A stretch of DNA of 64,000 nt from positions 3,034,501 to 3,098,500 of the forward strand of contig NZ_CP108356.1 in assembly GCF_036237315.1 (NCBI RefSeq). Reading direction: 5' to 3'. The notes beneath the pieces were generated by a model. The model made no database searches, was not told the DNA's origin, and saw nothing but the letters and a program-made list of their open reading frames with translations. Shown here in pieces: positions 1 through 64,000 of this stretch. The stretch comes from Streptomyces sp. NBC_01351. GTDB taxonomy: Bacteria; Actinomycetota; Actinomycetes; Streptomycetales; Streptomycetaceae. Numbering within the stretch: position 1 is the first letter of the stretch; every line of letters begins with the position of its first letter. The position numbers and the translations under genes were made by a program.

Positions 1-387
1 GAGGTCGTCGGGGCACCAGCGCAGGGCGGCGCCGGTCGTGCCCGCCAGCAGCCCGGGCGCGGTGGCCAGGGGCAGCAGCACCGGTATCCCGGCGGCGCGG
101 TAGACGGGCAGGGCGGTGCGGGCGCCGGCGCTGTTGAAGTGGCCGATGACCAGGGCGTAGCGGCCGTCGGCGACGACGGCCTCCGCGACGGAGCGGGACA
201 CGGCGGTCTCGCCCCGGTCGTCGTGGAGGTCCCAGTCGACGGAGTCGTGGGCGGCGGCCCCCCGTTCGAGGAGTTCGCCCCAGGCGGCGCGCGGCCCGGA
301 GAAGGGTCCGACGACGGCGGCGCGGACGCCGGGGCCGGCCGTGCCCACCGCGTCCGCGGGGCCGGCGGGGCCGTTCCGGTCAGCCAC
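1..387 (-). CDS. Receptor-like ligand-binding protein (Peripla_BP_6 fold), partial
   Basis: The gene runs leftward off the window, so only the N-terminal 129 codons are visible. The GTG at 387-385 is chosen because it overlaps the end of the MetRS-like gene by 8 nt. After a short Gly/Ala/Pro-rich leader the sequence has GPFSGP (residues 27-32), VIGHFNS (80-86) and AGIPVLLPLAT (99-109). This is the LivJ/AmiC-type type I periplasmic-binding fold: beta strand, ligand-loop serine, then a PVY..AGIPV stretch. There is no signal peptide or lipobox, which is odd for a transport binding protein and fits a cytoplasmic sensor or enzyme-like use of the fold. It is the most distal visible gene of the operon. 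The specific role is unknown. Confidence 0.6.
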   Translation of the reverse strand, partial: MADRNGPAGPADAVGTAGPGVRAAVVGPFSGPRAAWGELLERGAAAHDSVDWDLHDDRGETAVSRSVAEAVVADGRYALVIGHFNSAGARTALPVYRAAGIPVLLPLATAPGLLAGTTGAALRWCPDDL

Positions 388-1999
388 TGAACACCCCCTC
401 GGCGGGAACGGCGAGCGGGGTGCCCGCGGCCGGTCCGCGCAGGGCGGCGGCGTCGATGCGGCGGCCGGCGGGGACGCCGAGCAGGCCGGCGAGCCGGTCC
501 GCGCCGTGGGGCAGCACGGGGGCCGCCCAGGCCGCGAGGGCGGACGCGACGGCGAGCTGGGCGGCCAGCGCACGGCGGTGGGGCGCGGCGCCTTCGGGAC
601 GGTCGCGCTCGTGGCTGTGGACGTGGCCGAAGTCGACGGCGAGGGAAACCGTCTCGTCGAGCAGGGCGACGGCGCGGCGGGCGTCGAAGCCGGCCGCCGA
701 GTAGGCCTCGCGCAGTTCGTCGACCGTACGGGTGAGCCGGGCGTGCAGCCGCTCCCAGGCCGGGCCCTGGGGCTCTTCGGCGGGGGCGGTCCCGGCGCAG
801 TCCTCGGCCACGGCGGTGAACAGGCGCCGCAGCCAGCCGTCCCAGTGCTCGGCGAGCCGGGCGCGGCTGCGTTCGAGGTCGGCCGGGGTGAAGCTGGTCT
901 GGCGGCCGTTGGGCCGGTCGGACAGGACGTGGTGGCGCAGTACGTCGGCGGGGGTGCGGGCGAGTTCCTCGTGGGCCCAGATGGCGTGCCTGCGGCTGGT
1001 GGAGAACTTGAGGCCCTCCAGCCGGTAGAACTCGTTGACGACGAAGGCGCTCGGCAGCGGCGCGCCGGCCGGGCCCTGGGGGCTGTCGGGGCCGGAGGCG
1101 TCGGCGAGGAAGGCCGCCGGGAAGAGCAGCGCGTGGAAGTAGCCGTTGTCGAAGCCGAAGAACTGGACGGGCGCCGGGGCGGGCTCCCCGGTCGCGCACT
1201 TCTGCCACTCCATCAGGTAACCGGGGGCCATTTCGAACCAGACGTAGACCCGCTGGTCCGTGAAGCCGGGCACGGTGACCGGGACGCCCCATTCCGAGGG
1301 GTGGCTGACGGCGATCTCGGGCAGACCCTCGGCCCGCATGCGTTCGCACAGGGCCCGCAGGTGCGGGGGCATGTCCACGCGCTGCCAGAAGGCGTCGAGC
1401 TGCTCGCCGAAGGGGGCGAGGGGGAAGTAGAGCCGCTCGCAGTCGCGCAGTTCGGCGGGGGCGCCGCAGGCGGTGCACTCGGGGTCGGTGAGGTCCGCGC
1501 AGTCGTTCGGGCGGCCGCACGGCTCGCAGGCGTTGCCGTTGGAGCCGGAACCGCAGTGCGGGCAGTCGCCCTTGAGGTAGGCCTCGTAGAGCCAGCGCTC
1601 GCAGCCGGTGCAGTAGGGCAGCGGGCGGGTGCGGGCGACGATGTGGCCCTGGTCGTACAGGCGCTGGAAGAAGTCCTGGACGTGGGCGGTGTATTCGGGG
1701 TCGCGGCGGGGACGGACGATCGCGTCGAACTCGGCGCCGGCCTGGCGCCAGACGGATTCGATGGACTCCCCGTACCGGTCGGCGATCTCCTCGCCCTTGA
1801 GCCCGCCGTCCTTCAGCCCGCGCACGGGAACGTAGCTCTGGTGGTCGTCGAGACCGGTGGTGTAGCGGACGTCGGCGCCGTCGGCCACGCGGAAGCGGCG
1901 CAGGACGTCGCCGGCGAGGTAGGGGCCGGCCATGTGGCCGATGTGCAGGTCGCCGTTGGGCGTCGGGGGCGTGGCGGTGATCCACTCGGTGCGGCTCAC
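380..1999 (-). CDS. Methionyl-tRNA synthetase-like protein, probable ligase half of a hydrazine synthetase
   Basis: A 539-residue class I synthetase homologue. HIGH is at residues 19-22. Two zinc knuckles follow, with CxxC pairs at 130-133, 146-149, 158-161 and 175-178. The second signature reads KFSTS (331-335) rather than KMSKS. The C-terminal helical region has no N-x-Y-I...P-W anticodon motif; the equivalent stretch (about 455-468) is VDFGHVHSHERDRP. The GTG start overlaps the cupin stop as GTGA. A MetRS-like domain joined to a cupin is known from Spb40 (s56-p1) and Tri28 (triacsin), which form the N-N bond between N6-hydroxylysine and glycine after activating glycine. I infer the same role here, with amino-acid adenylate chemistry rather than tRNA charging. 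A self-resistant MetRS paralogue is the main alternative. Confidence 0.75.
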   Translation of the reverse strand: MSRTEWITATPPTPNGDLHIGHMAGPYLAGDVLRRFRVADGADVRYTTGLDDHQSYVPVRGLKDGGLKGEEIADRYGESIESVWRQAGAEFDAIVRPRRDPEYTAHVQDFFQRLYDQGHIVARTRPLPYCTGCERWLYEAYLKGDCPHCGSGSNGNACEPCGRPNDCADLTDPECTACGAPAELRDCERLYFPLAPFGEQLDAFWQRVDMPPHLRALCERMRAEGLPEIAVSHPSEWGVPVTVPGFTDQRVYVWFEMAPGYLMEWQKCATGEPAPAPVQFFGFDNGYFHALLFPAAFLADASGPDSPQGPAGAPLPSAFVVNEFYRLEGLKFSTSRRHAIWAHEELARTPADVLRHHVLSDRPNGRQTSFTPADLERSRARLAEHWDGWLRRLFTAVAEDCAGTAPAEEPQGPAWERLHARLTRTVDELREAYSAAGFDARRAVALLDETVSLAVDFGHVHSHERDRPEGAAPHRRALAAQLAVASALAAWAAPVLPHGADRLAGLLGVPAGRRIDAAALRGPAAGTPLAVPAEGVFSG

Positions 2000-2355
2000 G
2001 CGGCGGCCGCCTTGGGCTCGTGCAGCGGCCAGTAGACGGAGACCCAGCTGAGGACGGCGTCCGTCGGGTTGGTGACGACGTGCTCCCGGTTCCGGGGCAG
2101 GACGACCAGGTCACCGGCGGCGCAGGGCTCGTCCTCCTCGCCGGCCAGGGACACCGTGCCCGAACCGGAGAGGATGATCATGATCTCGTCCTGGTCGTGG
2201 CAGTCCGGGTCCGAGCTGCCCCCGGCGGGCAGGAAGCAGGCCATGGCACCGACCGGCGGCTCCTCGGCGGCGCCCTGCCACGGGATGAGTCGCTGGCACG
2301 CCATGCCGAATTCCCGGGCGGCAGAGCCCTCGTCGATGCGTATCTTGGTGACCAC
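1996..2355 (-). CDS. Small single-domain cupin, probable partner half of a hydrazine synthetase
   Basis: A 119-residue protein made of one cupin barrel. Motif 1 is DCHDQDE (residues 51-57), giving His53 and Glu57 as likely metal ligands with a degenerate HxH. Motif 2 is GDLVVLPRNREHVVTN (81-96), giving His92. A GTG start at 2355 is preceded by an AAAGGAAC ribosome site. Its stop overlaps the GTG of the MetRS-like gene, so the two are translationally coupled in the same order, cupin then MetRS, as in the fused enzymes Spb40 and Tri28. In those, the cupin domain is thought to rearrange the ester of N6-hydroxylysine and glycine into the hydrazine. On its own it could be any small cupin; the coupling to a MetRS-like gene is what gives the call weight. 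Confidence 0.75.
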   Translation of the reverse strand: MVTKIRIDEGSAAREFGMACQRLIPWQGAAEEPPVGAMACFLPAGGSSDPDCHDQDEIMIILSGSGTVSLAGEEDEPCAAGDLVVLPRNREHVVTNPTDAVLSWVSVYWPLHEPKAAAA

Positions 2356-2432
2356 TGGTCAGTTCCTTTCGGACATAAGGGGATTGACACGGGAGGAGCC
2401 GTGAGGCTCGGCCGTGGCCGCGACGGCTGCGG

Positions 2433-3332
2433 TCAGCTGTCGCGCAGTTCCAACGTGCAGCACTTGGCTCCGCCGCCGGCCTTCATCAGTTCGGGGAGGT
2501 CGATGCCGATCGGCTCGAACCCCCGGCCCTTCAGCTCGCCGATGAGGTGGGTGGCGGCGCTGGAGAGCAGGACGTGCCGGCCGTCGGAGAAGGCGTTGAG
2601 GCCGAAGACCTCGGCGTCCTCGGCCGTGGCCAGGACGGCGTCGGGGTACAGCTCCCGCAGCACCGCCCGGCTGCCCGGGGAGAAGGCCTCCGGGTAGTAC
2701 ATGACCTCGTCGTCGGAGAGCACGGCGAGGGCGGTGTCCAGGTGGTAGAACCGCGGGTCCACGAGGGTCAGCCCGGTGACGGGGACCCCGAAGAACTCCT
2801 GGGCCTCCGCGTGGGAGCGCTGGTCGGTGCGGAACCCGGTGCCGGCCAGCAGGCGGCGGCCGACGAGGAGGTAGTCGCCCTCGCCCTCGTTGATGTGCTC
2901 GGGCCACAGGAGGTCCGTGTAGCCCTGCTCCCGGAACCAGTCGAGGTAGCCGGGGCCCTCCGCCGTGCGCTGCGCGTGCCGGAACCGCGCGCCGAGGACC
3001 TTGCCGTCCACCACCGTGGCCCCGTTCGCGGCGAACACCATGTCGGGCAGGCCCGGCTCGGGCCGGATCAGCTCGACGGTGTGCCCGAGCTCGCGGTACA
3101 GGTCGTACAGCCGCTCCCACTGGAGCTGGGCGCTGCCCTGGTCCGTGGGCTTCTCGGGCTCCATCCACGGGTTGATGGAGTAGTTGACGTCGAAGTGGCG
3201 GGGCGGGCACATCAGCAGCCGCCTGGGCGTCGCCACCCGCTGCGGCACGGCCTCGGCGGTCGGGGTTCCGGCGGGCCGGGTTCCGGCGGGTCCGCTTCCG
3301 GCAGCCGGGACGGTCGACTCGGCGTAGGGCAT
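2433..3332 (-). CDS. Amidinotransferase/dimethylarginine-hydrolase family enzyme (arginine-modifying)
   Basis: A 299-residue penta-beta-propeller guanidine-group hydrolase. Visible signatures are LPDMVFAANGA near residue 100, the INEGEGDYLL acidic motif, the catalytic-His motif FYHLDTALAVL near 195, and a C-terminal GGGAKCCTLEL with the nucleophilic Cys around 291-292. The first 35 residues are a Pro/Ala-rich extension. The sequence resembles the mycobacterial Rv2323c type, annotated as a dimethylargininase and encoded beside ornithine aminotransferase. Likely chemistry is hydrolysis of arginine or a substituted arginine to citrulline or ornithine, which could supply a building block. It lies 77 nt upstream of the cupin and 130 nt downstream of the short ATP-grasp gene, wider gaps than elsewhere in the operon. 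The actual substrate is not evident. Confidence 0.75.
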   Translation of the reverse strand: MPYAESTVPAAGSGPAGTRPAGTPTAEAVPQRVATPRRLLMCPPRHFDVNYSINPWMEPEKPTDQGSAQLQWERLYDLYRELGHTVELIRPEPGLPDMVFAANGATVVDGKVLGARFRHAQRTAEGPGYLDWFREQGYTDLLWPEHINEGEGDYLLVGRRLLAGTGFRTDQRSHAEAQEFFGVPVTGLTLVDPRFYHLDTALAVLSDDEVMYYPEAFSPGSRAVLRELYPDAVLATAEDAEVFGLNAFSDGRHVLLSSAATHLIGELKGRGFEPIGIDLPELMKAGGGAKCCTLELRDS

Positions 3333-3462
3333 GACGGGGCTCCTTCTGAGGTGATGAGGGGGTGGGACCGTCGGGCGGCGCGGGGTGTGCGCCCTCGACG
3401 GCGGTGATGCGACAGCGGTGACGCGGGCCGCCGGCCGGTTCGCCGCGCGGCACGTCCGTCGC

Positions 3463-4329
3463 TCAGTCGGCGACGACGAAGACTCCGGCCCGATTGCGTT
3501 CCTGGAGGTACTCCAGGTCGGCGAGGAGTACGGCCTGATCGGCGTGGCGCAGCAGGACCGCCGCGCCGCCGCCCTCGCCGACGGTGCGCGCCACGGTGTC
3601 CCCGGGCGCGGGCATGAACAGGTCTCCGCTGTACGAGGTCAGCCGCCGGACCTCGTCGAGACCGCTGAACCCGGTCAGCGTGCCGCCGCGGCGGACGATG
3701 AAGGCGTAGTCGGCGACGAACCCGTCCGGCTCCTGCGCCGCGTCCCCGCTCTGGCCGTCGATGCCCAGCAGGGAGCACAGCCTCGGCAGCGGCTCCCCGG
3801 CGATCCGGCGGGCGTACTTGACGACCTTGACCCCGTTGCCGCTGAGCACCGCCTCGAAGCAGACGGGCCCGCTGCGCACACCGGCCCCGGTGACCAGCAC
3901 CTGGAGCGCCTGCTCCAGCAGCCGCACCTCGGCCGACCCGGGCAGGGCGTTGACCACCGCGGTGAGCAGCGAGCGCGGGCCCTCCTCCAGGCTGTGGCAC
4001 CGCCAGGTGTCGGTGAGACGGAGCTCGCCGTCCACGACGACGCCGTTGGCGAAGTACGGGGTGCCGGGCACGTACGCGTGGACGAGCACCCGCCCGCCGG
4101 CGCGCCACAGCCCGGCCAGCTCCTCCTGCGGGACGGGCCGCCCCGGCCGGGAGAAGAGCGCCGAGCCCGTGTTCGCGGTGAACTCGGGGCGCAGGACGGT
4201 GGTGGCGGCGGACTGCCCGGCCAGGTAACGCTCCAAGTGGGCCGGGCTGGAGAACACGGCCGTGTCGAAGGCGAGTTCCGGAGCGGCGGCGAGCACCGTC
4301 TCGTACTGGACGACCTTGCTGTCGCTCAT
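3463..4329 (-). CDS. Truncated, probably inactive ATP-grasp-like protein
   Basis: A 288-residue protein. Its ATG at 4329 overlaps the preceding ATP-grasp stop as ATGA; the reading frame is open further upstream, but only this start fits. It aligns with the C-terminal two thirds of the 421-residue ATP-grasp encoded at 5588-6853: HAYVPGTPY matches the QEYLRGTEY strand, TDTWR matches TDIWR, and CFEAVLSGNG(V)KVVKYARRIAG matches the metal-binding strand. The pre-ATP-grasp domain and the ATP-lysine region are absent. Glu159 is kept, but the second metal ligand Glu is Lys171, and the Glu of the earlier strand is Ala85. I infer a pseudo-enzyme that partners one of the two full ATP-grasp ligases. Its reading frame is clean, so it does not look like a decaying fragment. 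Confidence 0.7.
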   Translation of the reverse strand: MSDSKVVQYETVLAAAPELAFDTAVFSSPAHLERYLAGQSAATTVLRPEFTANTGSALFSRPGRPVPQEELAGLWRAGGRVLVHAYVPGTPYFANGVVVDGELRLTDTWRCHSLEEGPRSLLTAVVNALPGSAEVRLLEQALQVLVTGAGVRSGPVCFEAVLSGNGVKVVKYARRIAGEPLPRLCSLLGIDGQSGDAAQEPDGFVADYAFIVRRGGTLTGFSGLDEVRRLTSYSGDLFMPAPGDTVARTVGEGGGAAVLLRHADQAVLLADLEYLQERNRAGVFVVAD

Positions 4330-5591
4330 GCCGCCACCACCGGTTCCGCGCGGACCTCGAAGGCGGCCGCCGTCCGGCGGATCGCCTCCTCCACGGCGGC
4401 GGTGGACCCGCCGCGGAAGCGGAACCTGCCCCCCACATGCTCGTAGTACGAATCGGCCTCGGGCAGTACCTCGCCCGGGGTCAGCAGCGCCTCCGCGTAC
4501 GGCTGCCCGGGCAGCGGGCCGGCCATCGGGGTGACCTCGGTGATCCGGCAGGGCCGGCTCTCCGGTGCCGGGACCAGGAGCCAGCCGCCGGTCTCCGCGG
4601 CGGTGGCGGGGTCCGACTCCGGCTCCGACTCCGGCTCCGGCTCCTCGCGGACGGGCAGCCCCAGCTGGTTGCGGAACGCCGTCTCCATCAGGTCCCTGCC
4701 GTGCACCTCGCGCCACAGCAGGGGGATCTCCGCCCCGCCGACGCGGGCGCCGACCTCCAGGAAGGCGCAGGTGCGGGTGGCCGGGTCGAAGAAGACCTCC
4801 AGGTGGAAGACGGTCGGCCGGTCCGTCAGCGCGCGCAGCACGCGCAGGGCGAAGGCGGCGATGGGCCGCTGGATCCGCGGGTCGTCCTCCTCGACCGAGC
4901 CGAGCACCCCGCCGCCGCGGAACTCCAGGCAGTTGTTCAGGTAGCGCGAGGCCCGCACCACCGTCACCCGGCTCCCGTCGAAGGAGCCGTCCACGTGGTA
5001 GATCCCGTGCGGGTTGAACGCCTGGACCATGCGCGGCTCGCCGTGGAAAGCCGTCTCGGCCACGTCGTCCGGACCGTCCATGCGGACGACTCCGGCGCTG
5101 GAACTGCCGATCAGCGGCTTGACGATCACCGGCCAGCCGGCCCGCCCGGCGAACTCCAGGACCGCGCGGGCGTCGGGCGCCGCCGCGAAGTCGGGTACCT
5201 CCACGCCTGCGGCGGCCACCTCGCTCGCCATCCGGAACTTGTCCCGGAACGGCAGCAGTTGCTCCTCGCCGGGGCCGGGCACGCCCCACTCGGCCCGCAG
5301 CGCCGCGCCGACCAGGAGGTCGTCCTCCTTGAGGGCGACGATGCGGTCCGGGGCCCCGTGGCGCTCGGCCAGCGCCGCGACGGCCTTGCGGACCTCGGCG
5401 AGGTCGTCCGTGGCCTCGACGACCACGACTTCGGTGGCGGTCGGGGGGATCGAGGCGAGACCCACCTGGGTGCTGACGTAGGTGACGCGGTGGGCCCGGT
5501 GGTCCAGGTAGCGGGCGAAGTCCGCGTACTGCTCGCGCCAGCGGTTGACGACGACGACGTGCGAGGACGGGGTCAGTTCCGTGCTGTTCAT
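4326..5591 (-). CDS. ATP-grasp ligase
   Basis: A 421-residue ATP-grasp enzyme of the amino-acid/dipeptide ligase type. It shows an N-terminal Rossmann-like pre-grasp domain, VIVKPLIGSSSAG with the ATP-binding Lys158, HLEVFFD with Glu265, and FLEVGARVGG with Glu279 and Arg283 for Mg-ATP. A Glu/Pro-rich insert near residues 305-325 (EPEPESEPESDP) is encoded by a short GC-rich tandem repeat around 4612-4648. Such enzymes activate a carboxylate as acyl phosphate and join it to an amine. The gene overlaps both neighbours by 4 nt, so the three ATP-grasp genes are translated as a coupled set. Substrates are unknown; in context it should form an amide or hydrazide bond of the product. Confidence 0.85.
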   Translation of the reverse strand: MNSTELTPSSHVVVVNRWREQYADFARYLDHRAHRVTYVSTQVGLASIPPTATEVVVVEATDDLAEVRKAVAALAERHGAPDRIVALKEDDLLVGAALRAEWGVPGPGEEQLLPFRDKFRMASEVAAAGVEVPDFAAAPDARAVLEFAGRAGWPVIVKPLIGSSSAGVVRMDGPDDVAETAFHGEPRMVQAFNPHGIYHVDGSFDGSRVTVVRASRYLNNCLEFRGGGVLGSVEEDDPRIQRPIAAFALRVLRALTDRPTVFHLEVFFDPATRTCAFLEVGARVGGAEIPLLWREVHGRDLMETAFRNQLGLPVREEPEPESEPESDPATAAETGGWLLVPAPESRPCRITEVTPMAGPLPGQPYAEALLTPGEVLPEADSYYEHVGGRFRFRGGSTAAVEEAIRRTAAAFEVRAEPVVAA

Positions 5592-6853
5592 GCCGTCCCG
5601 TCCTCCGGCGCGAGCGCGTAGAAGTCGGGGCCGTCCAGGTAGCGGATGGTGTTGGCGTCGCGGAGCACCGTCTCCTCCGTGTCGTGGAGCAGCGTGACCA
5701 TCAGCGGGTAGCCCATGTCGTTGACGGTGCGCTCGATGCGGGCGCCGGGCGCCAGGGCCCCGCGGAGGTCGTTGAAGCTCTCCAGCGCCTTCACCTCGTC
5801 CAGCCGCGGGAAACCGGCGAAGACGCCCTCGACCGGCGACACCAGCGTCACCGAGGCCATGAACGGGCCCTTCGGGTAGTCCTTGCCGAGGCGCTCCTCG
5901 AACCGCGGGGGGTCGAGGTAGGCGGCGGCGGACAGGTCCAGCTGCGATTCGCCCAGGGTCACCTTGGCGTAGTGGGGGAGGTTGCCGCCGCAGATGCGGG
6001 CGCCCATCTCCACGAGGACGGGACCGGCGTTGGTCATCTTGACCTCGACGTGCGCGGGCCCGTGCTGGATCCCGAGCGCGTCCAGGACCTGGGCGGCGTA
6101 CTCGGCCAGCCGGTCCTGGACCTCGCCCCGGCGCTGCATCAGGTACGCGGCGTCGACGAGGTCGATGACCCCGTTCGCGGAGATGCGGGTGGTGCGCCAG
6201 ATGTCGGTGACGTGGTGGCGGCCGCCGAGGCTGACCGTGTTGACCATGTACTCGGTGCCGCGCAGGTACTCCTGGGCGACGACACCCGTGTTGACGTCGG
6301 AGAACACGTTGGTGGCGCCCAGCAGCTTGCGGAAGGCCGCCGCGGACTCCTCGGGGGTGTCGCAGAAGAAGATCCCGTCGCCGGCGGCGCTGCGCAGCGG
6401 CTTGACGACGATGCGGCCGCCGTGGGTGCGGTGCCAGTCGGCGAGCTCCTCGGCGGTGGAGGGCAGGAGCTGGCGGGCGCCGGCCAGGCCGGCCGCCTTC
6501 ACGGTCTCGATCTGGACGTACTTGTCGCGGCGGGCCTCGCTGAACTCCACCCCGTTGGTGGGCAGGCCCAGTTCGGTGCTGAGCGCGTCCGCGAACTCGA
6601 CGCCCACCTCGCCGCCGGCGACGACGGCCACCGGATCGTAGGCGGCGACGGCCCGTGCCGTGGCGGCCAGGTCCCCGCCGTGGACGATGTTGTCCACGTA
6701 GTCGTCCAGGCTGAACGAGCCCTCGTAGACCTTCGGGACCTCGCGGGTGCTCTGGACCCGTACGAGGGTCGCGCCCGCCTTCAGGAACTCGTCGGCGAGC
6801 AGTTTGGTCGGCGCGTACGAATCGACGATGACGACGTGCTGTGGAGCGGACAT
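5588..6853 (-). CDS. ATP-grasp ligase (BacD/carnosine-synthase-like)
   Basis: A 421-residue ATP-grasp enzyme with a complete active site: RIVVKPLRSAAGDG with Lys151, QEYLRGTEY with Glu199, AHVEVKMTNAGP with Glu270, and VLVEMGARICGG with Glu282 and Arg286. The C-terminal domain (about 310-421) has the extra beta subdomain typical of L-amino-acid ligases such as BacD. It begins 18 nt after the MFS stop, behind a triple GTAGAGAG-type ribosome-site repeat. Expected reaction: ATP-dependent ligation of two amino acids or of an amino acid to a hydrazine or amine. Together with the next gene it could add two building blocks in turn. Confidence 0.85.
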   Translation of the reverse strand: MSAPQHVVIVDSYAPTKLLADEFLKAGATLVRVQSTREVPKVYEGSFSLDDYVDNIVHGGDLAATARAVAAYDPVAVVAGGEVGVEFADALSTELGLPTNGVEFSEARRDKYVQIETVKAAGLAGARQLLPSTAEELADWHRTHGGRIVVKPLRSAAGDGIFFCDTPEESAAAFRKLLGATNVFSDVNTGVVAQEYLRGTEYMVNTVSLGGRHHVTDIWRTTRISANGVIDLVDAAYLMQRRGEVQDRLAEYAAQVLDALGIQHGPAHVEVKMTNAGPVLVEMGARICGGNLPHYAKVTLGESQLDLSAAAYLDPPRFEERLGKDYPKGPFMASVTLVSPVEGVFAGFPRLDEVKALESFNDLRGALAPGARIERTVNDMGYPLMVTLLHDTEETVLRDANTIRYLDGPDFYALAPEDGTA

Positions 6854-6871
6854 CTCTACCTCTCTACCTCT

Positions 6872-8134
6872 CTACGTCTCTTGGGTGACGGGCTGAAGGG
6901 ACGGCGCGGCCGGTGCGGCCGGCTCGGTCTCCTGCTGCGGGGCCGGTTCGGCGCGGCCCCGGCCGCGCAGGACCACCGCGGCGAACAGCGCGACCGCGGC
7001 GCCCAGGACGCCGGTGGCGGCGAAGCCGGCCACGGGGCCGGCCGCGTCGAAGGCGGCTCCGGCCACGGGGGCGCCCAGCGCGCTGCCCGCGCTGATCGCG
7101 GCCCCGTAGATGCTCATGACCGTGGCCCGGTTGCCCTTCCCGGACAGTTCGCTGGCCGCGGTCGCCGTCGCGGCGAAGACCGGCGAGTACAGGACGGCGG
7201 CGGGGATGACGGCGAGTGCCAGCAGCCACCACTCGCCGACCAGGCCCAGGGGCAGTACGGACAGGCTCAGCAGGGCGGTCGCCAGCGGTACGGGCAGACT
7301 GCGCGGCAGGGCCCCGAAGGCCAGGCCGCCGACCACCGAGCAGATGCCGGACAGGAGCAGGACGAGGCTCGTCCACTCGATCTGGCCCTCGGCGCGCAGG
7401 GTGGCCACGATCGCCACCTCGTAGCCCGCGATGATCGCGCCGGAGGCGAGGGTCGCCGCGAAGACGGCGATCAGGGGAAGGTTCAGCCGGCCGAGCCCGG
7501 AGCGCTTGGCCCCGGTGAGGTTCTCCTGCCCCTGCTGATCCTGCTGCTCCTCTTCCTTCTCGGTCTGCGGGTTGCGCACCGCCAGGGCCAGGTTGGTGCC
7601 CAGCAGGAGGGCGCCGAGCGCGAGCAGCGCGAGCTCCGTGGACACCTGGGTGGCCGCCGCCACGGCGAGCGCCGGGCCCGCCATGTACGACAGGGAGGTC
7701 AGGGTGGAGTCCAGCGCGAACGCGGTGTGCCGCTGCTCCTGCGGGACCAGCCCCGCGATGGCCAGCCGGATCACGGTGGAGCCCGGGACCAGGACGAGGC
7801 CCGACAGCAGGGCGCCGGCCACGAAGACGGGGAAGGACATCAGCGGGGCCAGGCCCCAGAACGCCCCCTGGCCGACGACCGCGACCAGCAGCATGGCGCG
7901 CAGACCGCGCCGGTCGATGAACCGCCCCTGGAACGGTGCGCCGATGGTCACTCCGGCCGTCCACGCTCCGGCGACCAGCCCCGCCTGCCCGTACCCCTGC
8001 CCGAGGCCCAGGGCCGTGTGCAGGGTCAGGACGATGGGGATCGCCACGACCGGCAGCTTGGCGAGCAGCCCGAGCAGCAGTACGGAACGGAACCCGGGTA
8101 CGGCCAGCACCTGGCGGTACTTCTCAGGCCCCAT
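6872..8134 (-). CDS. MFS exporter
   Basis: A 420-residue major facilitator protein with about twelve hydrophobic segments in two halves joined by a charged loop (about residues 190-215, rich in Glu/Gln and Lys). The open frame extends 46 codons further, but the ATG at 8134 (MGPEKYRQV...) leads directly into the first membrane helix and overlaps the upstream SDR stop by only 11 nt, so it is preferred. The protein ends in a Pro/Gln/Glu-rich cytoplasmic tail. Being inside the biosynthetic operon, it most likely exports the product and may give self-protection. The substrate cannot be read from the sequence. Confidence 0.85.
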   Translation of the reverse strand: MGPEKYRQVLAVPGFRSVLLLGLLAKLPVVAIPIVLTLHTALGLGQGYGQAGLVAGAWTAGVTIGAPFQGRFIDRRGLRAMLLVAVVGQGAFWGLAPLMSFPVFVAGALLSGLVLVPGSTVIRLAIAGLVPQEQRHTAFALDSTLTSLSYMAGPALAVAAATQVSTELALLALGALLLGTNLALAVRNPQTEKEEEQQDQQGQENLTGAKRSGLGRLNLPLIAVFAATLASGAIIAGYEVAIVATLRAEGQIEWTSLVLLLSGICSVVGGLAFGALPRSLPVPLATALLSLSVLPLGLVGEWWLLALAVIPAAVLYSPVFAATATAASELSGKGNRATVMSIYGAAISAGSALGAPVAGAAFDAAGPVAGFAATGVLGAAVALFAAVVLRGRGRAEPAPQQETEPAAPAAPSLQPVTQET

Positions 8135-8876
8135 CGGGCTGCCCTCCGCCGCCGGCCACCGGCTCGAAGCCGAAGGTACGGATGAAGCAGTCCCGCGGCT
8201 GATTGACGGCGAACAGGATGCAGTCGAGCAGCGACTGGGCGGTGAGCCCGGTGCCCGGACCGCGGTCGGCACCGTCCCACTCGGGGCCGAGCGGGTCCAC
8301 GTTCCGGAAGTCCGGCGGGTACAGCGAGATCACCCGCACCCCCTCGGAGCGCAGCCGCTGGGACATGATGTCGGCGAAGTTCGCCTGGGCGCCCTTCGCC
8401 GCGTAGAACGCGGGGCTGGCGCTGCTGGAGTCGCTGCGGCCGGAGGCCACCAGGGAGACGATGTTGACGATGTCGGGGCGCTGCGAGGCGCGCAGCAGCG
8501 GCAGGAAGTGCTTGGTCATCAGCACCGTGCCGACGCCGGCGGAGGTGACCGTCGCCATGATCTCCTCGTCGCTGACCGACCCCAGGTCGAAGCCGTCCAG
8601 CCAGCCCGCACCGTTGTTGAGCAGGATGTCCACCCGGTCGGTGACCCGGCCCACCTGTTCGGCGAAAGCGCGTACCGACTCCGGGTCGCCGACGTCGCAG
8701 GCGAACGCGTGGACCTTGGTGTGGCCGAGGGCCAGGATCTCGTCCCGGGTCGCCTCGGCGGCCTTCAGGTTGCGGGCCGACAGGAAGACCTCCGCCCCCA
8801 GGGCGGCGAGGCGGATCGCCAGCGTCCGGCCGAAGTCGCGGGCCGCGCCCGTGACCACGACGCTCGTGTTCTTCAT
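8124..8876 (-). CDS. Short-chain dehydrogenase/reductase
   Basis: A 250-residue Rossmann-fold oxidoreductase. It has an N-terminal cofactor motif TGAARDFG (residues 9-16), an ARN stretch typical of NADP preference, NNGAGW, a catalytic Ser region IVSLVASGRS and YAAK with the catalytic Tyr/Lys pair. The ATG at 8876 is taken because it starts directly at the conserved VVVTGA strand and lies 14 nt after the next SDR. The C-terminal part is less typical and may form substrate specificity. Likely reduces a ketone or oxidises an alcohol on the keto-acid or sugar-like unit made by the aldolase-type enzymes of this operon. Confidence 0.85.
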   Translation of the reverse strand: MKNTSVVVTGAARDFGRTLAIRLAALGAEVFLSARNLKAAEATRDEILALGHTKVHAFACDVGDPESVRAFAEQVGRVTDRVDILLNNGAGWLDGFDLGSVSDEEIMATVTSAGVGTVLMTKHFLPLLRASQRPDIVNIVSLVASGRSDSSSASPAFYAAKGAQANFADIMSQRLRSEGVRVISLYPPDFRNVDPLGPEWDGADRGPGTGLTAQSLLDCILFAVNQPRDCFIRTFGFEPVAGGGGQPDGA

Positions 8877-8890
8877 AGCGTTTGCGTTCC

Positions 8891-9589
8891 TTAGCTCAAG
8901 ATGAGGGTGTCTTCCGAGCGCTCGGCGGGCAGCCGGTGGATCAGCGCGTCGGCGGCGGTCCGCGCCCACTCGTCGGGGGTGGGGTAGGTGTGGTGCTCGT
9001 CCGGGAGGCAGGTCGCGAGCATGTCGGTGTCGATGCCGCCGCCGGGGTCTGCGGCCACCACCCGTACGCCCGGCCGCAGCCGGGCCGCTTCCTCGGCGAG
9101 CGCCCGGGTGAGGCCCTCGACGGCGAACTTGCTCGCGGTGTAGGTGGCGAGCATCGCCCGGGGGTTGCGGCCCCAGCCTGAGGAGACGGTGACGAGCGCG
9201 CCGCCTTCGGCGATACGGGGGACGAAGGCGCGGGCCATCGCGTACACGCCGCCCACGTTCACCCGCATCACCGCGTCGAACTCCTCCGGGGGGACCTCCC
9301 ACAGCGGCGCCGGCGCGTTGATGGCCCCCGCGTTGGCGACGACCAGGCCCGGCGCGCCGAGGTCCTCCTGGACCTGCCGCGCCCAGTCCTCGACCCGGGC
9401 GGCGTCGGTGACGTCCACCCGGTCGAATCGGTGTCCGCCGCCCAGCTCGGCCCTCAGCGCGTGGAGGGCCGCGGTGTCGCGGCCGCAGCCGGCCACCGGG
9501 TAGCCGAGCCCGGCGAAGCGCCGGGCCAGGGCCCGGCCCAGGCCCTTGGTCACGCCGGAGACCACCACCGGCAGTCTGTCGTCCGTCAC
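8891..9589 (-). CDS. Short-chain dehydrogenase/reductase
   Basis: A 232-residue classical SDR with SGVTKGLG (residues 11-18) as the cofactor loop, VANAG, a catalytic Ser in VTVSSGWG and YTASK as the active Tyr-Lys. It ends TAA at 8891, 14 nt before the other SDR gene, and its start overlaps the HAD stop by 4 nt. The two SDRs are clearly different in sequence (different cofactor loops and C-termini), so they are probably two separate redox steps rather than a recent duplication. Substrate unknown. Confidence 0.85.
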   Translation of the reverse strand: MTDDRLPVVVSGVTKGLGRALARRFAGLGYPVAGCGRDTAALHALRAELGGGHRFDRVDVTDAARVEDWARQVQEDLGAPGLVVANAGAINAPAPLWEVPPEEFDAVMRVNVGGVYAMARAFVPRIAEGGALVTVSSGWGRNPRAMLATYTASKFAVEGLTRALAEEAARLRPGVRVVAADPGGGIDTDMLATCLPDEHHTYPTPDEWARTAADALIHRLPAERSEDTLILS

Positions 9590-10335
9590 GGTCGTCCTCC
9601 TGCCGTCGCCAACTCACGTACGGGGCCCCGCGGGTCGAGGTCGGTGACGAACCGCGCCGCCCGCCCGGAGCGGTCGTGCAGCACCTGCTCGGGCGGGAAG
9701 AACCCGTAGCGGGTGACCAGGACGAAGTCCGTTCCGGCCGCGTCCGCCGCCAGGACGTCCTGCCGGGAGTCGCCCACCAGCACGGCGTCCGCGGGGGCGG
9801 CGCCGCTGTACTCGAGGATCTGCCCCAGCCGGCGGGACTTGGGCTCCTCGCCGCCCAGGACCGAGTCGAAGGCGCCGAGGAGTCCGGCCGCGTCGAGCAC
9901 ACCGACCGCCTCGGCGGTGAGGGTGCCCGTCGCCACGTGCAGCGGGAGGCCGCGTGCGGACAGCTCGGCGATCAGCTCCCCGGCGTGCGCGCACAGCGGC
10001 GCCCGCCGGTACCGCTGCGCGAGGAGGGCGGCGTAGGCCCCGGCGTAGCGGTCGTGGAACTCCTGCGGGTCCGGCCCCGCCAGGCCGCGCCGCGCACCGG
10101 CGGCGTGGAACGCGGCGAAGTGGTCCCGGCGGGAGCGGCCGAAGGTCCGGCGGAACTCCGCCGTGAACTCCTCGACCAGCTCCGGCGGGTACTGCGCGAA
10201 CACCTCGCGGACGCAGTCGACCTTCAGCTCGTTGGAGTCCACGATCACTCCGTCGAGGTCGAAGACGACGACCGGATGCCCGGCCAGTGCGTCCACCAGC
10301 CGCACTGCGTCCGCCGGCCGCTCAGACGCGGGCAT
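9586..10335 (-). CDS. HAD-superfamily phosphatase (phosphoglycolate-phosphatase-like)
   Basis: A 249-residue haloacid-dehalogenase-type hydrolase with all four motifs: VFDLDGVIVDS (nucleophile and acid/base Asp, about residues 23-33), the helical cap, ATGTLTAE (motif II), the EEPKS lysine (motif III) and VLVGDSRQDVLAA (motif IV). It overlaps the aldolase-like gene by 14 nt and the SDR by 4 nt. Expected role is removal of a phosphate from a small metabolite, such as a phosphorylated keto acid or sugar, in building-block synthesis. The beta-phosphoglucomutase subgroup is possible but would need a different cap. Confidence 0.8.
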   Translation of the reverse strand: MPASERPADAVRLVDALAGHPVVVFDLDGVIVDSNELKVDCVREVFAQYPPELVEEFTAEFRRTFGRSRRDHFAAFHAAGARRGLAGPDPQEFHDRYAGAYAALLAQRYRRAPLCAHAGELIAELSARGLPLHVATGTLTAEAVGVLDAAGLLGAFDSVLGGEEPKSRRLGQILEYSGAAPADAVLVGDSRQDVLAADAAGTDFVLVTRYGFFPPEQVLHDRSGRAARFVTDLDPRGPVRELATAGGRP

Positions 10336-11356
10336 GGGCCAGCGCCTCGTCGAACACGGCCGCCGAGAACCCGGAGGCCGATGCCTGCGCCAGGAAGCCG
10401 AGCGCGCTCAGCTTCTCGTCGGCCCCCAGTCCGGTGTTCTCCTCGATGCGCTGGACGTACGTGGGGTGCACGTCCCGCATGCCGGCGATGGCGTAGAGCC
10501 CGCTCGGACCCCAGCGGTACTTGTCCATCAGGGGGTGGAAGTGCCGCACGACCAGGTCCATCAGCGGCTGGAGCCGCTCCGGCCCGCCGCCGAGCACGGC
10601 GAGCAGCTGCTCGGTCCGCGTGTTGCCCGCTCCGCGCCCCATGCCGTGGACGGTGCCGTCGAGCCAGGTGGCCCCGGCCTCGGCGGCGGTCACGGTGTTG
10701 TGGAGGGCGAAGCCCTGGTTGTCGTGGGCGTGGATGCCGACGGCGGCCTGCTGTCCGTCCTGGAACCGGCGGACCAGTTCGGCCGCGCGGTGCGGGCGCA
10801 GCGAGCCCAGGGAGTCGGCGACGTAGACCGCCTCCAGCGGGCCCGCGGCGACCACGTCGGCCAGGCAGGAGGTGACTTCGTCGTCGGTGGCGAGGTCGAT
10901 CTGCATCAGGTTGAGGCACACGGCGTAGCCGGCCTCGCGCAGAGAGGCGATCGCCCCGGTCACGGCCGCCACCTTGTCGTAGCGGACCGCGACGCGGACG
11001 ATGTGGACCGGCAGCGACCCTGGTTCCAGCTTCCGCTTCAGCTCGCGGCCGACTTCGTCGGCGGGCAGCGCGGCGAGGTCGGTGCCGTCCACCATCACCG
11101 CGAAGCGCAGCCGGTGACCGGCGGGCAGGGCGTCCGCGAGGTTCGGGGTCAGCCCCTCGGGGAGCTGCCCGTACGGGCCGAAGCCGCCCTCCTCGAAACG
11201 GACGTACCCCAGCTCCACCACGTCGATGCCGAGTCCGGGACAGGCGGCCAGGTACTCCTCCACCAGGGCGGTGTCGAAGTTCCAGTTGGTGTAGTAACCG
11301 CCGTCGCGCAGCGTGCAGTCGAGGACCGTCAGGCCGTTGGGGTCCACGGTCGTCAC
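10322..11356 (-). CDS. DRE-TIM metallolyase family aldolase (4-hydroxy-2-oxovalerate aldolase-like)
   Basis: A 344-residue TIM-barrel enzyme. Near the N-terminus it has LDCTLRDGG with Arg17 and Asp18, the catalytic signature of the DRE-TIM family. Further on come VGIHAHDNQG with the metal-binding His pair, DGTVHGMGRGAGN and a helical C-terminal region. The GTG start overlaps the mutarotase-like stop as GTGA. Family members include 4-hydroxy-2-oxovalerate aldolase, HMG-CoA lyase and homocitrate synthase; the motif layout is closest to the aldolases. It probably makes or cleaves a C-C bond between pyruvate or a related enolate and an aldehyde. With the neighbouring DapA-like lyase it suggests a hydroxy-keto-acid unit. 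Confidence 0.8.
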   Translation of the reverse strand: MTTVDPNGLTVLDCTLRDGGYYTNWNFDTALVEEYLAACPGLGIDVVELGYVRFEEGGFGPYGQLPEGLTPNLADALPAGHRLRFAVMVDGTDLAALPADEVGRELKRKLEPGSLPVHIVRVAVRYDKVAAVTGAIASLREAGYAVCLNLMQIDLATDDEVTSCLADVVAAGPLEAVYVADSLGSLRPHRAAELVRRFQDGQQAAVGIHAHDNQGFALHNTVTAAEAGATWLDGTVHGMGRGAGNTRTEQLLAVLGGGPERLQPLMDLVVRHFHPLMDKYRWGPSGLYAIAGMRDVHPTYVQRIEENTGLGADEKLSALGFLAQASASGFSAAVFDEALAHARV

Positions 11357-11739
11357 TTCCCGTCGAGGTCGGGGAGGGTGTTCGTGAAGTCGACGTGGTG
11401 GATGCGCTGCATCTCGGCCCAGTTGAGCTTGGCGTCGTGGTTCTCGTGGCGGACGAGCAGGCCGCCGTCGAGGTGCATCATGTCGTCCCACGCCTGGACG
11501 GCCGGGTGCAGGTCGTTGGCGCGCAGGAAGTCGTAGGTCGGGTCGAAGTGGTCCTCGGCCTCGACGTACATGAAGAGGGTCAGCGGCTCGATGAAGAAGA
11601 TCTGGAGCTTGCGGACACCGATGACGTCCAGCGCGCCGCCGGGGGCGACGATCTCCGGGATGGCCTCGCGGTGCAGGGCGATGTACTTCTCGGCTGCGGC
11701 GGCGTCCTTGAGACGGATGGTGAAGGCGTGGTTCTTCAT
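11353..11739 (-). CDS. L-rhamnose mutarotase-like protein (RhaM/DUF718 family)
   Basis: A 128-residue dimeric alpha/beta-barrel protein. The N-terminus (FTIRLKDAAAAEKY...LHREAIPEI) has the RhaM-type layout in which a His acts as acid/base, followed by KLQIFFIEPLTLFMYVEAEDHF and a C-terminal aromatic and charged stretch around MQRIHHVDF. The family interconverts sugar anomers in rhamnose catabolism. There are no rhamnose genes here, so the enzyme is likely recruited for another aldose-like or hemiacetal intermediate, or works as a small cyclase or epimerase. It overlaps both neighbours by 4 nt. Confidence 0.75.
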   Translation of the reverse strand: MKNHAFTIRLKDAAAAEKYIALHREAIPEIVAPGGALDVIGVRKLQIFFIEPLTLFMYVEAEDHFDPTYDFLRANDLHPAVQAWDDMMHLDGGLLVRHENHDAKLNWAEMQRIHHVDFTNTLPDLDGK

Positions 11740-12653
11740 CGGGAAATCTCCTTGGTGAGGGTGAGAAGGTTCTGATAGGTGGCGTGGACTTCGGTCCACG
11801 TCTCCTCGTCGAGAATGTGCCGGCTCGGGCCGCGCACATGGGTGTTCTTGACGATTCCGCGCTCCTTGAGGAAGCGCTTCGCAATCGCGAGGTAGTAATC
11901 GGTGCTGTTCATCATGTGGCACATGAGGTACGAGAGCTGGTGGCCGATGCGCTCGGCCTCGGCCCGTCGGCCCTCTTCGAGAAGGCGCCACAGAACGACG
12001 ACGATTTCCGCGATCTCCGTGGCGGGAATAGTGCCCGCCAGGCCTCGCCGGTGGCAGTCGAGGAGCATCATTCCGCCGTCGCCCTCGAAGATGCGGGCCC
12101 GGCCGCCGGTGGCGTCGCGCAGCTCGCTGACGCGCGGCGGGGTGGGCTGCGCCTCCGGCTTGAACAGCACGCGCTCCTCGCCGTAGGTCTCCAGCAAGCG
12201 CACCTGGGCGTCGATGCTCAGAGGCGTCTTGGCCAGGCTCTTCGCGTGGTGGATGATCACCGGGAGGTCGACGGACTCGATGACCCGGCTGTAGTAGTCG
12301 ACCATCCCCTCGTCGCCGAGCGGGATGGTCGCCGGGTGCATGACCAGGAGGGCGTCCACGCCGGCTTCCTGCGCGTGGCGGGAGTACGCGACGGCGGCCT
12401 CGGGGGATTCCGCGCCGGTGCTCATCACCGAGATGCCGCGGCCCTGTGCGGCCTTGGCCGAGAGTTCGGCGACGCGCAGCCGCTCGTCGTGGGTCAGGCG
12501 CAGGACCTCCGATATCTGGCCCACGACGAATCCGTCACAACCGACGTCGAACATGTGGTCCGCCTGGGCGAGGAAATCCTCCTCGTCCAGGGCCCCGGTA
12601 TCCGTAAAGGGCATGAGGACGACGGGCAGAACGCCTTTTACCTGCTTTGCCAT
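11736..12653 (-). CDS. DapA-family class I aldolase/lyase
   Basis: A 305-residue TIM-barrel enzyme of the dihydrodipicolinate synthase/N-acetylneuraminate lyase family. The Schiff-base lysine is Lys165 in VLFKPEAQP. The loop that is normally G-T-T-G-E reads GQISE (residues 45-49), and the tyrosine of the usual YNVP motif is replaced by His (IIHHAK, 133-138), so it is not a true lysine-pathway DapA. Members with altered loops condense pyruvate with other aldehydes or cleave 2-keto-3-deoxy acids. It lies 48 nt downstream of the oxidase and overlaps the mutarotase-like gene by 4 nt. Confidence 0.8.
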   Translation of the reverse strand: MAKQVKGVLPVVLMPFTDTGALDEEDFLAQADHMFDVGCDGFVVGQISEVLRLTHDERLRVAELSAKAAQGRGISVMSTGAESPEAAVAYSRHAQEAGVDALLVMHPATIPLGDEGMVDYYSRVIESVDLPVIIHHAKSLAKTPLSIDAQVRLLETYGEERVLFKPEAQPTPPRVSELRDATGGRARIFEGDGGMMLLDCHRRGLAGTIPATEIAEIVVVLWRLLEEGRRAEAERIGHQLSYLMCHMMNSTDYYLAIAKRFLKERGIVKNTHVRGPSRHILDEETWTEVHATYQNLLTLTKEISR

Positions 12654-12701
12654 TCGCTTGGTGTCTTCCAGTTCTAGTGGGAGGTTGTCCGGCGCGGTAT
12701 T

Positions 12702-13805
12702 TCAGTCGCCGGTTTGGACGCCGGTTTGGTCGCCGGTGACGAGGCGGGCGATTTCGCCGGCGGCCCAGGGCGCCATCTTGAAACCCCCGCCGTTGAAGCC
12801 GGTGGCGAGGAGAATTCCCGTTTCGCCGGGGACCGGGGCGACGCGCGCGGAGGGGTCCGAGGCGTAGCACTCGGCGGCGCGGAGGGTGCCGAGGGAAGCG
12901 CTCTCCGCGGCCCACCGGAAGCGGGAGCTTCCGGCGGCCACGGCCCGCCGGGTCTGGTCCGGGTCGGCGGGCAGTCCCCCTGCCCGGCCGTCCACGCGCT
13001 GCCCGGTGGGGTGGCCGAGCAGCATGCCTCCGGATTCCGCATCCGGGCGGCCGTTGACGTCGTACACGTCGTCCATGTAGGCGGGGTGGTCCTTCACCGT
13101 GCCTTCGGGCAGGCGCAGTTCGACCTGGATCGCCTGCGCCCACAGGTCGTGCGGGACCCCCCAGGAGTCGAGCAGCCGGGGGGTGTCGGCGCCCGCGGCG
13201 AGGACGACGCGCTCCGCCGCGATGACGCCGGACCGGGTGCGGATTCCCCGCAACCGGCCTCCGGTACGCAGGAGTTCCCCGGCCTCGACCCCTTCCAGGA
13301 CCCGGCCGCCCTTGGCTCGTCCGGCGGCGAGGTAGGCGCGGGTGATGTCGATCGGGTCCGCGTACCCCGCCCGGGGCTCCCACACCGCGCCGTCGACGGG
13401 CGCGTTCAGCAGGTGTCCGAACCTGAGGTCCGCCTCCGTGGACTCCAGCCACTCCATGGGGGCCTCGCCGGCGGCCTCCACCACGGCCGCCCGGGCGTGC
13501 GCGAGCCAGCTCGGGTGGGGAACGTAGAGGAACCCGCTCTCGACGAAGGGGACTTCGATGCCGGTCCGGGCGGCGAAGTCCCGGAAGTACCGCCAGCCGA
13601 CCGTGGCCCGCGCCGTGAGCACGGGGTCGTCGTGGTAGCAGCGCACGATGCCGCCGCTCCACGCGGTGGTCCCCAGCCCCGCCCGGCCGCGCTCGACGAG
13701 GAGCACGGAGACGCCCCGGTCGGCGAGCTCGTGGAACACGGCCGCTCCGACGACCCCGCCGCCGATCACCACCACGTCCGCCGCGGCCAGGGGAGTTTCA
13801 GTCAC
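12702..13805 (-). CDS. FAD-dependent amino-acid-oxidase-type oxidoreductase (DAO family)
   Basis: A 367-residue flavoprotein, first gene of the operon. It has ADVVVIGGGVVGAAV (the FAD dinucleotide-binding GxGxxG), VLLVERG at the end of beta-2, a central substrate domain, VVLAAGADT and a C-terminal ATGFNGGGFKMAP FAD motif. The GTG at 13805 is preferred for its GAGGTG ribosome site; a GTG at 13814 is also possible. The DAO family includes glycine and sarcosine oxidases. In triacsin biosynthesis an enzyme of this class (Tri27) oxidatively splits N6-(carboxymethylamino)lysine to hydrazinoacetic acid. With a cupin/MetRS pair in the same operon I infer the same step here. Confidence 0.8.
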   Translation of the reverse strand: MTETPLAAADVVVIGGGVVGAAVFHELADRGVSVLLVERGRAGLGTTAWSGGIVRCYHDDPVLTARATVGWRYFRDFAARTGIEVPFVESGFLYVPHPSWLAHARAAVVEAAGEAPMEWLESTEADLRFGHLLNAPVDGAVWEPRAGYADPIDITRAYLAAGRAKGGRVLEGVEAGELLRTGGRLRGIRTRSGVIAAERVVLAAGADTPRLLDSWGVPHDLWAQAIQVELRLPEGTVKDHPAYMDDVYDVNGRPDAESGGMLLGHPTGQRVDGRAGGLPADPDQTRRAVAAGSSRFRWAAESASLGTLRAAECYASDPSARVAPVPGETGILLATGFNGGGFKMAPWAAGEIARLVTGDQTGVQTGD

Positions 13806-14190
13806 GGGGACCACACCTCACACCATCGACCTCGGTGACACGCATGATCGGCTCTCCCCCCGCCCCGGGCCGGAACCCGGTCGTGCTCGACAGTGCAGCA
13901 GAACGCGCGGACGCGGGCCCGACCACCACGGAAGGCCCCGCCGATGATCACCGCGTTCACGACACGAGGAACCTAAGACGGCCGCTCACACCCCGTCGAG
14001 CAGCACCGACCTGCTCCGTCAGGTCCCCGCCGTCACCGCTCCGCGGTCCGGCCGGCCGGGTACGCGGAGCCCGAGAAGCGGGGTCCGCTCCCGGCGGCCG
14101 AACATGCGGCAGGGGCCGGACTCGACAGAGTCCGACCCCTACTGACCTGCGGCGCGACCCCGCACAGCGCTCTGACCCGGTGGCCGACCG
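13806..14190. other. Intergenic region upstream of the biosynthetic operon
   Basis: There is no convincing coding frame in these 385 bases. It must hold the promoter of the leftward operon, but I see no clear -35/-10 pair; AACCTAAG at 13969-13976 (TAGGTT on the minus strand) is the only weak -10 candidate. The right part holds the hairpin terminator of the leftward lipoprotein gene. No recognisable regulator gene or binding site is present, so control may come from outside the window. Confidence 0.5.
14111..14140 (-). terminator. Hairpin terminator of the lipoprotein gene
   Basis: AGGGGCCGGACTC and GAGTCCGACCCCT form a 13-bp stem with one mismatch around a 4-nt loop, 50 nt beyond the leftward stop. 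It is followed on the plus strand by CTGACCTGC, a tag shared with the hairpins at 16747 and 17539. Confidence 0.7.
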
Positions 14191-15534
14191 TCAGACGGGC
14201 TGGGTGGCGAAGACGAAGAAGCCTTCAGAGCTCTGAAGGATGGCGTACCCGTTCGTCGTGAACTCCGGCAGTTCCTCGATCTCTCCGGGCAGCAGCTGCT
14301 TGGTCCGGGCGTCGAGGGCGGCGGCCTTCCCGTTGTCCAGGGACGCGTAGAGCACGCCATTGCCCGGGAGGGCCCGCGGGTAGATGTTCAGCTCGTCCTT
14401 CGCCTGGCGCCAGATCTCCTGGCCGGTCTCGGGGTTCCAGGCGACGGCGCCCTTGCCGTACTGCACGACGGCGGTCTTGCCGTCGGGGGAAAGGGCGTGG
14501 CCGTCGTCATCGGTGGTGATGTTGGCGTCGACGGCCGGGCCCTCGGCGATCCGGCGCCCGGTCTTGAGCTCGATCGAGGTCAGGACCGCCTGGGTCTCGC
14601 CGTACGCGGACCACTCGAGGACGGCCTTGTCGCCGTGCAGCGACGCCAGCCGCGCGGTGGTCGCCGACTGCGGGGTGACCAGCTTGGCGATGGCCGCCGG
14701 CGGTGCGAGGTCCTTCGTGCCCCACGCCCTCTTGCCCGAACTGTTGTCGGTCACGACCAGCCACCTGGCATACGGCTGGTAGGAGATGGCCGAGTCCGTG
14801 GAGTAGCCGAGGCCGGGGCCGACCTTCTTGTCGAGCGCCATGGCCGAGATGCCGGGGTTCAGCGCCTCCCCGCCGCCGATCGGGAGGAACTTGGCCTCGC
14901 CGGCGCCCGAGCCGTCCACGACGTAGCCGGCAACGACCGGGCTCTCCATGCGGGAATCCCCGTCGAAGGTCGAGCTCCCCAGCTCCTTGCCGGACGGCGC
15001 GTACATGGTCAGCACGGTCTGCGAGGAGGCCTTCTTCAGGTCCTTCGCCGGCGTCTCCACGAGCGTACGTATCAGCAGCGCCGGCGAACCGTCCCGCCAC
15101 TCGCCCACCTGCACGAGCCGCGACGCCCCGTGCTTCACCCTCCCGCTGCTGTCCATGGAGGTCTTTATGTCGAACTTCTTGCGCTCCTCGCCGCTCTTGG
15201 CGTCAAGGAGCTGGGCGGTGTAGCCATCCCCTCCCGAGTCCTTGGTGACGACGACGGCGTCCCCCAGCGCGCAGATGCCCTGCGCCGACTGCTCCGTCTT
15301 GGACGCCTCGCCCGCGCAGGTCATCCCTCCGCCACCCGGCAGGCTCCACGCCTGCTGCTTGGCCAGCCCGGGCACCGGCGCACCCGCGTAGACCGGTCCC
15401 TTCGAGGCAGCCGGTGCGGCCTCCCCGGCCTTCTGCGTCCCCCCACCGCCCTTGGCATCCGCGCCCGCCCCTTCGGAGCATCCCGCGACAAGACCCAGTG
15501 ACAGTGCCATGGCGACCACTGCCGCCACACGCAT
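14191..15534 (-). CDS. PQQ-like beta-propeller lipoprotein
   Basis: A 447-residue exported lipoprotein. The ATG at 15534 gives a compact signal MRVAAVVAMALSLGLVAGC with lipobox VAGC; an ATG at 15564 is in frame but has no ribosome site. After a Gly/Ala/Lys-rich linker come repeats of the PQQ/quinoprotein type, such as AWNPETGQEIWRQ and AALDARTKQLL, each a blade of a beta-propeller. Such proteins are common in Streptomyces cell envelopes and are thought to bind proteins or ligands; no catalytic residues are evident. It is separated from the biosynthetic operon by a terminator. Confidence 0.75.
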   Translation of the reverse strand: MRVAAVVAMALSLGLVAGCSEGAGADAKGGGGTQKAGEAAPAASKGPVYAGAPVPGLAKQQAWSLPGGGGMTCAGEASKTEQSAQGICALGDAVVVTKDSGGDGYTAQLLDAKSGEERKKFDIKTSMDSSGRVKHGASRLVQVGEWRDGSPALLIRTLVETPAKDLKKASSQTVLTMYAPSGKELGSSTFDGDSRMESPVVAGYVVDGSGAGEAKFLPIGGGEALNPGISAMALDKKVGPGLGYSTDSAISYQPYARWLVVTDNSSGKRAWGTKDLAPPAAIAKLVTPQSATTARLASLHGDKAVLEWSAYGETQAVLTSIELKTGRRIAEGPAVDANITTDDDGHALSPDGKTAVVQYGKGAVAWNPETGQEIWRQAKDELNIYPRALPGNGVLYASLDNGKAAALDARTKQLLPGEIEELPEFTTNGYAILQSSEGFFVFATQPV

Positions 15535-15548
15535 GTGATTCAACTTCC

Positions 15549-15875
15549 CTACCCGGCTTCCCATTTACTCGATCGCGCCTTTGACGGGAAGCCTATTTGA
15601 TCATCACCCGGCAACGCGGCCGACGTCCACCACCGCTCGCCCGGATCGCCGCGGCCGCCAACGGCGAGGAGGTGCCCGAACTCCTCCGTCACCTGCTCGT
15701 CCCACCCATGGACGCGCAGAGCGAAGCGACCGGCGGCGGCCCGCTGTCGGGCAACCCCGGTCCAGGAGCAGGGCCGTTCGACCGCGAGGCGGAGGTCGGG
15801 GCCGCCGATCGGCTGGTGCCGATCCGGCAGCCAGCGCGGGAAACCAAGGTCGACGCTCCCGCCCCGCTCACGCAC
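15549..15875 (-). CDS. Hypothetical small protein
   Basis: An open frame of 108 codons from a GTG at 15875, ending 14 nt before the lipoprotein ATG. Third codon positions are strongly G/C (about 85 percent in the part checked), which favours real coding over the opposite-strand alternative. The sequence has no recognised motif; it is rich in Trp and Arg and includes RVHGWDEQVTEEFGHLLA. If real it would be co-transcribed with the lipoprotein gene. It may equally be a remnant. Confidence 0.35.
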   Translation of the reverse strand: MRERGGSVDLGFPRWLPDRHQPIGGPDLRLAVERPCSWTGVARQRAAAGRFALRVHGWDEQVTEEFGHLLAVGGRGDPGERWWTSAALPGDDQIGFPSKARSSKWEAG

Positions 15876-15998
15876 CCAGCGACGGCCCGTCTCTTCACCC
15901 GAATGCCCCTGCCACGTTGACCCCCATCCGCCCCGGCCATCGCATGGAGTGGGGAACACGAGCCCGCGCGGGGCCACCGGAAGGCAGGAAAGGGCGCT

Positions 15999-16613
15999 AT
16001 GTACGTTCGCAGCATCTATGCAACGGGTGATCCGGCCGAGCTCGACGGGGTCGCCGAGGCTCTCCGGACCGACGGGCGGGCGCTGCTGTCGACGCAGCCG
16101 GGCTTTCGCGGGATGGGCCTGTTCGCCGACCGCGAGCTCGGCAAGCTCCTGGTGGGATCGTGGTGGGAGGACGAGGCCTCCCGGCAGGCCAGCTACGAGA
16201 ACCTGAGCAAGCGGCGGGCCGAGATGATGGCGCCCTTCGCGCAGACCGTGACGGTCGACAACTGGGAAGCGGCGGTCGCCCGGCGCGCAGAGGAACTCGG
16301 GCCGGGCGCGGGGTTCCGGCTGGTCCGCATGGACGTCGAGCCGCCCGACATCGACCTGCTGGTGGACACGTTCCGCGACACCTCACTGCCCAAGGTCCAG
16401 AAGATCCCCGGACTGGCCGGCATCTCCCTGCTCATCGACCGCGATCGAGGCAGAGCCGCTGTCGGCGCGCTCTACACCGACCGCGACGCACTCGTGGCAT
16501 CCCGTGGCGCCGTCGCGGCGGTCCGCGGAGAGGCCGCGACGAAGGCCCACGTGACCACCCGCAGCTTGGAGGAATTCGAGGTGATCCTCGCCACGGCGGT
16601 CCCCCACGCCTGA
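15999..16613 (+). CDS. Tandem antibiotic-biosynthesis-monooxygenase (ABM) fold protein
   Basis: A 204-residue protein made of two ferredoxin-like alpha/beta barrels in a row. The first (1-90) has PGFRGMGLFADRELGKLLVGSWWEDEAS, the typical ABM strand-helix pattern with a tryptophan pair; the second (about 105-200) repeats it as IPGLAGISLLIDRDRGRAAVGALYTD. Single ABM domains pair as dimers, so the tandem protein probably forms its own pseudo-dimer. Function could be cofactor-free oxygenation, heme handling or stress response; no neighbour points to one. AGGCAGGAAAGGGCGCT precedes the ATG as the ribosome site. Confidence 0.7.
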   Translation: MYVRSIYATGDPAELDGVAEALRTDGRALLSTQPGFRGMGLFADRELGKLLVGSWWEDEASRQASYENLSKRRAEMMAPFAQTVTVDNWEAAVARRAEELGPGAGFRLVRMDVEPPDIDLLVDTFRDTSLPKVQKIPGLAGISLLIDRDRGRAAVGALYTDRDALVASRGAVAAVRGEAATKAHVTTRSLEEFEVILATAVPHA

Positions 16614-16668
16614 CCCTGCCTCCGGTTCCGCGATCGCGAGTCAGCACCAAGTCGGCATGAGCATGCAG

Positions 16669-16699
16669 AAGGGGTCGAACTCGACGAGTCCGACCCCTT
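16669..16699 (+). terminator. Hairpin terminator of the ABM gene
   Basis: AAGGGGTCGaACTC pairs with GAGTcCGACCCCTT around a 3-nt loop, followed by C/T-rich sequence. The arms closely resemble the hairpins at 14111 and 16747. Confidence 0.65.
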
Positions 16700-16746
16700 C
16701 CTCATGCACGTTTGACCAAACCAAACACACCTGCGAAAACGCTGCG

Positions 16747-16779
16747 AAGGGGCCGACTTCGGGAGGAGTCGGCCCCTTC
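16747..16779. terminator. Second terminator-like hairpin
   Basis: AAGGGGCCGACTTC pairs with GGAGTCGGCCCCTT, followed by CTGACCTGC. It is a near copy of the hairpin at 14111 and has no gene of its own in front of it. Confidence 0.6.
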
Positions 16780-16843
16780 TGACCTGCATGCTTGCGCAAT
16801 TGGTCCATCGGCCGGGGGCGTGGCGTCGCACACGGGGGCCCTG

Positions 16844-16878
16844 CGGGGCCGCAGGGCCGCAGGGCCGCAGGGCCGCGG
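16844..16878. repeat. 8-bp tandem repeat GGGCCGCA
   Basis: About four head-to-tail copies of GGGCCGCA (last one GGGCCGCG) lie in the intergenic region. It is likely a slippage-prone variable repeat; no function is evident. Confidence 0.7.
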
Positions 16879-16943
16879 GATCTCTGTCCCCGGAATTAGC
16901 CACCCAATCGGCGGCTCATCCAACGAGTGCACGCAAGCCAGAT

Positions 16944-16953
16944 TGTGTACACA
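16944..16953. promoter_or_regulatory. Toxin-antitoxin operator palindrome
   Basis: TGTGTACACA is a perfect 10-bp palindrome 25 nt upstream of the antitoxin ATG. Its TGTACA core is the half-site pattern known for YefM-type antitoxins, so the antitoxin probably represses its own operon here. Confidence 0.55.
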
Positions 16954-16977
16954 TGGCACACTCGGTACCCTTGAGGC

Positions 16978-17247
16978 ATGACTCAGCCGCTGCCCATAGA
17001 GTCCATCCGCGACGTACGCGCTCACTTGGCCGAAGTCGTCGAACGGGCCGACCGCGACGACGTGCCCACTGTCATCACCCGTCGCGGCAAGCAGGTCGCC
17101 GCCGTGGTGTCGATCGAGGTCCTGCGCAAGTACCAGGAGTGGGAAGAGCGCGAGATCAACCGCATCATCGACGAGCGCATGGCGAGCCCGGCCGCCGGCG
17201 TCCCGATCGAGGACGTGATGAGGGAGACACTGGCACGCAGTGAGTGA
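16978..17247 (+). CDS. Phd/YefM-family antitoxin
   Basis: An 89-residue antitoxin with the N-terminal DNA-binding Phd/YefM fold: IESIRDVRAHLAEVVERADRDDVPTVITRRGKQVAAVVS is the typical strand-helix pattern (prevent-host-death). The acidic helical C-terminus (residues 50-89) would wrap the toxin. It ends overlapping the toxin start by 8 nt, the usual antitoxin-first order. It should neutralise the downstream RelE-type toxin and autorepress through the palindrome just upstream. Confidence 0.85.
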   Translation: MTQPLPIESIRDVRAHLAEVVERADRDDVPTVITRRGKQVAAVVSIEVLRKYQEWEEREINRIIDERMASPAAGVPIEDVMRETLARSE

Positions 17248-17503
17248 CTACCGCACGGTGTTCCGGCCCGAGGCCCAGGCCGAGCTGCGCAAGATCCCGC
17301 GCGACATGGCACTTCGCATCCTGGCCAAACTGGCAGAGCTGGAGACCGACCCCTTCGGCTTCAACACCACCGCACTCGTGTCCCAGCCTGAGCGCCGCCG
17401 CCTACGAGTCGGTGACTATCGCGTCGTCTACACCATCGACAACGGCGAAGTAGTGGTGTGGGTCGTACACGTCGGACACCGCTCCACGGTCTACGACACG
17501 TAA
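17240..17503 (+). CDS. RelE/ParE-family toxin
   Basis: An 87-residue basic toxin. YRTVFRPEAQAELRKIPRDMALRILAKLAELETDPFG is the two-helix front of the RelE/ParE fold and RRRLRVGDYRVVYTIDNGEVVVWVVHVGHRSTVY is the beta-sheet core with the conserved R-x-G-x-Y-R-v-x-Y motif and the terminal H-R. The RelE subgroup cleaves mRNA in the ribosome; the ParE subgroup acts on gyrase. The R..DYR..Y..H pattern favours RelE. The GTG at 17240 overlaps the antitoxin end. Confidence 0.85.
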   Translation: MSDYRTVFRPEAQAELRKIPRDMALRILAKLAELETDPFGFNTTALVSQPERRRLRVGDYRVVYTIDNGEVVVWVVHVGHRSTVYDT

Positions 17504-17538
17504 CCGCTCCAGGTTCTGCGGACTGTTGCGGACAGCAC

Positions 17539-17574
17539 AACGGCCTGACCTGCCTTCTCGCAGGTCAGGCCGTT
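17539..17574. terminator. Bidirectional terminator between toxin gene and ychF
   Basis: AACGGCCTGACCTG and CAGGTCAGGCCGTT form a perfect 14-bp stem with an 8-nt loop, between two convergent genes. Confidence 0.85.
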
Positions 17575-17586
17575 ATTCACGTCCAA

Positions 17587-18675
17587 TCAGACGTTGAAGC
17601 GGAACTCCACCACGTCGCCGTCCTGCATGACGTACTCCTTGCCCTCCATGCGGGCCTTGCCCTTCGCGCGGGCCTCGGCCACCGAGCCGCATTCGACCAG
17701 GTCGGCGAAGGAGATGACCTCCGCCTTGATGAAGCCGCGCTGGAAGTCGGTGTGGATGACGCCCGCCGCCTCGGGGGCGGTGGCGCCCTTCTTGATGGTC
17801 CAGGCGCGGGTTTCCTTCGGGCCTGCCGTCAGGTAGGTCTGGAGGCCCAGGGTGGTGAAGCCGACGCGGCCGAGGGTGGCCATGCCCGGCTCGTCCTGGC
17901 CGACCGACTGGAGGAGTTCGAGGGCCTCGTCGTCCTCCAGCTCGATGAGCTCCTGCTCCAGCTTCGCGTTCAGGAAGATCGCCTCGGCCGGGGCGACCAG
18001 CGCGCGCTGCTCGTCCTTGAAGGCCTCGTCCGTCAGCTCGTCCTCGTCCACGTTGAAGACGTAGAGGAAGGGCTTCGTGGTGAGCAGGTGGAGCTCGTGG
18101 AGGAGGTCGCCCCGCTCCGTGCCCTTGGTGATGCCCTTCGAGAAGAGGGTGTCGCCCGCTTCGAGGATCTTCTTCGCCTCGACGACGGCCGCGAGGACCG
18201 CGACCTTCTCCTTCTGGAGGCGGGACTCCTTCGTCAGGCGCGGCTCCGCCTTCTCGATCGACTGGAGGTCGGCGAGGATCAGCTCGGTGTTGATGGTCTC
18301 GATGTCGTCCTTCGGCGAGACCTTGCCGTCGACGTGGACGACGTTCTCGTCCTTGAAGGCGCGGATGACCTGGCAGATCGCGTCCGACTCGCGGATGTTC
18401 GCGAGGAACTTGTTGCCGAGGCCCTCGCCCTCCGAGGCGCCGCGCACGATGCCGGCGATGTCGACGAAGTCCACCGTCGCCGGGAGGACCTTCTGCGAGC
18501 CGAAGATGCCGGCGAGGACGGCCAGGCGTGCGTCCGGGACACCGACGACGCCGACGTTCGGCTCGATGGTGGCGAACGGGTAGTTGGCCGCCAGCACGTC
18601 GTTCTTGGTCAGGGCGTTGAACAGGGTCGACTTGCCGACATTCGGCAGGCCGACGATTCCGATCGTGAGCGACAC
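17587..18675 (-). CDS. ychF: YchF/Obg-family GTPase (ribosome-binding ATPase)
   Basis: A 362-residue P-loop protein. It has GLPNVGKST (G1, residues 8-16), DIAGIVRGA (G3), a coiled-coil helical hairpin (about 130-210) and a C-terminal TGS-type domain ending EFRFNV. The length is exactly that of bacterial YchF. The GTG at 18675 starts directly at SLTIGIVG; longer frames upstream are non-coding. YchF binds ribosomes, prefers ATP over GTP in other bacteria and links to oxidative-stress control. It is a single-gene unit here. Confidence 0.95.
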   Translation of the reverse strand: MSLTIGIVGLPNVGKSTLFNALTKNDVLAANYPFATIEPNVGVVGVPDARLAVLAGIFGSQKVLPATVDFVDIAGIVRGASEGEGLGNKFLANIRESDAICQVIRAFKDENVVHVDGKVSPKDDIETINTELILADLQSIEKAEPRLTKESRLQKEKVAVLAAVVEAKKILEAGDTLFSKGITKGTERGDLLHELHLLTTKPFLYVFNVDEDELTDEAFKDEQRALVAPAEAIFLNAKLEQELIELEDDEALELLQSVGQDEPGMATLGRVGFTTLGLQTYLTAGPKETRAWTIKKGATAPEAAGVIHTDFQRGFIKAEVISFADLVECGSVAEARAKGKARMEGKEYVMQDGDVVEFRFNV

Positions 18676-18810
18676 GTTGGCGACTTCCCGTAGCTGGAGG
18701 GGGCGGCGGCCCGGGTGCGGGCCACCGGACAGTTTACTTTCCGATGAGTGGCCGTGGATGTACGCGTGTCCGGGACCGGATCCGACGGGTTCCCCGCCTA
18801 GTTTGGAGGG

Positions 18811-19323
18811 GTGGAGCAATACAGGACGCGACCGGCCCCTCACCCCCAGCGACCCGCGAGGCCCCAGCGACCCCTGCGCCCCCCGGCTCAGCGCACCCGG
18901 CCGGCCAGCGTCGCGAGCGTGGCGCGGCGGATGCCGCGGCCGCGGCTGACGGGGCTCGGCGGCGGGTTGTTCGCGTGTGCCGCGATGGTGTTGGTGGGCG
19001 GGTTCGCCTGGCTGCTCTTCGATTCGTCGCTGTTCGTGTACGGGCTGCTGTTTCCGCCCGTGGCGGCCGCCACCGCGCTGTGGGTGCGGCCCGCCGACCT
19101 GATCACCGCGCCGATCTCCGCCCCCATCGCCTTCGCCGCCGGAGTGTGGCCCGTATCGGGCGGCTCCGGCGGCTTCGGCGGGCAGCTGATGGGGCTGGTG
19201 TCCGCGCTGTCCCTGCACGCCGGCTGGCTGTACGCCGGGACGCTGGTCGCCGCCCTGATCGTGGTCGTGCGCAAGGCCGTGCTGATCGGGAGGCGGAGGG
19301 CGGCTCCCCGGCGCGTCGCCTAG
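18811..19323 (+). CDS. DUF6542 membrane protein
   Basis: A 170-residue protein with a Pro/Arg-rich cytoplasmic N-terminus (1-45), then four hydrophobic segments: GLFACAAMVLVGGFAWLLF, LFVYGLLFPPVAAATALWV, APISAPIAFAAGVW and GWLYAGTLVAALIVVV, and a short basic tail. This layout matches DUF6542 proteins conserved beside ychF in Streptomyces. The GTG start at 18811 follows GGAGGG. Function unknown; probably an integral inner-membrane protein. It is divergent from ychF, with a 135-nt promoter region between them. Confidence 0.7.
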   Translation: MEQYRTRPAPHPQRPARPQRPLRPPAQRTRPASVASVARRMPRPRLTGLGGGLFACAAMVLVGGFAWLLFDSSLFVYGLLFPPVAAATALWVRPADLITAPISAPIAFAAGVWPVSGGSGGFGGQLMGLVSALSLHAGWLYAGTLVAALIVVVRKAVLIGRRRAAPRRVA

Positions 19324-19338
19324 GACGACGTAGGACGA

Positions 19339-20103
19339 CTAGGACGACTTCTTCGGTTCGGCCGCCTTCGCCGCCATGGCCGCGCCGACGATGCCCGCGT
19401 TGTTCTGGAGCTTCGCCGGGACGATCTCCGCCCGGATCCCCTCGATCAGCGGCAGGAACTTCTCCGGCTTGCGGCTGACCCCGCCCCCGATGATGAAGAG
19501 GTCCGGGGAGAAGAGCATCTCCACGTGGGCGAGGTACGTATGCAGCCGGTGCGCCCAGCGCTCCCAGGTGAGGTCCCCGTCCTCCTTGGCCTTCACCGAC
19601 GCCCGCGTCTCCGCGTCGTGGCCCTTCAGCTCCAGGTGGCCGAGCTCCGAGTTCGGGACCAGCCGCCCGTCCGTGAACAGGGCGCTGCCGATGCCCGTGC
19701 CCAGGGTGAGCAGGATGACCGTGCCCTGGCGGCCCCGGCCCGCCCCGTACGTCATTTCCGCCACGCCCGCCGCGTCCGCGTCGTTGAGGACCGTCACCGG
19801 CAGGCCGCCCAGCTTTCGCGAGAGCAGGGCCGCCGCGTCCACGCCGACCCATCCCTTGTCGACGTTCGCCGCCGAACGGGTGATGCCGTTCGTGACCACG
19901 CCCGGGAAGGTGACCCCGACCGGCCCCGACCACGAGAAGGCGCCGACCACCTCCGCGACACAGCCGGCCACCCCCTCGGGGGTGGCCGGTTGTGGTGTCA
20001 GTACCTTGTGGCGCTCCTGCGCCAGGTCGCCCCGGGCCAGGTCCACGGGAGCGCCCTTGATCCCGGATCCGCCGATGTCCACACCCATGATCTGCATGGA
20101 CAT
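19339..20103 (-). CDS. ppgK: Polyphosphate glucokinase
   Basis: A 254-residue ROK-family sugar kinase. Near the N-terminus it has [12 protein letters not shown] (phosphate loop 1), then LNDADAAG (catalytic Asp region), [11 protein letters not shown] (phosphate loop 2), SELGH and [13 protein letters not shown]. The short length and the actinobacterial context match PpgK, which phosphorylates glucose with polyphosphate or ATP. It lies 15 nt downstream of ispH and is probably co-transcribed with it; its stop nearly abuts the convergent DUF6542 gene. Confidence 0.92.
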
Positions 20104-20118
20104 ACCGTACGAAAGGAC

Positions 20119-21114
20119 TTACTTGTCGGCGACCAGTTCGGCGGCTTCCGCACGCAAGTCGCGGCGCAGTTCCTTGGGGAGGGAGAAGACGATCGACTCC
20201 TCCGCCGTCTTGACGATCTCGACGTCGGCGTAGCCGCGCACGGCCAGCCACTCCAGGACCTCTTCGACCAGCACCTCCGGCACCGAGGCGCCCGAGGTCA
20301 GGCCGACCGTGGTGACGCCCTCCAGCCAGGCCTCGTCGATCTCGGACGCGAAGTCGACCAGGTGGGCGGCCTTGGACCCGGCGTCGAGGGCGACCTCGAC
20401 CAGCCGGATGGAGTTCGAGGAGTTCTTCGAGCCGACGACGATGACCAGGTCGGAGTCCGCGCCCATGACCTTGACCGCGGCCTGCCGGTTCGAGGTGGCG
20501 TAGCAGATGTCGTCGCTGGGCGGGGAGACGAGGAGCGGGAACTTCGTCTTCAGCGCGTCGACGGTCTCCATGGTCTCGTCGACCGAAAGAGTGGTCTGGG
20601 AGAGCCAGACGACCTTCGACTCGTCGCGCACCTCGACCTTGGCCACGTCGTCCGGGCCGTCGACGATCGTGATGTGGTCCGGGGCCTCGCCCGAGGTGCC
20701 GATGACCTCCTCGTGGCCCTCGTGGCCGATGAGGAGGATGTCGAAGTCCTCGTTCGCGTACCGGATGGCTTCCTTGTGCACCTTGGTGACCAGCGGGCAC
20801 GTGGCGTCGATCGTCGCGAGCTTGCCGCGCGCCGCCTCGTCGTGGACCACGGGGGCCACGCCGTGCGCGGAGAACATCACGATGTTGCCCTCGGGCACCT
20901 CTTCCGTCCGCTCGACGAAGATGGCGCCCTTCTTCTCCAGGGTCTGGACCACGTACTTGTTGTGCACGATCTCGTGCCGGACGTAGACCGGCGCCCCGTA
21001 CTGCTCAAGGGCTTTCTCGACGGCGATCACGGCTCGGTCCACGCCCGCGCAATAGCCGCGGGGCGCGGCGAGCAGGACACGGCGGGAGGCGGCAGCAGGG
21101 GCGGGAGCAGTCAT
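20119..21114 (-). CDS. ispH: 4-hydroxy-3-methylbut-2-enyl diphosphate reductase
   Basis: A 331-residue [4Fe-4S] enzyme of the MEP isoprenoid pathway, making IPP and DMAPP. Three cluster cysteines lie in [23 protein letters not shown] and [11 protein letters not shown]; the substrate His residues are in [13 protein letters not shown] and IGHEGHEE. The ATG at 21114 is preferred; an in-frame ATG at 21123 would add three residues. The S-N-S pattern SKNSSNS near the C-terminus is also conserved. It probably forms an operon with ppgK. Confidence 0.95.
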
Positions 21115-21218
21115 GGGATCCATCGTACGGGGGTCCCCGGGAGGCCGGACGTCGCCCGTACGGCACACACTTGGCGGGAAGATCAGAAAGAACGTCCCGA
21201 CTTTGGCCCGGAGGACTG

Positions 21219-22595
21219 ATGGCGGCGTCCGCTACGGATTCCAGCAACGCGGCGCCCGAGGGGTCCCCCACCGCCCTGCGGCGGAATCTGGGCTTCCGGG
21301 ACCTGGTGGTCTACGGGCTCCTCTTCATCGCCCCGATGGCCCCGGTCGGGGTCTTCGGCACCCTCGACGCGAAGTCGCACGGCGCCGTCGCCCTCGTCTA
21401 CGTCGTCGCGACCGTCGCGATGGCCTTCACGGCCTTCTCGTACGCGCAGATGGTGCGGGTCGCCCCGCAGGCCGGCTCGGTCTTCACGTACGCCCGCAAG
21501 GGGCTGGGCGAGGGGCCCGGCCTGATCGCCGGGTGGATGGTGATGCTGGACTACCTGCTGATCCCGGCGGTCGCGTACCTCTTCTCGGGCATCGCGATGA
21601 ACGCGCTGGTGCCGGAGGTCTCCCGGTGGGTGTGGACGGCCCTGGCCGTGGTCGTGACCACCGCCCTCAACCTGTGGGGCGTACGGGCGGCGGCGCGCGT
21701 GGGTTTCGCCGTGCTGGTCATGGAGATCCTGATCCTGCTCGTCTTCCTGGTCGCGGCGGTAACGGTGCTGGTCCGGGACGGGGCGCAGCGCGGCTGGCTC
21801 TCGCCGCTGACGGGCGACGGCTCGCTCGGCTTCAGCATGGGCGCCGTACTGGGCGCGGTGTCGGTGGCGGTGCTCTCGTACCTGGGCTTCGACGCGATCG
21901 CCTCCTTCGCGGAGGAGGTGACGGGGGGCTCGCGGCGGGTGGCGCGGGCGCTGCTGTTCTGCCTGGGGCTGGCGGGGGTGCTGTTCATCGCGCAGACGTA
22001 CCTGGCGGCACTGCTGATGCCGGTGTCCTCGCAGGAGCTGGCGGCCGATCCGGGGCAGCAGGGCCCGGCCTTCTACAACGCGGTGGAGGCCTCGGTCGGC
22101 TCCTGGCTGCACGACCTGGTGGCGGTCAGCAAGGCCGTCGGGGCGGCCTTCGCGGCGCTGGCCGGGCAGGCGGCGGCGGGGCGGCTGCTGTTCGCGATGG
22201 CCCGGGAGCGGCGGCTGCCGCGGGCGCTGGCCCGGACCTCGGGCGGCACTCCGCGGCCGGCGCTGCTGGTGGCGGCGACCGTGACGCTGATCGCGGCGGT
22301 GTGGGCGGCCCGGCGGGACGACGGGCTCGACCACCTGGTCTCGGTGGTGGACGTGGGGGCGCTGGTGGCGTTCACGCTGCTGCACGCGTCGGTGGTGGGC
22401 TGGTTCGTGGTCAAGCGGCGGGAGGGCGCGCCGAACTGGTTCAAGCACCTGGTGATCCCGGTGCTGGGCGCGGTGGTGACGGTCGCGGTGATCGTCGAGG
22501 CCTCGTGGACGGCGCAGCTGGTGGGGGCGGTCTGGCTGGCGGTGGGTCTGGGCGTGCTCTTCGCTCAACGCGGCGGGCGGGGCGGTGCGGTGTGA
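21219..22595 (+). CDS. APC-family amino acid permease
   Basis: A 458-residue membrane protein with about twelve hydrophobic segments. The conserved start [21 protein letters not shown] is the APC transmembrane segment 1 with its unwound middle; [32 protein letters not shown] (transmembrane segment 6 motif) and [13 protein letters not shown] between helices 8 and 9 are also typical. The ATG at 21219 follows CGGAGGACTG. It should import an amino acid or amine by proton or sodium symport; the substrate is not clear. It is divergent from ispH. Confidence 0.85.
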
Positions 22596-22706
22596 GCGTG
22601 TGGCGCGGCTCCGTTGCCGGGGCGCTGCCCCTGCCCCGGCGCCTCAAACGCCGGCGGGGCTGAGGGTGCCCCCTGGGCCGGGACCGGCCTGTTGGGGCGG
22701 TGCCCC

Positions 22707-22794
22707 GGCGGAGTGTCTCCTCGTCCTCGCGCACCGAGGCACCGCTGCGAGACGTGAGGGTGGTTGCGCGCTCGTCCTGCGGGGACACTCCGCC
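22707..22794. repeat. 88-bp stem-forming element, copy A
   Basis: It is bounded by a 14-bp terminal stem, GGCGGAGTGTCTCC with GGGGACACTCCGCC (one G-T wobble). The inside is highly similar to copy B in inverse orientation: TCCTCGTCCTCGCGCACC, AGGCACC, and GGGTGGTTGCGCGCTCGTCC are shared. Confidence 0.8.
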
Positions 22795-22915
22795 GTGTCC
22801 CCACCCCAACCACGCACTCCCGACCCACGGGGCAGGGGGCACAGGGGCGTACCCGCAGCGCCGCACGCTCCCGGCCCACGGGCGGGGCCCTTGGCCGACG
22901 GGGGGAGCGGGGGCA

Positions 22916-23003
22916 CTCCGGGGCGTCCCCGCAGGACGAGCGCGCAACCACCCTCCACATCGAGAGGTGCCTTGGTGCGCGAGGACGAGGAGACGCCCCG
23001 GAG
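22916..23003. repeat. 88-bp stem-forming element, copy B (inverted)
   Basis: It is bounded by a 15-bp stem, CTCCGGGGCGTCCCC with GGAGACGCCCCGGAG. Read on the minus strand, its core repeats copy A almost exactly while the stem bases differ in a way that keeps pairing. Confidence 0.8.
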
Positions 23004-23172
23004 GGACCCCGCGGGCCTACCCGACGGCCAAGAACCCCGCCCGGGGGCACCACCCCAGCCCCGCCGGCGATTGAGGCGCACGGGGGGGGCCGCAGCGGCG
23101 GAGCCACCGGCCGGGCCGCGACACCCCGCACGCGCCTGAGACGGTGTCAGTGGCGACGGATAGCCTGCGTAC

Positions 23173-24390
23173 ATGGGTCTGAATACGTCGGCCGAGGCGC
23201 CGCTGCCGGTAGGTCAGGTGTCCCGGCTCATCGGGGGCTGGATCGAGCGCCTCGGGCAGGTGTGGGTGGAGGGGCAGATCACGCAGCTCTCGCGGCGGCC
23301 GGGGGCGGGGGTGGTCTTCCTGACGCTGCGTGACCCCTCGCACGACATCTCCGTCAGCGTGACCTGCTTCCGCCAGGTCTTCGACGAGGTCGCGGATGTC
23401 GTGTCGGAGGGGGCGCGGGTCGTCCTGCTGGCCAAGCCGGAGTGGTACGCCCCGCGCGGGCAGCTGTCCCTGCGGGCCACGGAGATACGGCCGGTCGGCA
23501 TCGGTGAGCTGCTGGCCCGGCTGGAGCGGCTCAAGCGGTCGCTGGCCGCCGAGGGGCTGTTCGCGCTGGAGCGCAAGAAGCCGCTGCCGTTCCTGCCGCA
23601 GCTGATCGGGCTGGTGGTCGGGCGGGCCTCGGCGGCCGAGCGCGACGTACTGGAGAACGCACGGCGCCGCTGGCCCGCGGTCCGCTTCGAGGTGCGGAAC
23701 GTGGCCGTCCAGGGGGTGCACGCCGTGCCCCAGGTGGTCCAGGCGGTCAAGGAGCTGGACGCGCTCGACGAGGTCGACGTGATCATCGTGGCCCGCGGCG
23801 GCGGCAGCGTGGAGGACCTGCTGCCCTTCTCCGACGAGGAGGTCGTACGGGCGGTCGCGGCGGCCCGCACCCCGGTGGTCTCGGCGATCGGGCACGAGCC
23901 GGACTCCCCGCTGCTGGACCTCGTCGCGGACCTGCGGGCCTCTACGCCCACGGACGCCGCGAAGAAGGTCGTCCCGGACGTGGGCGAGGAGCTGGAGCGG
24001 GTGCGCCAGCTGCAGGGCCGGGGGCTGCGCGCGGTGCGCGGGCTGCTCGACCGGGAGGAGCGGGGCCTGGCGCACGCGCTCGCGCGGCCGGTCTTCGTCC
24101 ACCCGCAGCGGATGGTGGAGACCCGCGAGGGCGAGCTGGAGGCGCTGCTCGCGCGCAGCCGGCGCACGCTGGGCCACCTGCTGGACCGGGCCGATTCGGA
24201 GCTCGCGCACACCCTCGCGAGGGTGGTGGCGCTGTCGCCCGCCGCGACGCTGGAGCGGGGGTACGCCGTGCTCCAGCGGTCGGACGGGCACGTGGTGCGG
24301 TCCCCGGAGGAGGTCTCGGCGGACGAGGTGCTGCGGGCGCGGGTCGCGGAGGGCGAGTTCACCGTACGGGTCGCCTCAGAATCCGAATAG
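23173..24390 (+). CDS. xseA: Exodeoxyribonuclease VII large subunit
   Basis: A 405-residue nuclease subunit. The N-terminal OB domain starts [22 protein letters not shown], followed by the catalytic core with [33 protein letters not shown] (Asp and Gly-rich motif), [24 protein letters not shown] and a C-terminal coiled coil (about 265-350) that binds the small subunits. It degrades single-stranded DNA into oligonucleotides in repair. A -10-like TAGCCT 6 nt before the ATG and no ribosome site suggest a leaderless message. xseB follows 78 nt later. Confidence 0.95.
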
Positions 24391-24468
24391 CCGCACGTCA
24401 GGGCGTCAGCAAGGCGACACATCGAGGCAACGGTTCCGTTGCATGACACGCAGAGGGTGGAAAAGGGA

Positions 24469-24696
24469 ATGTCAGAGGCCGATACCGCGCTGGGCTACGA
24501 GCAGGCCCGCGACGAGCTGATCGAGGTCGTCCGCAAGCTGGAGGCCGGCGGGACCTCGCTGGAGGACTCCCTCGCGCTCTGGGAGCGCGGGGAGGAGCTG
24601 GCGAAGGTCTGCCGGCACTGGCTGGAGGGCGCCCGGGCCCGACTGGACTCGGCGCTGGCGGCCCGCGAGCGGGCCGAGGACGGCGGAGCCGAGTAG
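24469..24696 (+). CDS. xseB: Exodeoxyribonuclease VII small subunit
   Basis: A 75-residue helical-hairpin protein: [46 protein letters not shown] is the standard XseB pattern, with the S-L-E-x-S-L-x-L-x-x-x-G loop. Several copies wrap the coiled coil of XseA. The ATG at 24469 follows GGGTGGAAAAGGGA; an upstream in-frame ATG at 24439 would add ten residues without a better ribosome site. Confidence 0.92.
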
Positions 24697-24838
24697 CCGG
24701 ATCGGGCCGGGTCGGGCCGGCCCTGGCAGAGGCCTGCGGGCCGGCAAGCCTGCCAGGTGCCGGAAGGCGCTGGGGCCGGTGTGGGCCGGGTCCGTCAGGT
24801 GCGGGCTGGTGATGCCGGTCACGACCAGGGGGAGATAG

Positions 24839-24868
24839 TTGAAATTTCATCTACTTCGGTCGTAGAGT
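24839..24868 (+). promoter_or_regulatory. Promoter with overlapping palindrome, nitroreductase gene
   Basis: TTGAAA (24839-24844) and TAGAGT (24863-24868) are spaced by 18 nt. A perfect palindrome TGAAATTTCA (24840-24849) overlaps the -35 box, a likely repressor site. Confidence 0.5.
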
Positions 24869-24910
24869 CTGGGACATCGCTTCACCCCCGCATGAGAAGA
24901 AGGCTTTCCG

Positions 24911-25501
24911 ATGTCTCTCGTTCTTGACTCCGCCGCGCAGGACCTGCTCTTCCGCGAGGCCCGCACCGCCAACTCGTTCTCCGACGAGCCGGTCACCGAG
25001 GAGCAGGTTCAGGCGATCTACGACCTGGTGAAGTACGGCCCGACCGCCTTCAACGGCACCCCGCTGCGCATCACCCTGGTCCGCTCCCCCGAGGCCCGCG
25101 AGCGCCTCGTGAAGCACATGGCTGAGGGCAACCAGGCCAAGACCGCCGCCGCCCCGCTGGTCGCGATCCTCGCCGCGGACAACGAGTTCCACGAGGAGCT
25201 CCCGGCGCTGCTGCCGCACTTCCCGCAGGCCAAGGACATGTTCTTCGCCGAGCGCCCGGTCCGCGAGCAGTCCGCCCTCGTCAACGCCGCCCTCCAGGCC
25301 GCCTACTTCATCGTCGGCGTCCGCGCCGCCGGCCTCGCCGCGGGCCCGATGACCGGCCTGGACTTCGCAGGCCTCCAGAAGGAGTTCCTGGACGACGACC
25401 ACACCCCGCTGATGGTGGTCAACATAGGCAAGCCGGGCGAGGACGCCTGGTTCGCGCGCTCCCCGCGCCTGGACTTCGACCAGGTCATCACCACCGTCTG
25501 A
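24911..25501 (+). CDS. Nitroreductase-family flavoprotein (RutE/malonic-semialdehyde-reductase-like)
   Basis: A 196-residue FMN reductase. FREARTANSFSDEPVTEEQVQAIYDLVKYGPTAFNGTPLR matches the N-terminal FMN-binding region of the RutE/HadB subgroup, and LQAAYFIVGVRAAGLAAGPMTGLD the second conserved block. Such enzymes reduce nitro groups, quinones or semialdehydes with NAD(P)H. ATGAGAAGAAGGCTTTCCG before the ATG contains the ribosome site. The gene stands alone between a good promoter and a strong terminator. Confidence 0.85.
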   Translation: MSLVLDSAAQDLLFREARTANSFSDEPVTEEQVQAIYDLVKYGPTAFNGTPLRITLVRSPEARERLVKHMAEGNQAKTAAAPLVAILAADNEFHEELPALLPHFPQAKDMFFAERPVREQSALVNAALQAAYFIVGVRAAGLAAGPMTGLDFAGLQKEFLDDDHTPLMVVNIGKPGEDAWFARSPRLDFDQVITTV

Positions 25502-25533
25502 GTGACGTAGCCCGTACGTCGCCCACACGCCGA

Positions 25534-25574
25534 AAGGGCGGCCGGCCCCGGGATCCCCGGGGCCGGCCGCCCTT
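25534..25574. terminator. Strong bidirectional terminator
   Basis: AAGGGCGGCCGGCCCCGG and CCGGGGCCGGCCGCCCTT form an 18-bp perfect stem around a short loop, between convergent genes. Confidence 0.9.
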
Positions 25575-25600
25575 CTCGTTCACCTGCCACGCGGCACGCG

Positions 25601-26134
25601 CTACGCGCCGGCGCCCTGCTTGAACTCCAGCGCCGCCGCCATCGCGCCGAGCTGCTCGAAGGAGGCCGTCCCGGTCACCACCGTGACGTGCCCCTGCTCC
25701 TGCCGCACGAGGGCGTCGTACTTCTCGCCGTCCCAGCGCTCCCAGGCCGTGTCACCGACCTGCTGCGTCTGCCCGGTGGCCTTCGCCTGCCGGGTGACCC
25801 GGTCGAGGTACTTGGCGGAGCTGTCCGAGGACTGCTCCACGGCCACGTACTGCTGTTCCGGATCGAGGAAGCCCAGGTGCCAGGCATTGGCGTTCTTGCG
25901 CTCGTACGACACCGAGGTCGCCCGCCACTGTTCCGGCAGCCCCACGGGGGCGGCCACCGGGTACGGGGCCGCGCGCCGGGCCGTGATCGTCTCCACCCGG
26001 TAGTCGACCGTGCGCGTCGGATCGGCCTTCTCGTCATGCGGGACGAACACGTAGATCCCCGCCACGACGAGGCCGATCACCGCCAGCGACCGGACCATGT
26101 CCCAGATCGTCTGCTTGCCTTTCATACCTGCCAC
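25601..26134 (-). CDS. DUF4245 membrane-anchored protein
   Basis: A 177-residue protein with one N-terminal transmembrane helix (about residues 14-32, [20 protein letters not shown]) and an extracytoplasmic beta-rich domain with [27 protein letters not shown] and [15 protein letters not shown]. This is the DUF4245 layout conserved next to glpX in Streptomyces. The GTG at 26134 is chosen; an ATG at 26125 would start at MKGKQ. Function unknown. Confidence 0.75.
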
Positions 26135-26257
26135 GCCACCATGGTCCCGCATCGCCGCCGGCGATCACCGCCGGGGGCCCCGGAGCGTCGCAAGGTGTCC
26201 GCTCAGGCCAAACGCATGACCGATATGCCGCTCATACGTGACCCGGTCTGCTCAATT

Positions 26258-26277
26258 TATCGACCTACCGATAGAGT
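26258..26277 (+). promoter_or_regulatory. Probable glpX promoter with inverted repeat
   Basis: TATCG-N6-CGATA (26258-26273) overlaps a TAGAGT -10 box (26272-26277), about 50 nt before the glpX ATG. A good -35 is not visible. Confidence 0.35.
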
Positions 26278-26326
26278 TCCAGCACCCTCACTTCCCGGCC
26301 GTCGCCGAACAGAAAGGTGCCCTCGG

Positions 26327-27358
26327 ATGACCGAGCACAACCTGCCGCCTCAGCTCGTAGTCTCTCCGGAGGCCCCCGACCGCAACCTCGCCCTGGAGCT
26401 CGTCCGGGTCACCGAGGCCGCCGCCCTGGCCGCCGGCCGGTGGGTCGGCCGCGGCGACAAGATCGGCGCGGACGGCGCCGCGGTCAACGCGATGCGCACC
26501 CTGATCTCCACCGTCTCGATGAACGGCGTCGTCGTCATCGGCGAGGGCGAGAAGGACGAAGCCCCGATGCTCTTCAACGGCGAGCAGGTCGGTGACGGCA
26601 CCGGCGCCGAGGTCGACATCGCCGTGGACCCGATCGACGGCACCACCCTGAACGCCAAGGGCATGCCGAACGCCATCGCCGTCCTGGCCGCCGCCGACCG
26701 CGGCACCATGTTCGACCCGTCCGCGGTCTTCTACATGGACAAGCTCGTCACCGGCCCCGAGGCCGCCGACTTCGTCGACATCAACGCCCCCGTCTCGGTG
26801 AACATCCGCCGCGTCGCCAAGGCGAAGGGCATGGCCGTCGAGGACGTCACGGTCGTCATCCTGGACCGCCCCCGCCACGAGGGCATCGTCAAGGAGATCC
26901 GCGAGACGGGTGCCCGGATCAAGTTCATCTCCGACGGCGACGTCGCGGGCTCCGTCATGGCGGTCCGCGAGGGCACCGGCGTGGACCTGCTCCTCGGCAT
27001 CGGCGGCACCCCCGAGGGCATCATCTCGGCCTGCGCCATAAAGTGCCTCGGCGGCACGATCCAGGGCAAGCTGTGGCCCAAGGACGACGCCGAGCGCCAG
27101 CGCGCGCTGGACGCCGGGCACGACCTGGACCGCGTCCTGTCCACGAACGACCTGGTCTCCGGCGAGAACGTCTTCTTCGTCGCCACCGGCATCACGGACG
27201 GCGAGCTGCTGCGCGGCGTGCACTACCGCGCGGAGACCGCTACGACCTCGTCGCTGGTCATGCGCTCGAAGTCGGGCACGATCCGCCAGATCGACTCGAC
27301 GCACCGCCTGTCGAAGCTGCGCGCGTACAGCGCGATCGACTTCGACCGCGCGAAGTAG
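26327..27358 (+). CDS. glpX: Class II fructose-1,6-bisphosphatase
   Basis: A 343-residue GlpX-type phosphatase. [10 protein letters not shown] (metal ligands), VDPIDGTT (the Li-sensitive phosphatase DPxDGT motif), [20 protein letters not shown] and the C-terminal RSKSGTIR are all present. It converts fructose 1,6-bisphosphate to fructose 6-phosphate in gluconeogenesis, and is the main FBPase of actinobacteria. The ATG at 26327 starts at the conserved [10 protein letters not shown]; the reading frame is open far upstream only by chance. Confidence 0.95.
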
Positions 27359-27383
27359 GCCTGCGGCCGGCTCGGCACCACGG

Positions 27384-27435
27384 GAGGGGGCGGTCACCGC
27401 GTCCGGGGGGACCCCCGGCGCGGTGACCGCCCCCT
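27384..27435 (+). terminator. glpX terminator
   Basis: GAGGGGGCGGTCACCGCG pairs perfectly with CGCGGTGACCGCCCCCTC, 26 nt after the stop. Confidence 0.9.
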
Positions 27436-27523
27436 CTGCCGTGTTCGCGGCCTGATCCTGCGGCGCCGTTGCCGGGGGCGCCGCCCCCGGACCCTCCCCC
27501 AGCTACCGCTGGGGGGACCCCCA

Positions 27524-27578
27524 GCGCCTCAAACGCCGGCGGGGCTGGATCTTCCAGCCCCGCCGGCGTTTGAGGCGC
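27524..27578. repeat. Dispersed palindrome, perfect copy
   Basis: Two 26-nt arms, starting GCGCCTCAAACGCCGGCGGG, pair perfectly around a 3-nt loop between the convergent glpX and whiB-like genes; it can act as a bidirectional terminator. Confidence 0.9.
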
Positions 27579-27588
27579 GGGTACGAGC

Positions 27589-27990
27589 TCAGCCCGCCGC
27601 CGCGATCGGGCCCGTGCCCGGGGTCTGGCGGAGCTCGGCGGACCTGCGGCGCATCCGGGCCAGGACCACCCGGCGCTCGGCGGCGGTGAGGCCGCCCCAG
27701 ACTCCGTACGGCTCGGGCTGGAGCAGGGCGTGCTCCCGGCAGGCGACCATCACCGGGCAGCGCGCGCAGACGCGCTTGGCGGCCTCCTCGCGGGAGAGCC
27801 GGGCCGCGGTCGGCTCCTTGGACGGCGCGAAGAAGAGCCCCGCCTCGTCCCGGCGGCACACCGCCTCCGCGTGCCAGGGGCCGTCCTCTTCCCGCGACGG
27901 AGTCCGCGGCTTCGGCACGGCCGCCGCCGCGCGGCCCTGAAGACTCTGGACGGCGGCTACCTGCAGGGACTGATGCGGCGGATGCGGCAC
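27589..27990 (-). CDS. wblI: WhiB-family iron-sulfur regulator (WblI-like)
   Basis: A 133-residue WhiB-like protein with four cluster cysteines, Cys45, Cys75, Cys78 and Cys84 (C-x29-C-x2-C-x5-C), the turn motif GVWGG (96-100) and a basic C-terminal stretch ARMRRRSAELR for DNA contact. The cluster senses redox or NO, and these proteins usually bind the principal sigma factor. GTG at 27990 follows AGGAGT. Position beside glpX and the class I fumarase gene matches the S. coelicolor gene I remember as wblI; that name is from memory. Confidence 0.85.
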   Translation of the reverse strand: MPHPPHQSLQVAAVQSLQGRAAAAVPKPRTPSREEDGPWHAEAVCRRDEAGLFFAPSKEPTAARLSREEAAKRVCARCPVMVACREHALLQPEPYGVWGGLTAAERRVVLARMRRRSAELRQTPGTGPIAAAG

Positions 27991-28122
27991 GGTCTACTCC
28001 TGACGACGTATACGCGAGCGAGAGACGATGCACCTGTCCCTACCCGCTGTACGCGCCCCTATGCACCACGCGCCACGGGCCGGCGGAGGTTCGTCCGAAA
28101 CGCGCCCCCGCCGCCCGGGCCC

Positions 28123-28665
28123 TCACACGGCCGGCGGCGCCCAGCGGGGATCGCGCCCCAGGAAGGCCAGCAGCAAGCCGGCCGGGTCGACCTCGGGTGC
28201 GGGGCCGCCGGGGAACGCCGGCCCGTAGGCAAAGCCCCGCAGGGGCTCGGCGAGGGCCTCCGCCGCAGGCCGCAGCGCCTCCGCGAGGGCCGCCGGGAGC
28301 GGGGACGGCAGGCCGGTGGCGACGGCGATGTCCCAGGCGTGCACCGTGGCGTCGAGGGCGGCCGCGCCGACTGCCGTCTCGGCGGACACCGTGAACGGGG
28401 GCAACGGCACCGCGACCTCGGCGGTACCGGGCGCCACCCCGGCGAAGGCCTCGGCCGCGGCGGCGAGTGCGGGCTCCAGCAGCCGCACCGGGCTGCCTGC
28501 GAGGGTGCCGGAGGGTGCGAAAGGGTCCTCGGCGGGGCCGGGGCCGCCGGTCAGGCGGGAGGCGTAGGCCAGCTGGTCGCCGGCGGCGTGCCGGTCGCCT
28601 GCGGCGCACTGGAGGACCTGGGTGGCGTCCCACGGCTCGCACCGCGTATCGGCCCGCTCCCAGCC
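28123..28665 (-). pseudogene. TIGR03086/maleylpyruvate-isomerase-fold protein, 5' end apparently lost
   Basis: Similarity to DinB-like metal-binding TIGR03086 proteins runs from RCEPWDATQVLQCAAGD to the TGA at 28123, including DATVHAWDIAVATG and LLLAFLGRDPRW. The usual first helix is missing. In this frame no ATG, GTG or TTG occurs upstream from codon 28488 back to beyond 28800; the region in front is a GC-rich tandem repeat. The family's conserved His in the L-x-H-x-x-x-G motif is Cys here. The GTG at 28488 would give a 121-residue fragment lacking the first domain half. It looks like a decayed gene; a CTG start is the alternative. Confidence 0.55.
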
Positions 28666-28672
28666 ATCGGCG

Positions 28673-28768
28673 GGCGCCCCGGCGGGAGTTGCGCGCCTCT
28701 GGGGGTGGCGGGCGTACGGCGGCGCCCCAGCGGGGGTGGTGCGCCTGCGGGGGTGGTGCGCCTGCGGC
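28673..28768. repeat. 48-bp imperfect tandem duplication
   Basis: Two 48-bp units (28673-28720 and 28721-28768) begin GGCGCCCC and share about three quarters of positions; the second also contains two 17-bp GCGCCTGCGGGGGTGGT-like subunits. It lies where the 5' end of the TIGR03086 gene should be. Confidence 0.7.
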
Positions 28769-28840
28769 GGATCACCGGCACGCCACTCGGCTGAATCCCG
28801 TTGTTTCAGGGCGTGTTGGGCGCCGCTTCACGCGGCCCGC

Positions 28841-29509
28841 TCAGCCGTCCAGGCGCTTGCGCAGCTTGTGCGCCAGGTCGACCAGGCGGGAGCCGAGCTT
28901 GGGGCGAGCCTCGATGTTGCCGAGCAGCGCGAAGCCGCGGACGATCACCACCGGGGCCTGCGGGTCCGTCTCCCCCCGGCTCTCGCCGCGCACCTCGAAG
29001 TTGCCGAGGACCCCGCTGCCGTAGCCGCGCAGGGTGACGTTCTCCGGGACGACCACCTCCACGTTGCCGAGTACGCAGGTCACGTTGATCTCGGTGACCT
29101 GCTGCTCGAAGACCGCCTCGGTGAGGTCGATGCTGATGTCGCCCATGACCGAGACCGCGCGGGTGTGCGCGCCCGGCCGCCAGCGGCCCTTGCGGGCGGA
29201 GGCGCTGCACACGGCCACGACGTTGTCGGTGTAGCCCGCCGGAGCGGAGGCGCCGTACGCGGGCGAGGGGTGGCCGGCGCCGGGCGCGGGCAGGTCCCGT
29301 ACGAGGCCCTCCAGCTCGCCGACCGTCTTGAGCTCGTACAGCGAGTCCAGGCGCTCCGAGTGCTCCTCGGAGTTCAGGCGGCCCTCGGCGAGGGCGTCGC
29401 CGAGCGTCTGCGCGATCCGGTCCCGGTCGGCGTCGGACGCGCGCAGCTCCGAGGGGGCGGCGGCAGCAGGGGCGGCGGGGTGCTTTTCCAGGTCCACGGC
29501 ACCCAGCAT
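28841..29509 (-). CDS. DUF1707 protein with LiaF-like C-terminal domain
   Basis: A 222-residue protein. ELRASDADRDRIAQTLGDALAEGRLNSEEHSERL (about residues 22-56) is the DUF1707 helical domain; VSVMGDISIDL...VTCVLGNVEVVVPENVTLRGYGSGVLGNFEV (about 130-180) is the beta-helical repeat of the cell-wall-active-antibiotic-response family. No membrane helix is seen. Such proteins occur in envelope-stress regulons. It is divergent from the class I fumarase gene with 147 nt between them. Confidence 0.8.
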   Translation of the reverse strand: MLGAVDLEKHPAAPAAAAPSELRASDADRDRIAQTLGDALAEGRLNSEEHSERLDSLYELKTVGELEGLVRDLPAPGAGHPSPAYGASAPAGYTDNVVAVCSASARKGRWRPGAHTRAVSVMGDISIDLTEAVFEQQVTEINVTCVLGNVEVVVPENVTLRGYGSGVLGNFEVRGESRGETDPQAPVVIVRGFALLGNIEARPKLGSRLVDLAHKLRKRLDG

Positions 29510-29557
29510 AGCGAGACACGATAGATCGCGATACTCCTGAGTGGCGCAGAGCGGGCC

Positions 29558-29576
29558 CCTAGTGAGCCTTACCTCA
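29558..29576. promoter_or_regulatory. Possible iron box (DmdR/IdeR-type)
   Basis: CCTAGTGAGCCTTACCTCA matches 13 of 19 positions of the DtxR-family iron-box consensus as I remember it (TTAGGTGAGCCTAACCTAA), with an unbroken GTGAGCCT core. It lies in the divergent promoter region of the DUF1707 and Fe-S fumarase genes. Confidence 0.35.
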
Positions 29577-29656
29577 CAACCACGGCCGCGTCGAGAGGTT
29601 CTACGCTGGATGACCGCGCTGCCAATTGGTCGCCAGTGCTGTCTGCCGAGTGAGGA

Positions 29657-31333
29657 ATGACTGCCGTCATGCCAGAGTTTGCGTACACCGACCTGCTGCC
29701 CCTGGGCGAGGACACCACCCCCTACCGGCTGGTGACCGCCGAGGGCGTCTCCACCTTCGAGGCTGACGGCCGTACGTTCCTCAAGGTCGAGCCCGAGGCG
29801 CTGCGCAAGCTCGCCGAAGAGGCCATCCACGACATCCAGCACTTCCTGCGCCCCGCGCACCTCGCGCAGCTGCGCCGCATCATCGACGACCCCGAGGCCT
29901 CCGCGAACGACAAGTTCGTCGCGCTCGACCTCCTCAAGAACGCGAACATCGCGGCGGCCGGCGTCCTGCCGATGTGCCAGGACACGGGCACGGCCATCGT
30001 GATGGGCAAGCGCGGCCAGAACGTGCTGACCGAGGGCGGCGACGAGGCGGCGCTCTCGCGCGGCATCTACGACGCGTACACCCGCCTGAACCTGCGCTAC
30101 TCGCAGATGGCGCCGCTCACCATGTGGGAGGAGAAGAACACCGGCTCGAACCTGCCCGCGCAGATCGAGCTGTACGCGACGGACGGCGGCGCGTACAAGT
30201 TCCTCTTCATGGCCAAGGGCGGCGGCTCGGCCAACAAGTCCTTCCTCTACCAGGAGACCAAGGCGGTCCTCAACGAGGCCTCCATGATGAAGTTCCTGGA
30301 GGAGAAGATCCGCTCGCTCGGCACCGCGGCCTGCCCGCCGTACCACCTGGCGATCGTGGTCGGCGGCACCTCGGCCGAGCACGCGCTGAAGACCGCGAAG
30401 TACGCCTCCGCGCACTACCTGGACGAGCTGCCCACCGAGGGCTCCCCCCTGGGCCACGGCTTCCGCGATCACGACCTCGAACAGCAGGTCTTCGAGCTCA
30501 CCCAGAAGATCGGCATCGGCGCGCAGTTCGGCGGCAAGTACTTCTGCCACGACGTCCGCGTCGTCCGCCTCCCCCGCCACGGCGCCTCGCTCCCCGTCGC
30601 CATCGCCGTCTCCTGCTCCGCGGACCGCCAGGCGACCGCGAAGATCACCGCCGAGGGCGTCTTCCTGGAGCAGCTGGAGACGGACCCGGCGCGCTTCCTC
30701 CCCGACACCACGGACTCGCACCTGGACGAGGCCTCGGACGTCGTCTCCATCGACCTGAACCAGCCGATGGACGACATCCTCGCGACCCTGACCAAGCACC
30801 CGGTCAAGACCCGCCTGTCCCTGACCGGCCCGCTGGTCGTGGCGCGCGACATCGCGCACGCCAAGATCAAGGAGCTGCTGGACTCGGGCGCGGAGATGCC
30901 GCAGTACCTGAAGGACCACCCGGTCTACTACGCGGGCCCCGCGAAGACCCCCGAGGGCTACGCCTCCGGCTCCTTCGGCCCGACGACGGCCGGCCGCATG
31001 GACTCGTACGTCGAGCAGTTCCAGGCGGCGGGCGGCTCGAAGGTCATGCTGGCCAAGGGCAACCGCTCGCAGCAGGTGACGGACGCGTGCGGCGCGCACG
31101 GCGGCTTCTACCTGGGCTCCATCGGCGGCCCGGCGGCGCGCCTCGCGCAGGACTGCATCAAGAAGGTCGAGGTCCTGGAGTACGAGGAGCTCGGCATGGA
31201 GGCCGTCTGGAAGATCGAGGTGGAGGACTTCCCGGCCTTCATCGTGGTCGACGACAAGGGCAACGACTTCTTCCAGAACCCGGCCCCGGAGCCGACGTTC
31301 ACCCACATCCCGGTCCGCGGCCCGGGTCTGTAG
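29657..31333 (+). CDS. Class I (Fe-S) fumarate hydratase
   Basis: A 558-residue [4Fe-4S] hydratase converting fumarate to malate. [20 protein letters not shown] carries the first cluster cysteine and the substrate pocket; [36 protein letters not shown] and [29 protein letters not shown] hold others; the beta domain has [12 protein letters not shown] and [21 protein letters not shown]. Start at 29657 (MTAVMPEF) or at the second ATG, 29669. A class II fumarase is encoded 7 kb downstream, a pairing also seen in S. coelicolor. Confidence 0.93.
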
Positions 31334-31555
31334 CCCGCGCTCCACTGCCGGGCGCCGGCGGCTCGGACGGGCCTCCCGGGTGTTCGGCGACGTGCGCGAA
31401 ACGTCGCCGAACACCCCGCCCACACGACTCCCACACGACGCCCACGCGATGCCCATGCGACCCCCACAGGCCGCCCCAAGGCCTCGAACAGCCAACGGAA
31501 TTCGAATGTATAGGCTGCTCGGGAAGTCTTGACCGACGTGCGGTGGGGGGACGAC

Positions 31556-32995
31556 ATGCTGACGTACCAGGAAGTCATGACGACCGACTACGGGCGCCTC
31601 CTGGCGGCAGCCGACAAGTGGCAGTCGATGGCGGAGGAGATCCGCAAGGTCGAAGAACGCTATCGGGACACCGTTCAGAAGATCCACACGAGCGGCAACT
31701 GGGCCGGGGTCAGTTCGACCGCGTCGTTCACGAACTTCGAAGCGACCCGGTACGAGTACCAGGCCGCCCAGACCCAGGCGAAGGCGACCGCCACGCTGCT
31801 GCGCAACGGACACCAGCAGCTCACCGAGCTCAAGAAGACGCTCGAGAACGCGCGCGCCGACGCGATCAAGGCAGGGATGAGCGTCTCCGGGACGGGGGAC
31901 GTGGTCTTCGACACCACCAAGCTCAGCGCCGCCGAGAAGAACGCCATGCGGCACGACCCTGACTACATGACGAGCGTCAGGACCGCCGAGCAGTCCTGGC
32001 GCGATTACATCAAGGAGTGCGTCAAAGCGGTCGACGAGGCCGACCAGGACCTGCGCAAGGACCTGGAGGCGGTCGTCAAGGACGGCGCGGGCGGCAAGGG
32101 CGACGGCACGCCGGGCACCGGCTTCAACGGGCAGGCCGGGGACGTCGCGAAGGCCGACGACGCCCAGAAGCAGGAGCGCTTCGACCTCGCCTGGCTGAAG
32201 AAGCGGGACAACGAGACCCTCGACGACTACATCGAGCGGCTCCAGAAGGACGGCATGACCCGCCTCACGGGCAACCCGAAGCTGGCGGAACTGGTCTCCA
32301 ACATCAGCAAGTCCACGGTGACGGCCGGCGCGTTCGCCGCTGCGCTGACGGCGGTCGGCATGAACTCCTTCAAGCTGGCCGGCTACTTCAAGGACGTGAA
32401 GGGCGGCGTCTACCCGAGGGCCTTCAACGCACCGGGCACCCTGCTGGAGCGGAACGTCAACGCACGGCTGGCGGGCGCGACTCCGGGCGGCCTGTTGAGC
32501 AAACTGCCCCCCAACGTCGTCGGCGCGCTCACGGGCTCCGACGAGGCGGCCATGTGGGGTGGCCACATGAAGAACGGCCGCTTCTTCATCCCGGTGGCCT
32601 CCGAGGCCAACCTCATCACGGTCGCCCAGCAGGGCGGCATGGCGAACGCCGCGAAGGCGGCCGGCGCGCTGCGCGGGCTGGGCGTGGTGGGAGGCGTCGC
32701 CGCCACCGCCTACGGCGTGGCGAACCTGGCCACGTACGACACCGAGATGATCAAGAAGGACCCGGCGAAGTTCGCCACCGACCTCACGGGTACGGCCTTC
32801 AGCGGTTCGATGACCGCGCTGGCCATCGCCCCCAATCCGGTGACCGCCGCATTTGCCGTGGGGACCGGCGTCGCCTACGGCGCCGCGCTGATCTGGGACA
32901 ACCACGAAGCCATAGGCAAGGGCCTGGAGAAGGCCGGAGACGGCATCGCCGACGGTGCCAAGAAACTCGGCAGCGCGCTGAACCCGTTCGACTAG
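31556..32995 (+). CDS. Large WXG100-superfamily protein (ESX/type VII-associated)
   Basis: A 479-residue protein. The N-terminal 100 residues form a helical hairpin with the WxG turn in SGNWAGVSS, as in ESAT-6-like proteins, but longer. A charged coiled-coil region follows (to about 250), then Ala/Gly-rich hydrophobic segments near 265-285, 370-395 and 420-450 and a C-terminal helix ending LGSALNPFD. The ATG at 31556 has GGGGGGAC in front. Such long WXG proteins are often type VII secretion substrates or toxin carriers. It heads a run of four rightward genes. Confidence 0.65.
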   Translation: MLTYQEVMTTDYGRLLAAADKWQSMAEEIRKVEERYRDTVQKIHTSGNWAGVSSTASFTNFEATRYEYQAAQTQAKATATLLRNGHQQLTELKKTLENARADAIKAGMSVSGTGDVVFDTTKLSAAEKNAMRHDPDYMTSVRTAEQSWRDYIKECVKAVDEADQDLRKDLEAVVKDGAGGKGDGTPGTGFNGQAGDVAKADDAQKQERFDLAWLKKRDNETLDDYIERLQKDGMTRLTGNPKLAELVSNISKSTVTAGAFAAALTAVGMNSFKLAGYFKDVKGGVYPRAFNAPGTLLERNVNARLAGATPGGLLSKLPPNVVGALTGSDEAAMWGGHMKNGRFFIPVASEANLITVAQQGGMANAAKAAGALRGLGVVGGVAATAYGVANLATYDTEMIKKDPAKFATDLTGTAFSGSMTALAIAPNPVTAAFAVGTGVAYGAALIWDNHEAIGKGLEKAGDGIADGAKKLGSALNPFD

Positions 32996-33007
32996 GAGGG
33001 CAGAGAC

Positions 33008-33625
33008 ATGCACACCCAGACCACCCCGTTCCAGTTGAAAACGTGGCAGGGCGGCGAGAAGGGTCAGGTTCGCCGGAGCCTGCCCCTCTGGCAGGGGACG
33101 TCCCCGGAGTGGGGCGAGATCACGGTGGCTTCACTGCCCCACGCACACGACGACGTCCGCGCCACCGAGATCACCGGCGGCCACATCCCCACGGTCGTCT
33201 TCGAATCCCGCGGCATGCAGGTGACGATCACCGAACGGCCGACGCTGAACGGGCCGACGCTGCGCGTCGGGGGCGCCACGGCGTACCTGAAGCGGAACCG
33301 GTGGGCGGCCACGCACCGGGGCCGCGCCCTGCACATGAAGTACGGCGGCGACAGGTACCGGCTCTGGGCGGTCAACAAGCGGGAGTACGTCCTCATGCGC
33401 GAGGCGGACAACGAGGACCGCGGTGTCACCGTCAAGGTCAAGGAATCCGGCATGGCCAAGTGGAAGCGCGTCGACGTGAGCGCGACGGGCCGCGCCCTCG
33501 GGTCCGACATCGCGCTCGCACTCGTCTTCTCCGGTGTCGACCGGTCCGTGCTCACCCGGCGGGGGGCCGTGCGCGCGGGCATCTCGCGGGTCTTCCACGT
33601 GGCGGTGGATTCGTCCATGGGGTGA
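33008..33625 (+). CDS. Hypothetical protein of the ESX-like gene set
   Basis: A 205-residue, basic, mainly beta protein with no signal peptide or membrane helix, starting 12 nt after the WXG protein gene behind an AGGAGGG ribosome site. WAATHRGRALHMKYGGDRYRLWAVNK and REYVLMREADNEDRGVTVKVKESG look like stacked beta strands. No family recognised. Tight linkage suggests a chaperone, immunity or partner role for the preceding protein. Confidence 0.7.
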   Translation: MHTQTTPFQLKTWQGGEKGQVRRSLPLWQGTSPEWGEITVASLPHAHDDVRATEITGGHIPTVVFESRGMQVTITERPTLNGPTLRVGGATAYLKRNRWAATHRGRALHMKYGGDRYRLWAVNKREYVLMREADNEDRGVTVKVKESGMAKWKRVDVSATGRALGSDIALALVFSGVDRSVLTRRGAVRAGISRVFHVAVDSSMG

Positions 33626-33679
33626 TCCCCGACCCGACCTGGCCCGACCCCCGAACCGACCGATGGAGCGAGTGAGCGT

Positions 33680-34528
33680 ATGCCTTCCCATGACCTTTCC
33701 CGAGCCCGGTTCCGCCTGAGCGACGAGCACGTCTTCGTCCTCGTCCAGGTGGCGGCCGGGGAGCCCGTGCCCGGCGAGTTCCTCGGGGCACGCGAGGAAC
33801 TGCGGGCGTGCGGACTGATCGGCGAGAACGGGCTGCTGGCCCACGTGCTCATCCCCCTGCTCGACACGCTGATGACGCCGACCGTGGTGATCTCGCTGGA
33901 ATCGGTCGGCCGGCAGGGCCGCTTGAACCACGGGCTGCTCATCGGGGAGGACCACGTCATCGCCCATCAGGCCTGGCCGGGCGCGAGCGAGTCGGAGTAC
34001 TCCTCCGTCGAGCCGAAGACCCTGGTGTGGGCGCTGGCGAACATGGTCAACCTGCGGCAGTCGGGTCCCGGAGGCGGGGCGGGGCCCGCCGCGTACCCGG
34101 CCGCGGCGATCGAGACCCGGCTCGGGACGCTCGACGCGGGGCTCGCCGCCCTGGCAGGGCTGTCCGGTGCCGAGGCCCCGGGCTCCGAGCGTGCGTACAT
34201 CCGCAAGGCGCTGGCGCAGGACGGGACTCTCGGCGAGGCCCAGGCGGGGCTGCTCGCCGACCTGCTCGCCGAACTGCGGTCGAGCTGGCGGATGACCGCC
34301 GCGTGGCGGGGCCGCGAGGAGGGCCGGGACGGGGTGGCCGGGCGCGGCTTCGCGATCTGGGACTGCGGCCCCCTGGGGTACTGGCACCGGGAGCTGCCCG
34401 AGGAGCCGGTGGCCGCGGAGGCGGTGCGTCCGGACAACACCGTGCGGCTGGTCCGCGTGGGAGCGAAGCGGGTCTGGGACCTGATCGCGGACCTGCTGCC
34501 CGAGGAAGGCGAACTGCGACGCGCCTGA
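33680..34528 (+). CDS. Hypothetical protein, possibly EspG-like secretion chaperone
   Basis: A 282-residue cytoplasmic-looking protein with FRLSDEHVFVLVQVAAGEPVPGEFLGAREELRACGLIGENG near the start, a beta-rich middle (PTVVISLESVGRQGRLNHGLLIGEDHVIAHQ), then a helical stretch and FAIWDCGPLGYWHRELP near the end. The size and the opening E-L-x-x-x-G-L pattern recall EspG proteins, which bind ESX substrates, but the match is weak. Position in a WXG100 gene set is the main support. Confidence 0.4.
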   Translation: MPSHDLSRARFRLSDEHVFVLVQVAAGEPVPGEFLGAREELRACGLIGENGLLAHVLIPLLDTLMTPTVVISLESVGRQGRLNHGLLIGEDHVIAHQAWPGASESEYSSVEPKTLVWALANMVNLRQSGPGGGAGPAAYPAAAIETRLGTLDAGLAALAGLSGAEAPGSERAYIRKALAQDGTLGEAQAGLLADLLAELRSSWRMTAAWRGREEGRDGVAGRGFAIWDCGPLGYWHRELPEEPVAAEAVRPDNTVRLVRVGAKRVWDLIADLLPEEGELRRA

Positions 34529-34582
34529 GTCCGGTTGGAATGCGATGCGTGGAACGGAAACGACTGACGGGGAGGACCGAAC

Positions 34583-35041
34583 GTGGCGGTGGGCTTTGAT
34601 CACGAGTGGGACCGGGCGGGCGCCGGGGCGGCCGATCAGCAGGTGGACATGCGGCTGAACCGCCTCGACGGTCCCGCGGGGCCGCCGGTGCCCGGGGGGC
34701 CGGTGCCCGGGGGGCCGGGGAACTTCGCCTCCACTCCGGCCGAGAAGACCTCGGCGGCGAACACGATCGAGACCGAGCTGGAGCCGAACACCAAGAAGGC
34801 CACGGAGCACGCGGACGAGGCGACGAACGCCGCGGTCACGGGCTTCGACGGGTGGGACACCGCCGCGGGCCTGAAGAAGGTCGCGGACACCTGGGACAAG
34901 CAGGTCAAGAACCTGATGGGCCGGCTCTCCTCCGAGAAGGGTGCGCTGCGGGGCGCCTCGGGTCTCTTCGTACGCAATGACATCGGTCTGGGGGACCAGT
35001 TCCGGCCGATCGGCTCCCAGTCGAGGCTGAACGGGCTGTAG
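34583..35041 (+). CDS. WXG100-like small protein
   Basis: A 152-residue protein. After a Gly/Pro-rich loop (PVPGGPVPGGPGN) it forms two helices around GFDGWDTAAGLKKVADTWDKQVKNLMGRL, in the size and charge range of ESX partner proteins, and ends with FRPIGSQSRLNGL. The GTG at 34583 follows GGGGAGGACC. It is the last gene of the set and is followed by a strong terminator. It could pair with the large WXG protein at the start of the set. Confidence 0.6.
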   Translation: MAVGFDHEWDRAGAGAADQQVDMRLNRLDGPAGPPVPGGPVPGGPGNFASTPAEKTSAANTIETELEPNTKKATEHADEATNAAVTGFDGWDTAAGLKKVADTWDKQVKNLMGRLSSEKGALRGASGLFVRNDIGLGDQFRPIGSQSRLNGL

Positions 35042-35061
35042 GGCGTACCGCGTCGGTCTCC

Positions 35062-35091
35062 GGGCCCCTCCCCCAATTGGGGGAGGGGCCC
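35062..35091 (+). terminator. Terminator of the WXG gene set
   Basis: GGGCCCCTCCCCCAA and TTGGGGGAGGGGCCC form a perfect 30-nt palindrome 21 nt after the stop. Confidence 0.85.
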
Positions 35092-35191
35092 CCGCGTATG
35101 TCCGCCCATCGGCAGATGGCAGGCGGGCGGGCTCCCGGCGAGGCTGTTCCCGTACCCAAACAGCCCACGCACAACGGGAGTTACGATCGCC

Positions 35192-35821
35192 ATGAAGAGC
35201 CGCACGCGCAAACTCGCCCTCACCTTCGCCGCATCCGCCGCCCTGGTGGCCACCCTGGTCGCGGCGGCGCCCGCACCGGCGGCCCCGGCGAACCCCGCGA
35301 CCCCGGCCGCATCGAAGGTCGCCTCCGTGCACGGGGGCGGCACGATCTTCTTCCCCTACTCCCCCAAGGACGACATCCGCTTCACGGTCGACGCGGAGTC
35401 GACCCCGTGGACCAAGCCGCTCCCGGTCCCGGGCCTGGAGAACGGGCTGCCGACGGACGCGCGGGGCCGGGTGACGATCTACCACCAGTACAAGGAGACC
35501 GGCTTCACCGCGGTCGCCGAAGCGGAGATCGACTGCCTGGTCACGGGCGGGAAGACGGCCACCCTCACGGCCATCGTCAAGACCGCGAACGTCGACGGCT
35601 GGGAGGGCAAGCGGATCGGCATCAGCGTCCAGGACGGCGAGCGCGGCGGCCCGGACCGCCTCGGCTTCTCCTGGGGCGTCGCCAACGTCGACGTGAAGCC
35701 GGACGGCACGGCGGACCAGGGCGCGGTGGGCACCTGCATGGCCCCGGCCCCCTTCACGGAGGTCACGAAGGGCGGCTTCAAGGTCACCCCGGCACCGCTG
35801 GCCCCGATTCCGAAGCCGTAG
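35192..35821 (+). CDS. Secreted protein of unknown function
   Basis: A 209-residue exported protein. The signal peptide has a KSRTRK basic start, a hydrophobic core and a cut after APAPAAPA or slightly later. The mature part is beta-rich with HGGGTIFFPYSPKDDIRFTVDA and a single Cys pair (IDCLV and VGTCMAPAP) that could form a disulfide. It resembles a Streptomyces secreted family sometimes annotated Repetin, whose function is not known. ACGGGAGTTACGATCGCC precedes the ATG. Confidence 0.7.
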   Translation: MKSRTRKLALTFAASAALVATLVAAAPAPAAPANPATPAASKVASVHGGGTIFFPYSPKDDIRFTVDAESTPWTKPLPVPGLENGLPTDARGRVTIYHQYKETGFTAVAEAEIDCLVTGGKTATLTAIVKTANVDGWEGKRIGISVQDGERGGPDRLGFSWGVANVDVKPDGTADQGAVGTCMAPAPFTEVTKGGFKVTPAPLAPIPKP

Positions 35822-35968
35822 CGGCTCCCGCCGAACGGGTTGCCGCTGCGCGGAGCCTTTCCCACCCCGGCCCCGGCCCCGCGAAGCCCGCGGCCGGGTG
35901 GGACCCGGTTAACGTCGGGGACACAGGCCCGCACCTGTGCGTTCAACCCCGTTTGCGAGGATTCCCGT

Positions 35969-36748
35969 ATGGCAGCGACGACCTCCCCCCTCCCCACCGC
36001 CCGCGGCACGCGCGTGGTCGCCCACCGGGGGGCCTCCCATGAGCATCCCGAGCACACCATGGCCGCCTACCGGCAGGCCATCGCCGACGGGGCCGACGCG
36101 CTCGAGTGCGATGTGCGGCTCACCGCCGACCGGAAGCTGGTGTGCGTGCACGACCGGCGGGTGGAGCGAACCTCCGACGGGCGGGGGGTGGTCTCCGAGA
36201 TGACGTACGCGGAGCTCGCCGCGCTCGACTTCGGGGCCTGGAAGGGGGACGGGCACGCGGGCGCCCGGGTGCTGCTCTTCGAGGACCTGCTCAAAGAGGC
36301 GCTGGCGGCGCAGCGCCCCGTCGGGCTCGCCGTCGAGACCAAGCATCCGTCGCGGGCCGGCGGGCGGCTGGAGGTCGAGCTCGTACGGATGCTCAAGGAG
36401 TACGGGCTCGCGGACGGGGCATCCGGGCTCGTCGAGGTGATGAGCTTCTCGCGGAACGCGCTGACGCGGACGCACCGGCTCGCGCCCGGGCTGCCGACCG
36501 TGTTCCTGATCGAGCGGACCCTGCCCCTGCGCCCGGCACGGCCCCCGTTCGCGACGCACGCGGGCCCGGGGATCGAGCTCGTACGGCGGGATCCGGGGCT
36601 GGTGGGGCGGCTGAGGGCGAAGGGTCTGCGGGTGCGGGTGTGGACCGTGGACGAGCCCGAGGACGTGGAGCTGTGCGTACGGCTCGGCGTGGACACGATC
36701 ATCACCAACCGGCCGCGGGACGTGCGCAAGCTGCTCGACGACATGTGA
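35969..36748 (+). CDS. Glycerophosphodiester phosphodiesterase
   Basis: A 259-residue TIM-barrel enzyme. VVAHRGASHEHPEHT (catalytic His and substrate Glu), ALECDVRLTADRKLVCVHD (Glu-x-Asp metal site and second His), VETKHPS and VWTVDEPED (C-terminal W motif) are all in order. It hydrolyses glycerophosphodiesters to glycerol 3-phosphate and an alcohol. There is no signal peptide, so it should act in the cytoplasm. The ATG at 35969 follows GCGAGGATTCCCGT. Confidence 0.92.
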   Translation: MAATTSPLPTARGTRVVAHRGASHEHPEHTMAAYRQAIADGADALECDVRLTADRKLVCVHDRRVERTSDGRGVVSEMTYAELAALDFGAWKGDGHAGARVLLFEDLLKEALAAQRPVGLAVETKHPSRAGGRLEVELVRMLKEYGLADGASGLVEVMSFSRNALTRTHRLAPGLPTVFLIERTLPLRPARPPFATHAGPGIELVRRDPGLVGRLRAKGLRVRVWTVDEPEDVELCVRLGVDTIITNRPRDVRKLLDDM

Positions 36749-36749
36749 G

Positions 36750-36777
36750 CACCCGGCCGGGGTGCGCCGGCCGGGTG
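36750..36777. terminator. Terminator between GDPD and SGNH genes
   Basis: CACCCGGCCGG and CCGGCCGGGTG pair around a 6-nt loop between convergent genes. Confidence 0.8.
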
Positions 36778-36832
36778 TGGGGGGTCGGATGGGGCAGGGG
36801 CTTGCGGGTGTTCGTGGGGGTTTACAGGAGGG

Positions 36833-38383
36833 TTAGACGAAGCGCTGCGTCGCCGTGCCGTTGCAGGGCTGGAGGCGGAGCGGGTCGCGGGCGGTGGCGA
36901 CCGTCAGGCACATGCCCGGGACGGCCGCGGGGCGGATGGTGGCGCCGTCGCGGACGAACTGCTGGTTCGCTCCGCCGTGGCAGTTCCAGATGATCAGGCC
37001 GGTGCCGGCTCCGTAGTTGGCGCCGGGGGCGTCGAGGCAGCGGTCGTGGGTCAGCTCGACGTGGACCGACTTGCGGGCCGCGTCGTACCACCAGCCCTGG
37101 TTGCGGCCGCCGTGGCAGTCCCAGCCCAGGACGGCCGTCTCATTGGCGCTGGCTCCGCCCTTCGCGTCGAGGCAGTTGCCGTTCGCCTCGTTCTTCAGGG
37201 GTGCGTAGAGGGAGTCCCAGGCACCGGCCTGGAGGACCGGGGTGCCGGTGCTGGCGGGGTCGGCGCAGGAGGCCTCGCGCAGGCCCGAGTTGTAGAGCTG
37301 GGTGAGGCAGGACGCGAACGCGCCGTGGCCCCGGTAGTTGGGGTGGAAGGACTGGCGGGCGGTGTTCTCGTCCCACGGGAAGTGGTCGCCGAGGTCCAGG
37401 TAGAGGCCGCGGGCCCAGGTGTCCTCCATGCAGACCTCGTGGCCGTGGAAGAGCCGGGAGTTGTCGAGGTAGACGGCGCCGGAGTTGCGGGCGGCGTCGC
37501 GCATGCCCTTCTCGAAGGTGGGCACCGCGTAGTTGCGGCCCCAGGTGGCGTCGGAGTCGTAGCCGGCGCAGCCTCCGGGGAGCTTGCCGGGGAAGTTCGG
37601 GTTGTCGTAGAAGTCGGGCCCGATGGGGCTGGGGTAGCCCATGACGACGAGCTTGTAGTCGGAGTCGGCGTATCCGGCGTCGCGCATGACCGTCTTGAGG
37701 TCCGCGACCGTGGCCTCGACCTTGGGCTTGAGGCCGTCGACGCGCGCCTGCCAGCCGGGGCCGTACTTGGGCTCGCAGGTGCCCTGGCTGAGCACCCAGC
37801 GGGTGACGCAGTCGGTCATGACCGGGCCGAACTGGAGGTCGTCGTTGGCGCCGGCGACCAGCAGCACCATCTTGATCTTCGTGTTGCGGGCCTTGACGGC
37901 GAGGTTGTCGCTCTGTACCAGCTCGTCGGCGTACTGCTTGCTGCCGCCGATCCTGATGTTGCCGGTGTACCCGCCGGAGCAGGAGACGTTGAAGGTGAGG
38001 TCGGCCGGGATGCCGGTGCGGTGGATCGCCGCGTCGGGCGAGCGGTGGCACTGGTTGGACGGGGTGTTGGTCGCGGGGTCGTAGTTGCCGACGCCCTCGC
38101 CCGAGATCTCGCTGTCGCCGAGCGAGATCAGGCCGGTCTTGCGGTCGGCGAGCGGGCGGATGGCCGGGTCGCCGTAGATCTTGGTGGCTTCCGCGGCCCG
38201 GATGGCCTCCAGTTCGGGTGAGAGGGGGGTCGCCGCCCCGGCCGTGACGGCCGCCGTGGCCCCCGCCGTGGTCGCGGCCTGGGCCATCGGGGTGATGGCG
38301 GTGACGCCCCCGAGGGCGGCCGCGATCGCCGCGACCGCGGCGAAGGTAGATCTGAGCATGGGTTTCGTACGTGCACGTGCCAT
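36833..38383 (-). CDS. Secreted SGNH/GDSL hydrolase with ricin-type lectin domain
   Basis: A 516-residue exported esterase. It starts with a twin-Arg-poor Sec signal ending PMAQA. Catalytic blocks are [11 protein letters not shown] (Ser, with GDSE instead of GDSL), VAGANDD (block III Asn) and FHPNYRGH (block V His, with the Asp replaced). The C-terminal 130 residues hold three ricin-B repeats: GNCLDAKGG...[14 protein letters not shown]...NQQF and MCLTVATA...TQRFV, likely binding a polysaccharide. Probable role is deacetylation or ester cleavage of a carbohydrate outside the cell. Confidence 0.88.
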
Positions 38384-38491
38384 GAACGCCTCCCCGGATG
38401 TCAGTGTTACCCACGGTATTTACTGGCCGGTAGGGGAGTTGGGAACACTTCGAACAAGACAATTGCTCAACTTTTTGAGGAGGCAACGAAA

Positions 38492-39895
38492 ATGACCGGT
38501 GATCAACAGGCCGAAGCGTTCCGGATCGAGCACGACTCCATGGGCGACGTACGGGTCCCCGCGCACGCCAAGTGGCGTGCTCAGACCCAGCGCGCGGTGG
38601 AGAACTTCCCCCTCTCCGGGCAGCGGCTGGAGCGCGCCCACATCGAGGCGCTCGCCCGCATCAAGGCCGCGGCCGCCGTGGTGAACGCGCGGCTCGGCGT
38701 GGTGGACGAGGACGTCGCCGCGGCGATCCGGTCCGCCGCCGCCGAGGTCGCGGAGGGCCGCTGGGACGACCACTTCCCCGTGGACGTCTTCCAGACCGGC
38801 TCGGGCACCTCGTCCAACATGAACGCCAACGAGGTGATCGCCACCCTGGCCACCGAGCGCCTCGGCGAGGAGGTCCACCCCAACGACCACGTCAACGCCT
38901 CGCAGAGCTCCAACGACGTCTTCCCGTCCTCCATCCACATCGCCGCCACCGCCGCCGTCACCCACGAGCTGATCCCCGCCCTGCGGCACCTCGAAATCGT
39001 CCTGGAGCGCAAGTCCGCCGAGTTCGCGCAGGTGGTCAAGGCCGGGCGGACGCACCTGATGGACGCCACCCCGGTCACCCTGGGCCAGGAGTTCGGCGGG
39101 TACGCGGCCCAGGTCCGCTACGGCATCGAGCGGCTGCACGCGGCCCTGCCGCGGCTCGCGGAGCTGCCCCTGGGCGGTACGGCGGTGGGGACCGGGATCA
39201 ACACCCCGCCCGGGTTCTCGGCCGCCGTGATCGCCGAGGTGGCCGCCGCGACCGGCCTGCCGCTGACCGAGGCGCGCGACCACTTCGAGGCACAGGGGGC
39301 GCGGGACGCGCTCGTGGAGACCTCCGGCATGCTCCGTACGGTCGCCGTCTCGCTCACCAAGATCTGCAACGACCTGCGCTGGATGGCATCCGGCCCGCGC
39401 ACGGGATTGGCCGAAATCAATCTCCCGGATCTCCAGCCGGGCTCCTCCATCATGCCCGGCAAGGTCAATCCGGTGGTTCCGGAGGCCGTGCTGATGGTCG
39501 CCGCGCAGGTGATGGGGAACGACGCGACCGTCGCCGTGGCGGGCGCGTCCGGCAACTTCGAGCTCAACGTGATGCTGCCGGTGATGGCGAGGAACCTGCT
39601 CGAATCGATCCGCCTGCTGGGCAACGCGAGCCGCCTGCTCGCGGACCGCACGGTCGACGGGATCACCGCCAACACCGCGCGGGCCAGGGAGTACGCGGAG
39701 TCCTCGCCCTCCGTGGTGACCCCGCTCAACCGCTACATCGGCTACGAGGCGGCCGCCAAGGTCGCCAAGAAGTCCCTCGCCGAGCGGAAGACGATCAGGG
39801 AGGTCGTCCTGGAATCCGGCTACGTGGAGCGCGGCGACCTCACCCTGGAACAGCTGGACGAGGCCCTGGACGTCCTGCGCATGACGCACCCCTGA
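38492..39895 (+). CDS. fumC: Class II fumarate hydratase
   Basis: A 467-residue fumarase/aspartase-superfamily enzyme, iron-independent. [47 protein letters not shown] and the signature [11 protein letters not shown] with the catalytic Ser loop are all present. The ATG at 38492 follows TGAGGAGGCAACGAAA, and that ribosome site lies in a small inverted repeat. Together with the Fe-S fumarase gene at 29657 it gives redundant fumarase activity under iron or oxidative stress. Confidence 0.95.
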
Positions 39896-40018
39896 GGCAC
39901 GCCGGAGGGGGGCCGGAGGGGGCCCGACAGGGGTCCGGATTCGGTCGATTACCGTCCCCGACCCCCTCCGTGACCTGCACCGCAGCGATCGCGGGGGCCC
40001 CCGCCCTAAGATCTGCGC

Positions 40019-40717
40019 ATGACAGGTACCTTCCGGCCCGCGAGCGGCGACGCGGCACACGGCACGCGCTGGGCACCCGGGGAGCAGATCCTCTGGCGCT
40101 ACCGCGACCACGCCCCGGGGCTGAAGGGCCAGGTGCACATCTGCCGCCCGGTGACCGTGGTGCGGGACACCGAGGACCTGCTGGCCGTCTGGATGGCCCC
40201 GGGCACCGAGTGCGTCAAGCCGGTGCTGGCCGATGGCACACCCGTGAACAAGGAGCCGCTCGCCACCCGCTACACCGCGCCGCGGACCACCGTACGGTCC
40301 CAGTGGTTCGGGTCGGGCGTGCTGAAGCTGGCCCGGCCCGGGGACCCGTGGTCGGTGTGGCTGTTCTGGGAGCACGGCTGGCGGTTCAAGAGCTGGTACG
40401 TGAACCTGGAGTCGCCGCGCGCCCGGTGGTCCGGCGGGGTCGACTCCGAGGACCACTTCCTCGACATCTCCGTCCACCCGGACCGCACGTGGAAGTGGCT
40501 CGACGAGGACGAGTTCGCGCAGGCGCAGCGCTCCGGACTGATGGACTCCGGTCAGGCGAAGCAGGTACAGGCCGCGGGGCGGGCGGCGGTCGACGTGATC
40601 AAGGCGTGGGGCCCGCCGTTCTGTGACGGCTGGGAGGACTGGCGGCCGGATCCGGGCTGGACCGTTCCGGTCCTGCCCGAGGACTGGGACCGCACTCCGG
40701 CGCATATGACCTCATGA
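40019..40717 (+). CDS. DUF402 protein
   Basis: A 232-residue protein with the DUF402 pattern WAPGEQILWRYRD, LKLARPGDPWSVWLFWEHGWRFKSWYVNLESP and DHFLDISVHPDRTWKWLDEDEF. DUF402 members hydrolyse nucleoside di- or triphosphates or act on RNA in other bacteria. TAAGAT (40007-40012) ends 6 nt before the ATG and there is no ribosome site, so the mRNA is probably leaderless. Confidence 0.75.
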   Translation: MTGTFRPASGDAAHGTRWAPGEQILWRYRDHAPGLKGQVHICRPVTVVRDTEDLLAVWMAPGTECVKPVLADGTPVNKEPLATRYTAPRTTVRSQWFGSGVLKLARPGDPWSVWLFWEHGWRFKSWYVNLESPRARWSGGVDSEDHFLDISVHPDRTWKWLDEDEFAQAQRSGLMDSGQAKQVQAAGRAAVDVIKAWGPPFCDGWEDWRPDPGWTVPVLPEDWDRTPAHMTS

Positions 40718-40974
40718 GACCCTTGATGCGCCCCCGGGGTTCAAACGTAGGATCGTCCTCCGCGAGGTCGCGCGCACGGGGCGGTGCGGGCGGGCCGCGC
40801 ATCCGTAAGTGTCGTGTTACACGCGGTACTTGACCGGAGGTCGAGCCAGAGCGAGAAGTAACGAGGGGGACCCGGAAGCGCGGGGCGATGGTGCCGCGGC
40901 CGCTGAGCGGGTATACCGCGACTGACCGAGTTGAGTGCAGCGCACATCGAGCGCAAACGGACGGAATTCCACGC

Positions 40975-43620
40975 GTGACGGAGTACCCCACCTCCCAGGA
41001 GGGCCCGCAGCCCGTCGCCTCCGGCGGAGGGACGGACGAGCCCGGCCACGGCAAGGCGCCCATCGCCGCCGCCGAGGCCGTACGCACGCATGCCCCCGGC
41101 ACTGGCGTTGGCCAGGGGGTGGACCCTGCGGCCCCCGGCGCCCGCGCGGCCCGATCCGCGGCGGGTGACGGCTCGGCCGCCGCCGGACTCCCCCGGCCCC
41201 GGGGCGAGTCCGCCGCCACCGGCGAGGGCCCGGGCAGCGCCCGCCCCCGGGCCGGCGCTGCCGACGGCGTACCCGCCGAGGCACCGCGCCGGCGCGGCGA
41301 ACCCGCCGCCCCGGCCGAGCCCGGCCAGGCAGCGGCCCGCCCCCGGGACGGCGCGGCCGCACGCAACGCGGCGGGCGGCAGCCCCACCGGACACAGCGGG
41401 CCCGCCGATGCGCCGCGCCCGCGTAGCGGGGGCATCGACCCGGTCGGGGTCCGCATGGAATCCGGCGACGCAACCGACCCCGCGGAACCCGGCCAGGGCG
41501 CGGCCCGACCCCGGGACGGCGCGGCCGCACGCAACGCGGCGGGCGGCGGCGCAGCCGGCCACGGGGGCAGCGCCAAGACCCCGCGCCCGCGCGGCAAGGC
41601 CGCACCCGCCTCCGGCGGGCCCGCCGCGGCATCGCGTGCGCGCGGCGCCGGCGCCGGCCCGGGCGGCACCGACAGCGGCGCCGGCCTGAGCGGTACCACC
41701 GCGAGCGGTGTCGGCAGCAGCACCGGCACCGGCACGAGCGGTATCGGTGGGCCGGTCGGCGGGCCGCGCCCGCTCGGGGAAGGCGGCGACACCGCCGTGG
41801 ACGGCAAGGGGGTCGGGATACCGGGCGGGGAGGTCACGGCCGCGCGCCGCGAAGGGGACCGGCTGCGGTTCGTCGGGGCCGCCACACGGCGGATCGCCCG
41901 CGGTATCGACCTCGACGAGATCGTGCTCGGCCTGTGCCGGGCCACCGTGCCGACCTTCTCCGACGCCATCCTCGTCTATCTGCGCGACCCCCTTCCGGTG
42001 GGCGACGAACGCCCCGTCGGGCCGGTCGTTTTAAGGCTGCGCCGCACCGACCGGCTCCGGCCGATCGATGATCTGACCACGATCGAGGGCGCCGGGGCCG
42101 CGGGGGCCGCCGGCGAGCTCGACTTCAGCCAGTTGCCGCTCCTCGGCCCGCAGGGTGACCTGCCCGCGGCCGAGCTGTGCGAGATCCGCTCCGGCGGTGC
42201 GCTCGCCGAGGTGCTGCGCGGCGTACGGCCCGTCTTCGGGTCCGCCGCAGGCGCCAAGGAGGCCCTCGCGGAGCTGCTCGGCTCGGAGCACCCGGTGCCG
42301 CGCGGCAACCGGGCCGTCCTCGCGCCCCTGCGCGGCCGCCGCCGGGTGATCGGCGCGGCCGTGTTCCTGCGCAGCCCGGAGCGGCCCGCCTTCGAGCAGA
42401 ACGACCTGCTCGTCGCCGCCCAGCTGGCCACGCACACCGCGCTCGGCATCGACAAGGCCGTGCTGTACGGCCGCGAGGCGTACATCGCGGACGAGCTCCA
42501 GCGCACCATGCTGCCCGACAGCCTGCCCCAGCCCACCGGGGTGCGGCTCGCCTCGCGCTACCTGCCGGCCGCCGAGACGGCCCGGGTCGGCGGGGACTGG
42601 TACGACGCGATACCGCTGCCCGGCAGCCGGGTCGCCCTGGTCGTCGGCGACGTCATGGGCCACTCCATGACCTCCGCCGCGATCATGGGCCAGCTCCGGA
42701 CGACCGCGCAGACCCTCGCGCAGCTGGACCTGCCGCCCGCCGAGGTCCTGCACCACCTCGACGAGCAGGCGCAGCGCCTCGGCTCCGACCGGATGGCCAC
42801 CTGCCTGTACGCGGTCTACGACCCCGTCTCGCACCGGATCACCATCGCCAACGCCGGCCACCCGCCGCCCGTGCTCCTGCACTTGGGCGGCCGCGCCGAG
42901 GTGCTCCGCGTACCCCCCGGCGCCCCCATCGGCGTCGGCGGCGTGGACTTCGAGGCCGTGGAGCTGGACGCCCCGGCCGGAGCCACCCTGCTGCTGTACA
43001 CCGACGGGCTGGTGGAGTCCCGGCTGCGGGACGTGTGGACCGGCATCGAGATGCTCCGCGAACGCCTCGCCACCACCGCCCAGTTGACCGGCCTGGACCA
43101 CCCGCCGCCGCTGGAGGCCCTGTGCGACGACGTGCTGGACATGCTCGGCCCGGGCGACCGGGACGACGACATCGCGCTGCTCGCCGCCCGGTTCGACGGG
43201 ATCGCGCCCAGTGACGTCGCGTACTGGTTCCTGGACCCGGAGGAGACCGCTCCGGGCCGCGCCCGCCGCTTCGCCCGCCGCGCGCTGGCCCGGTGGGGCC
43301 TGGAGGAGCTGAGCGACTCCCTGGAGCTGCTGGTGAGCGAGGTGGTCACCAATGCCGTCCGGTACGCGGAGCGGCCGGTGACGCTGCGCCTGCTGCGTAC
43401 GGACGTACTGCGCTGCGAGGTCGGCGACGACTCCCCGCAGCTGCCCCGCCAGCGGCGGGCGCGGGACACCGACGAGGGCGGCCGCGGCCTGTTCCTGGTG
43501 AACCGGCTGGCACGGCGCTGGGGTGCGACGCGGCTGAGCAGCGGCAAGGTGGTCTGGTTCGAGCTGGCGTTGCCGGGGCCGGTGGCGGGGCCGGGGCCTG
43601 GGTCGACCGAGCGTCGCTGA
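40975..43620 (+). CDS. GAF-PP2C phosphatase-HATPase signalling protein
   Basis: An 881-residue regulator. Residues 1-290 are a low-complexity Gly/Ala/Pro/Arg stretch with internal repeats. Then come a GAF-like sensor (about 300-500), a SpoIIE-type PP2C phosphatase (about 510-740, with VGGDWYDAIPL, VVGDVMGHSM and LLLYTDGLVESR) and a C-terminal anti-sigma-type HATPase (about 760-875, with SELLVSEVVTNAVRYA and DEGGRGLFLVNRLA). This layout controls anti-sigma-factor antagonists by dephosphorylation and kinase activity. The GTG at 40975 (VTEYPTS) is chosen; an ATG at 40888 is in frame. Confidence 0.88.
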   Translation: MTEYPTSQEGPQPVASGGGTDEPGHGKAPIAAAEAVRTHAPGTGVGQGVDPAAPGARAARSAAGDGSAAAGLPRPRGESAATGEGPGSARPRAGAADGVPAEAPRRRGEPAAPAEPGQAAARPRDGAAARNAAGGSPTGHSGPADAPRPRSGGIDPVGVRMESGDATDPAEPGQGAARPRDGAAARNAAGGGAAGHGGSAKTPRPRGKAAPASGGPAAASRARGAGAGPGGTDSGAGLSGTTASGVGSSTGTGTSGIGGPVGGPRPLGEGGDTAVDGKGVGIPGGEVTAARREGDRLRFVGAATRRIARGIDLDEIVLGLCRATVPTFSDAILVYLRDPLPVGDERPVGPVVLRLRRTDRLRPIDDLTTIEGAGAAGAAGELDFSQLPLLGPQGDLPAAELCEIRSGGALAEVLRGVRPVFGSAAGAKEALAELLGSEHPVPRGNRAVLAPLRGRRRVIGAAVFLRSPERPAFEQNDLLVAAQLATHTALGIDKAVLYGREAYIADELQRTMLPDSLPQPTGVRLASRYLPAAETARVGGDWYDAIPLPGSRVALVVGDVMGHSMTSAAIMGQLRTTAQTLAQLDLPPAEVLHHLDEQAQRLGSDRMATCLYAVYDPVSHRITIANAGHPPPVLLHLGGRAEVLRVPPGAPIGVGGVDFEAVELDAPAGATLLLYTDGLVESRLRDVWTGIEMLRERLATTAQLTGLDHPPPLEALCDDVLDMLGPGDRDDDIALLAARFDGIAPSDVAYWFLDPEETAPGRARRFARRALARWGLEELSDSLELLVSEVVTNAVRYAERPVTLRLLRTDVLRCEVGDDSPQLPRQRRARDTDEGGRGLFLVNRLARRWGATRLSSGKVVWFELALPGPVAGPGPGSTERR

Positions 43621-43637
43621 GGGTCCTGGAAAACGAC

Positions 43638-43672
43638 GGAACCGCCGCCCGCGTCCTGCGGGCGGCGGTTCC
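43638..43672. terminator. Terminator between PP2C and PBP genes
   Basis: GGAACCGCCGCCCGC pairs perfectly with GCGGGCGGCGGTTCC around GTCCT, between convergent genes. Confidence 0.9.
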
Positions 43673-43687
43673 TTCATGTCGGGGTGC

Positions 43688-45952
43688 CTACGACTCGGGG
43701 AAGAACGGCGGCGGCGGCGGGTCCGGCGGCTTGGGGCCCGTCTTGGTCGGCGACGGACTGGGCGCCGACGTCGTCGGGGTCGGCGGCTTCGAGCTCGTCT
43801 GGCTCTGCGTCGGTGTCGGCGACTGGCTCGCCGGCGGCTGGCTGCTCGCCGACGGGGTGGGGGACGTACTCGCCGACGGCGACGGGGAGGCGCTGCGGGA
43901 CGGCGCCTGCGAGGCACCCATCTCCGCCTCGGACAGGTCGAACTTGCCCGTCTTCGCGCCCTTCAGCGCGGCCAGCGTGTACGCCTTCCAGATCTCCGCG
44001 GGGAAGCTGGAACCACCCGCGCGGCCACCGCCGGCGGTGCCGGTCAGGGTGACCTGCTTGTAGGTGCCGGGCTCCTCGCCGAACATCGCGACGATGGTGA
44101 CCAGTTCCGGGGTGTAGCCGGTGAACCAGGCCGCCTTGTTCTCCTCGGCGGTACCGGTCTTGCCGGCGGCCTCGTAAGCGCTGCTCTTGACCTTGCTGCC
44201 GGAGCCGTCGTTCACCACGCCCGTGAGCACCTTGGTGACGGTGTCGGCGGTCTGACGGCTGATGGCCTGGCCACCGACGGGCTGACGGGGGGTGAACTCG
44301 CCTTCCCGGTGCTCGGCGCTCTTGATGATGGTCGGCGTGACCTTCTTGCCGTGGTTGGCGAAGGACGCGTAGACGGCCGACATCTCCACGGTGTTGGCGC
44401 CCATGGTGCCGAGCGTCATGGACGGGTCGTCCTCTGCCCAGCCGTTGCGGTGCTTCATGCCGAGCGCGAGCGCGGTCTTCTTCACGGCGGGCGGTTTGAC
44501 GTCCACGATCATCTGCGCGTAGACGGAGTTGACCGAGGAGTTGGTCGCGTCCTGGACCGTGATCTCCTTGCCGTAGTCCTTGTCGTCCTGGTTCTGCGGG
44601 TTGAACGGGATCGGGCTGCCGACGACCTGGCGCTTGCTGGTGCCGTCGTACAGCGCGTTCGGGGTGATCGGCTTGCCGTCCTGGGTCTTGGAGCCGTTCT
44701 CCAGGGCCGAGGCGAGCACGATCGGCTTGAAGGTCGAGCCCGGCTGGTAGTCGGTGCGCAGGGCGTTGCTCTGGTCCTTCTGCGCCAGGCCCTGGCCGCC
44801 GTACATGGCGACGATCGCGCCGGTCTTCGGGTCCACCGAGGTGGCGCCGGCCTGGACGCTCTGGTCCACGGGTCGGTTCTTGGTGTCCTTGCGGTCGAGC
44901 TTGGACTCCAGCTCGTCGTTGACGGCCGCCTCCAGCGCCGCCTGCTTCTTCGGGTCGATGTTGAGCACGATGTTCCAGCCGCCGGCCGCGATATCGGCGT
45001 CCTGGATCTTCTGCTCGTTCATCTCTTCGTTGGCCGCCTGGATCAGGTAGCCCTTCTGACCCTCCATGCCCGGACGGGGCTTGGGCTTGATCGGGGGCGG
45101 CAAGGTCATCGCCTTGCGCTTGGCCGGGTCCAGCTTGCCCATCTCGACCATGTTGTCGAGGACGGCGTTGAAGCGGATGTTGACCAGCCGCGTGCCGTTC
45201 GGGCCGGCGGTCGCCAGGTCGTACTGGCTGGGGGCCTGGATGACGGAGGCGAGGTAGGCGCCCTGCTCCAGCGTGAGCTTGTCGGAGTCGACGCCGTAGA
45301 AGGCCTGGGCCGCGGCCTGGATCCCGTACGCGTTGCGACCGTAGAAGTTGGTGTTCAGGTAGCCGACGAGGATGTCGTCCTTCTCCATGCGGCGGTCGAC
45401 CTTGAGGGCGATCACCAGCTCCCGGAGCTTGCGCGTCGCGGACTGGTCCTGCGTCAGGTAGTAGTTCTTGACGTACTGCTGGGTGATCGTCGAGCCACCG
45501 GCCGTGCCCTTGCCCCGGACCGTGTTGAACAGGCCTCGGCCCACGCCCATCAGGTCGATGCCGCGGTCCTTGTAGAAGGACTTGTTCTCGATGGCGATGA
45601 ACGCGGTGCGGACGTCCTCCGGGATCTTGTCGATCGGGACGATCTCGCGGTTCATGTCACCGGTGCGGGCCATGATCGTGCCGTCGGAGTACCGGTAGGT
45701 GTTGCTCTGGAGCGTGGCCTGCTTGTTCGGGTCGGTGGGTTCGTTCACCGAGAAGTACAGGATGATCGCCGCCGCCATCAGGGCCAGCAGCAGCCCGAGG
45801 AACGTCCCGAGGATCTTCCTCCAGGTGAAGAAGCGACGTATGCCGGAGCGTTTGCCGCCGCCACCCTTGCCCTTGGTGCCCTCTGCGCGTCCGCTCGGCG
45901 CACGCCGCGCACCGCGCTGTTGCTGCGCCCTACGCGCCTCTGCTCGGCCCAT
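43688..45952 (-). CDS. Bifunctional class A penicillin-binding protein
   Basis: A 754-residue protein: basic cytoplasmic tail, one transmembrane helix (about 50-68), a glycosyltransferase-51 domain with AIENKSFYKDRGID and GGSTITQQYVKN, and a transpeptidase domain with GSTFKP (active Ser), SSVNSVY (SxN) and AGKTGTAEE (KTG). The last 75 residues are a Pro/Ser/Thr-rich tail, probably spanning the wall. It polymerises and cross-links peptidoglycan. A perfect GGTTGGCCAACC palindrome lies 69 nt upstream. Confidence 0.93.
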   Translation of the reverse strand: MGRAEARRAQQQRGARRAPSGRAEGTKGKGGGGKRSGIRRFFTWRKILGTFLGLLLALMAAAIILYFSVNEPTDPNKQATLQSNTYRYSDGTIMARTGDMNREIVPIDKIPEDVRTAFIAIENKSFYKDRGIDLMGVGRGLFNTVRGKGTAGGSTITQQYVKNYYLTQDQSATRKLRELVIALKVDRRMEKDDILVGYLNTNFYGRNAYGIQAAAQAFYGVDSDKLTLEQGAYLASVIQAPSQYDLATAGPNGTRLVNIRFNAVLDNMVEMGKLDPAKRKAMTLPPPIKPKPRPGMEGQKGYLIQAANEEMNEQKIQDADIAAGGWNIVLNIDPKKQAALEAAVNDELESKLDRKDTKNRPVDQSVQAGATSVDPKTGAIVAMYGGQGLAQKDQSNALRTDYQPGSTFKPIVLASALENGSKTQDGKPITPNALYDGTSKRQVVGSPIPFNPQNQDDKDYGKEITVQDATNSSVNSVYAQMIVDVKPPAVKKTALALGMKHRNGWAEDDPSMTLGTMGANTVEMSAVYASFANHGKKVTPTIIKSAEHREGEFTPRQPVGGQAISRQTADTVTKVLTGVVNDGSGSKVKSSAYEAAGKTGTAEENKAAWFTGYTPELVTIVAMFGEEPGTYKQVTLTGTAGGGRAGGSSFPAEIWKAYTLAALKGAKTGKFDLSEAEMGASQAPSRSASPSPSASTSPTPSASSQPPASQSPTPTQSQTSSKPPTPTTSAPSPSPTKTGPKPPDPPPPPFFPES

Positions 45953-46020
45953 CGCTCCCGCTCCGCTCGATTTCCCCCGACACGTCAGCTCAGAAAGCTA
46001 ACACCGCAGGCTGTGACAAA

Positions 46021-46032
46021 GGTTGGCCAACC
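46021..46032. promoter_or_regulatory. Palindrome upstream of the PBP gene
   Basis: GGTTGGCCAACC is a perfect 12-bp palindrome in the divergent region between the PBP and SPFH genes; a TTGACC (minus strand, 46049-46054) lies just upstream of it. It may be an operator. Confidence 0.3.
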
Positions 46033-46124
46033 ATCACCAATACCGGTCAATTCGGACGTGAGAATCAGCACCCACGCCACAGGAACCGACGCATCCGAAG
46101 CCCAAAGGGTTGCCGTGTACGGAA

Positions 46125-46140
46125 AAAGTGATATCACTTT
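46125..46140. promoter_or_regulatory. 16-bp palindromic operator before the SPFH gene
   Basis: AAAGTGATATCACTTT is a perfect palindrome overlapping a likely -10 (TATCAC, 46132-46137), with TTGCCG (46110-46115) 16 nt upstream as -35. A ribbon-helix-helix protein encoded at the end of the same operon is the natural candidate to bind it. Confidence 0.6.
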
Positions 46141-46185
46141 GCTAAGCGGCCCGACCGGCCGCGACCACAGGAAACGGGGCAGACC

Positions 46186-47112
46186 ATGACGAACGCAGTG
46201 ACGGCATCGGACGGCGGGGGCAACGGGGGCGGCGTACGGGAATTCGCCGCGCGCAGCGTGGGCGGCGGACTGGCGCTGCTCCTCGGGCTGGCGGGTGTGG
46301 TGGCCGGGGCGGGCCTGATCGCGGCCGGCGCGGTCCTGACGGCCACCGCGGCCAAGGCTGTTCTGATCGCGGGCGGCTTCCTGCTGATCATCGCCTCCAT
46401 CGTCGCCATGAGCGGGCTCAACACCGTCGCGCCGGGCGAGGCCCGGGTGGTCCAGCTGTTCGGCCGCTATCGGGGGACGATCCGCGCGGACGGACTGCGC
46501 TGGGTCAACCCGCTGACCTCCCGGGAGAAGATCTCCACCCGGGTGCGCAACCACGAGACGGCCGTCCTGAAGGTCAACGACGCCTACGGCAACCCGATCG
46601 AGCTGGCGGCGGTCGTGGTCTGGCGGGTCGAGGACACGGCGCGGGCGGTGTTCGAGGTCGAGGACTTCACGGAGTTCGTGGAGACGCAGACGGAGGCGGC
46701 GGTCCGCCACATCGCGATCGAGTACCCGTACGACGCCCACGAGGAGGGCGGCCTGTCCCTGCGGGGCAACGCCGAGGAGATCACCGAGAAGCTGGCGGTC
46801 GAACTGCACGCGCGGGTCGAGGCGGCCGGAGTGCACATCATCGAGTCCCGCTTCACCCACCTCGCGTACGCTCCGGAGATCGCCTCCGCGATGCTCCAGC
46901 GCCAGCAGGCGGGCGCGGTCGTGGCGGCCCGGAAGCAGATCGTGGAGGGTGCGGTGGGCATGGTCGAACTGGCGCTGACCCGGCTGGCCGAGGACGGCAT
47001 CGTGGACTTGGACCCGGAACGGAAGGCCGCCATGGTCTCGAACCTGATGGTGGTCCTGTGCGGGGACCGCGCCGCACAGCCGGTCGTCAACACGGGCACC
47101 CTCTACCAGTGA
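46186..47112 (+). CDS. SPFH/Band 7 membrane protein
   Basis: A 308-residue protein. Two N-terminal hydrophobic segments (about 25-50 and 55-78) anchor it; the SPFH domain follows with NTVAPGEARVVQLFGRYRGTIRADGLRWVNP, AAVVVWRVEDTARAVFEVEDF and a long helical region with ARVEAAGVHIIESRFTHLAYAPEIASAMLQRQQA, typical of stomatin/flotillin-like scaffolds. It probably organises membrane microdomains. Its stop overlaps the next gene's GTG by 4 nt. Confidence 0.88.
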   Translation: MTNAVTASDGGGNGGGVREFAARSVGGGLALLLGLAGVVAGAGLIAAGAVLTATAAKAVLIAGGFLLIIASIVAMSGLNTVAPGEARVVQLFGRYRGTIRADGLRWVNPLTSREKISTRVRNHETAVLKVNDAYGNPIELAAVVVWRVEDTARAVFEVEDFTEFVETQTEAAVRHIAIEYPYDAHEEGGLSLRGNAEEITEKLAVELHARVEAAGVHIIESRFTHLAYAPEIASAMLQRQQAGAVVAARKQIVEGAVGMVELALTRLAEDGIVDLDPERKAAMVSNLMVVLCGDRAAQPVVNTGTLYQ

Positions 47113-47471
47113 ACCGCCCCGAACCCACCCGTCCCGACGGCGACGGCCCGGACACCGGGCGCGGTGGCGCTGCCGGGGCCTCCGGTGGCGCCGCCGCCGC
47201 CCGGGGCGCCGGTTCCGCCGGGGCCGGCGGTACGGCCGGTCCTGGCAGTGCTGCCGGTGCCGCCGGGGGCCGGGCGGCGCGGAAGCAGGTGCTGCTGCGG
47301 CTGGATCCGCTCGTGTACGACGCGCTGGCGCGGTGGGCGGGTGAGGAGCTGCGCAGCGCGAACGCGCAGATCGAGTTCCTGCTGCGGAGGGCCCTCGCCG
47401 AGTCCGGGCGGCTCCCCTCCGGGCCGGGACCCATCCCGCGGCGGGGCCGCCCACCGAAGTCCGCCGACTGA
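47109..47471 (+). CDS. Ribbon-helix-helix (Arc-type) DNA-binding protein
   Basis: A 120-residue protein. The first 55 residues are a Gly/Ala/Pro-rich low-complexity tail; KQVLLRLDPLVYDALARWAGEELRSANAQIEFLLRRAL (about 62-98) is a ribbon-helix-helix motif with the basic strand (K-x-V-L-L-R-L) for DNA contact. The GTG at 47109 overlaps the SPFH stop as GTGA. It may repress the operon through the palindrome at 46125. Confidence 0.7.
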   Translation: MNRPEPTRPDGDGPDTGRGGAAGASGGAAAARGAGSAGAGGTAGPGSAAGAAGGRAARKQVLLRLDPLVYDALARWAGEELRSANAQIEFLLRRALAESGRLPSGPGPIPRRGRPPKSAD

Positions 47472-47565
47472 CCGACCCACCGCCGTGCCGCCGCGTCCTG
47501 GCCGCCGCTGCGCGGAGCCGTCCCCTACTCGCCCTTCCACCGTTCCCCGGACTCCGCCCGGACCC

Positions 47566-47669
47566 GCGCCTCAAACGCCGGCGAGGCTGGAATTGCCGCT
47601 GAGCGGCAACCCAGCCGCGGCTGGCGGGCGGCATCAGCCAAAATCCAGCCCCGCCGGCGTTTGAGGCGC
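47566..47669. repeat. Dispersed palindrome
   Basis: Arms 47566-47591 and 47644-47669 (GCGCCTCAAACGCC.../...GGCGTTTGAGGCGC, one mismatch) enclose a smaller hairpin TTGCCGC-TGA-GCGGCAA and a CAGCCGCGGCTG palindrome. It follows the ribbon-helix-helix gene and may terminate it. Confidence 0.85.
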
Positions 47670-47739
47670 GGGGTACGGGGCGGAGCCCCGGCAGCGGCGC
47701 TCAGCCGGCCGCACCCACGGCAGCTATACACACGAGGTA

Positions 47740-47752
47740 TACACCCGGTGTA
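47740..47752. promoter_or_regulatory. Operator and leaderless promoter of padR
   Basis: TACACC-C-GGTGTA is a perfect palindrome that runs into a -10-like TACAGT (47751-47756) ending 7 nt before the padR ATG; there is no ribosome site. A related TATACAC repeat lies just upstream. Self-binding by the PadR protein is likely. Confidence 0.55.
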
Positions 47753-47763
47753 CAGTCACCGGC

Positions 47764-48288
47764 ATGTCCATTGGTCACACGCTCCTCGGCCTCCTCGAGG
47801 CCGGCCCGCGCCACGGCTACGACCTCAAGCGGGCCTTCGACGAAACATTCGGGCACGACCGCCCGCTCGCCTACGGGCAGGTCTACTCGACCATGTCCCG
47901 CCTCCTCAAGAACGGCCTCGTCGAGGTCGACGGTGTCGAGAGCGGCGGTGGTCCCGAGCGCAAGCGGTACGCCATCACCGACGCCGGCATCACCGACGTC
48001 GAGTTCTGGCTCTCGCAGCCCGAGAAGCCCGAGCCGTACCTGCACTCGGTGCTCTACACCAAGGTCGTCCTCGCGCTGCTCACCCACCGCAGCGCGGGCG
48101 AGCTCCTCGACACCCAGCGCGCCGAGCACCTCCGACTCATGCGCATCCTCACCGCACGCAAGCGCAAGGGCGACATGGCGGACCAACTCGTCTGCGACCA
48201 CGCCCTGTTCCACCTGGAGGCAGACCTGCGCTGGCTGGAGCTCACCGCGGCCCGCCTCGATCAGTTGGCCCAGGAGGTGCGCCGATGA
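47764..48288 (+). CDS. PadR-family transcriptional regulator
   Basis: A 174-residue regulator: winged helix with LLGLLEAGPRHGYDLKRAFDE and YGQVYSTMSRLLKNGLVEVDGV (recognition helix and wing), followed by a C-terminal helical dimerisation region (about 95-174). PadR proteins repress exporter genes until a drug or stress signal binds. Here it leads an ABC transporter operon, overlapping the ATPase gene as ATGA. Confidence 0.92.
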   Translation: MSIGHTLLGLLEAGPRHGYDLKRAFDETFGHDRPLAYGQVYSTMSRLLKNGLVEVDGVESGGGPERKRYAITDAGITDVEFWLSQPEKPEPYLHSVLYTKVVLALLTHRSAGELLDTQRAEHLRLMRILTARKRKGDMADQLVCDHALFHLEADLRWLELTAARLDQLAQEVRR

Positions 48289-48971
48289 CCCCGGCCGGAT
48301 CACTGCTCGCCGCCACGGACCTCCACAAGGCGTACGGGACCACCAAGGCCCTCGACGGCGCGGAGTTCTCCATCCACGCGGGCGAGGTCGTCGCCGTCAT
48401 GGGGCCCTCCGGCTCCGGCAAGTCGACCCTGCTGCACTGCCTCGCCGGCATCGTCCCGCCCGACTCCGGCTCCATCACGTACGCCGGCCGCGAGCTCACC
48501 ACCATGAACGACGCCGAGCGCAGCGCCCTGCGCCGCTCCGAGTTCGGCTTCGTGTTCCAGTTCGGGCAGCTCGTACCGGAGTTGACCTGCGTGGAGAACG
48601 TGGCCCTCCCACTCCGCCTGTCCGGGATGCGGCGGAAGGACGCCGAGGCCGTCGCCCTGGAGTGGATGGAGCGGCTCCAGGTCGAGGACACCGGCCCCAA
48701 GCGCCCCGGCGAGGTGTCCGGCGGTCAGGGACAGCGCGTGGCCGTCGCCCGCGCCCTGGTCACGGGCCCCCGGGTGGTCTTCGCCGACGAACCCACCGGC
48801 GCCCTCAACTCCCTCAACGGCGAGCTCGTGATGCAGCTGCTGACCGAGGCCGCCCGATCCGCGAACGCCGCCGTCGTCCTCGTCACCCACGAGACCCGCG
48901 TGGCCGCGTACTCCGACCGGGAGATCGTCGTACGCGACGGCAGGTCGCGTGACATGGAGCGGGTCATATGA
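48285..48971 (+). CDS. ABC transporter ATP-binding protein (MacB/LolD type)
   Basis: A 228-residue ATPase with Walker A GPSGSGKST (about 40-48), Q-loop FQFGQLVPELT, signature VSGGQGQR, Walker B VVFADEPTGAL and H-loop VTHE. It is of the class that partners FtsX-like permeases for lipoprotein, peptide or drug export. It overlaps both padR and the permease gene by 4 nt. Confidence 0.92.
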   Translation: MTPAGSLLAATDLHKAYGTTKALDGAEFSIHAGEVVAVMGPSGSGKSTLLHCLAGIVPPDSGSITYAGRELTTMNDAERSALRRSEFGFVFQFGQLVPELTCVENVALPLRLSGMRRKDAEAVALEWMERLQVEDTGPKRPGEVSGGQGQRVAVARALVTGPRVVFADEPTGALNSLNGELVMQLLTEAARSANAAVVLVTHETRVAAYSDREIVVRDGRSRDMERVI

Positions 48972-51310
48972 GCGCGCTGCGGGCATGGGTCCGCGACCTC
49001 GGGATGGGTGTCCGCTTCGCCTTCGGCGGCGGCCGCGAGGGCTGGACCCGGACCCTCTTCACCGGAGTGGGCGTCGGCCTGGGCGTCGCCCTGCTGCTGA
49101 TCACCACGGCCCTGCCGAGCGCGCTCACCGCCCGCTACGAACGCAACGACGCCCGCTCCACGTTGACCTCCCGGACGGCCGAGCAGCCGGGCCCCGACAC
49201 CTTGTTGGTCGCGCGCGCCGACCAGACGTACCGCGACACGGAGATCGAGGGTTCCCTGCTCCGGGCCGAGGGCCCGGACGCTCCCGTTCCGCCGGGCCTC
49301 GAGAAGATTCCCGGCCCGGGCGAGATGGCCGTCTCCCCCGCCCTGGAACAGCTCCTGAACTCCTCGGAGGGCAGGCTGCTGCGCGAACGCCTCGACGGGC
49401 GGATCTCCGAGGTCATCGGTGACGCGGGCCTGATGGGCCCCGGTGAGCTCCTCTTCTACGCGGGCAGCGACCGCCTGGAGAAGACCGGGCCCGAGCAGTA
49501 CCACGTCCGGCGGATCACCGGCTTCGCCGACGCCAAGGAACGCGATCAGCTCGACCCGGTCCTCATGCTGCTGGTGGTGCTGGCCTTCGTCGCGCTGCTG
49601 CTGCCGGTCGTCGTGTTCATCGCCGCCGCCGTGCGCTTCGGCGGTGAACGCCGCGACCAGCGGCTCGCGGCCCTGCGGCTGGTCGGCGCCGACATCCGGA
49701 TGGTCCGCCGGATCGCCGCCGGAGAGGCCCTCGCCGGGTCCCTGGTCGGCCTGGTCCTCGGCGCCGGCTTCTTCGCCGTCGGCCGTGAGCTCGCGGGCAG
49801 CTTCACCCTCCGCCAGCGCAGCGTCTTCCCCGCCGACCTGGATCCGTCGATGGGACTGGCCGCGCTGGTCGCGCTCGTGGTGCCCGTCGCGGCGGTCGCC
49901 GTGACCCTGTTCGCGCTGCGCGGCGTGGCCATCGAGCCGCTGGGCGTCGTCCGTACGGCCACCCCTCGCAGGCGCCGCGTCTGGTGGCGGCTGCTGCTGC
50001 CACTGGGCGGACTGGGCCTGCTCGCCCCGCTGATGGGCCGCCGCGGCCTGGGCGGGGAGTTCAACCTCTGGCAGGTCGGCGCGGGCGTCGTCCTGCTCCT
50101 GGTCGCCGTCACCGCGCTGCTGCCGTGGCTGCTGGAGCGGATCGTGTCCCGGCTCTCCGGCGGCCCCGTGTCCTGGCAGCTGGCCGTCCGCCGCCTGCAG
50201 CTGACCGGCGGTGGCGCCGCCCGGCTGGCCAACGGCGTCGCCGTCGCCGTCGCCGGGGCCATCGCCCTGCAGATGCTCTTCGCGGGCGTCCAGGACGAAT
50301 ACATCTCGGACACCGGCCAGGACCCGGGTCGGGCTGCGCTCACCATCAGCCTGCCCCCGGGCGGCGGCGACATGGGCAGCCTCCCGGCGAAGGTCGCCGC
50401 CACCGAGGGCGTCGTCGCAGCGGTACCGCTGACCTCCGTCTACGGGCACCGTGAAGGCCTCGACGGGGATCGGCGCACGCGGATCACCATCGGCACCTGC
50501 GAGGCGCTGCGCGAGGTCGCCGTACTGGACTCGTGCAGGGACGGCGACGCCTTCGTGCTCACCGGTTCCACCTCCGAGGGGTCCGGCGTCTACGGTTCCC
50601 CGCCGGAGCCGGGGGAGAAGCTCGGCATCAACCCGCTCTTCCTCGCCGAGAAGGACGCCAAGCCCGTCGAATGGACCTTCCCCGCAGGGGCCCGTACGGT
50701 CGCCAGCCGGGAGGATCCGACCGGCGAGGTCCGCGACGGGGTTCTGGTGACCACCTCGCTGACCCCCCGGGGCGTGGGCGCGGCCGAGAACGCACAGGTG
50801 TTCGTGCAGGTCGACGAGTCCGTGCCGGACGCCCTGGACAACGTCCGCGCGACCGCCTTCAAGGCCGATCAGCTCAGCCGCACGCTGACGCTGAAGTACA
50901 CCGAGGAGAAGGCCGGTTACTCGACGATCCGCACCGGGCTGTTCTTCGGCGCGACCGCCGTGCTGATCCTGATCGGCGCCAGCCTGCTGGTCTCGCAGCT
51001 GCAGCAGCTGCGAGAGCGCAAGAGGCTGCTCTCGGCCCTGGTCGCCTTCGGTACCAAGCGCTCCACGCTGAGCCTGTCCGTGCTGTGGCAGACGGCCCTG
51101 CCGATCGGGCTGGGCCTGGGCCTGGCCGCGGTGGTGGGCGTGGGGCTGGGGGCCGTGCTGATGCGGATGACCGGCCGGCCGATCCGGGTCGACTGGCCCT
51201 CGGTCGCGGCGATGACCGGGGTCGGCGCGGGGGTGGTCGCCCTGGTGACCCTCCTCAGCCTGCCGGCGCTGCTGCGCCTGATGCGCCCGGACGGCCTGCG
51301 GACGGAGTAG
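48968..51310 (+). CDS. FtsX-like ABC permease
   Basis: A 780-residue permease with ten hydrophobic segments in two FtsX repeats: one helix near residue 35, then LLVVLAFVALLLPVVVFIAAAV and two more, a central group (about 335-410) and a C-terminal group (about 660-770), separated by two extracytoplasmic domains. RRDQRLAALRLVGADIRMVRR and KRLLSALVAFGTKRSTL are the coupling helices. With its ATPase it probably exports or resists a peptide antibiotic under PadR control. Confidence 0.9.
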   Translation: MSALRAWVRDLGMGVRFAFGGGREGWTRTLFTGVGVGLGVALLLITTALPSALTARYERNDARSTLTSRTAEQPGPDTLLVARADQTYRDTEIEGSLLRAEGPDAPVPPGLEKIPGPGEMAVSPALEQLLNSSEGRLLRERLDGRISEVIGDAGLMGPGELLFYAGSDRLEKTGPEQYHVRRITGFADAKERDQLDPVLMLLVVLAFVALLLPVVVFIAAAVRFGGERRDQRLAALRLVGADIRMVRRIAAGEALAGSLVGLVLGAGFFAVGRELAGSFTLRQRSVFPADLDPSMGLAALVALVVPVAAVAVTLFALRGVAIEPLGVVRTATPRRRRVWWRLLLPLGGLGLLAPLMGRRGLGGEFNLWQVGAGVVLLLVAVTALLPWLLERIVSRLSGGPVSWQLAVRRLQLTGGGAARLANGVAVAVAGAIALQMLFAGVQDEYISDTGQDPGRAALTISLPPGGGDMGSLPAKVAATEGVVAAVPLTSVYGHREGLDGDRRTRITIGTCEALREVAVLDSCRDGDAFVLTGSTSEGSGVYGSPPEPGEKLGINPLFLAEKDAKPVEWTFPAGARTVASREDPTGEVRDGVLVTTSLTPRGVGAAENAQVFVQVDESVPDALDNVRATAFKADQLSRTLTLKYTEEKAGYSTIRTGLFFGATAVLILIGASLLVSQLQQLRERKRLLSALVAFGTKRSTLSLSVLWQTALPIGLGLGLAAVVGVGLGAVLMRMTGRPIRVDWPSVAAMTGVGAGVVALVTLLSLPALLRLMRPDGLRTE

Positions 51311-51378
51311 CCCGGCTCCGCCGGGACCTGGGGCTCCGCCCCAGACCCTCCCCCAGACTCCGTCCGGGGGGACCCCCA

Positions 51379-51496
51379 CTCCTCAAACGCCGGAGGGGCT
51401 GGAATTGCCCTGCGGGCAATCCAGCCCCTCCGGTCTTTGAGCCGCACAGGGCAGGCGGCAGCAGCCGAAATCCAGCCCCGCCGGCGATTGAGGCGC
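51379..51496. repeat. Dispersed palindrome, three-arm copy
   Basis: CTCCTCAAACGCCGGAGGGG and its inverse (to 51441, imperfect) enclose ATTGCCC-TGC-GGGCAAT; a second right arm TCCAGCCCCGCCGGCGATTG follows to 51496. It lies between the convergent ftsX-like and oxyR genes. Confidence 0.8.
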
Positions 51497-51541
51497 GGGG
51501 ACTCGGGGGCGGAGCCTCCGCCGCGGCGCCGCACCCCTCGC

Positions 51542-52498
51542 TCAGTCCGTGAGCCACACCGGGAGGGGGCGTACGGCTTCGCGCAGCGCGGCGGCGACGG
51601 CCCGGAACTCCTCCTGCCGGGCCGTCCCCGTCCGCATGGCGAGGGCGATCCGCCGCGACGGCGCCGGTTCCGCGAAGTACCCGGTGGCCAGGTATTCGTT
51701 GCGGGCGGTCTCCAGCCGCAGCGCGGTCCGCGGCAGCAGCGTCACCCCGAGTCCCCCTGCGACCAGTTGTACGAGGGTGGACAGCCCGGCGGCGGTCGTG
51801 GTGACGTCCGCGCCCGAGGTCCGCCCGGCCTCGCGGCAGATGTCGAGGGCCTGGTCGCGCAGGCAGTGTCCCTCGTCCAGCAACAGCAGCTGCAGGCCGC
51901 GCAGTTCCTCCAGCGGGATGTCCCGACGCCCCGCCAGCTCGTGGTCGCGGGGCGCCAGCAGGACGAACTCCTCGTCGAAGAGCGGAAGTTCCGTGACCCC
52001 GGGAACCCCCAGCGGCACCGCCAGCAGGAGCAGGTCGAGCCGCCCGCCGGCCAGCCCCTCCAGCAGCGAGGAGGTCTGCTCCTCGTGCACTTGGAGCTCC
52101 ATCCCCGGGTAGCGACGGTGGAAGAGCCCGAGCACGGTCGGCAGCAGGTACGGCGCCACCGTGGGGATCACCCCGAGCCGCAGCGCCCCGGTGAACGGCG
52201 CGCGCACGGACTCCGCCTCCTCCAGCAGCCCGGCCATGGCGTCGAGGACCACCGCCGCCCGCGCCGCGATCCGCTCCCCCGCCGGGGACAGCAGCACCTT
52301 GCGGGTGGTCCGCTCCAGCAGCTGCACGCCGAGGGCCTCCTCCAGCGCGGAGACGGCCCCGGAGAGCGCCGGCTGGCTCATGCCGATCGCCGCGGCGGCG
52401 TCCCGGAAGTGCAGGTGCTCGGCGACCGCCGCGAAGGCGCGCAGCTGCGCGAGCGTCGGCTGCTTCGCCTGCTTCGTTCCCCTATTACCCACAGCCAC
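51542..52498 (-). CDS. oxyR: LysR-family peroxide regulator OxyR
   Basis: A 318-residue LysR regulator: helix-turn-helix at LAQLRAFAAVAEHLHFRDAAAAIGMSQPALSGAVSALEEALG, and a C-terminal sensor domain with GVIPTVAPYLLP and the redox-type Cys residues in DEGHCLRDQALDICREAG (8 residues apart, as in OxyR). The GTG at 52498 follows GGAGGT. It is divergent from ahpCD and should activate it on peroxide. Confidence 0.93.
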   Translation of the reverse strand: MAVGNRGTKQAKQPTLAQLRAFAAVAEHLHFRDAAAAIGMSQPALSGAVSALEEALGVQLLERTTRKVLLSPAGERIAARAAVVLDAMAGLLEEAESVRAPFTGALRLGVIPTVAPYLLPTVLGLFHRRYPGMELQVHEEQTSSLLEGLAGGRLDLLLLAVPLGVPGVTELPLFDEEFVLLAPRDHELAGRRDIPLEELRGLQLLLLDEGHCLRDQALDICREAGRTSGADVTTTAAGLSTLVQLVAGGLGVTLLPRTALRLETARNEYLATGYFAEPAPSRRIALAMRTGTARQEEFRAVAAALREAVRPLPVWLTD

Positions 52499-52633
52499 TG
52501 ATAGGCACCTCCGATCACCTTTCGCAAGCGTAGCTATTTCTGTAATCAATGCAGGTGTGTCAGCATATGAGATCCGTCCAACCCCCTCGGAAATCCCCCA
52601 AAAGGGGCACTTTCCATTCCGTAAGGAGAGCGT
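52499..52633. promoter_or_regulatory. oxyR-ahpC divergent control region
   Basis: This 135-nt stretch separates the divergent oxyR and ahpC genes and must hold both promoters and the OxyR site. It is more AT-rich than its surroundings, with AGCTATTTCTGTAAT at 52533-52547. I could not fit a full OxyR consensus. Confidence 0.5.
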
Positions 52634-53188
52634 GTGCTCACTGTCGGCGACCAGTTCCCCACCTTCGACCTGACCGCCTGCGTCTCGCTTGAAGCCGGCA
52701 GCGAGTTCGGGCAGATCGACCACAAGACGTACGAGGGCAAGTGGAAGGTCGTCTTCGCCTGGCCGCTCGACTTCACCTTCGTCTGCCCGACCGAGATCGC
52801 CGCCTTCGGCAAGCTGAACGAGGAGTTCGCCGACCGCGACGCGCAGGTCCTCGGCTTCTCGCTGGACTCCGAGTACGTGCACCACGCCTGGCGCAAGGAC
52901 CACGCCGACCTGCGTGACCTGCCCTTCCCGATGATGTCCGACATCAAGCGCGAGCTCTCCGCCGACCTCGGCATCCTCGGCGAGGACGGCCTGCCGATGC
53001 GCGCCGTCTTCATCGTGGACCCGAACAACGAGATCCAGTTCTCGATGGTGACCGCCGGTTCCGTGGGCCGTAACCCCAAGGAGGTCCTGCGGGTCCTGGA
53101 CGCCCTGCAGACCGACGAGCTGTGCCCCTGCAACTGGAACAAGGGCGAGAGCACCCTCGACGCCGGCGCCCTGCTGGCCGGTGAGTGA
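52634..53188 (+). CDS. ahpC: Alkyl hydroperoxide reductase subunit C (peroxiredoxin)
   Basis: A 184-residue 2-Cys peroxiredoxin: peroxidatic Cys51 in FTFVCPTE and resolving cysteines at 164 and 166 (ELCPCNW). It reduces peroxides and, in actinobacteria, takes electrons from AhpD. The GTG at 52634 follows AAGGAGAGC. ahpD starts 3 nt after its stop. Confidence 0.95.
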   Translation: MLTVGDQFPTFDLTACVSLEAGSEFGQIDHKTYEGKWKVVFAWPLDFTFVCPTEIAAFGKLNEEFADRDAQVLGFSLDSEYVHHAWRKDHADLRDLPFPMMSDIKRELSADLGILGEDGLPMRAVFIVDPNNEIQFSMVTAGSVGRNPKEVLRVLDALQTDELCPCNWNKGESTLDAGALLAGE

Positions 53189-53191
53189 CGG

Positions 53192-53731
53192 ATGTCCCTC
53201 GACTCCCTCAAGTCCGCCATACCGGACTTCGCCAAGGACCTGAAGCTGAACCTCGGTTCGGTCATTGGCAACCAGGACACCCTCACGCAGCAGCAGCTGT
53301 GGGGCACCGTGCTGTCCTGCGCGATCGCCGCCCGCTCCCCGCGCGTCCTGCGTGAGCTGGAGCCGGAGGCGAAGGCGGTCCTGTCGCCGGAGGCGTACAC
53401 CGCCGCCAAGTCCGCCGCAGCGGTCATGGCGATGAACAACGTCTTCTACCGCACCCGCCACCTGCTCTCCGACCCGGAGTACAACAAGCTGCGGGCGGGT
53501 CTGCGGATGAACGTCATCGGCAACCCGGGCGTGGAGAAGGTCGACTTCGAGCTGTGGTCGCTCGCCGTCTCCGCGATCAACGGCTGCGGCCAGTGCCTGG
53601 ACTCGCACGAGCAGGTCCTGCGCAAGCACGGCCTCGACCGCGAGACGGTCCAGGAGGCCTTCAAGATCGCCTCGGTGATCCAGGCCGTCGCCGTCACCCT
53701 CGACGCGGAAGCGGCCCTGGCCGCCGAGTAG
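53192..53731 (+). CDS. ahpD: Alkyl hydroperoxide reductase AhpD
   Basis: A 179-residue all-helical protein with the catalytic CGQC (Cys132, Cys135) and the proton-relay His139 in [11 protein letters not shown], as in mycobacterial AhpD. It passes electrons from dihydrolipoamide to AhpC. It forms an operon with ahpC, under OxyR control. Confidence 0.95.
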
Positions 53732-53760
53732 TCACCCGAGTCGCCCGTACGAGGACCACC

Positions 53761-53796
53761 AGGGCCCCCGCAGCCGTCACCGGCGGCGGGGGCCCT
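53761..53796. terminator. Terminator of ahpCD
   Basis: AGGGCCCCCGC pairs with GCGGGGGCCCT around a 14-nt loop, between convergent genes. Confidence 0.8.
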
Positions 53797-53802
53797 GCGC
53801 GT

Positions 53803-54471
53803 TCACTTCTTCTTCAGCGTCTCCATCAGCACGCGCGCGTCCTCGATCATCGCCGCCCGGAGCGCGTCCCCGTCGATCTCGGCGTCCCCGTCCTCGCCCC
53901 ACCACTGAGCGGTGAGCACGAAGACCGCCCCGCCGTCGAGCACCAGGAGCCGCGGCGACCTCACCTGGCCGCCGACCAGCGCCCGTTCCCCGAGCCCGGG
54001 GACCTCCTCCGGGTCCACGGGCATCAGGTCCACGTACGGGTCGAGCAGGAGCGTGGTGCCGAACTCCGGCCCGGGATCGGTCTTCTTGTGCAGTTCGACC
54101 TGCACCTCGCCGTAGTACGAGGCCCGCTCCGGCACCCGCGGCGAGCTGTAGGCGCACGAGGACCAGTCCAGCGCGGGACCCTCGTGATGCCGCTGCCGAC
54201 CGTCCATGAATCCCCCGGCCAGGGAGCCGAGCGTGGCGAGCGGCGCGTCCTTGCACAGGTCCTCGGAGTGCCGGTACGAGATCCTCGGCGCATCGGTGAA
54301 TCGATCCTGCGCGGCCAGCACCCCGGCCCACACCGCCGAGGCCACCACGGCCCCGCCCAGCGCCCACAGCCAGGGCCGCGGCCGGCCCCGCGAGGGCTCG
54401 GGCGCCGCCGCCTCCTCGGCCGGTTGGCCGTCGGTCCGCCACTCGCCGTCGAGCTCGGGCTCGCCTATCAC
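53803..54471 (-). CDS. Membrane-anchored hypothetical protein
   Basis: A 222-residue protein with one transmembrane helix (about 35-55, WLWALGGAVVASAVWAGVLAA) and an extracytoplasmic domain with SEDLCKDAPLATLG and a second Cys in WSSCAYS, which may form a disulfide. Its GTG overlaps the AI-2E-family gene stop as GTGA. The domain resembles DUF3558-type lipoprotein domains only loosely. Function unknown. Confidence 0.7.
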   Translation of the reverse strand: MIGEPELDGEWRTDGQPAEEAAAPEPSRGRPRPWLWALGGAVVASAVWAGVLAAQDRFTDAPRISYRHSEDLCKDAPLATLGSLAGGFMDGRQRHHEGPALDWSSCAYSSPRVPERASYYGEVQVELHKKTDPGPEFGTTLLLDPYVDLMPVDPEEVPGLGERALVGGQVRSPRLLVLDGGAVFVLTAQWWGEDGDAEIDGDALRAAMIEDARVLMETLKKK

Positions 54472-55802
54472 GCCTCCCCCTCCATCCGGCTGACTGCCGT
54501 GGAGCCGTGCGGCGCCGGGCCGACCGGGGTGGCGGTCGGGTGCAGCTGCTCGCGCGAGTACGCCCGCAGGTAGCCCACCGCCGTGTTGGTGACGGCGACC
54601 AGCGGTACGGCGACCACGGCTCCGCCGATGCCCGCGATCATCCCGCCGGCGGCCACCGACAGCACCACGGCGAGCGGGTGGACCCGTACCGCCCGGCCCA
54701 GGATGAAGGGCTGGAGCACGTGCCCCTCGATCTGCTGCACCGCGAGCACCACGCCCAGGACGGCCAGGGCGATGACCGGCCCCTGGGTCACCAGCGCCAC
54801 GACCACCGCGAGGGCGCCCGAGATCACGGCGCCGACGAGCGGGATGAAGGCGAACAGGAAGATGAAGACGGCGAGCGGCACGGCCATCGTCACGTCGAGG
54901 AAGTAGAGCCCGAGGCCGATGAAGACGGCGTCGATGAGCGCGACGAGCACGGTGCCCCGGACGTACGCGGTCAGCGTGCGCCAGGCGCGCGGACCGGCGC
55001 CCGCGACACCGGGCCGGGCGGCGGCCGGGACCAGGCCGAGCGCCCAGGTCCAGATCTTCTTGCCGTCGTGGAGCAGGAAGAGCGTCGAGAACATCGCGAG
55101 CAGCATGCCGGTCAGGACCTCGACGAGCACCGTCACGCCTTGCAGGCCGGCGGAGGTGATCTGCTCGGTGTTGGTGCCGATCGTCTCGCTGAGGTTCTTC
55201 GCGATGTCGTTGATCTGCTTCTCGGTCACGTGGAACGGACTGTCCAGTGCCCAGGACTTGAGTTCGTTGATGCCCTCGCGGAGCCGGTTGGAGAGGTCGT
55301 CGAGGTTCTCCATGACCTGCCAGACCACGAACCAGCCGACGAGCCCGATGACCACGAAGCCGAGGATGGCGGTGACGGCGGTGGCGAGTCCGCGCGGCAT
55401 GCCGAGGCGGCGCAGCCGGACCACGAAGGGCTGGAGCAGCGCGGTGACGAGCATGGCGGCGGCGAAGGCGAGGACGACCAGGCGGACTTCGCTGATCACC
55501 TTCATCAGCACCCAGAGCATCCCTGCGAGGAGCAGCAGCCGCCAGCTGACCTCGGCGGCCACGCGCATGCCCCACGGGACCACGGTCGCCGGATCGGGGC
55601 GCTCGGGGAGGGCGACGGCGGCCGGGGGCCGCGGCGGCCGCGGGGGCACGGGCGGAGTCGTGGGCATGGGCGGAGCCATGACGGGACCCGGCAGTTCGCC
55701 TCTCGCCTCGGCCTCGACCTCGGCGCGCCGCTCGTCGAGCCGCGCCTCCATCCGGTTCAGCCTGCTCCCGAGCCGGCCGAGCCAGCCTGCCCTCTTCGCC
55801 AT
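54468..55802 (-). CDS. AI-2E family (PerM/UPF0118) membrane transporter
   Basis: A 444-residue protein: Pro-rich cytoplasmic N-terminus, then about eight transmembrane segments with the family pattern VLAFAAAMLVTALLQPFVVRLRRLGMPRGLATAV, FLLHDGKKIWTW, FIPLVGAVISGALAVVVAL, QQIEGHVLQPFILGRAVRVHPL. Members export autoinducer-2 or act in Na/H exchange. The ATG at 55802 follows GGAAGGGAC. Confidence 0.88.
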   Translation of the reverse strand: MAKRAGWLGRLGSRLNRMEARLDERRAEVEAEARGELPGPVMAPPMPTTPPVPPRPPRPPAAVALPERPDPATVVPWGMRVAAEVSWRLLLLAGMLWVLMKVISEVRLVVLAFAAAMLVTALLQPFVVRLRRLGMPRGLATAVTAILGFVVIGLVGWFVVWQVMENLDDLSNRLREGINELKSWALDSPFHVTEKQINDIAKNLSETIGTNTEQITSAGLQGVTVLVEVLTGMLLAMFSTLFLLHDGKKIWTWALGLVPAAARPGVAGAGPRAWRTLTAYVRGTVLVALIDAVFIGLGLYFLDVTMAVPLAVFIFLFAFIPLVGAVISGALAVVVALVTQGPVIALAVLGVVLAVQQIEGHVLQPFILGRAVRVHPLAVVLSVAAGGMIAGIGGAVVAVPLVAVTNTAVGYLRAYSREQLHPTATPVGPAPHGSTAVSRMEGEA

Positions 55803-55857
55803 GTCCGTCCCTTCCCCCCCACCCACTGGTCACGCCTCGACCGACCGTACACGCGAG

Positions 55858-55888
55858 GAGCCCCGCACCGTAGAACGGTGCGAGGCTC
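55858..55888 (-). terminator. Terminator of the lytic-transglycosylase-like gene
   Basis: GAGCCcCGCACCG and CGGTGCGaGGCTC pair around TAGAA with one mismatch, downstream of the leftward stop at 55925. Confidence 0.75.
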
Positions 55889-55924
55889 TTCGAAGTCGAG
55901 CGCGCGGTACGGCGGGGGTGGTGC

Positions 55925-56626
55925 CTAGTACCAGCCGTTGGCCTGGTGGAAGTTCCAGGCGGCGCAGGGGCTGCCGTAGCGGTCTTCCATGTAGTTCAGG
56001 CCCCACTTGATCTGCGTCGCGGGGTTGGTGCGCCAGTCGGCACCGGCCGAGGCCATCTTCGTGCCCGGGAGCGCCTGGACCAGACCGTACGCGCCCGAGG
56101 ACTTGTTCACGGCCAGGTAGTTCCAGGTGGATTCCTGGTTGATGATCTTCGAGAAGCACGAGAACTGGTCGGCCGGGACCATCTGCTGGGCGATGGCCTT
56201 GACCTGGGCGACCGTGTAGGAGGCCTGCACGGCGAAGTCGCCGGCGCTGCGGGTGGCGGAGCGGCTGGCCGCTTCCTTCGCCTCGCGGTCCGCCTTCGCC
56301 TTGGCGTCGGCTTCGGCCTTGGCCTTCTCCGCCGCGGCCTTCTTGGACTTGGCGTCCTCGGCGGCCTGGATGCGGGCGTTCTCCTCGGCCGAGCGCTTGG
56401 CGTCGGCGTCGGCAGCGTGGGCGATGGTGTCGGCCTGCTGGGTCAGGGACCCGCTCTGGACCGACGCCTGGTCGCCGACCGGGATGTCGGCAAGGAGAGT
56501 CGCGCCGGACGCGGTCGTCTCGAGATCGTTCGTGGGGTCGCCGGTGGCAACGCCCACAACTGCGCCGACGGTGGTGACCGCGGTGGCCGAAGCCACTGCG
56601 AACCCCCGGACCGAGATCCGGCTCAC
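55925..56626 (-). CDS. Secreted lytic-transglycosylase-like protein
   Basis: A 233-residue exported protein: signal segment AVASATAVTTVGAVVGVATG, a charged Ala/Lys/Glu coiled coil (about 85-150), then a C-terminal SLT-like domain with FSCFSKIINQESTWN (catalytic Glu), SSGAYGLVQALPGTKM and IKWGLNYMEDRYGSPCAAWNFHQANGWY, the last with a Cys pairing to the first. It should cut peptidoglycan glycan strands. The GTG at 56626 follows GGAAGGAC. Confidence 0.85.
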   Translation of the reverse strand: MSRISVRGFAVASATAVTTVGAVVGVATGDPTNDLETTASGATLLADIPVGDQASVQSGSLTQQADTIAHAADADAKRSAEENARIQAAEDAKSKKAAAEKAKAEADAKAKADREAKEAASRSATRSAGDFAVQASYTVAQVKAIAQQMVPADQFSCFSKIINQESTWNYLAVNKSSGAYGLVQALPGTKMASAGADWRTNPATQIKWGLNYMEDRYGSPCAAWNFHQANGWY

Positions 56627-57046
56627 ACGGTGTCCTTCCAGCAGCGTCCGCAGTGACCGAGCGGGCGCAAAGTTGCCCTCGACTCTGGCCTCCGTGGTGC
56701 TTCGGTCACTGGAGGCGCGGGCCCGTGGGCAGCTCCCTCGCGGGGGCTGCCGCTTGAAACTCCGGGCGGCATACGGCGATCGACTGTGGAGTTGTGGTGC
56801 TGCGCGTACCTCACGGGATACCGGAGATACAGATGTGCCGTATGCGGGGCCTGACGGAAACCAGACTCTGCCGGACCTCGACGCCGCAAGGCAATTCTCC
56901 GTTGCGTGGGAAAGGTCACACCTGGCATGTCGCCGCTGATTCCGACAAAGACCTGTGCAGCACGACGCCGCCCGGCTAGGCTCTCGGGCCTTTGCCGGGC
57001 GGCGCCAACTTCCTTCCACTATGGGCGTTTTACCCCTGCGTGCTGC
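56627..57046. other. Long region upstream of the transglycosylase gene
   Basis: These 420 bases lie between the phoH stop and the transglycosylase start, both leftward. No coding frame is convincing. It is long enough for a 5' UTR regulator; I looked for a ydaO (c-di-AMP) riboswitch, common before such genes in Streptomyces, and did not find its conserved blocks. Confidence 0.5.
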
Positions 57047-58363
57047 TTACAGCGATTCGAGCATCTCCGTGACAAGGGCGGCGATCGGAGAGCGCTCGGA
57101 GCGGTTGAGCGTGACGTGGGCGAAGAGCGGATGTCCCTTCAACTTCTCGACCACGGCGACGACTCCGTCGTACCGGCCGACCCTGAGGTTGTCCCGCTGG
57201 GCCACGTCGTGGGTGAGAACCACCCGCGAATTCGCACCGATTCGGGACAGAACGGTCAGCAGGACGTTCCGTTCCAGCGACTGCGCCTCGTCCACGATCA
57301 CGAAGGCGTCGTGCAGCGAGCGGCCGCGGATGTGCGTGAGCGGCAGGACCTCCAGCATCCCGCGGTTCAGCACCTCCTCGATGACCTCGCGCCCGGCCAC
57401 CGCCGAGAGGGTGTCGAAGACCGCCTGGGCCCAGGGGCTCATCTTCTCGGAGGCGTCCCCGGGCAGGTACCCGAGGTCCTGGCCGCCCACCGCGTACAGC
57501 GGCCGGAAGACCATCACCTTCTGATGCTGCCTCCGCTCCAGCACCGCCTCCAGGCCCGCGCACAGCGCGAGCGCCGACTTTCCGGTGCCGGCCCGGCCGC
57601 CCATCGAGATGATGCCGATCTCCGGGTCGAGCAGGAGGTCCAGCGCGATGCGCTGCTCGGCGCTGCGGCCGTGCAGCCCGAAGGCCTCGCGGTCGCCCCG
57701 GACGAGCTTCACGTTGCCGTCGGCCGTGACCCGGCCGAGTGCCTTGCCGCGCTCGGACTGCAGGACCAGTCCGGTGTGCACGGGCAGTTCCGCGGCCTCC
57801 GGAACGTAGAGCCGGTCCTCCGAGTAGAGGAGGTCGACCTGTTCTCCGGAGAGGGAGAGCTCGCTCATCCCGGTCCAGCCGGCATCGGTGATCGCGAGCT
57901 CGGCGCGGTACTCCTCGGCGATCAGCCCCACCGAGGAGGCCTTGATGCGCAGTGGGAGATCCTTCGAGACCACCGTGACGTCGTAGCCCTCGGCCTGGAG
58001 GTTGCGGGCGACCGCCAGGATGCGCGAGTCGTTGTCCCCCAACCGGAAACCGGCGGGCAGGACGCTCGGGTCGGAGTGGTTGAGCTCGACGCGCAGGGTG
58101 CCGCCCAGATCGCCCAGTGGGATGGGAGCGTCGAGGCGACCGTTGCGAACCCGGAAGTCGTCGAGCAGGCGCAGGGCCTGGCGCGCGAAGTAGCCGAGTT
58201 CGGGATGGTGCCTCTTTGCCTCCAGCTCGGTGATCACCACGATCGGGAGCACGACCTCGTGCTCGTCGAAGCGGGAGATCGCGTTGGGGTCTGCCAGCAG
58301 GACGCTGGTGTCGAGGACATAGGTCCGCCTGTCGGGCAGGCGGCGCTTTGTGCTGGTCACCAC
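57047..58363 (-). CDS. PIN-PhoH ATPase (PhoH2 type)
   Basis: A 438-residue protein. The N-terminal PIN RNase domain ([34 protein letters not shown]) carries the acidic metal ligands; the C-terminal PhoH domain has Walker [11 protein letters not shown] and Walker [10 protein letters not shown]. The pair acts as an RNA helicase-nuclease in actinobacteria. GTG at 58363 or 58360 gives VVTSTK. Confidence 0.9.
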
Positions 58364-58788
58364 GGAAGGACGTACCCCCTCGGAAGAGGTCGGGCCATGA
58401 AGACCGGACCGGTCATCGGCACCCATGCCAGGGCCGATTTCCGGCCCTCCACTCCGTCCGTGCGAACCGCACGTGCGTCCTGGTGCAAAGGGCCTCCCGG
58501 GCGGACGACCCCATGCCGTCCGCTGAGACTCGACACCCGTGGATCGGGCATCGACCTGAAAGGGATATTCCCCGATCAGGCCAGGCCATGCCATGGCATA
58601 TGACGGACGCTCGGTGAATCCCTGGTGAAGGGTTCCGGGGGTGAGGGGAGCGGAAGGGGGGCATGCCGGTGCCGAGGCGCCGTCAGGCGCCCCGGGTGGC
58701 AGCAGGGTGGGGGATTTCCGGCCGAGGAGAACGGACCGGGAGAACAGACCGGAGACCGGACGAGGAGACCGGACGGGGAGCCGCGGGC
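58364..58788. other. Region between uppS-like and phoH genes
   Basis: These 425 bases precede the leftward phoH gene and follow the uppS-like stop. They carry perfect palindromes CGCACGTGCG (58468-58477) and ATGCCATGGCAT (58588-58599). No gene is credible; it probably holds the phoH promoter and a long leader. Confidence 0.45.
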
Positions 58789-59550
58789 TCAGCTTCCGTA
58801 GCGCCGGTGGCGGGCCGCGTAGTCGCGCAGGGCCCGCAGGAAGTCGACCTTGCGGAAGGCCGGCCAGAAGACCTCGCAGAAGTAGTACTCGGAGTGCGCG
58901 CTCTGCCAGAGCATGAAGCCCGACAGCCGCTGCTCGCCGCTGGTGCGGATGACCAGGTCCGGGTCGGGCTGGCCGCGCGTGTAGAGGTGCTCGGCGATGT
59001 GGTCGATGTCCAGGATCTCGGCGAGCTCCTCGAAGGAGGTGCCCTTCTGCGCGTGCTCCAGGAGCAGCGAGCGGACCGCGTCGGCGATCTCCTGGCGGCC
59101 GCCGTAGCCCACGGCGACGTTGACGAGTATGCCGTCGACGTCGTGCGTGGCCTGCTCGGCCTCCTTCAGGACGGTCTGCGTCCGGGTGGGGAGGATGTCG
59201 AGGTTGCCCACGTGGTGGACGCGCCAGCGGCCGTCCGCGGCGAGGCCGCGCACGGTGTTCTCGATGATGTTGAGCAGCGGGCGGAGCTCGACCTCGGGCC
59301 GGTCCAGGTTGTCCGTGGAGAGCATCCACAGGGTGACGACCTCGACGTCGGTCTCGGTGCACCACCCCAGCATCTCGGAGATCTTGTCGGCCCCCGCCTG
59401 GTGGCCCTGCTCCGTCGTGCCTCCGGACGCCTTCGCCCAGCGCCGGTTCCCGTCCAGGATGACGCCGATGTGCTTGGGTGCCTCGTCATGGTCGAGGCGG
59501 CCTTCCACCCGGCGTGCGTAGAGCCTGTACACCAGGTCGCGCAGCTTCAC
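58789..59550 (-). CDS. uppS: cis-Prenyl diphosphate synthase (isoprenyl transferase)
   Basis: A 253-residue cis-prenyltransferase: [12 protein letters not shown] (Asp of the diphosphate site), [23 protein letters not shown] and [23 protein letters not shown], the signature for the second substrate site. It makes undecaprenyl- or shorter cis-polyprenyl diphosphate, the lipid carrier precursor of the cell wall. The GTG at 59550 follows GGAAG. Streptomyces often have more than one such gene, so chain length is uncertain. Confidence 0.9.
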
Positions 59551-59684
59551 GATCTTCCAGCCCCTCCGTGCAATGCCCCCGTGCGAAATGCGGTGCGGTC
59601 CCTCCCCCGAGGCGGCCACATTACTGCGCGGCGGGTGGGGGTACCCAACTCGGTCTGTCACAACTCCGTGATAGGGAGGACAAC

Positions 59685-60722
59685 GTGACTGATACCAATC
59701 CCTATCGGGCAGAACCTGCACGCTACGACTCCATGGAGTACCGGCGCACCGGCCACAGCGGCCTCAGGCTCCCCGCCATCTCCCTCGGCCTCTGGCACAA
59801 CTTCGGCGACGACAGGTCCCTGGGGTCCCAGCGGGCGATCCTGCGCCGGGCCTTCGACCTGGGCGTCACCCACTTCGACCTGGCGAACAACTACGGCCCG
59901 CCCCCCGGCTCCGCCGAGCTGAACTTCGGCAAGATCTTCGCGCAGGACTTCGCGTCCTACCGCGACGAGCTGATCCTCTCCACCAAGGCCGGCTACCTGA
60001 TGCACCCGGGGCCGTACGGCGAGTGGGGCAGCCGCAAGTACCTGCTCGCCTCGCTCGACGCCTCCCTGAAGCGGATGGGCGTGGACTACGTCGACGTCTT
60101 CTACTCGCACCGCTTCGACCCGGAGACCCCCCTGGAGGAGACCATGGGCGCCCTCGCGTCCGCGGTCCAGCAGGGCAAGGCGCTCTACGTCGGCGTGTCC
60201 TCCTACACCGCGGAGCAGACGGCGGAGGCGGCGCGGATCCTGCGCGGCATGGGCGTGCGGCTGCTGATCCACCAGCCCTCGTACTCCATGATCAACCGCT
60301 GGACGGAGGAGGACGGCCTGCTCGACACCCTGGAGGAGGCCGGCATGGGCTGCATCTCCTTCGCGCCGCTCGCGCAGGGGCTGCTGACGGGCAAGTACCT
60401 CAAGGACATCCCGGAGGGCTCCCGCGCCACCCAGGGCAAGTCCCTGAACCCGGCGCTGCTCTCGGAGGACGTCGTACGGCGCCTGAACGGCCTCAACGAG
60501 ATCGCCGTGCGGCGCGGGCAGTCCCTGGCCCAGCTGGCGCTGACGTGGGTGCTGCGCGACGAGCGGATGACCTCGGCCCTGATCGGCGCATCGAGCGTGA
60601 AACAGCTCGAGGAGAACGTGGCGGCGCTGGCCGGAGCCCCTCTTTCGGAGGCGGAGCTGAAGGAGATCGACTCCTTCGCGGTGTCCACCCCCGGCACGAA
60701 CATCTGGGCCCAGCGAGGCTGA
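59685..60722 (+). CDS. Aldo/keto reductase (YghZ-like)
   Basis: A 345-residue NADPH-dependent TIM-barrel reductase: FDLANNYGPPPGSAE (Asp and catalytic Tyr), LSTKAGY (Lys), FYSHRFDPETP (His), and the C-terminal SALIGASSVKQLEEN cofactor loop. The match is to the L-glyceraldehyde-3-phosphate reductase subgroup. The GTG at 59685 follows AGGGAGGA. It is divergent from the prenyltransferase gene. Confidence 0.92.
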   Translation: MTDTNPYRAEPARYDSMEYRRTGHSGLRLPAISLGLWHNFGDDRSLGSQRAILRRAFDLGVTHFDLANNYGPPPGSAELNFGKIFAQDFASYRDELILSTKAGYLMHPGPYGEWGSRKYLLASLDASLKRMGVDYVDVFYSHRFDPETPLEETMGALASAVQQGKALYVGVSSYTAEQTAEAARILRGMGVRLLIHQPSYSMINRWTEEDGLLDTLEEAGMGCISFAPLAQGLLTGKYLKDIPEGSRATQGKSLNPALLSEDVVRRLNGLNEIAVRRGQSLAQLALTWVLRDERMTSALIGASSVKQLEENVAALAGAPLSEAELKEIDSFAVSTPGTNIWAQRG

Positions 60723-60759
60723 CCTGCACGTTTGCCCGTAGGGCCCGGAAGACAAAAAA

Positions 60760-60794
60760 CGGGCCGGTCCGTGGGGGGGATACGGACCGGCCCG
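60760..60794 (-). terminator. Terminator between aldo/keto reductase and prepilin peptidase genes
   Basis: CGGGCCGGTCCGT pairs perfectly with ACGGACCGGCCCG; on the minus strand it is followed by a six-T run, so it best serves the leftward peptidase gene. Confidence 0.85.
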
Positions 60795-60853
60795 AGGGGG
60801 GGGTTCCACCATAACCCTTCGTAAAGCGTGATGCGTGCATTGCCGCGACACGA

Positions 60854-61630
60854 TTACGCTCCGAAGCCGGCCAGCAGCACTCCGGTGAGCGCTCCGGCCG
60901 CCATGAAGGGGCCGAAGGCGAAGGCCCGCTTCCGGGCCTCGGGGCCCCGCAGCACTAGGGCCAGCCCGTACAGGGCCCCGTAGAGGAAGCCCAGGAAGGC
61001 CCCGGCGACCCATACCCCCCACCCGTACCACCCAAGAGCGACCCCCAGCGAGAGCGCCAGCTTGACGTCGCCGAAGCCCATCCCCGCGGGGTTGATCAGG
61101 AACAGCAGGAGGTACGCGGCCCCGAGCGCGCCGCCGCCGAGCAGCGCGCCCCGCCAGTCGCCCGCGGCGCGGGGCAGGAGGGCGGCGGCCCCGAGCCCGG
61201 CGGCGAACGCGGCGGCGAGCGGCAGGGTCAGCGGGTCGGGCAGCCGGTGCACGGCCCGGTCGACGAGCGCGAGCAGCACGAGCACGGGGGCGAGCCCCAC
61301 GTACACCCCCACCTCGGGCCGCGCCCCGACCGCCGCGGCGAGCAGGGCGCAGATGCCTCCGGTGAGTACGGCCAGGGGCGCCGCCCGCCGTCCGTACGCG
61401 TGCGCGGCCGTGACCACGGGCGGCGGGGTGTCCGGGCCCTGCACGACGGCCCCTGCGGGGACCCGGCAGCGGGCGGGGCCGAGCCAGCCGGGCAGGGCGT
61501 GCCCCTCGGGGCAGCGGCCCTGCCAGGGCTCCCCCGGCGCGACGGAGAACCGGTATGCGGCGCGCGGCAGCAGCCATCCCGCGGCGGCGCCGTAGCCGGC
61601 GGCGGCGAGCAAGATCAGGACGACACCCAT
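60854..61630 (-). CDS. A24-family prepilin peptidase
   Basis: A 258-residue membrane aspartyl protease. The two catalytic Asp motifs are ALVDRAVHRLPD and GMGFGDVKLA (GxGDxK) in about seven hydrophobic segments. It should cut the leader of type IV pilin-like or Tad pilin precursors. The ATG at 61630 starts directly at the first helix; the open frame further upstream is basic and non-coding. Confidence 0.88.
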   Translation of the reverse strand: MGVVLILLAAAGYGAAAGWLLPRAAYRFSVAPGEPWQGRCPEGHALPGWLGPARCRVPAGAVVQGPDTPPPVVTAAHAYGRRAAPLAVLTGGICALLAAAVGARPEVGVYVGLAPVLVLLALVDRAVHRLPDPLTLPLAAAFAAGLGAAALLPRAAGDWRGALLGGGALGAAYLLLFLINPAGMGFGDVKLALSLGVALGWYGWGVWVAGAFLGFLYGALYGLALVLRGPEARKRAFAFGPFMAAGALTGVLLAGFGA

Positions 61631-61952
61631 CCCGCGACGGTAGCGCCGGCGGGTGCCGCTGCACGGGGCTTGTCCCCTACCCGCCCTTCCACCGTTCCTC
61701 CCCCAGCCACCGCTGGGAGGTGCCCCCAGGGGCTCCGCCCCAGACCCCGTACGTGCGCTGCGCGCCCGTGCCCTCAAACGCCGGGCGGGCTGGAGTGCCG
61801 CGCAGCGGCACTTCCAGCCTCGCCGGCGTTTGAGGCGTGGGGGTCCCCCCGGACGGAGTCTGGGGGAGGGTCTGGGGCGGAGCCCCAGCTCGGGAAGGGG
61901 CGGGGCGGGGAGAAGGCCCCGCGCAGCGGCACCCGCGCCCTACCCTGGCCGC
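61631..61952. other. Region between prepilin peptidase and DUF192 genes, with dispersed palindrome
   Basis: These 322 bases lie between divergent genes. The middle is a copy of the dispersed repeat (61771-61836, arms CCTCAAACGCCGG.../CCGGCGTTTGAGG with an inner GTGCCGC-GCA-GCGGCAC hairpin), flanked by GGGGCTCCGCCCCAGA and TCTGGGGCGGAGCCCC, itself an inverted pair. No gene. Confidence 0.7.
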
Positions 61953-62321
61953 ATGGCGAACTGGCGGGACGGCAAAGGCATCCTCACCGTCGGAGAGGCG
62001 GCGATCCCCCTGGAGGTCGCCGCCTCCTACCGGGCCCGGACTCGGGGCCTCCTCGGCCGGGACGGAGTGACCGGCGCGCTGCTGCTCACCCCCGCCGCGG
62101 GCGTGCACACCTTTCGGATGCGGTTCGCGATCGACGTGGCGTACCTGGACCGGAACCTCCGCGTGCTCGCCGTCACCACCATGCCCCCCGGCCGGCTCGG
62201 GCTGCCCCGCCCGCGCTCCCGGCACGTCCTGGAGGCCGGGGCCGGGGTGATGGCCGGATGGGGACTGCGGGTCGGAACGAGGGTGAAGGTGGACGTATCA
62301 GGGCGTCTCATGCGCGGCTAG
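61953..62321 (+). CDS. DUF192 protein
   Basis: A 122-residue beta-barrel protein with ASYRARTRGLLGRDGV, GVHTFRMRFAIDVAYLDRNLRVL and ARHVLEAGAG-type HVLEAGAGVMAGWGL, the complete DUF192 pattern. It is commonly found beside prepilin peptidase and Tad pilus genes. No signal peptide. Function unknown. Confidence 0.85.
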   Translation: MANWRDGKGILTVGEAAIPLEVAASYRARTRGLLGRDGVTGALLLTPAAGVHTFRMRFAIDVAYLDRNLRVLAVTTMPPGRLGLPRPRSRHVLEAGAGVMAGWGLRVGTRVKVDVSGRLMRG

Positions 62322-62380
62322 GCGAGGCCCCTCCCCGGCGGTAGGTTGGGGCGGTTGAGCTGGGGTCTCAGGGGAGCTGC

Positions 62381-62998
62381 ATGACGGAGAACGCGCGGAT
62401 CAAGGCGCTGGAGCAGATCATGCCGGCGACGCACGGAGCCGACGAGGACATCGACTGGCAGGCCGCCGAGGCGGCCTGGGGCACCAGGTTCCCGGCCGAT
62501 TTCGTCGCGTTCATGGGCCGCTTCGGCGCCGGCTCCATCAACGGCGAGGCGAGCGTGCTGCTGCCGCTGCCCAAGCCCGGGCTCCAGTGGGACCCGGCGC
62601 AAATGGCGGAGGAGACCGCCAACGCCCGGCAGGTCTGGGAGGCCGAGGGCGGCCGGGCCGCCTTCGACGTGGACCCGGAGGCGATCCTCGCCTGGGGCGT
62701 CACCGGCGGCGCCGACATCCTGTGCTGGCTGACCTCCGACCCCGACCCGGACCGGTGGCCGGTCCTGGTCTGCGGGCGGCACACCGCCGACTCCTTCGCC
62801 GTGTACCCGTACGGCATGGCCGAGTTCCTGTACCGGCTCTGTTCCGACGAGTTCGACGTGAGCCCCGTCAGCATCACCTTCTGGGACGGCGGCCACCTCA
62901 GCTTCGTGCACTGGCGCAAGGCCCAGCGCCGGTGGCAGGAGGGCCGCAACCCGGAGACGGGCGAGCCGGACCCCTACGCGGGCGACTTCGCCGACTAG
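62381..62998 (+). CDS. SMI1/KNR4 (SUKH) family protein
   Basis: A 205-residue soluble protein with the SUKH core: IDWQAAEAAWGTRFPADFVAFMGRFGAGSINGEASVLLP near the N-terminus and ILCWLTSDPDPDRWPVLVC. SUKH proteins are often immunity proteins to nucleic-acid toxins, but many stand alone. No toxin gene is adjacent. The ATG at 62381 follows AGGGGAGCTGC. Confidence 0.78.
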   Translation: MTENARIKALEQIMPATHGADEDIDWQAAEAAWGTRFPADFVAFMGRFGAGSINGEASVLLPLPKPGLQWDPAQMAEETANARQVWEAEGGRAAFDVDPEAILAWGVTGGADILCWLTSDPDPDRWPVLVCGRHTADSFAVYPYGMAEFLYRLCSDEFDVSPVSITFWDGGHLSFVHWRKAQRRWQEGRNPETGEPDPYAGDFAD

Positions 62999-63021
62999 TC
63001 CACGCCTTCGCACCGCCCTTC

Positions 63022-63047
63022 AGCCCGTTCCGATACCGGAAACGGGC
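63022..63047 (+). terminator. Terminator of the SUKH gene
   Basis: GCCCGTT and AACGGGC pair around a loop that itself contains CCGATACCGG, followed by TTTTC. Confidence 0.75.
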
Positions 63048-63278
63048 TTTTCGGCATGTCCCGGGATGTCTACGCGCGTCGGAATTGTGGATCACATATC
63101 GGAAAACACCATTCGGAAATGGCTCAGTTGGAGCATTGACCACAAGTGCTGCCCCAATGGAATCAACCCACCCACCTTCAGGAGAGAATTCCGGCCAACG
63201 GGCCACGGAGGGACACCCCAGCCCGGAGTGACTCATAAGTAGCATCGCCAGCCAAAAGAAATTCAGAGGAATACACCC

Positions 63279-64000
63279 GTGCGACGAAGAATTTTCGGCG
63301 CGCCCGCCACCGCGGTCGTGCTCGCTCTGCTGATACCTCTGACCGCCTGCGGTGACTCCGGAGACGCCTCGGACAGCGAGGGCACACTGCGCCTGGTGGC
63401 GGCCGAATACGGCGACACACCGGCCACGAGTTCCAAGGCGTTCTGGGACAAGGCGACGGCTGATTTCACCGCCGCCCACCCCGGAATCAAGGTCGAGGTG
63501 AGGCTCGTACCGTGGGCCGACATCGACCGTGAGGTCTCCCGCATGGTCAAGGCCGGCAAGGCGCCCGACATCGCCCTCATGGGCTCTTACTCGGACTTCG
63601 CGGCGCAGGGCAAGCTCTATTCCGCGGACGAGCTCCTCTCCGTCACCTCCGAGGCGAACTTCCTGCAGCCCCTCGCCGAGGCCGGCTCCGTCGGGAGCAC
63701 CCTCTACGGTCTGCCGTTCGTGGCGAGCAGCCGCCTGCTCTTCTACAACCAGGCGCACTTCGACAAGGCCGGAGTCAAGCCCCCCAGGACCTGGACCGAG
63801 CTGAAGTCCGTCGCGACGGCGCTCAAGAACAAGGGCGTGAAGTTCCCTTACGCCATGCCCCTGGGCCCCGAGGAGGCGCACGCCGAGGCGCTGATCTGGG
63901 AGCTGAGCAACGGCGGCGGCTACGCGGACAGCAGCGGCAACTACAGCCTGGCCTCCGAGCAGAACGTGAAGACCTGGAGCTGGGTCAAGGAGCACATGGT
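63279..64000 (+). CDS. Extracellular solute-binding lipoprotein (sugar ABC transporter), partial
   Basis: The first 240 codons are visible; the gene runs off the right edge. A lipoprotein signal with lipobox LTAC (Cys about residue 24) is followed by the family-1 binding fold: FTAAHPGIKVEVRLVPWADIDREVSRMVKAGKAPDIALMG and STLYGLPFVASSRLLFYNQAHFDKAG. It should deliver a sugar or oligosaccharide to an ABC importer encoded to the right. The GTG at 63279 follows TTCAGAGGA. Confidence 0.9.
   Translation, partial: MRRRIFGAPATAVVLALLIPLTACGDSGDASDSEGTLRLVAAEYGDTPATSSKAFWDKATADFTAAHPGIKVEVRLVPWADIDREVSRMVKAGKAPDIALMGSYSDFAAQGKLYSADELLSVTSEANFLQPLAEAGSVGSTLYGLPFVASSRLLFYNQAHFDKAGVKPPRTWTELKSVATALKNKGVKFPYAMPLGPEEAHAEALIWELSNGGGYADSSGNYSLASEQNVKTWSWVKEHM

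Follow-up and report, generated by a model that had tools for sequence, protein, structure and literature searches.

The window, a 64,000-nucleotide stretch of contig NZ_CP108356.1 (C1) of Streptomyces sp. NBC_01351, opens on two genes that concern us here. A stand-alone zinc-type cupin is encoded at 1996..2355 on the minus strand (119 aa, GTG start; Cupin_2, 48.2 bits, Pfam), and a stand-alone protein resembling methionyl-tRNA synthetase (MetRS) at 380..1999 on the same strand (539 aa, GTG start; tRNA-synt_1g, 230 bits, Pfam). The cupin gene lies first (5'), and the two frames have 4 bp in common. A preliminary description of this DNA had reported just such a single-domain cupin gene with its stop overlapping a MetRS-like start, and the frames lie where it placed them. 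The GC content by codon position (0.70/0.51/0.93 for the cupin, 0.75/0.54/0.95 for the MetRS-like gene) matches that of genuine Streptomyces genes. Further, the counterparts in Streptomyces sp. ISL-87 are 86% (cupin) and 88% (MetRS-like) identical; thus, the frames are not products of chance. The 4-bp overlap probably couples the expression of the two genes. A scan for consensus promoters found none, and such a scan is uninformative in Streptomyces.

The pair is embedded in a directon of 17 genes, which include two FAD oxidases, an aldolase, ATP-grasp ligases and a second dimethylargininase; the cluster as a whole spans C1:3030036-3048314. To its left, a 747-aa protein joins a binding-protein-like domain to an FAD-dependent oxidoreductase (C1:3032644-3034887, minus strand); only its N-terminal part falls in the window (1..387). 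Beyond the window's left edge lie an amino-acid permease (minus strand) and then, in the same directon, a lysine/ornithine N-hydroxylase (L003:15536-16879), one of four full-length members of its Pfam family in the genome. Each of the four junctions from the cupin through the N-hydroxylase is an overlap of 4-8 bp. To the right of the cupin, no intergenic gap exceeds 130 bp as far as the second FAD oxidase. The genes there, all on the minus strand, encode the dimethylargininase-family protein (2433..3332; NCBIfam dimethylargininase, 444.9 bits, cut-off 300), whose other copy in the genome (C1:5898710) is 64% identical; a 288-aa protein with a weak, partial ATP-grasp-family match (3463..4329; NF005543, 37.2 bits on the shorter reading 3463-4242, under cut-off; no Pfam match); an ATP-grasp-like ligase (4326..5591; NCBIfam ATP-grasp enzyme matches, under cut-off); an ATP-grasp ligase (5588..6853; ATP-grasp_4, 49 bits; NF005543, 349 bits, cut-off 302); an MFS transporter (6872..8134; MFS_1, 106.6 bits); an SDR-family oxidoreductase (8124..8876) and a second SDR-like protein that matches the same stretches of the related loci (8891..9589); a HAD-family hydrolase (9586..10335; HAD_2, 72.9 bits); an HMGL-like aldolase/lyase (10322..11356; HMGL-like, 89 bits); a small L-rhamnose-mutarotase-like protein (11353..11739; rhaM, 48 bits); a DapA-family aldolase-like protein (11736..12653; TIGR00674, 83 bits, under cut-off); and the second FAD-dependent oxidoreductase, of the DAO family (12702..13814; DAO, 146.9 bits).

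The binding-protein label on the 747-aa fusion is a weak one: Peripla_BP_6 is under cut-off, and the similarity to a Pantoea binding protein is 34% over 114 residues. The model of the fusion is moderate (pLDDT 71, pTM 0.50), and the structure matches listed for it are confined to the oxidase half. By eye, the sequence shows no apparent signal peptide, and the protein may therefore act intracellularly. In Streptomyces, the binding-protein-like domain and the FAD oxidase form one chain; in Pantoea (L041) and in 15 of the 16 Pseudomonas loci (L016-L029, L032, L034), the domain has its own frame close to the oxidase. One of the DAO-family oxidases of the directon has a sarcosine/glycine-oxidase fold, and the other resembles, under cut-off, models for N-methyl-tryptophan oxidase and glycine oxidase. 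Cleavage of the hydrazine is the role of FAD oxidases of the Spb39/AzsM type in this family; neither of the two here groups with the AzsM-like branch.

By fold and by sequence alike, the best match of the MetRS-like protein is the MetRS domain of PyrN, a comparison that the preliminary description had recommended. PDB 9l8v is the nearest solved structure to the predicted fold (521 residues aligned, rmsd 2.4, 34% identity), and in a phmmer search the same domain comes top at 266.6 bits, with the near-identical 9vq4 at 266.4 and the next entry at 217.9. In a tree whose 35 MetRS-like rows comprise cupin-associated proteins and cupin-less paralogues, the Spb40 and Tri28 sequences being left out, all 35 split from the four housekeeping-type rows with a support of 100/100; the MetRS-like partner of the Rhodococcus protein RHS1 sits on a very long branch. 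The adenylation motifs are intact, with HIGH present as LHIGHM and the KMSKS-like motif as KFSTSR.

The cupin retains the metal site expected of this group. The zinc ligands D63, H65, E69 and H103 of RHS1 (PDB 5UQP) align with D51, H53, E57 and H92 of the window protein, in the same D-x-H-x3-E...H pattern. Each alanine variant of these ligands in RHS1 was inactive, and the glutamate, E69/E56 in that paper, is central to the proposed mechanism (passages of PMC8664883). Among 13 aligned cupins, E57 and H92 are invariant, the position of D51 holds H in five rows, and that of H53 holds Q in two Pseudomonas rows. Counting against the assignment, the best PDB sequence matches of the window cupin are plu4264 (46.8 bits) and 4rd7 (42.5), with RHS1 lower at 25.9; along its entire length of 122 residues, the cupin of a Rhodococcus plasmid locus (L038) matches 5UQP with 272.6 bits. 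Taking together the proximity to PyrN, the tree and the cupin ligands, the placement of both proteins in the cupin/MetRS hydrazine synthetase group stands, and we conclude that the pair is very likely a two-component hydrazine synthetase of this known family.

Some indication of the substrate comes from ten positions that we take, from the numbering of E. coli MetRS, to line the amino-acid pocket. In the window protein these positions are T P T W M A Y N H F. The fused protein of the azaserine-like S. lavendulae locus (L039) differs at three of the ten, with T P T W M S F N H Y; a fused protein from Mesorhizobium has T P T W M A F N H Y, and a Rhodococcus protein that uses glutamate has S N T A L A Y N R F. 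At two telling positions, alignment places A and R in PyrN and W254 and H289 in the window protein. With L039 serving as a proxy for AzsN, its own use of glycine being presumed from azaserine-like gene content, the window pocket resembles the glycine type rather than the glutamate type. Judged by these residues, a small amino acid, glycine first, would be our guess over glutamate; because the pocket is AzsN-like, N6-hydroxylysine plus glycine is a reasonable guess for the substrate pair.

The arrangement recurs in other genomes. In 27 of 32 named loci (11/11 from Streptomyces and 16/16 from Pseudomonas), a cupin and an N-hydroxylase lie nearby, with the cupin and MetRS-like protein in separate frames. 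No cupin or N-hydroxylase was detected at the other five (archaeal and other bacterial, 23-31% identical), which resemble ordinary class I synthetases. A MetRS-like match at E <= 1e-60 occurs in 71 of 295 Streptomyces genomes, which together contain 84 such matches. In a separate set of plasmid records, 336 have a match, and seven of their regions were examined. A larger set, consisting of the N-hydroxylase, cupin, MetRS-like protein, binding-protein-oxidase, second oxidase, DapA, RhaM, HMGL and at least one SDR, recurs in L037, L078, L079, L080 and L081 by gene calls from our own script; HAD was called in all of these but L078. At E <= 1e-60, five of the 295 Streptomyces genomes have the HMGL-like protein, at six places in all, each no more than about 9 kb from such a MetRS-like gene. 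Since all six places in this sample are beside the cassette, the aldolase is probably a dedicated enzyme of an N-N pathway. Of the seven MetRS-like matches at 65% identity or above, six are accompanied by the HMGL-like gene; the match in genome G026 is the exception. One related locus, L084, counts against the assignment: the cupin and KFSTS are present, and no N-hydroxylase was detected in 19.5 kb. The MetRS-like gene of Streptomyces sp. NBC_01483 (L037:16001-17589) is in two overlapping frames, which may reflect a sequencing error or a broken gene.

A second lineage of MetRS-like proteins is found in the genus. Of the 83 matches outside this genome, 29 Streptomyces loci were listed, and KFSTS is retained in 12/12 of those with a cupin and in 0/17 of those with none detected (none within 1.5 kb, nine cupin queries, E <= 0.05); of the 54 further matches, two (L079 and L083) were examined. 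The 17 paralogues (L049-L062, L064, L065, L072) are at 45-50% identity, except for L072 at 37%. They have lost KFSTS and the pocket tryptophan and kept the zinc cysteines, and HIGH is retained in all but L072. Neither a cupin nor an N-hydroxylase was detected in 16-19.5 kb stretches around three of them (L073, L074, L075) and around the further paralogue L083. The neighbors in these four stretches include SDR, PrpF-like, Asn-synthase-like, PIG-L deacetylase and GT4 glycosyltransferase genes. Passages of a 2010 study (PMC2922099) state the association with a cupin and an N-hydroxylase as exceptionless; the cupin-less paralogues run against that statement.

Could the MetRS-like gene instead encode a second, perhaps inhibitor-resistant, housekeeping methionyl-tRNA synthetase, with the cupin an unrelated neighbor? 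Its overall fold is indeed that of a MetRS, and HIGH, KFSTS and eight cysteines of the zinc type are all present. However, its scores are far too low for the two best MetRS equivalog models (244 bits against a cut-off of 587, and 222.8 against 336) and it misses the remaining MetRS models too, it is 29% identical to the genome's other MetRS (L002) and differs from it at five of the ten pocket positions, and PyrN is its nearest relative. Further, a cupin adjoins the MetRS-like gene in 9/9 named loci at 67% identity or above and in 5/5 sampled loci of the genus at 64% or above. We therefore consider this explanation extremely improbable. The existence of a related lineage without KFSTS indicates that decay occurs in this family, and it raises the question of whether the window pair is itself a decaying or inactive copy. 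Both frames are intact, though, with every motif residue present, and the cassette is also found in L005, which shares the window's gene order across its whole stretch (RhaM to N-hydroxylase), and in other loci; decay is thus very unlikely.

A more serious competitor is that the pair belongs to the family and acts on other substrates; N6-hydroxylysine might, for instance, be combined with alanine or serine. Family members use Gly, Ala, Ser, Glu and Tyr (passages of PMC8664883 and PMC11705231), three of the ten pocket residues are unlike those of the AzsN-like row, and the dimethylargininase of the cluster might supply ornithine. On the other hand, W254 and H289 are unlike the A and R of the glutamate-type PyrN and Rhodococcus proteins, and the best PDB match of the N-hydroxylase is the lysine enzyme MbtG (522.6 bits), ahead of KtzI (418.3). 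We regard a different substrate pair as a real possibility, short of probable, and retain glycine and N6-hydroxylysine as the working assignment.

The preliminary description took the characterized enzymes to be fusions. Neither this view nor the novelty of a split pair survives a comparison with the literature: stand-alone pairs appear in passages of PMC2922099, PMC8664883 and PMC11705231. The split architecture is an ordinary, already known one, with separate genes described in 2010 and N-N activity in 2021. The 2010 passages report stand-alone cupin genes, typically 5' of a MetRS paralogue and accompanied by a lysine monooxygenase, as in the window; some of the neighborhoods also hold ATP-grasp, Asn-synthetase-like, dimethylargininase and binding-protein genes. 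They predicted peptide ligation for these neighborhoods, and the N-N chemistry came later. According to passages of PMC8664883, RHS1 of Rhodococcus jostii RHA1 and its MetRS-like partner are active as stand-alone proteins, as are other gene pairs. That system, like the window, has a stand-alone cupin, a stand-alone MetRS-like protein and a lysine N-hydroxylase, whereas its pocket is of the glutamate type, identities to the window proteins are low (25% for the cupin, about 30% for the MetRS-like protein), and in L038 the N-hydroxylase gene stands between the other two. Fused enzymes are described in passages of PMC10445470 and PMC13274452, and the gene order of the window is the order of their domains (as given in part of PMC8664883), as had been claimed. 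PyrN shares this order and, unlike the window pair, is a single chain that uses glutamate. Enzymes of the AzsN/Spb40/Tri28 type, for which L039 is the proxy, have a near-identical pocket and an FAD oxidase and N-hydroxylase nearby; they differ in being fused (AzsN also to a carrier domain) and in having an FAD oxidase from another branch. Among the many more separate pairs tabulated in passages of PMC11705231 is Afn8/Afn9 of albofungin (abf orfDEF in passages of PMC9469721), which likewise combines separate MetRS-like and cupin genes with a lysine hydroxylase and an FAD oxidoreductase. That cluster is a polyketide one with an Asn-synthase-like hydrazine transferase, whereas the window has ATP-grasp ligases.

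From the genes, their residues and predicted fold, gene order and conservation, we infer the following catalytic steps, substrates and product type. The N-hydroxylase and FAD oxidases share the cassette with the pair. The N-hydroxylase would supply N6-hydroxy-L-lysine. The MetRS-like protein would use ATP to activate a small amino acid, with glycine the best guess, and place it on the hydroxylamine oxygen as an unstable O-aminoacyl hydroxylamine ester, which the bound zinc and Glu57 of the cupin would rearrange to form the N-N bond. One or both FAD oxidases might then cleave a C-N bond, and the ATP-grasp ligases would probably join the hydrazine fragment to further units. The early steps are modeled on PyrN and RHS1, for which passages of PMC8664883 describe an N6-hydroxylysine substrate, ATP-dependent ester formation and rearrangement assisted by zinc and glutamate. 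The half-life of the ester was estimated at less than 10 minutes in that work; coupled expression of two separate chains therefore makes sense. Truncated PyrN domains were active when mixed (passages of PMC8664883), and thus separate chains need no special device. For the later steps, Spb39 and Apy10 are reported to cleave different C-N bonds (passages of PMC11705231).

The pair marks a recurring Streptomyces cluster to which no product could be matched, and it is a target for the discovery of a new N-N natural product. The suggestion that the cluster is undescribed is plausible in that its gene content matched no known product in the open-licence literature; this absence is a weak one, as few subscription papers were covered. 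Passages of PMC9469721 name the cupin/tRNA-synthetase/FAD-oxidoreductase trio, a lysine monooxygenase and an Asn synthetase, and do not name DapA, mutarotase or aldolase genes. The directon is less usual than the split pair, with its tightly linked aldolase and its oxidase fused to a binding-protein-like domain, and parts of the directon recur in other Streptomyces. Three related clusters have Asn-synthase-like genes that recall the hydrazine transferase Afn14 (L037:20346-22196, L079:4520-6370, L078:10814-12586), assigned by Pfam for the L079 protein and by BLAST clustering with it for the other two. The gene for the binding-protein-oxidase is one gene away from them in L037 and L079; in L078, the Asn-synthase-like gene is at another place in the cluster. 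No protein close to that of L079 was found in the window's genome (best match 31%, C1:292574). Likewise, for the PNPOx-like gene found 3' of the N-hydroxylase in L005-L012, this genome offers no more than a 45% match, located elsewhere (C1:7052688) and with one internal stop.

The two DAO-family oxidases, the Asn-synthase-like genes in L037, L078 and L079, and the aldolase linkage offer hints, and only hints, of a more elaborate route. The oxidases might cut the N-N intermediate first on one side and then on the other, lysine and glycine, and so release free hydrazine. The ATP-grasp ligases here, and the Asn-synthase-like enzymes in related clusters, would then couple this hydrazine to a carboxylic acid whose synthesis involves the HMGL-like aldolase. 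We consider this scheme unlikely; if true, it would represent a hydrazine-transfer pathway outside the albofungin polyketides. The MetRS-like protein, with its small pocket, and the separate cupin lend themselves to use in hydrazine biocatalysis. The second dimethylargininase, for its part, may serve in precursor supply or self-protection. Relatives of this protein are also found near MetRS-like/cupin genes in L005, L013, L014, L037, L044/L078, L080 and L082.
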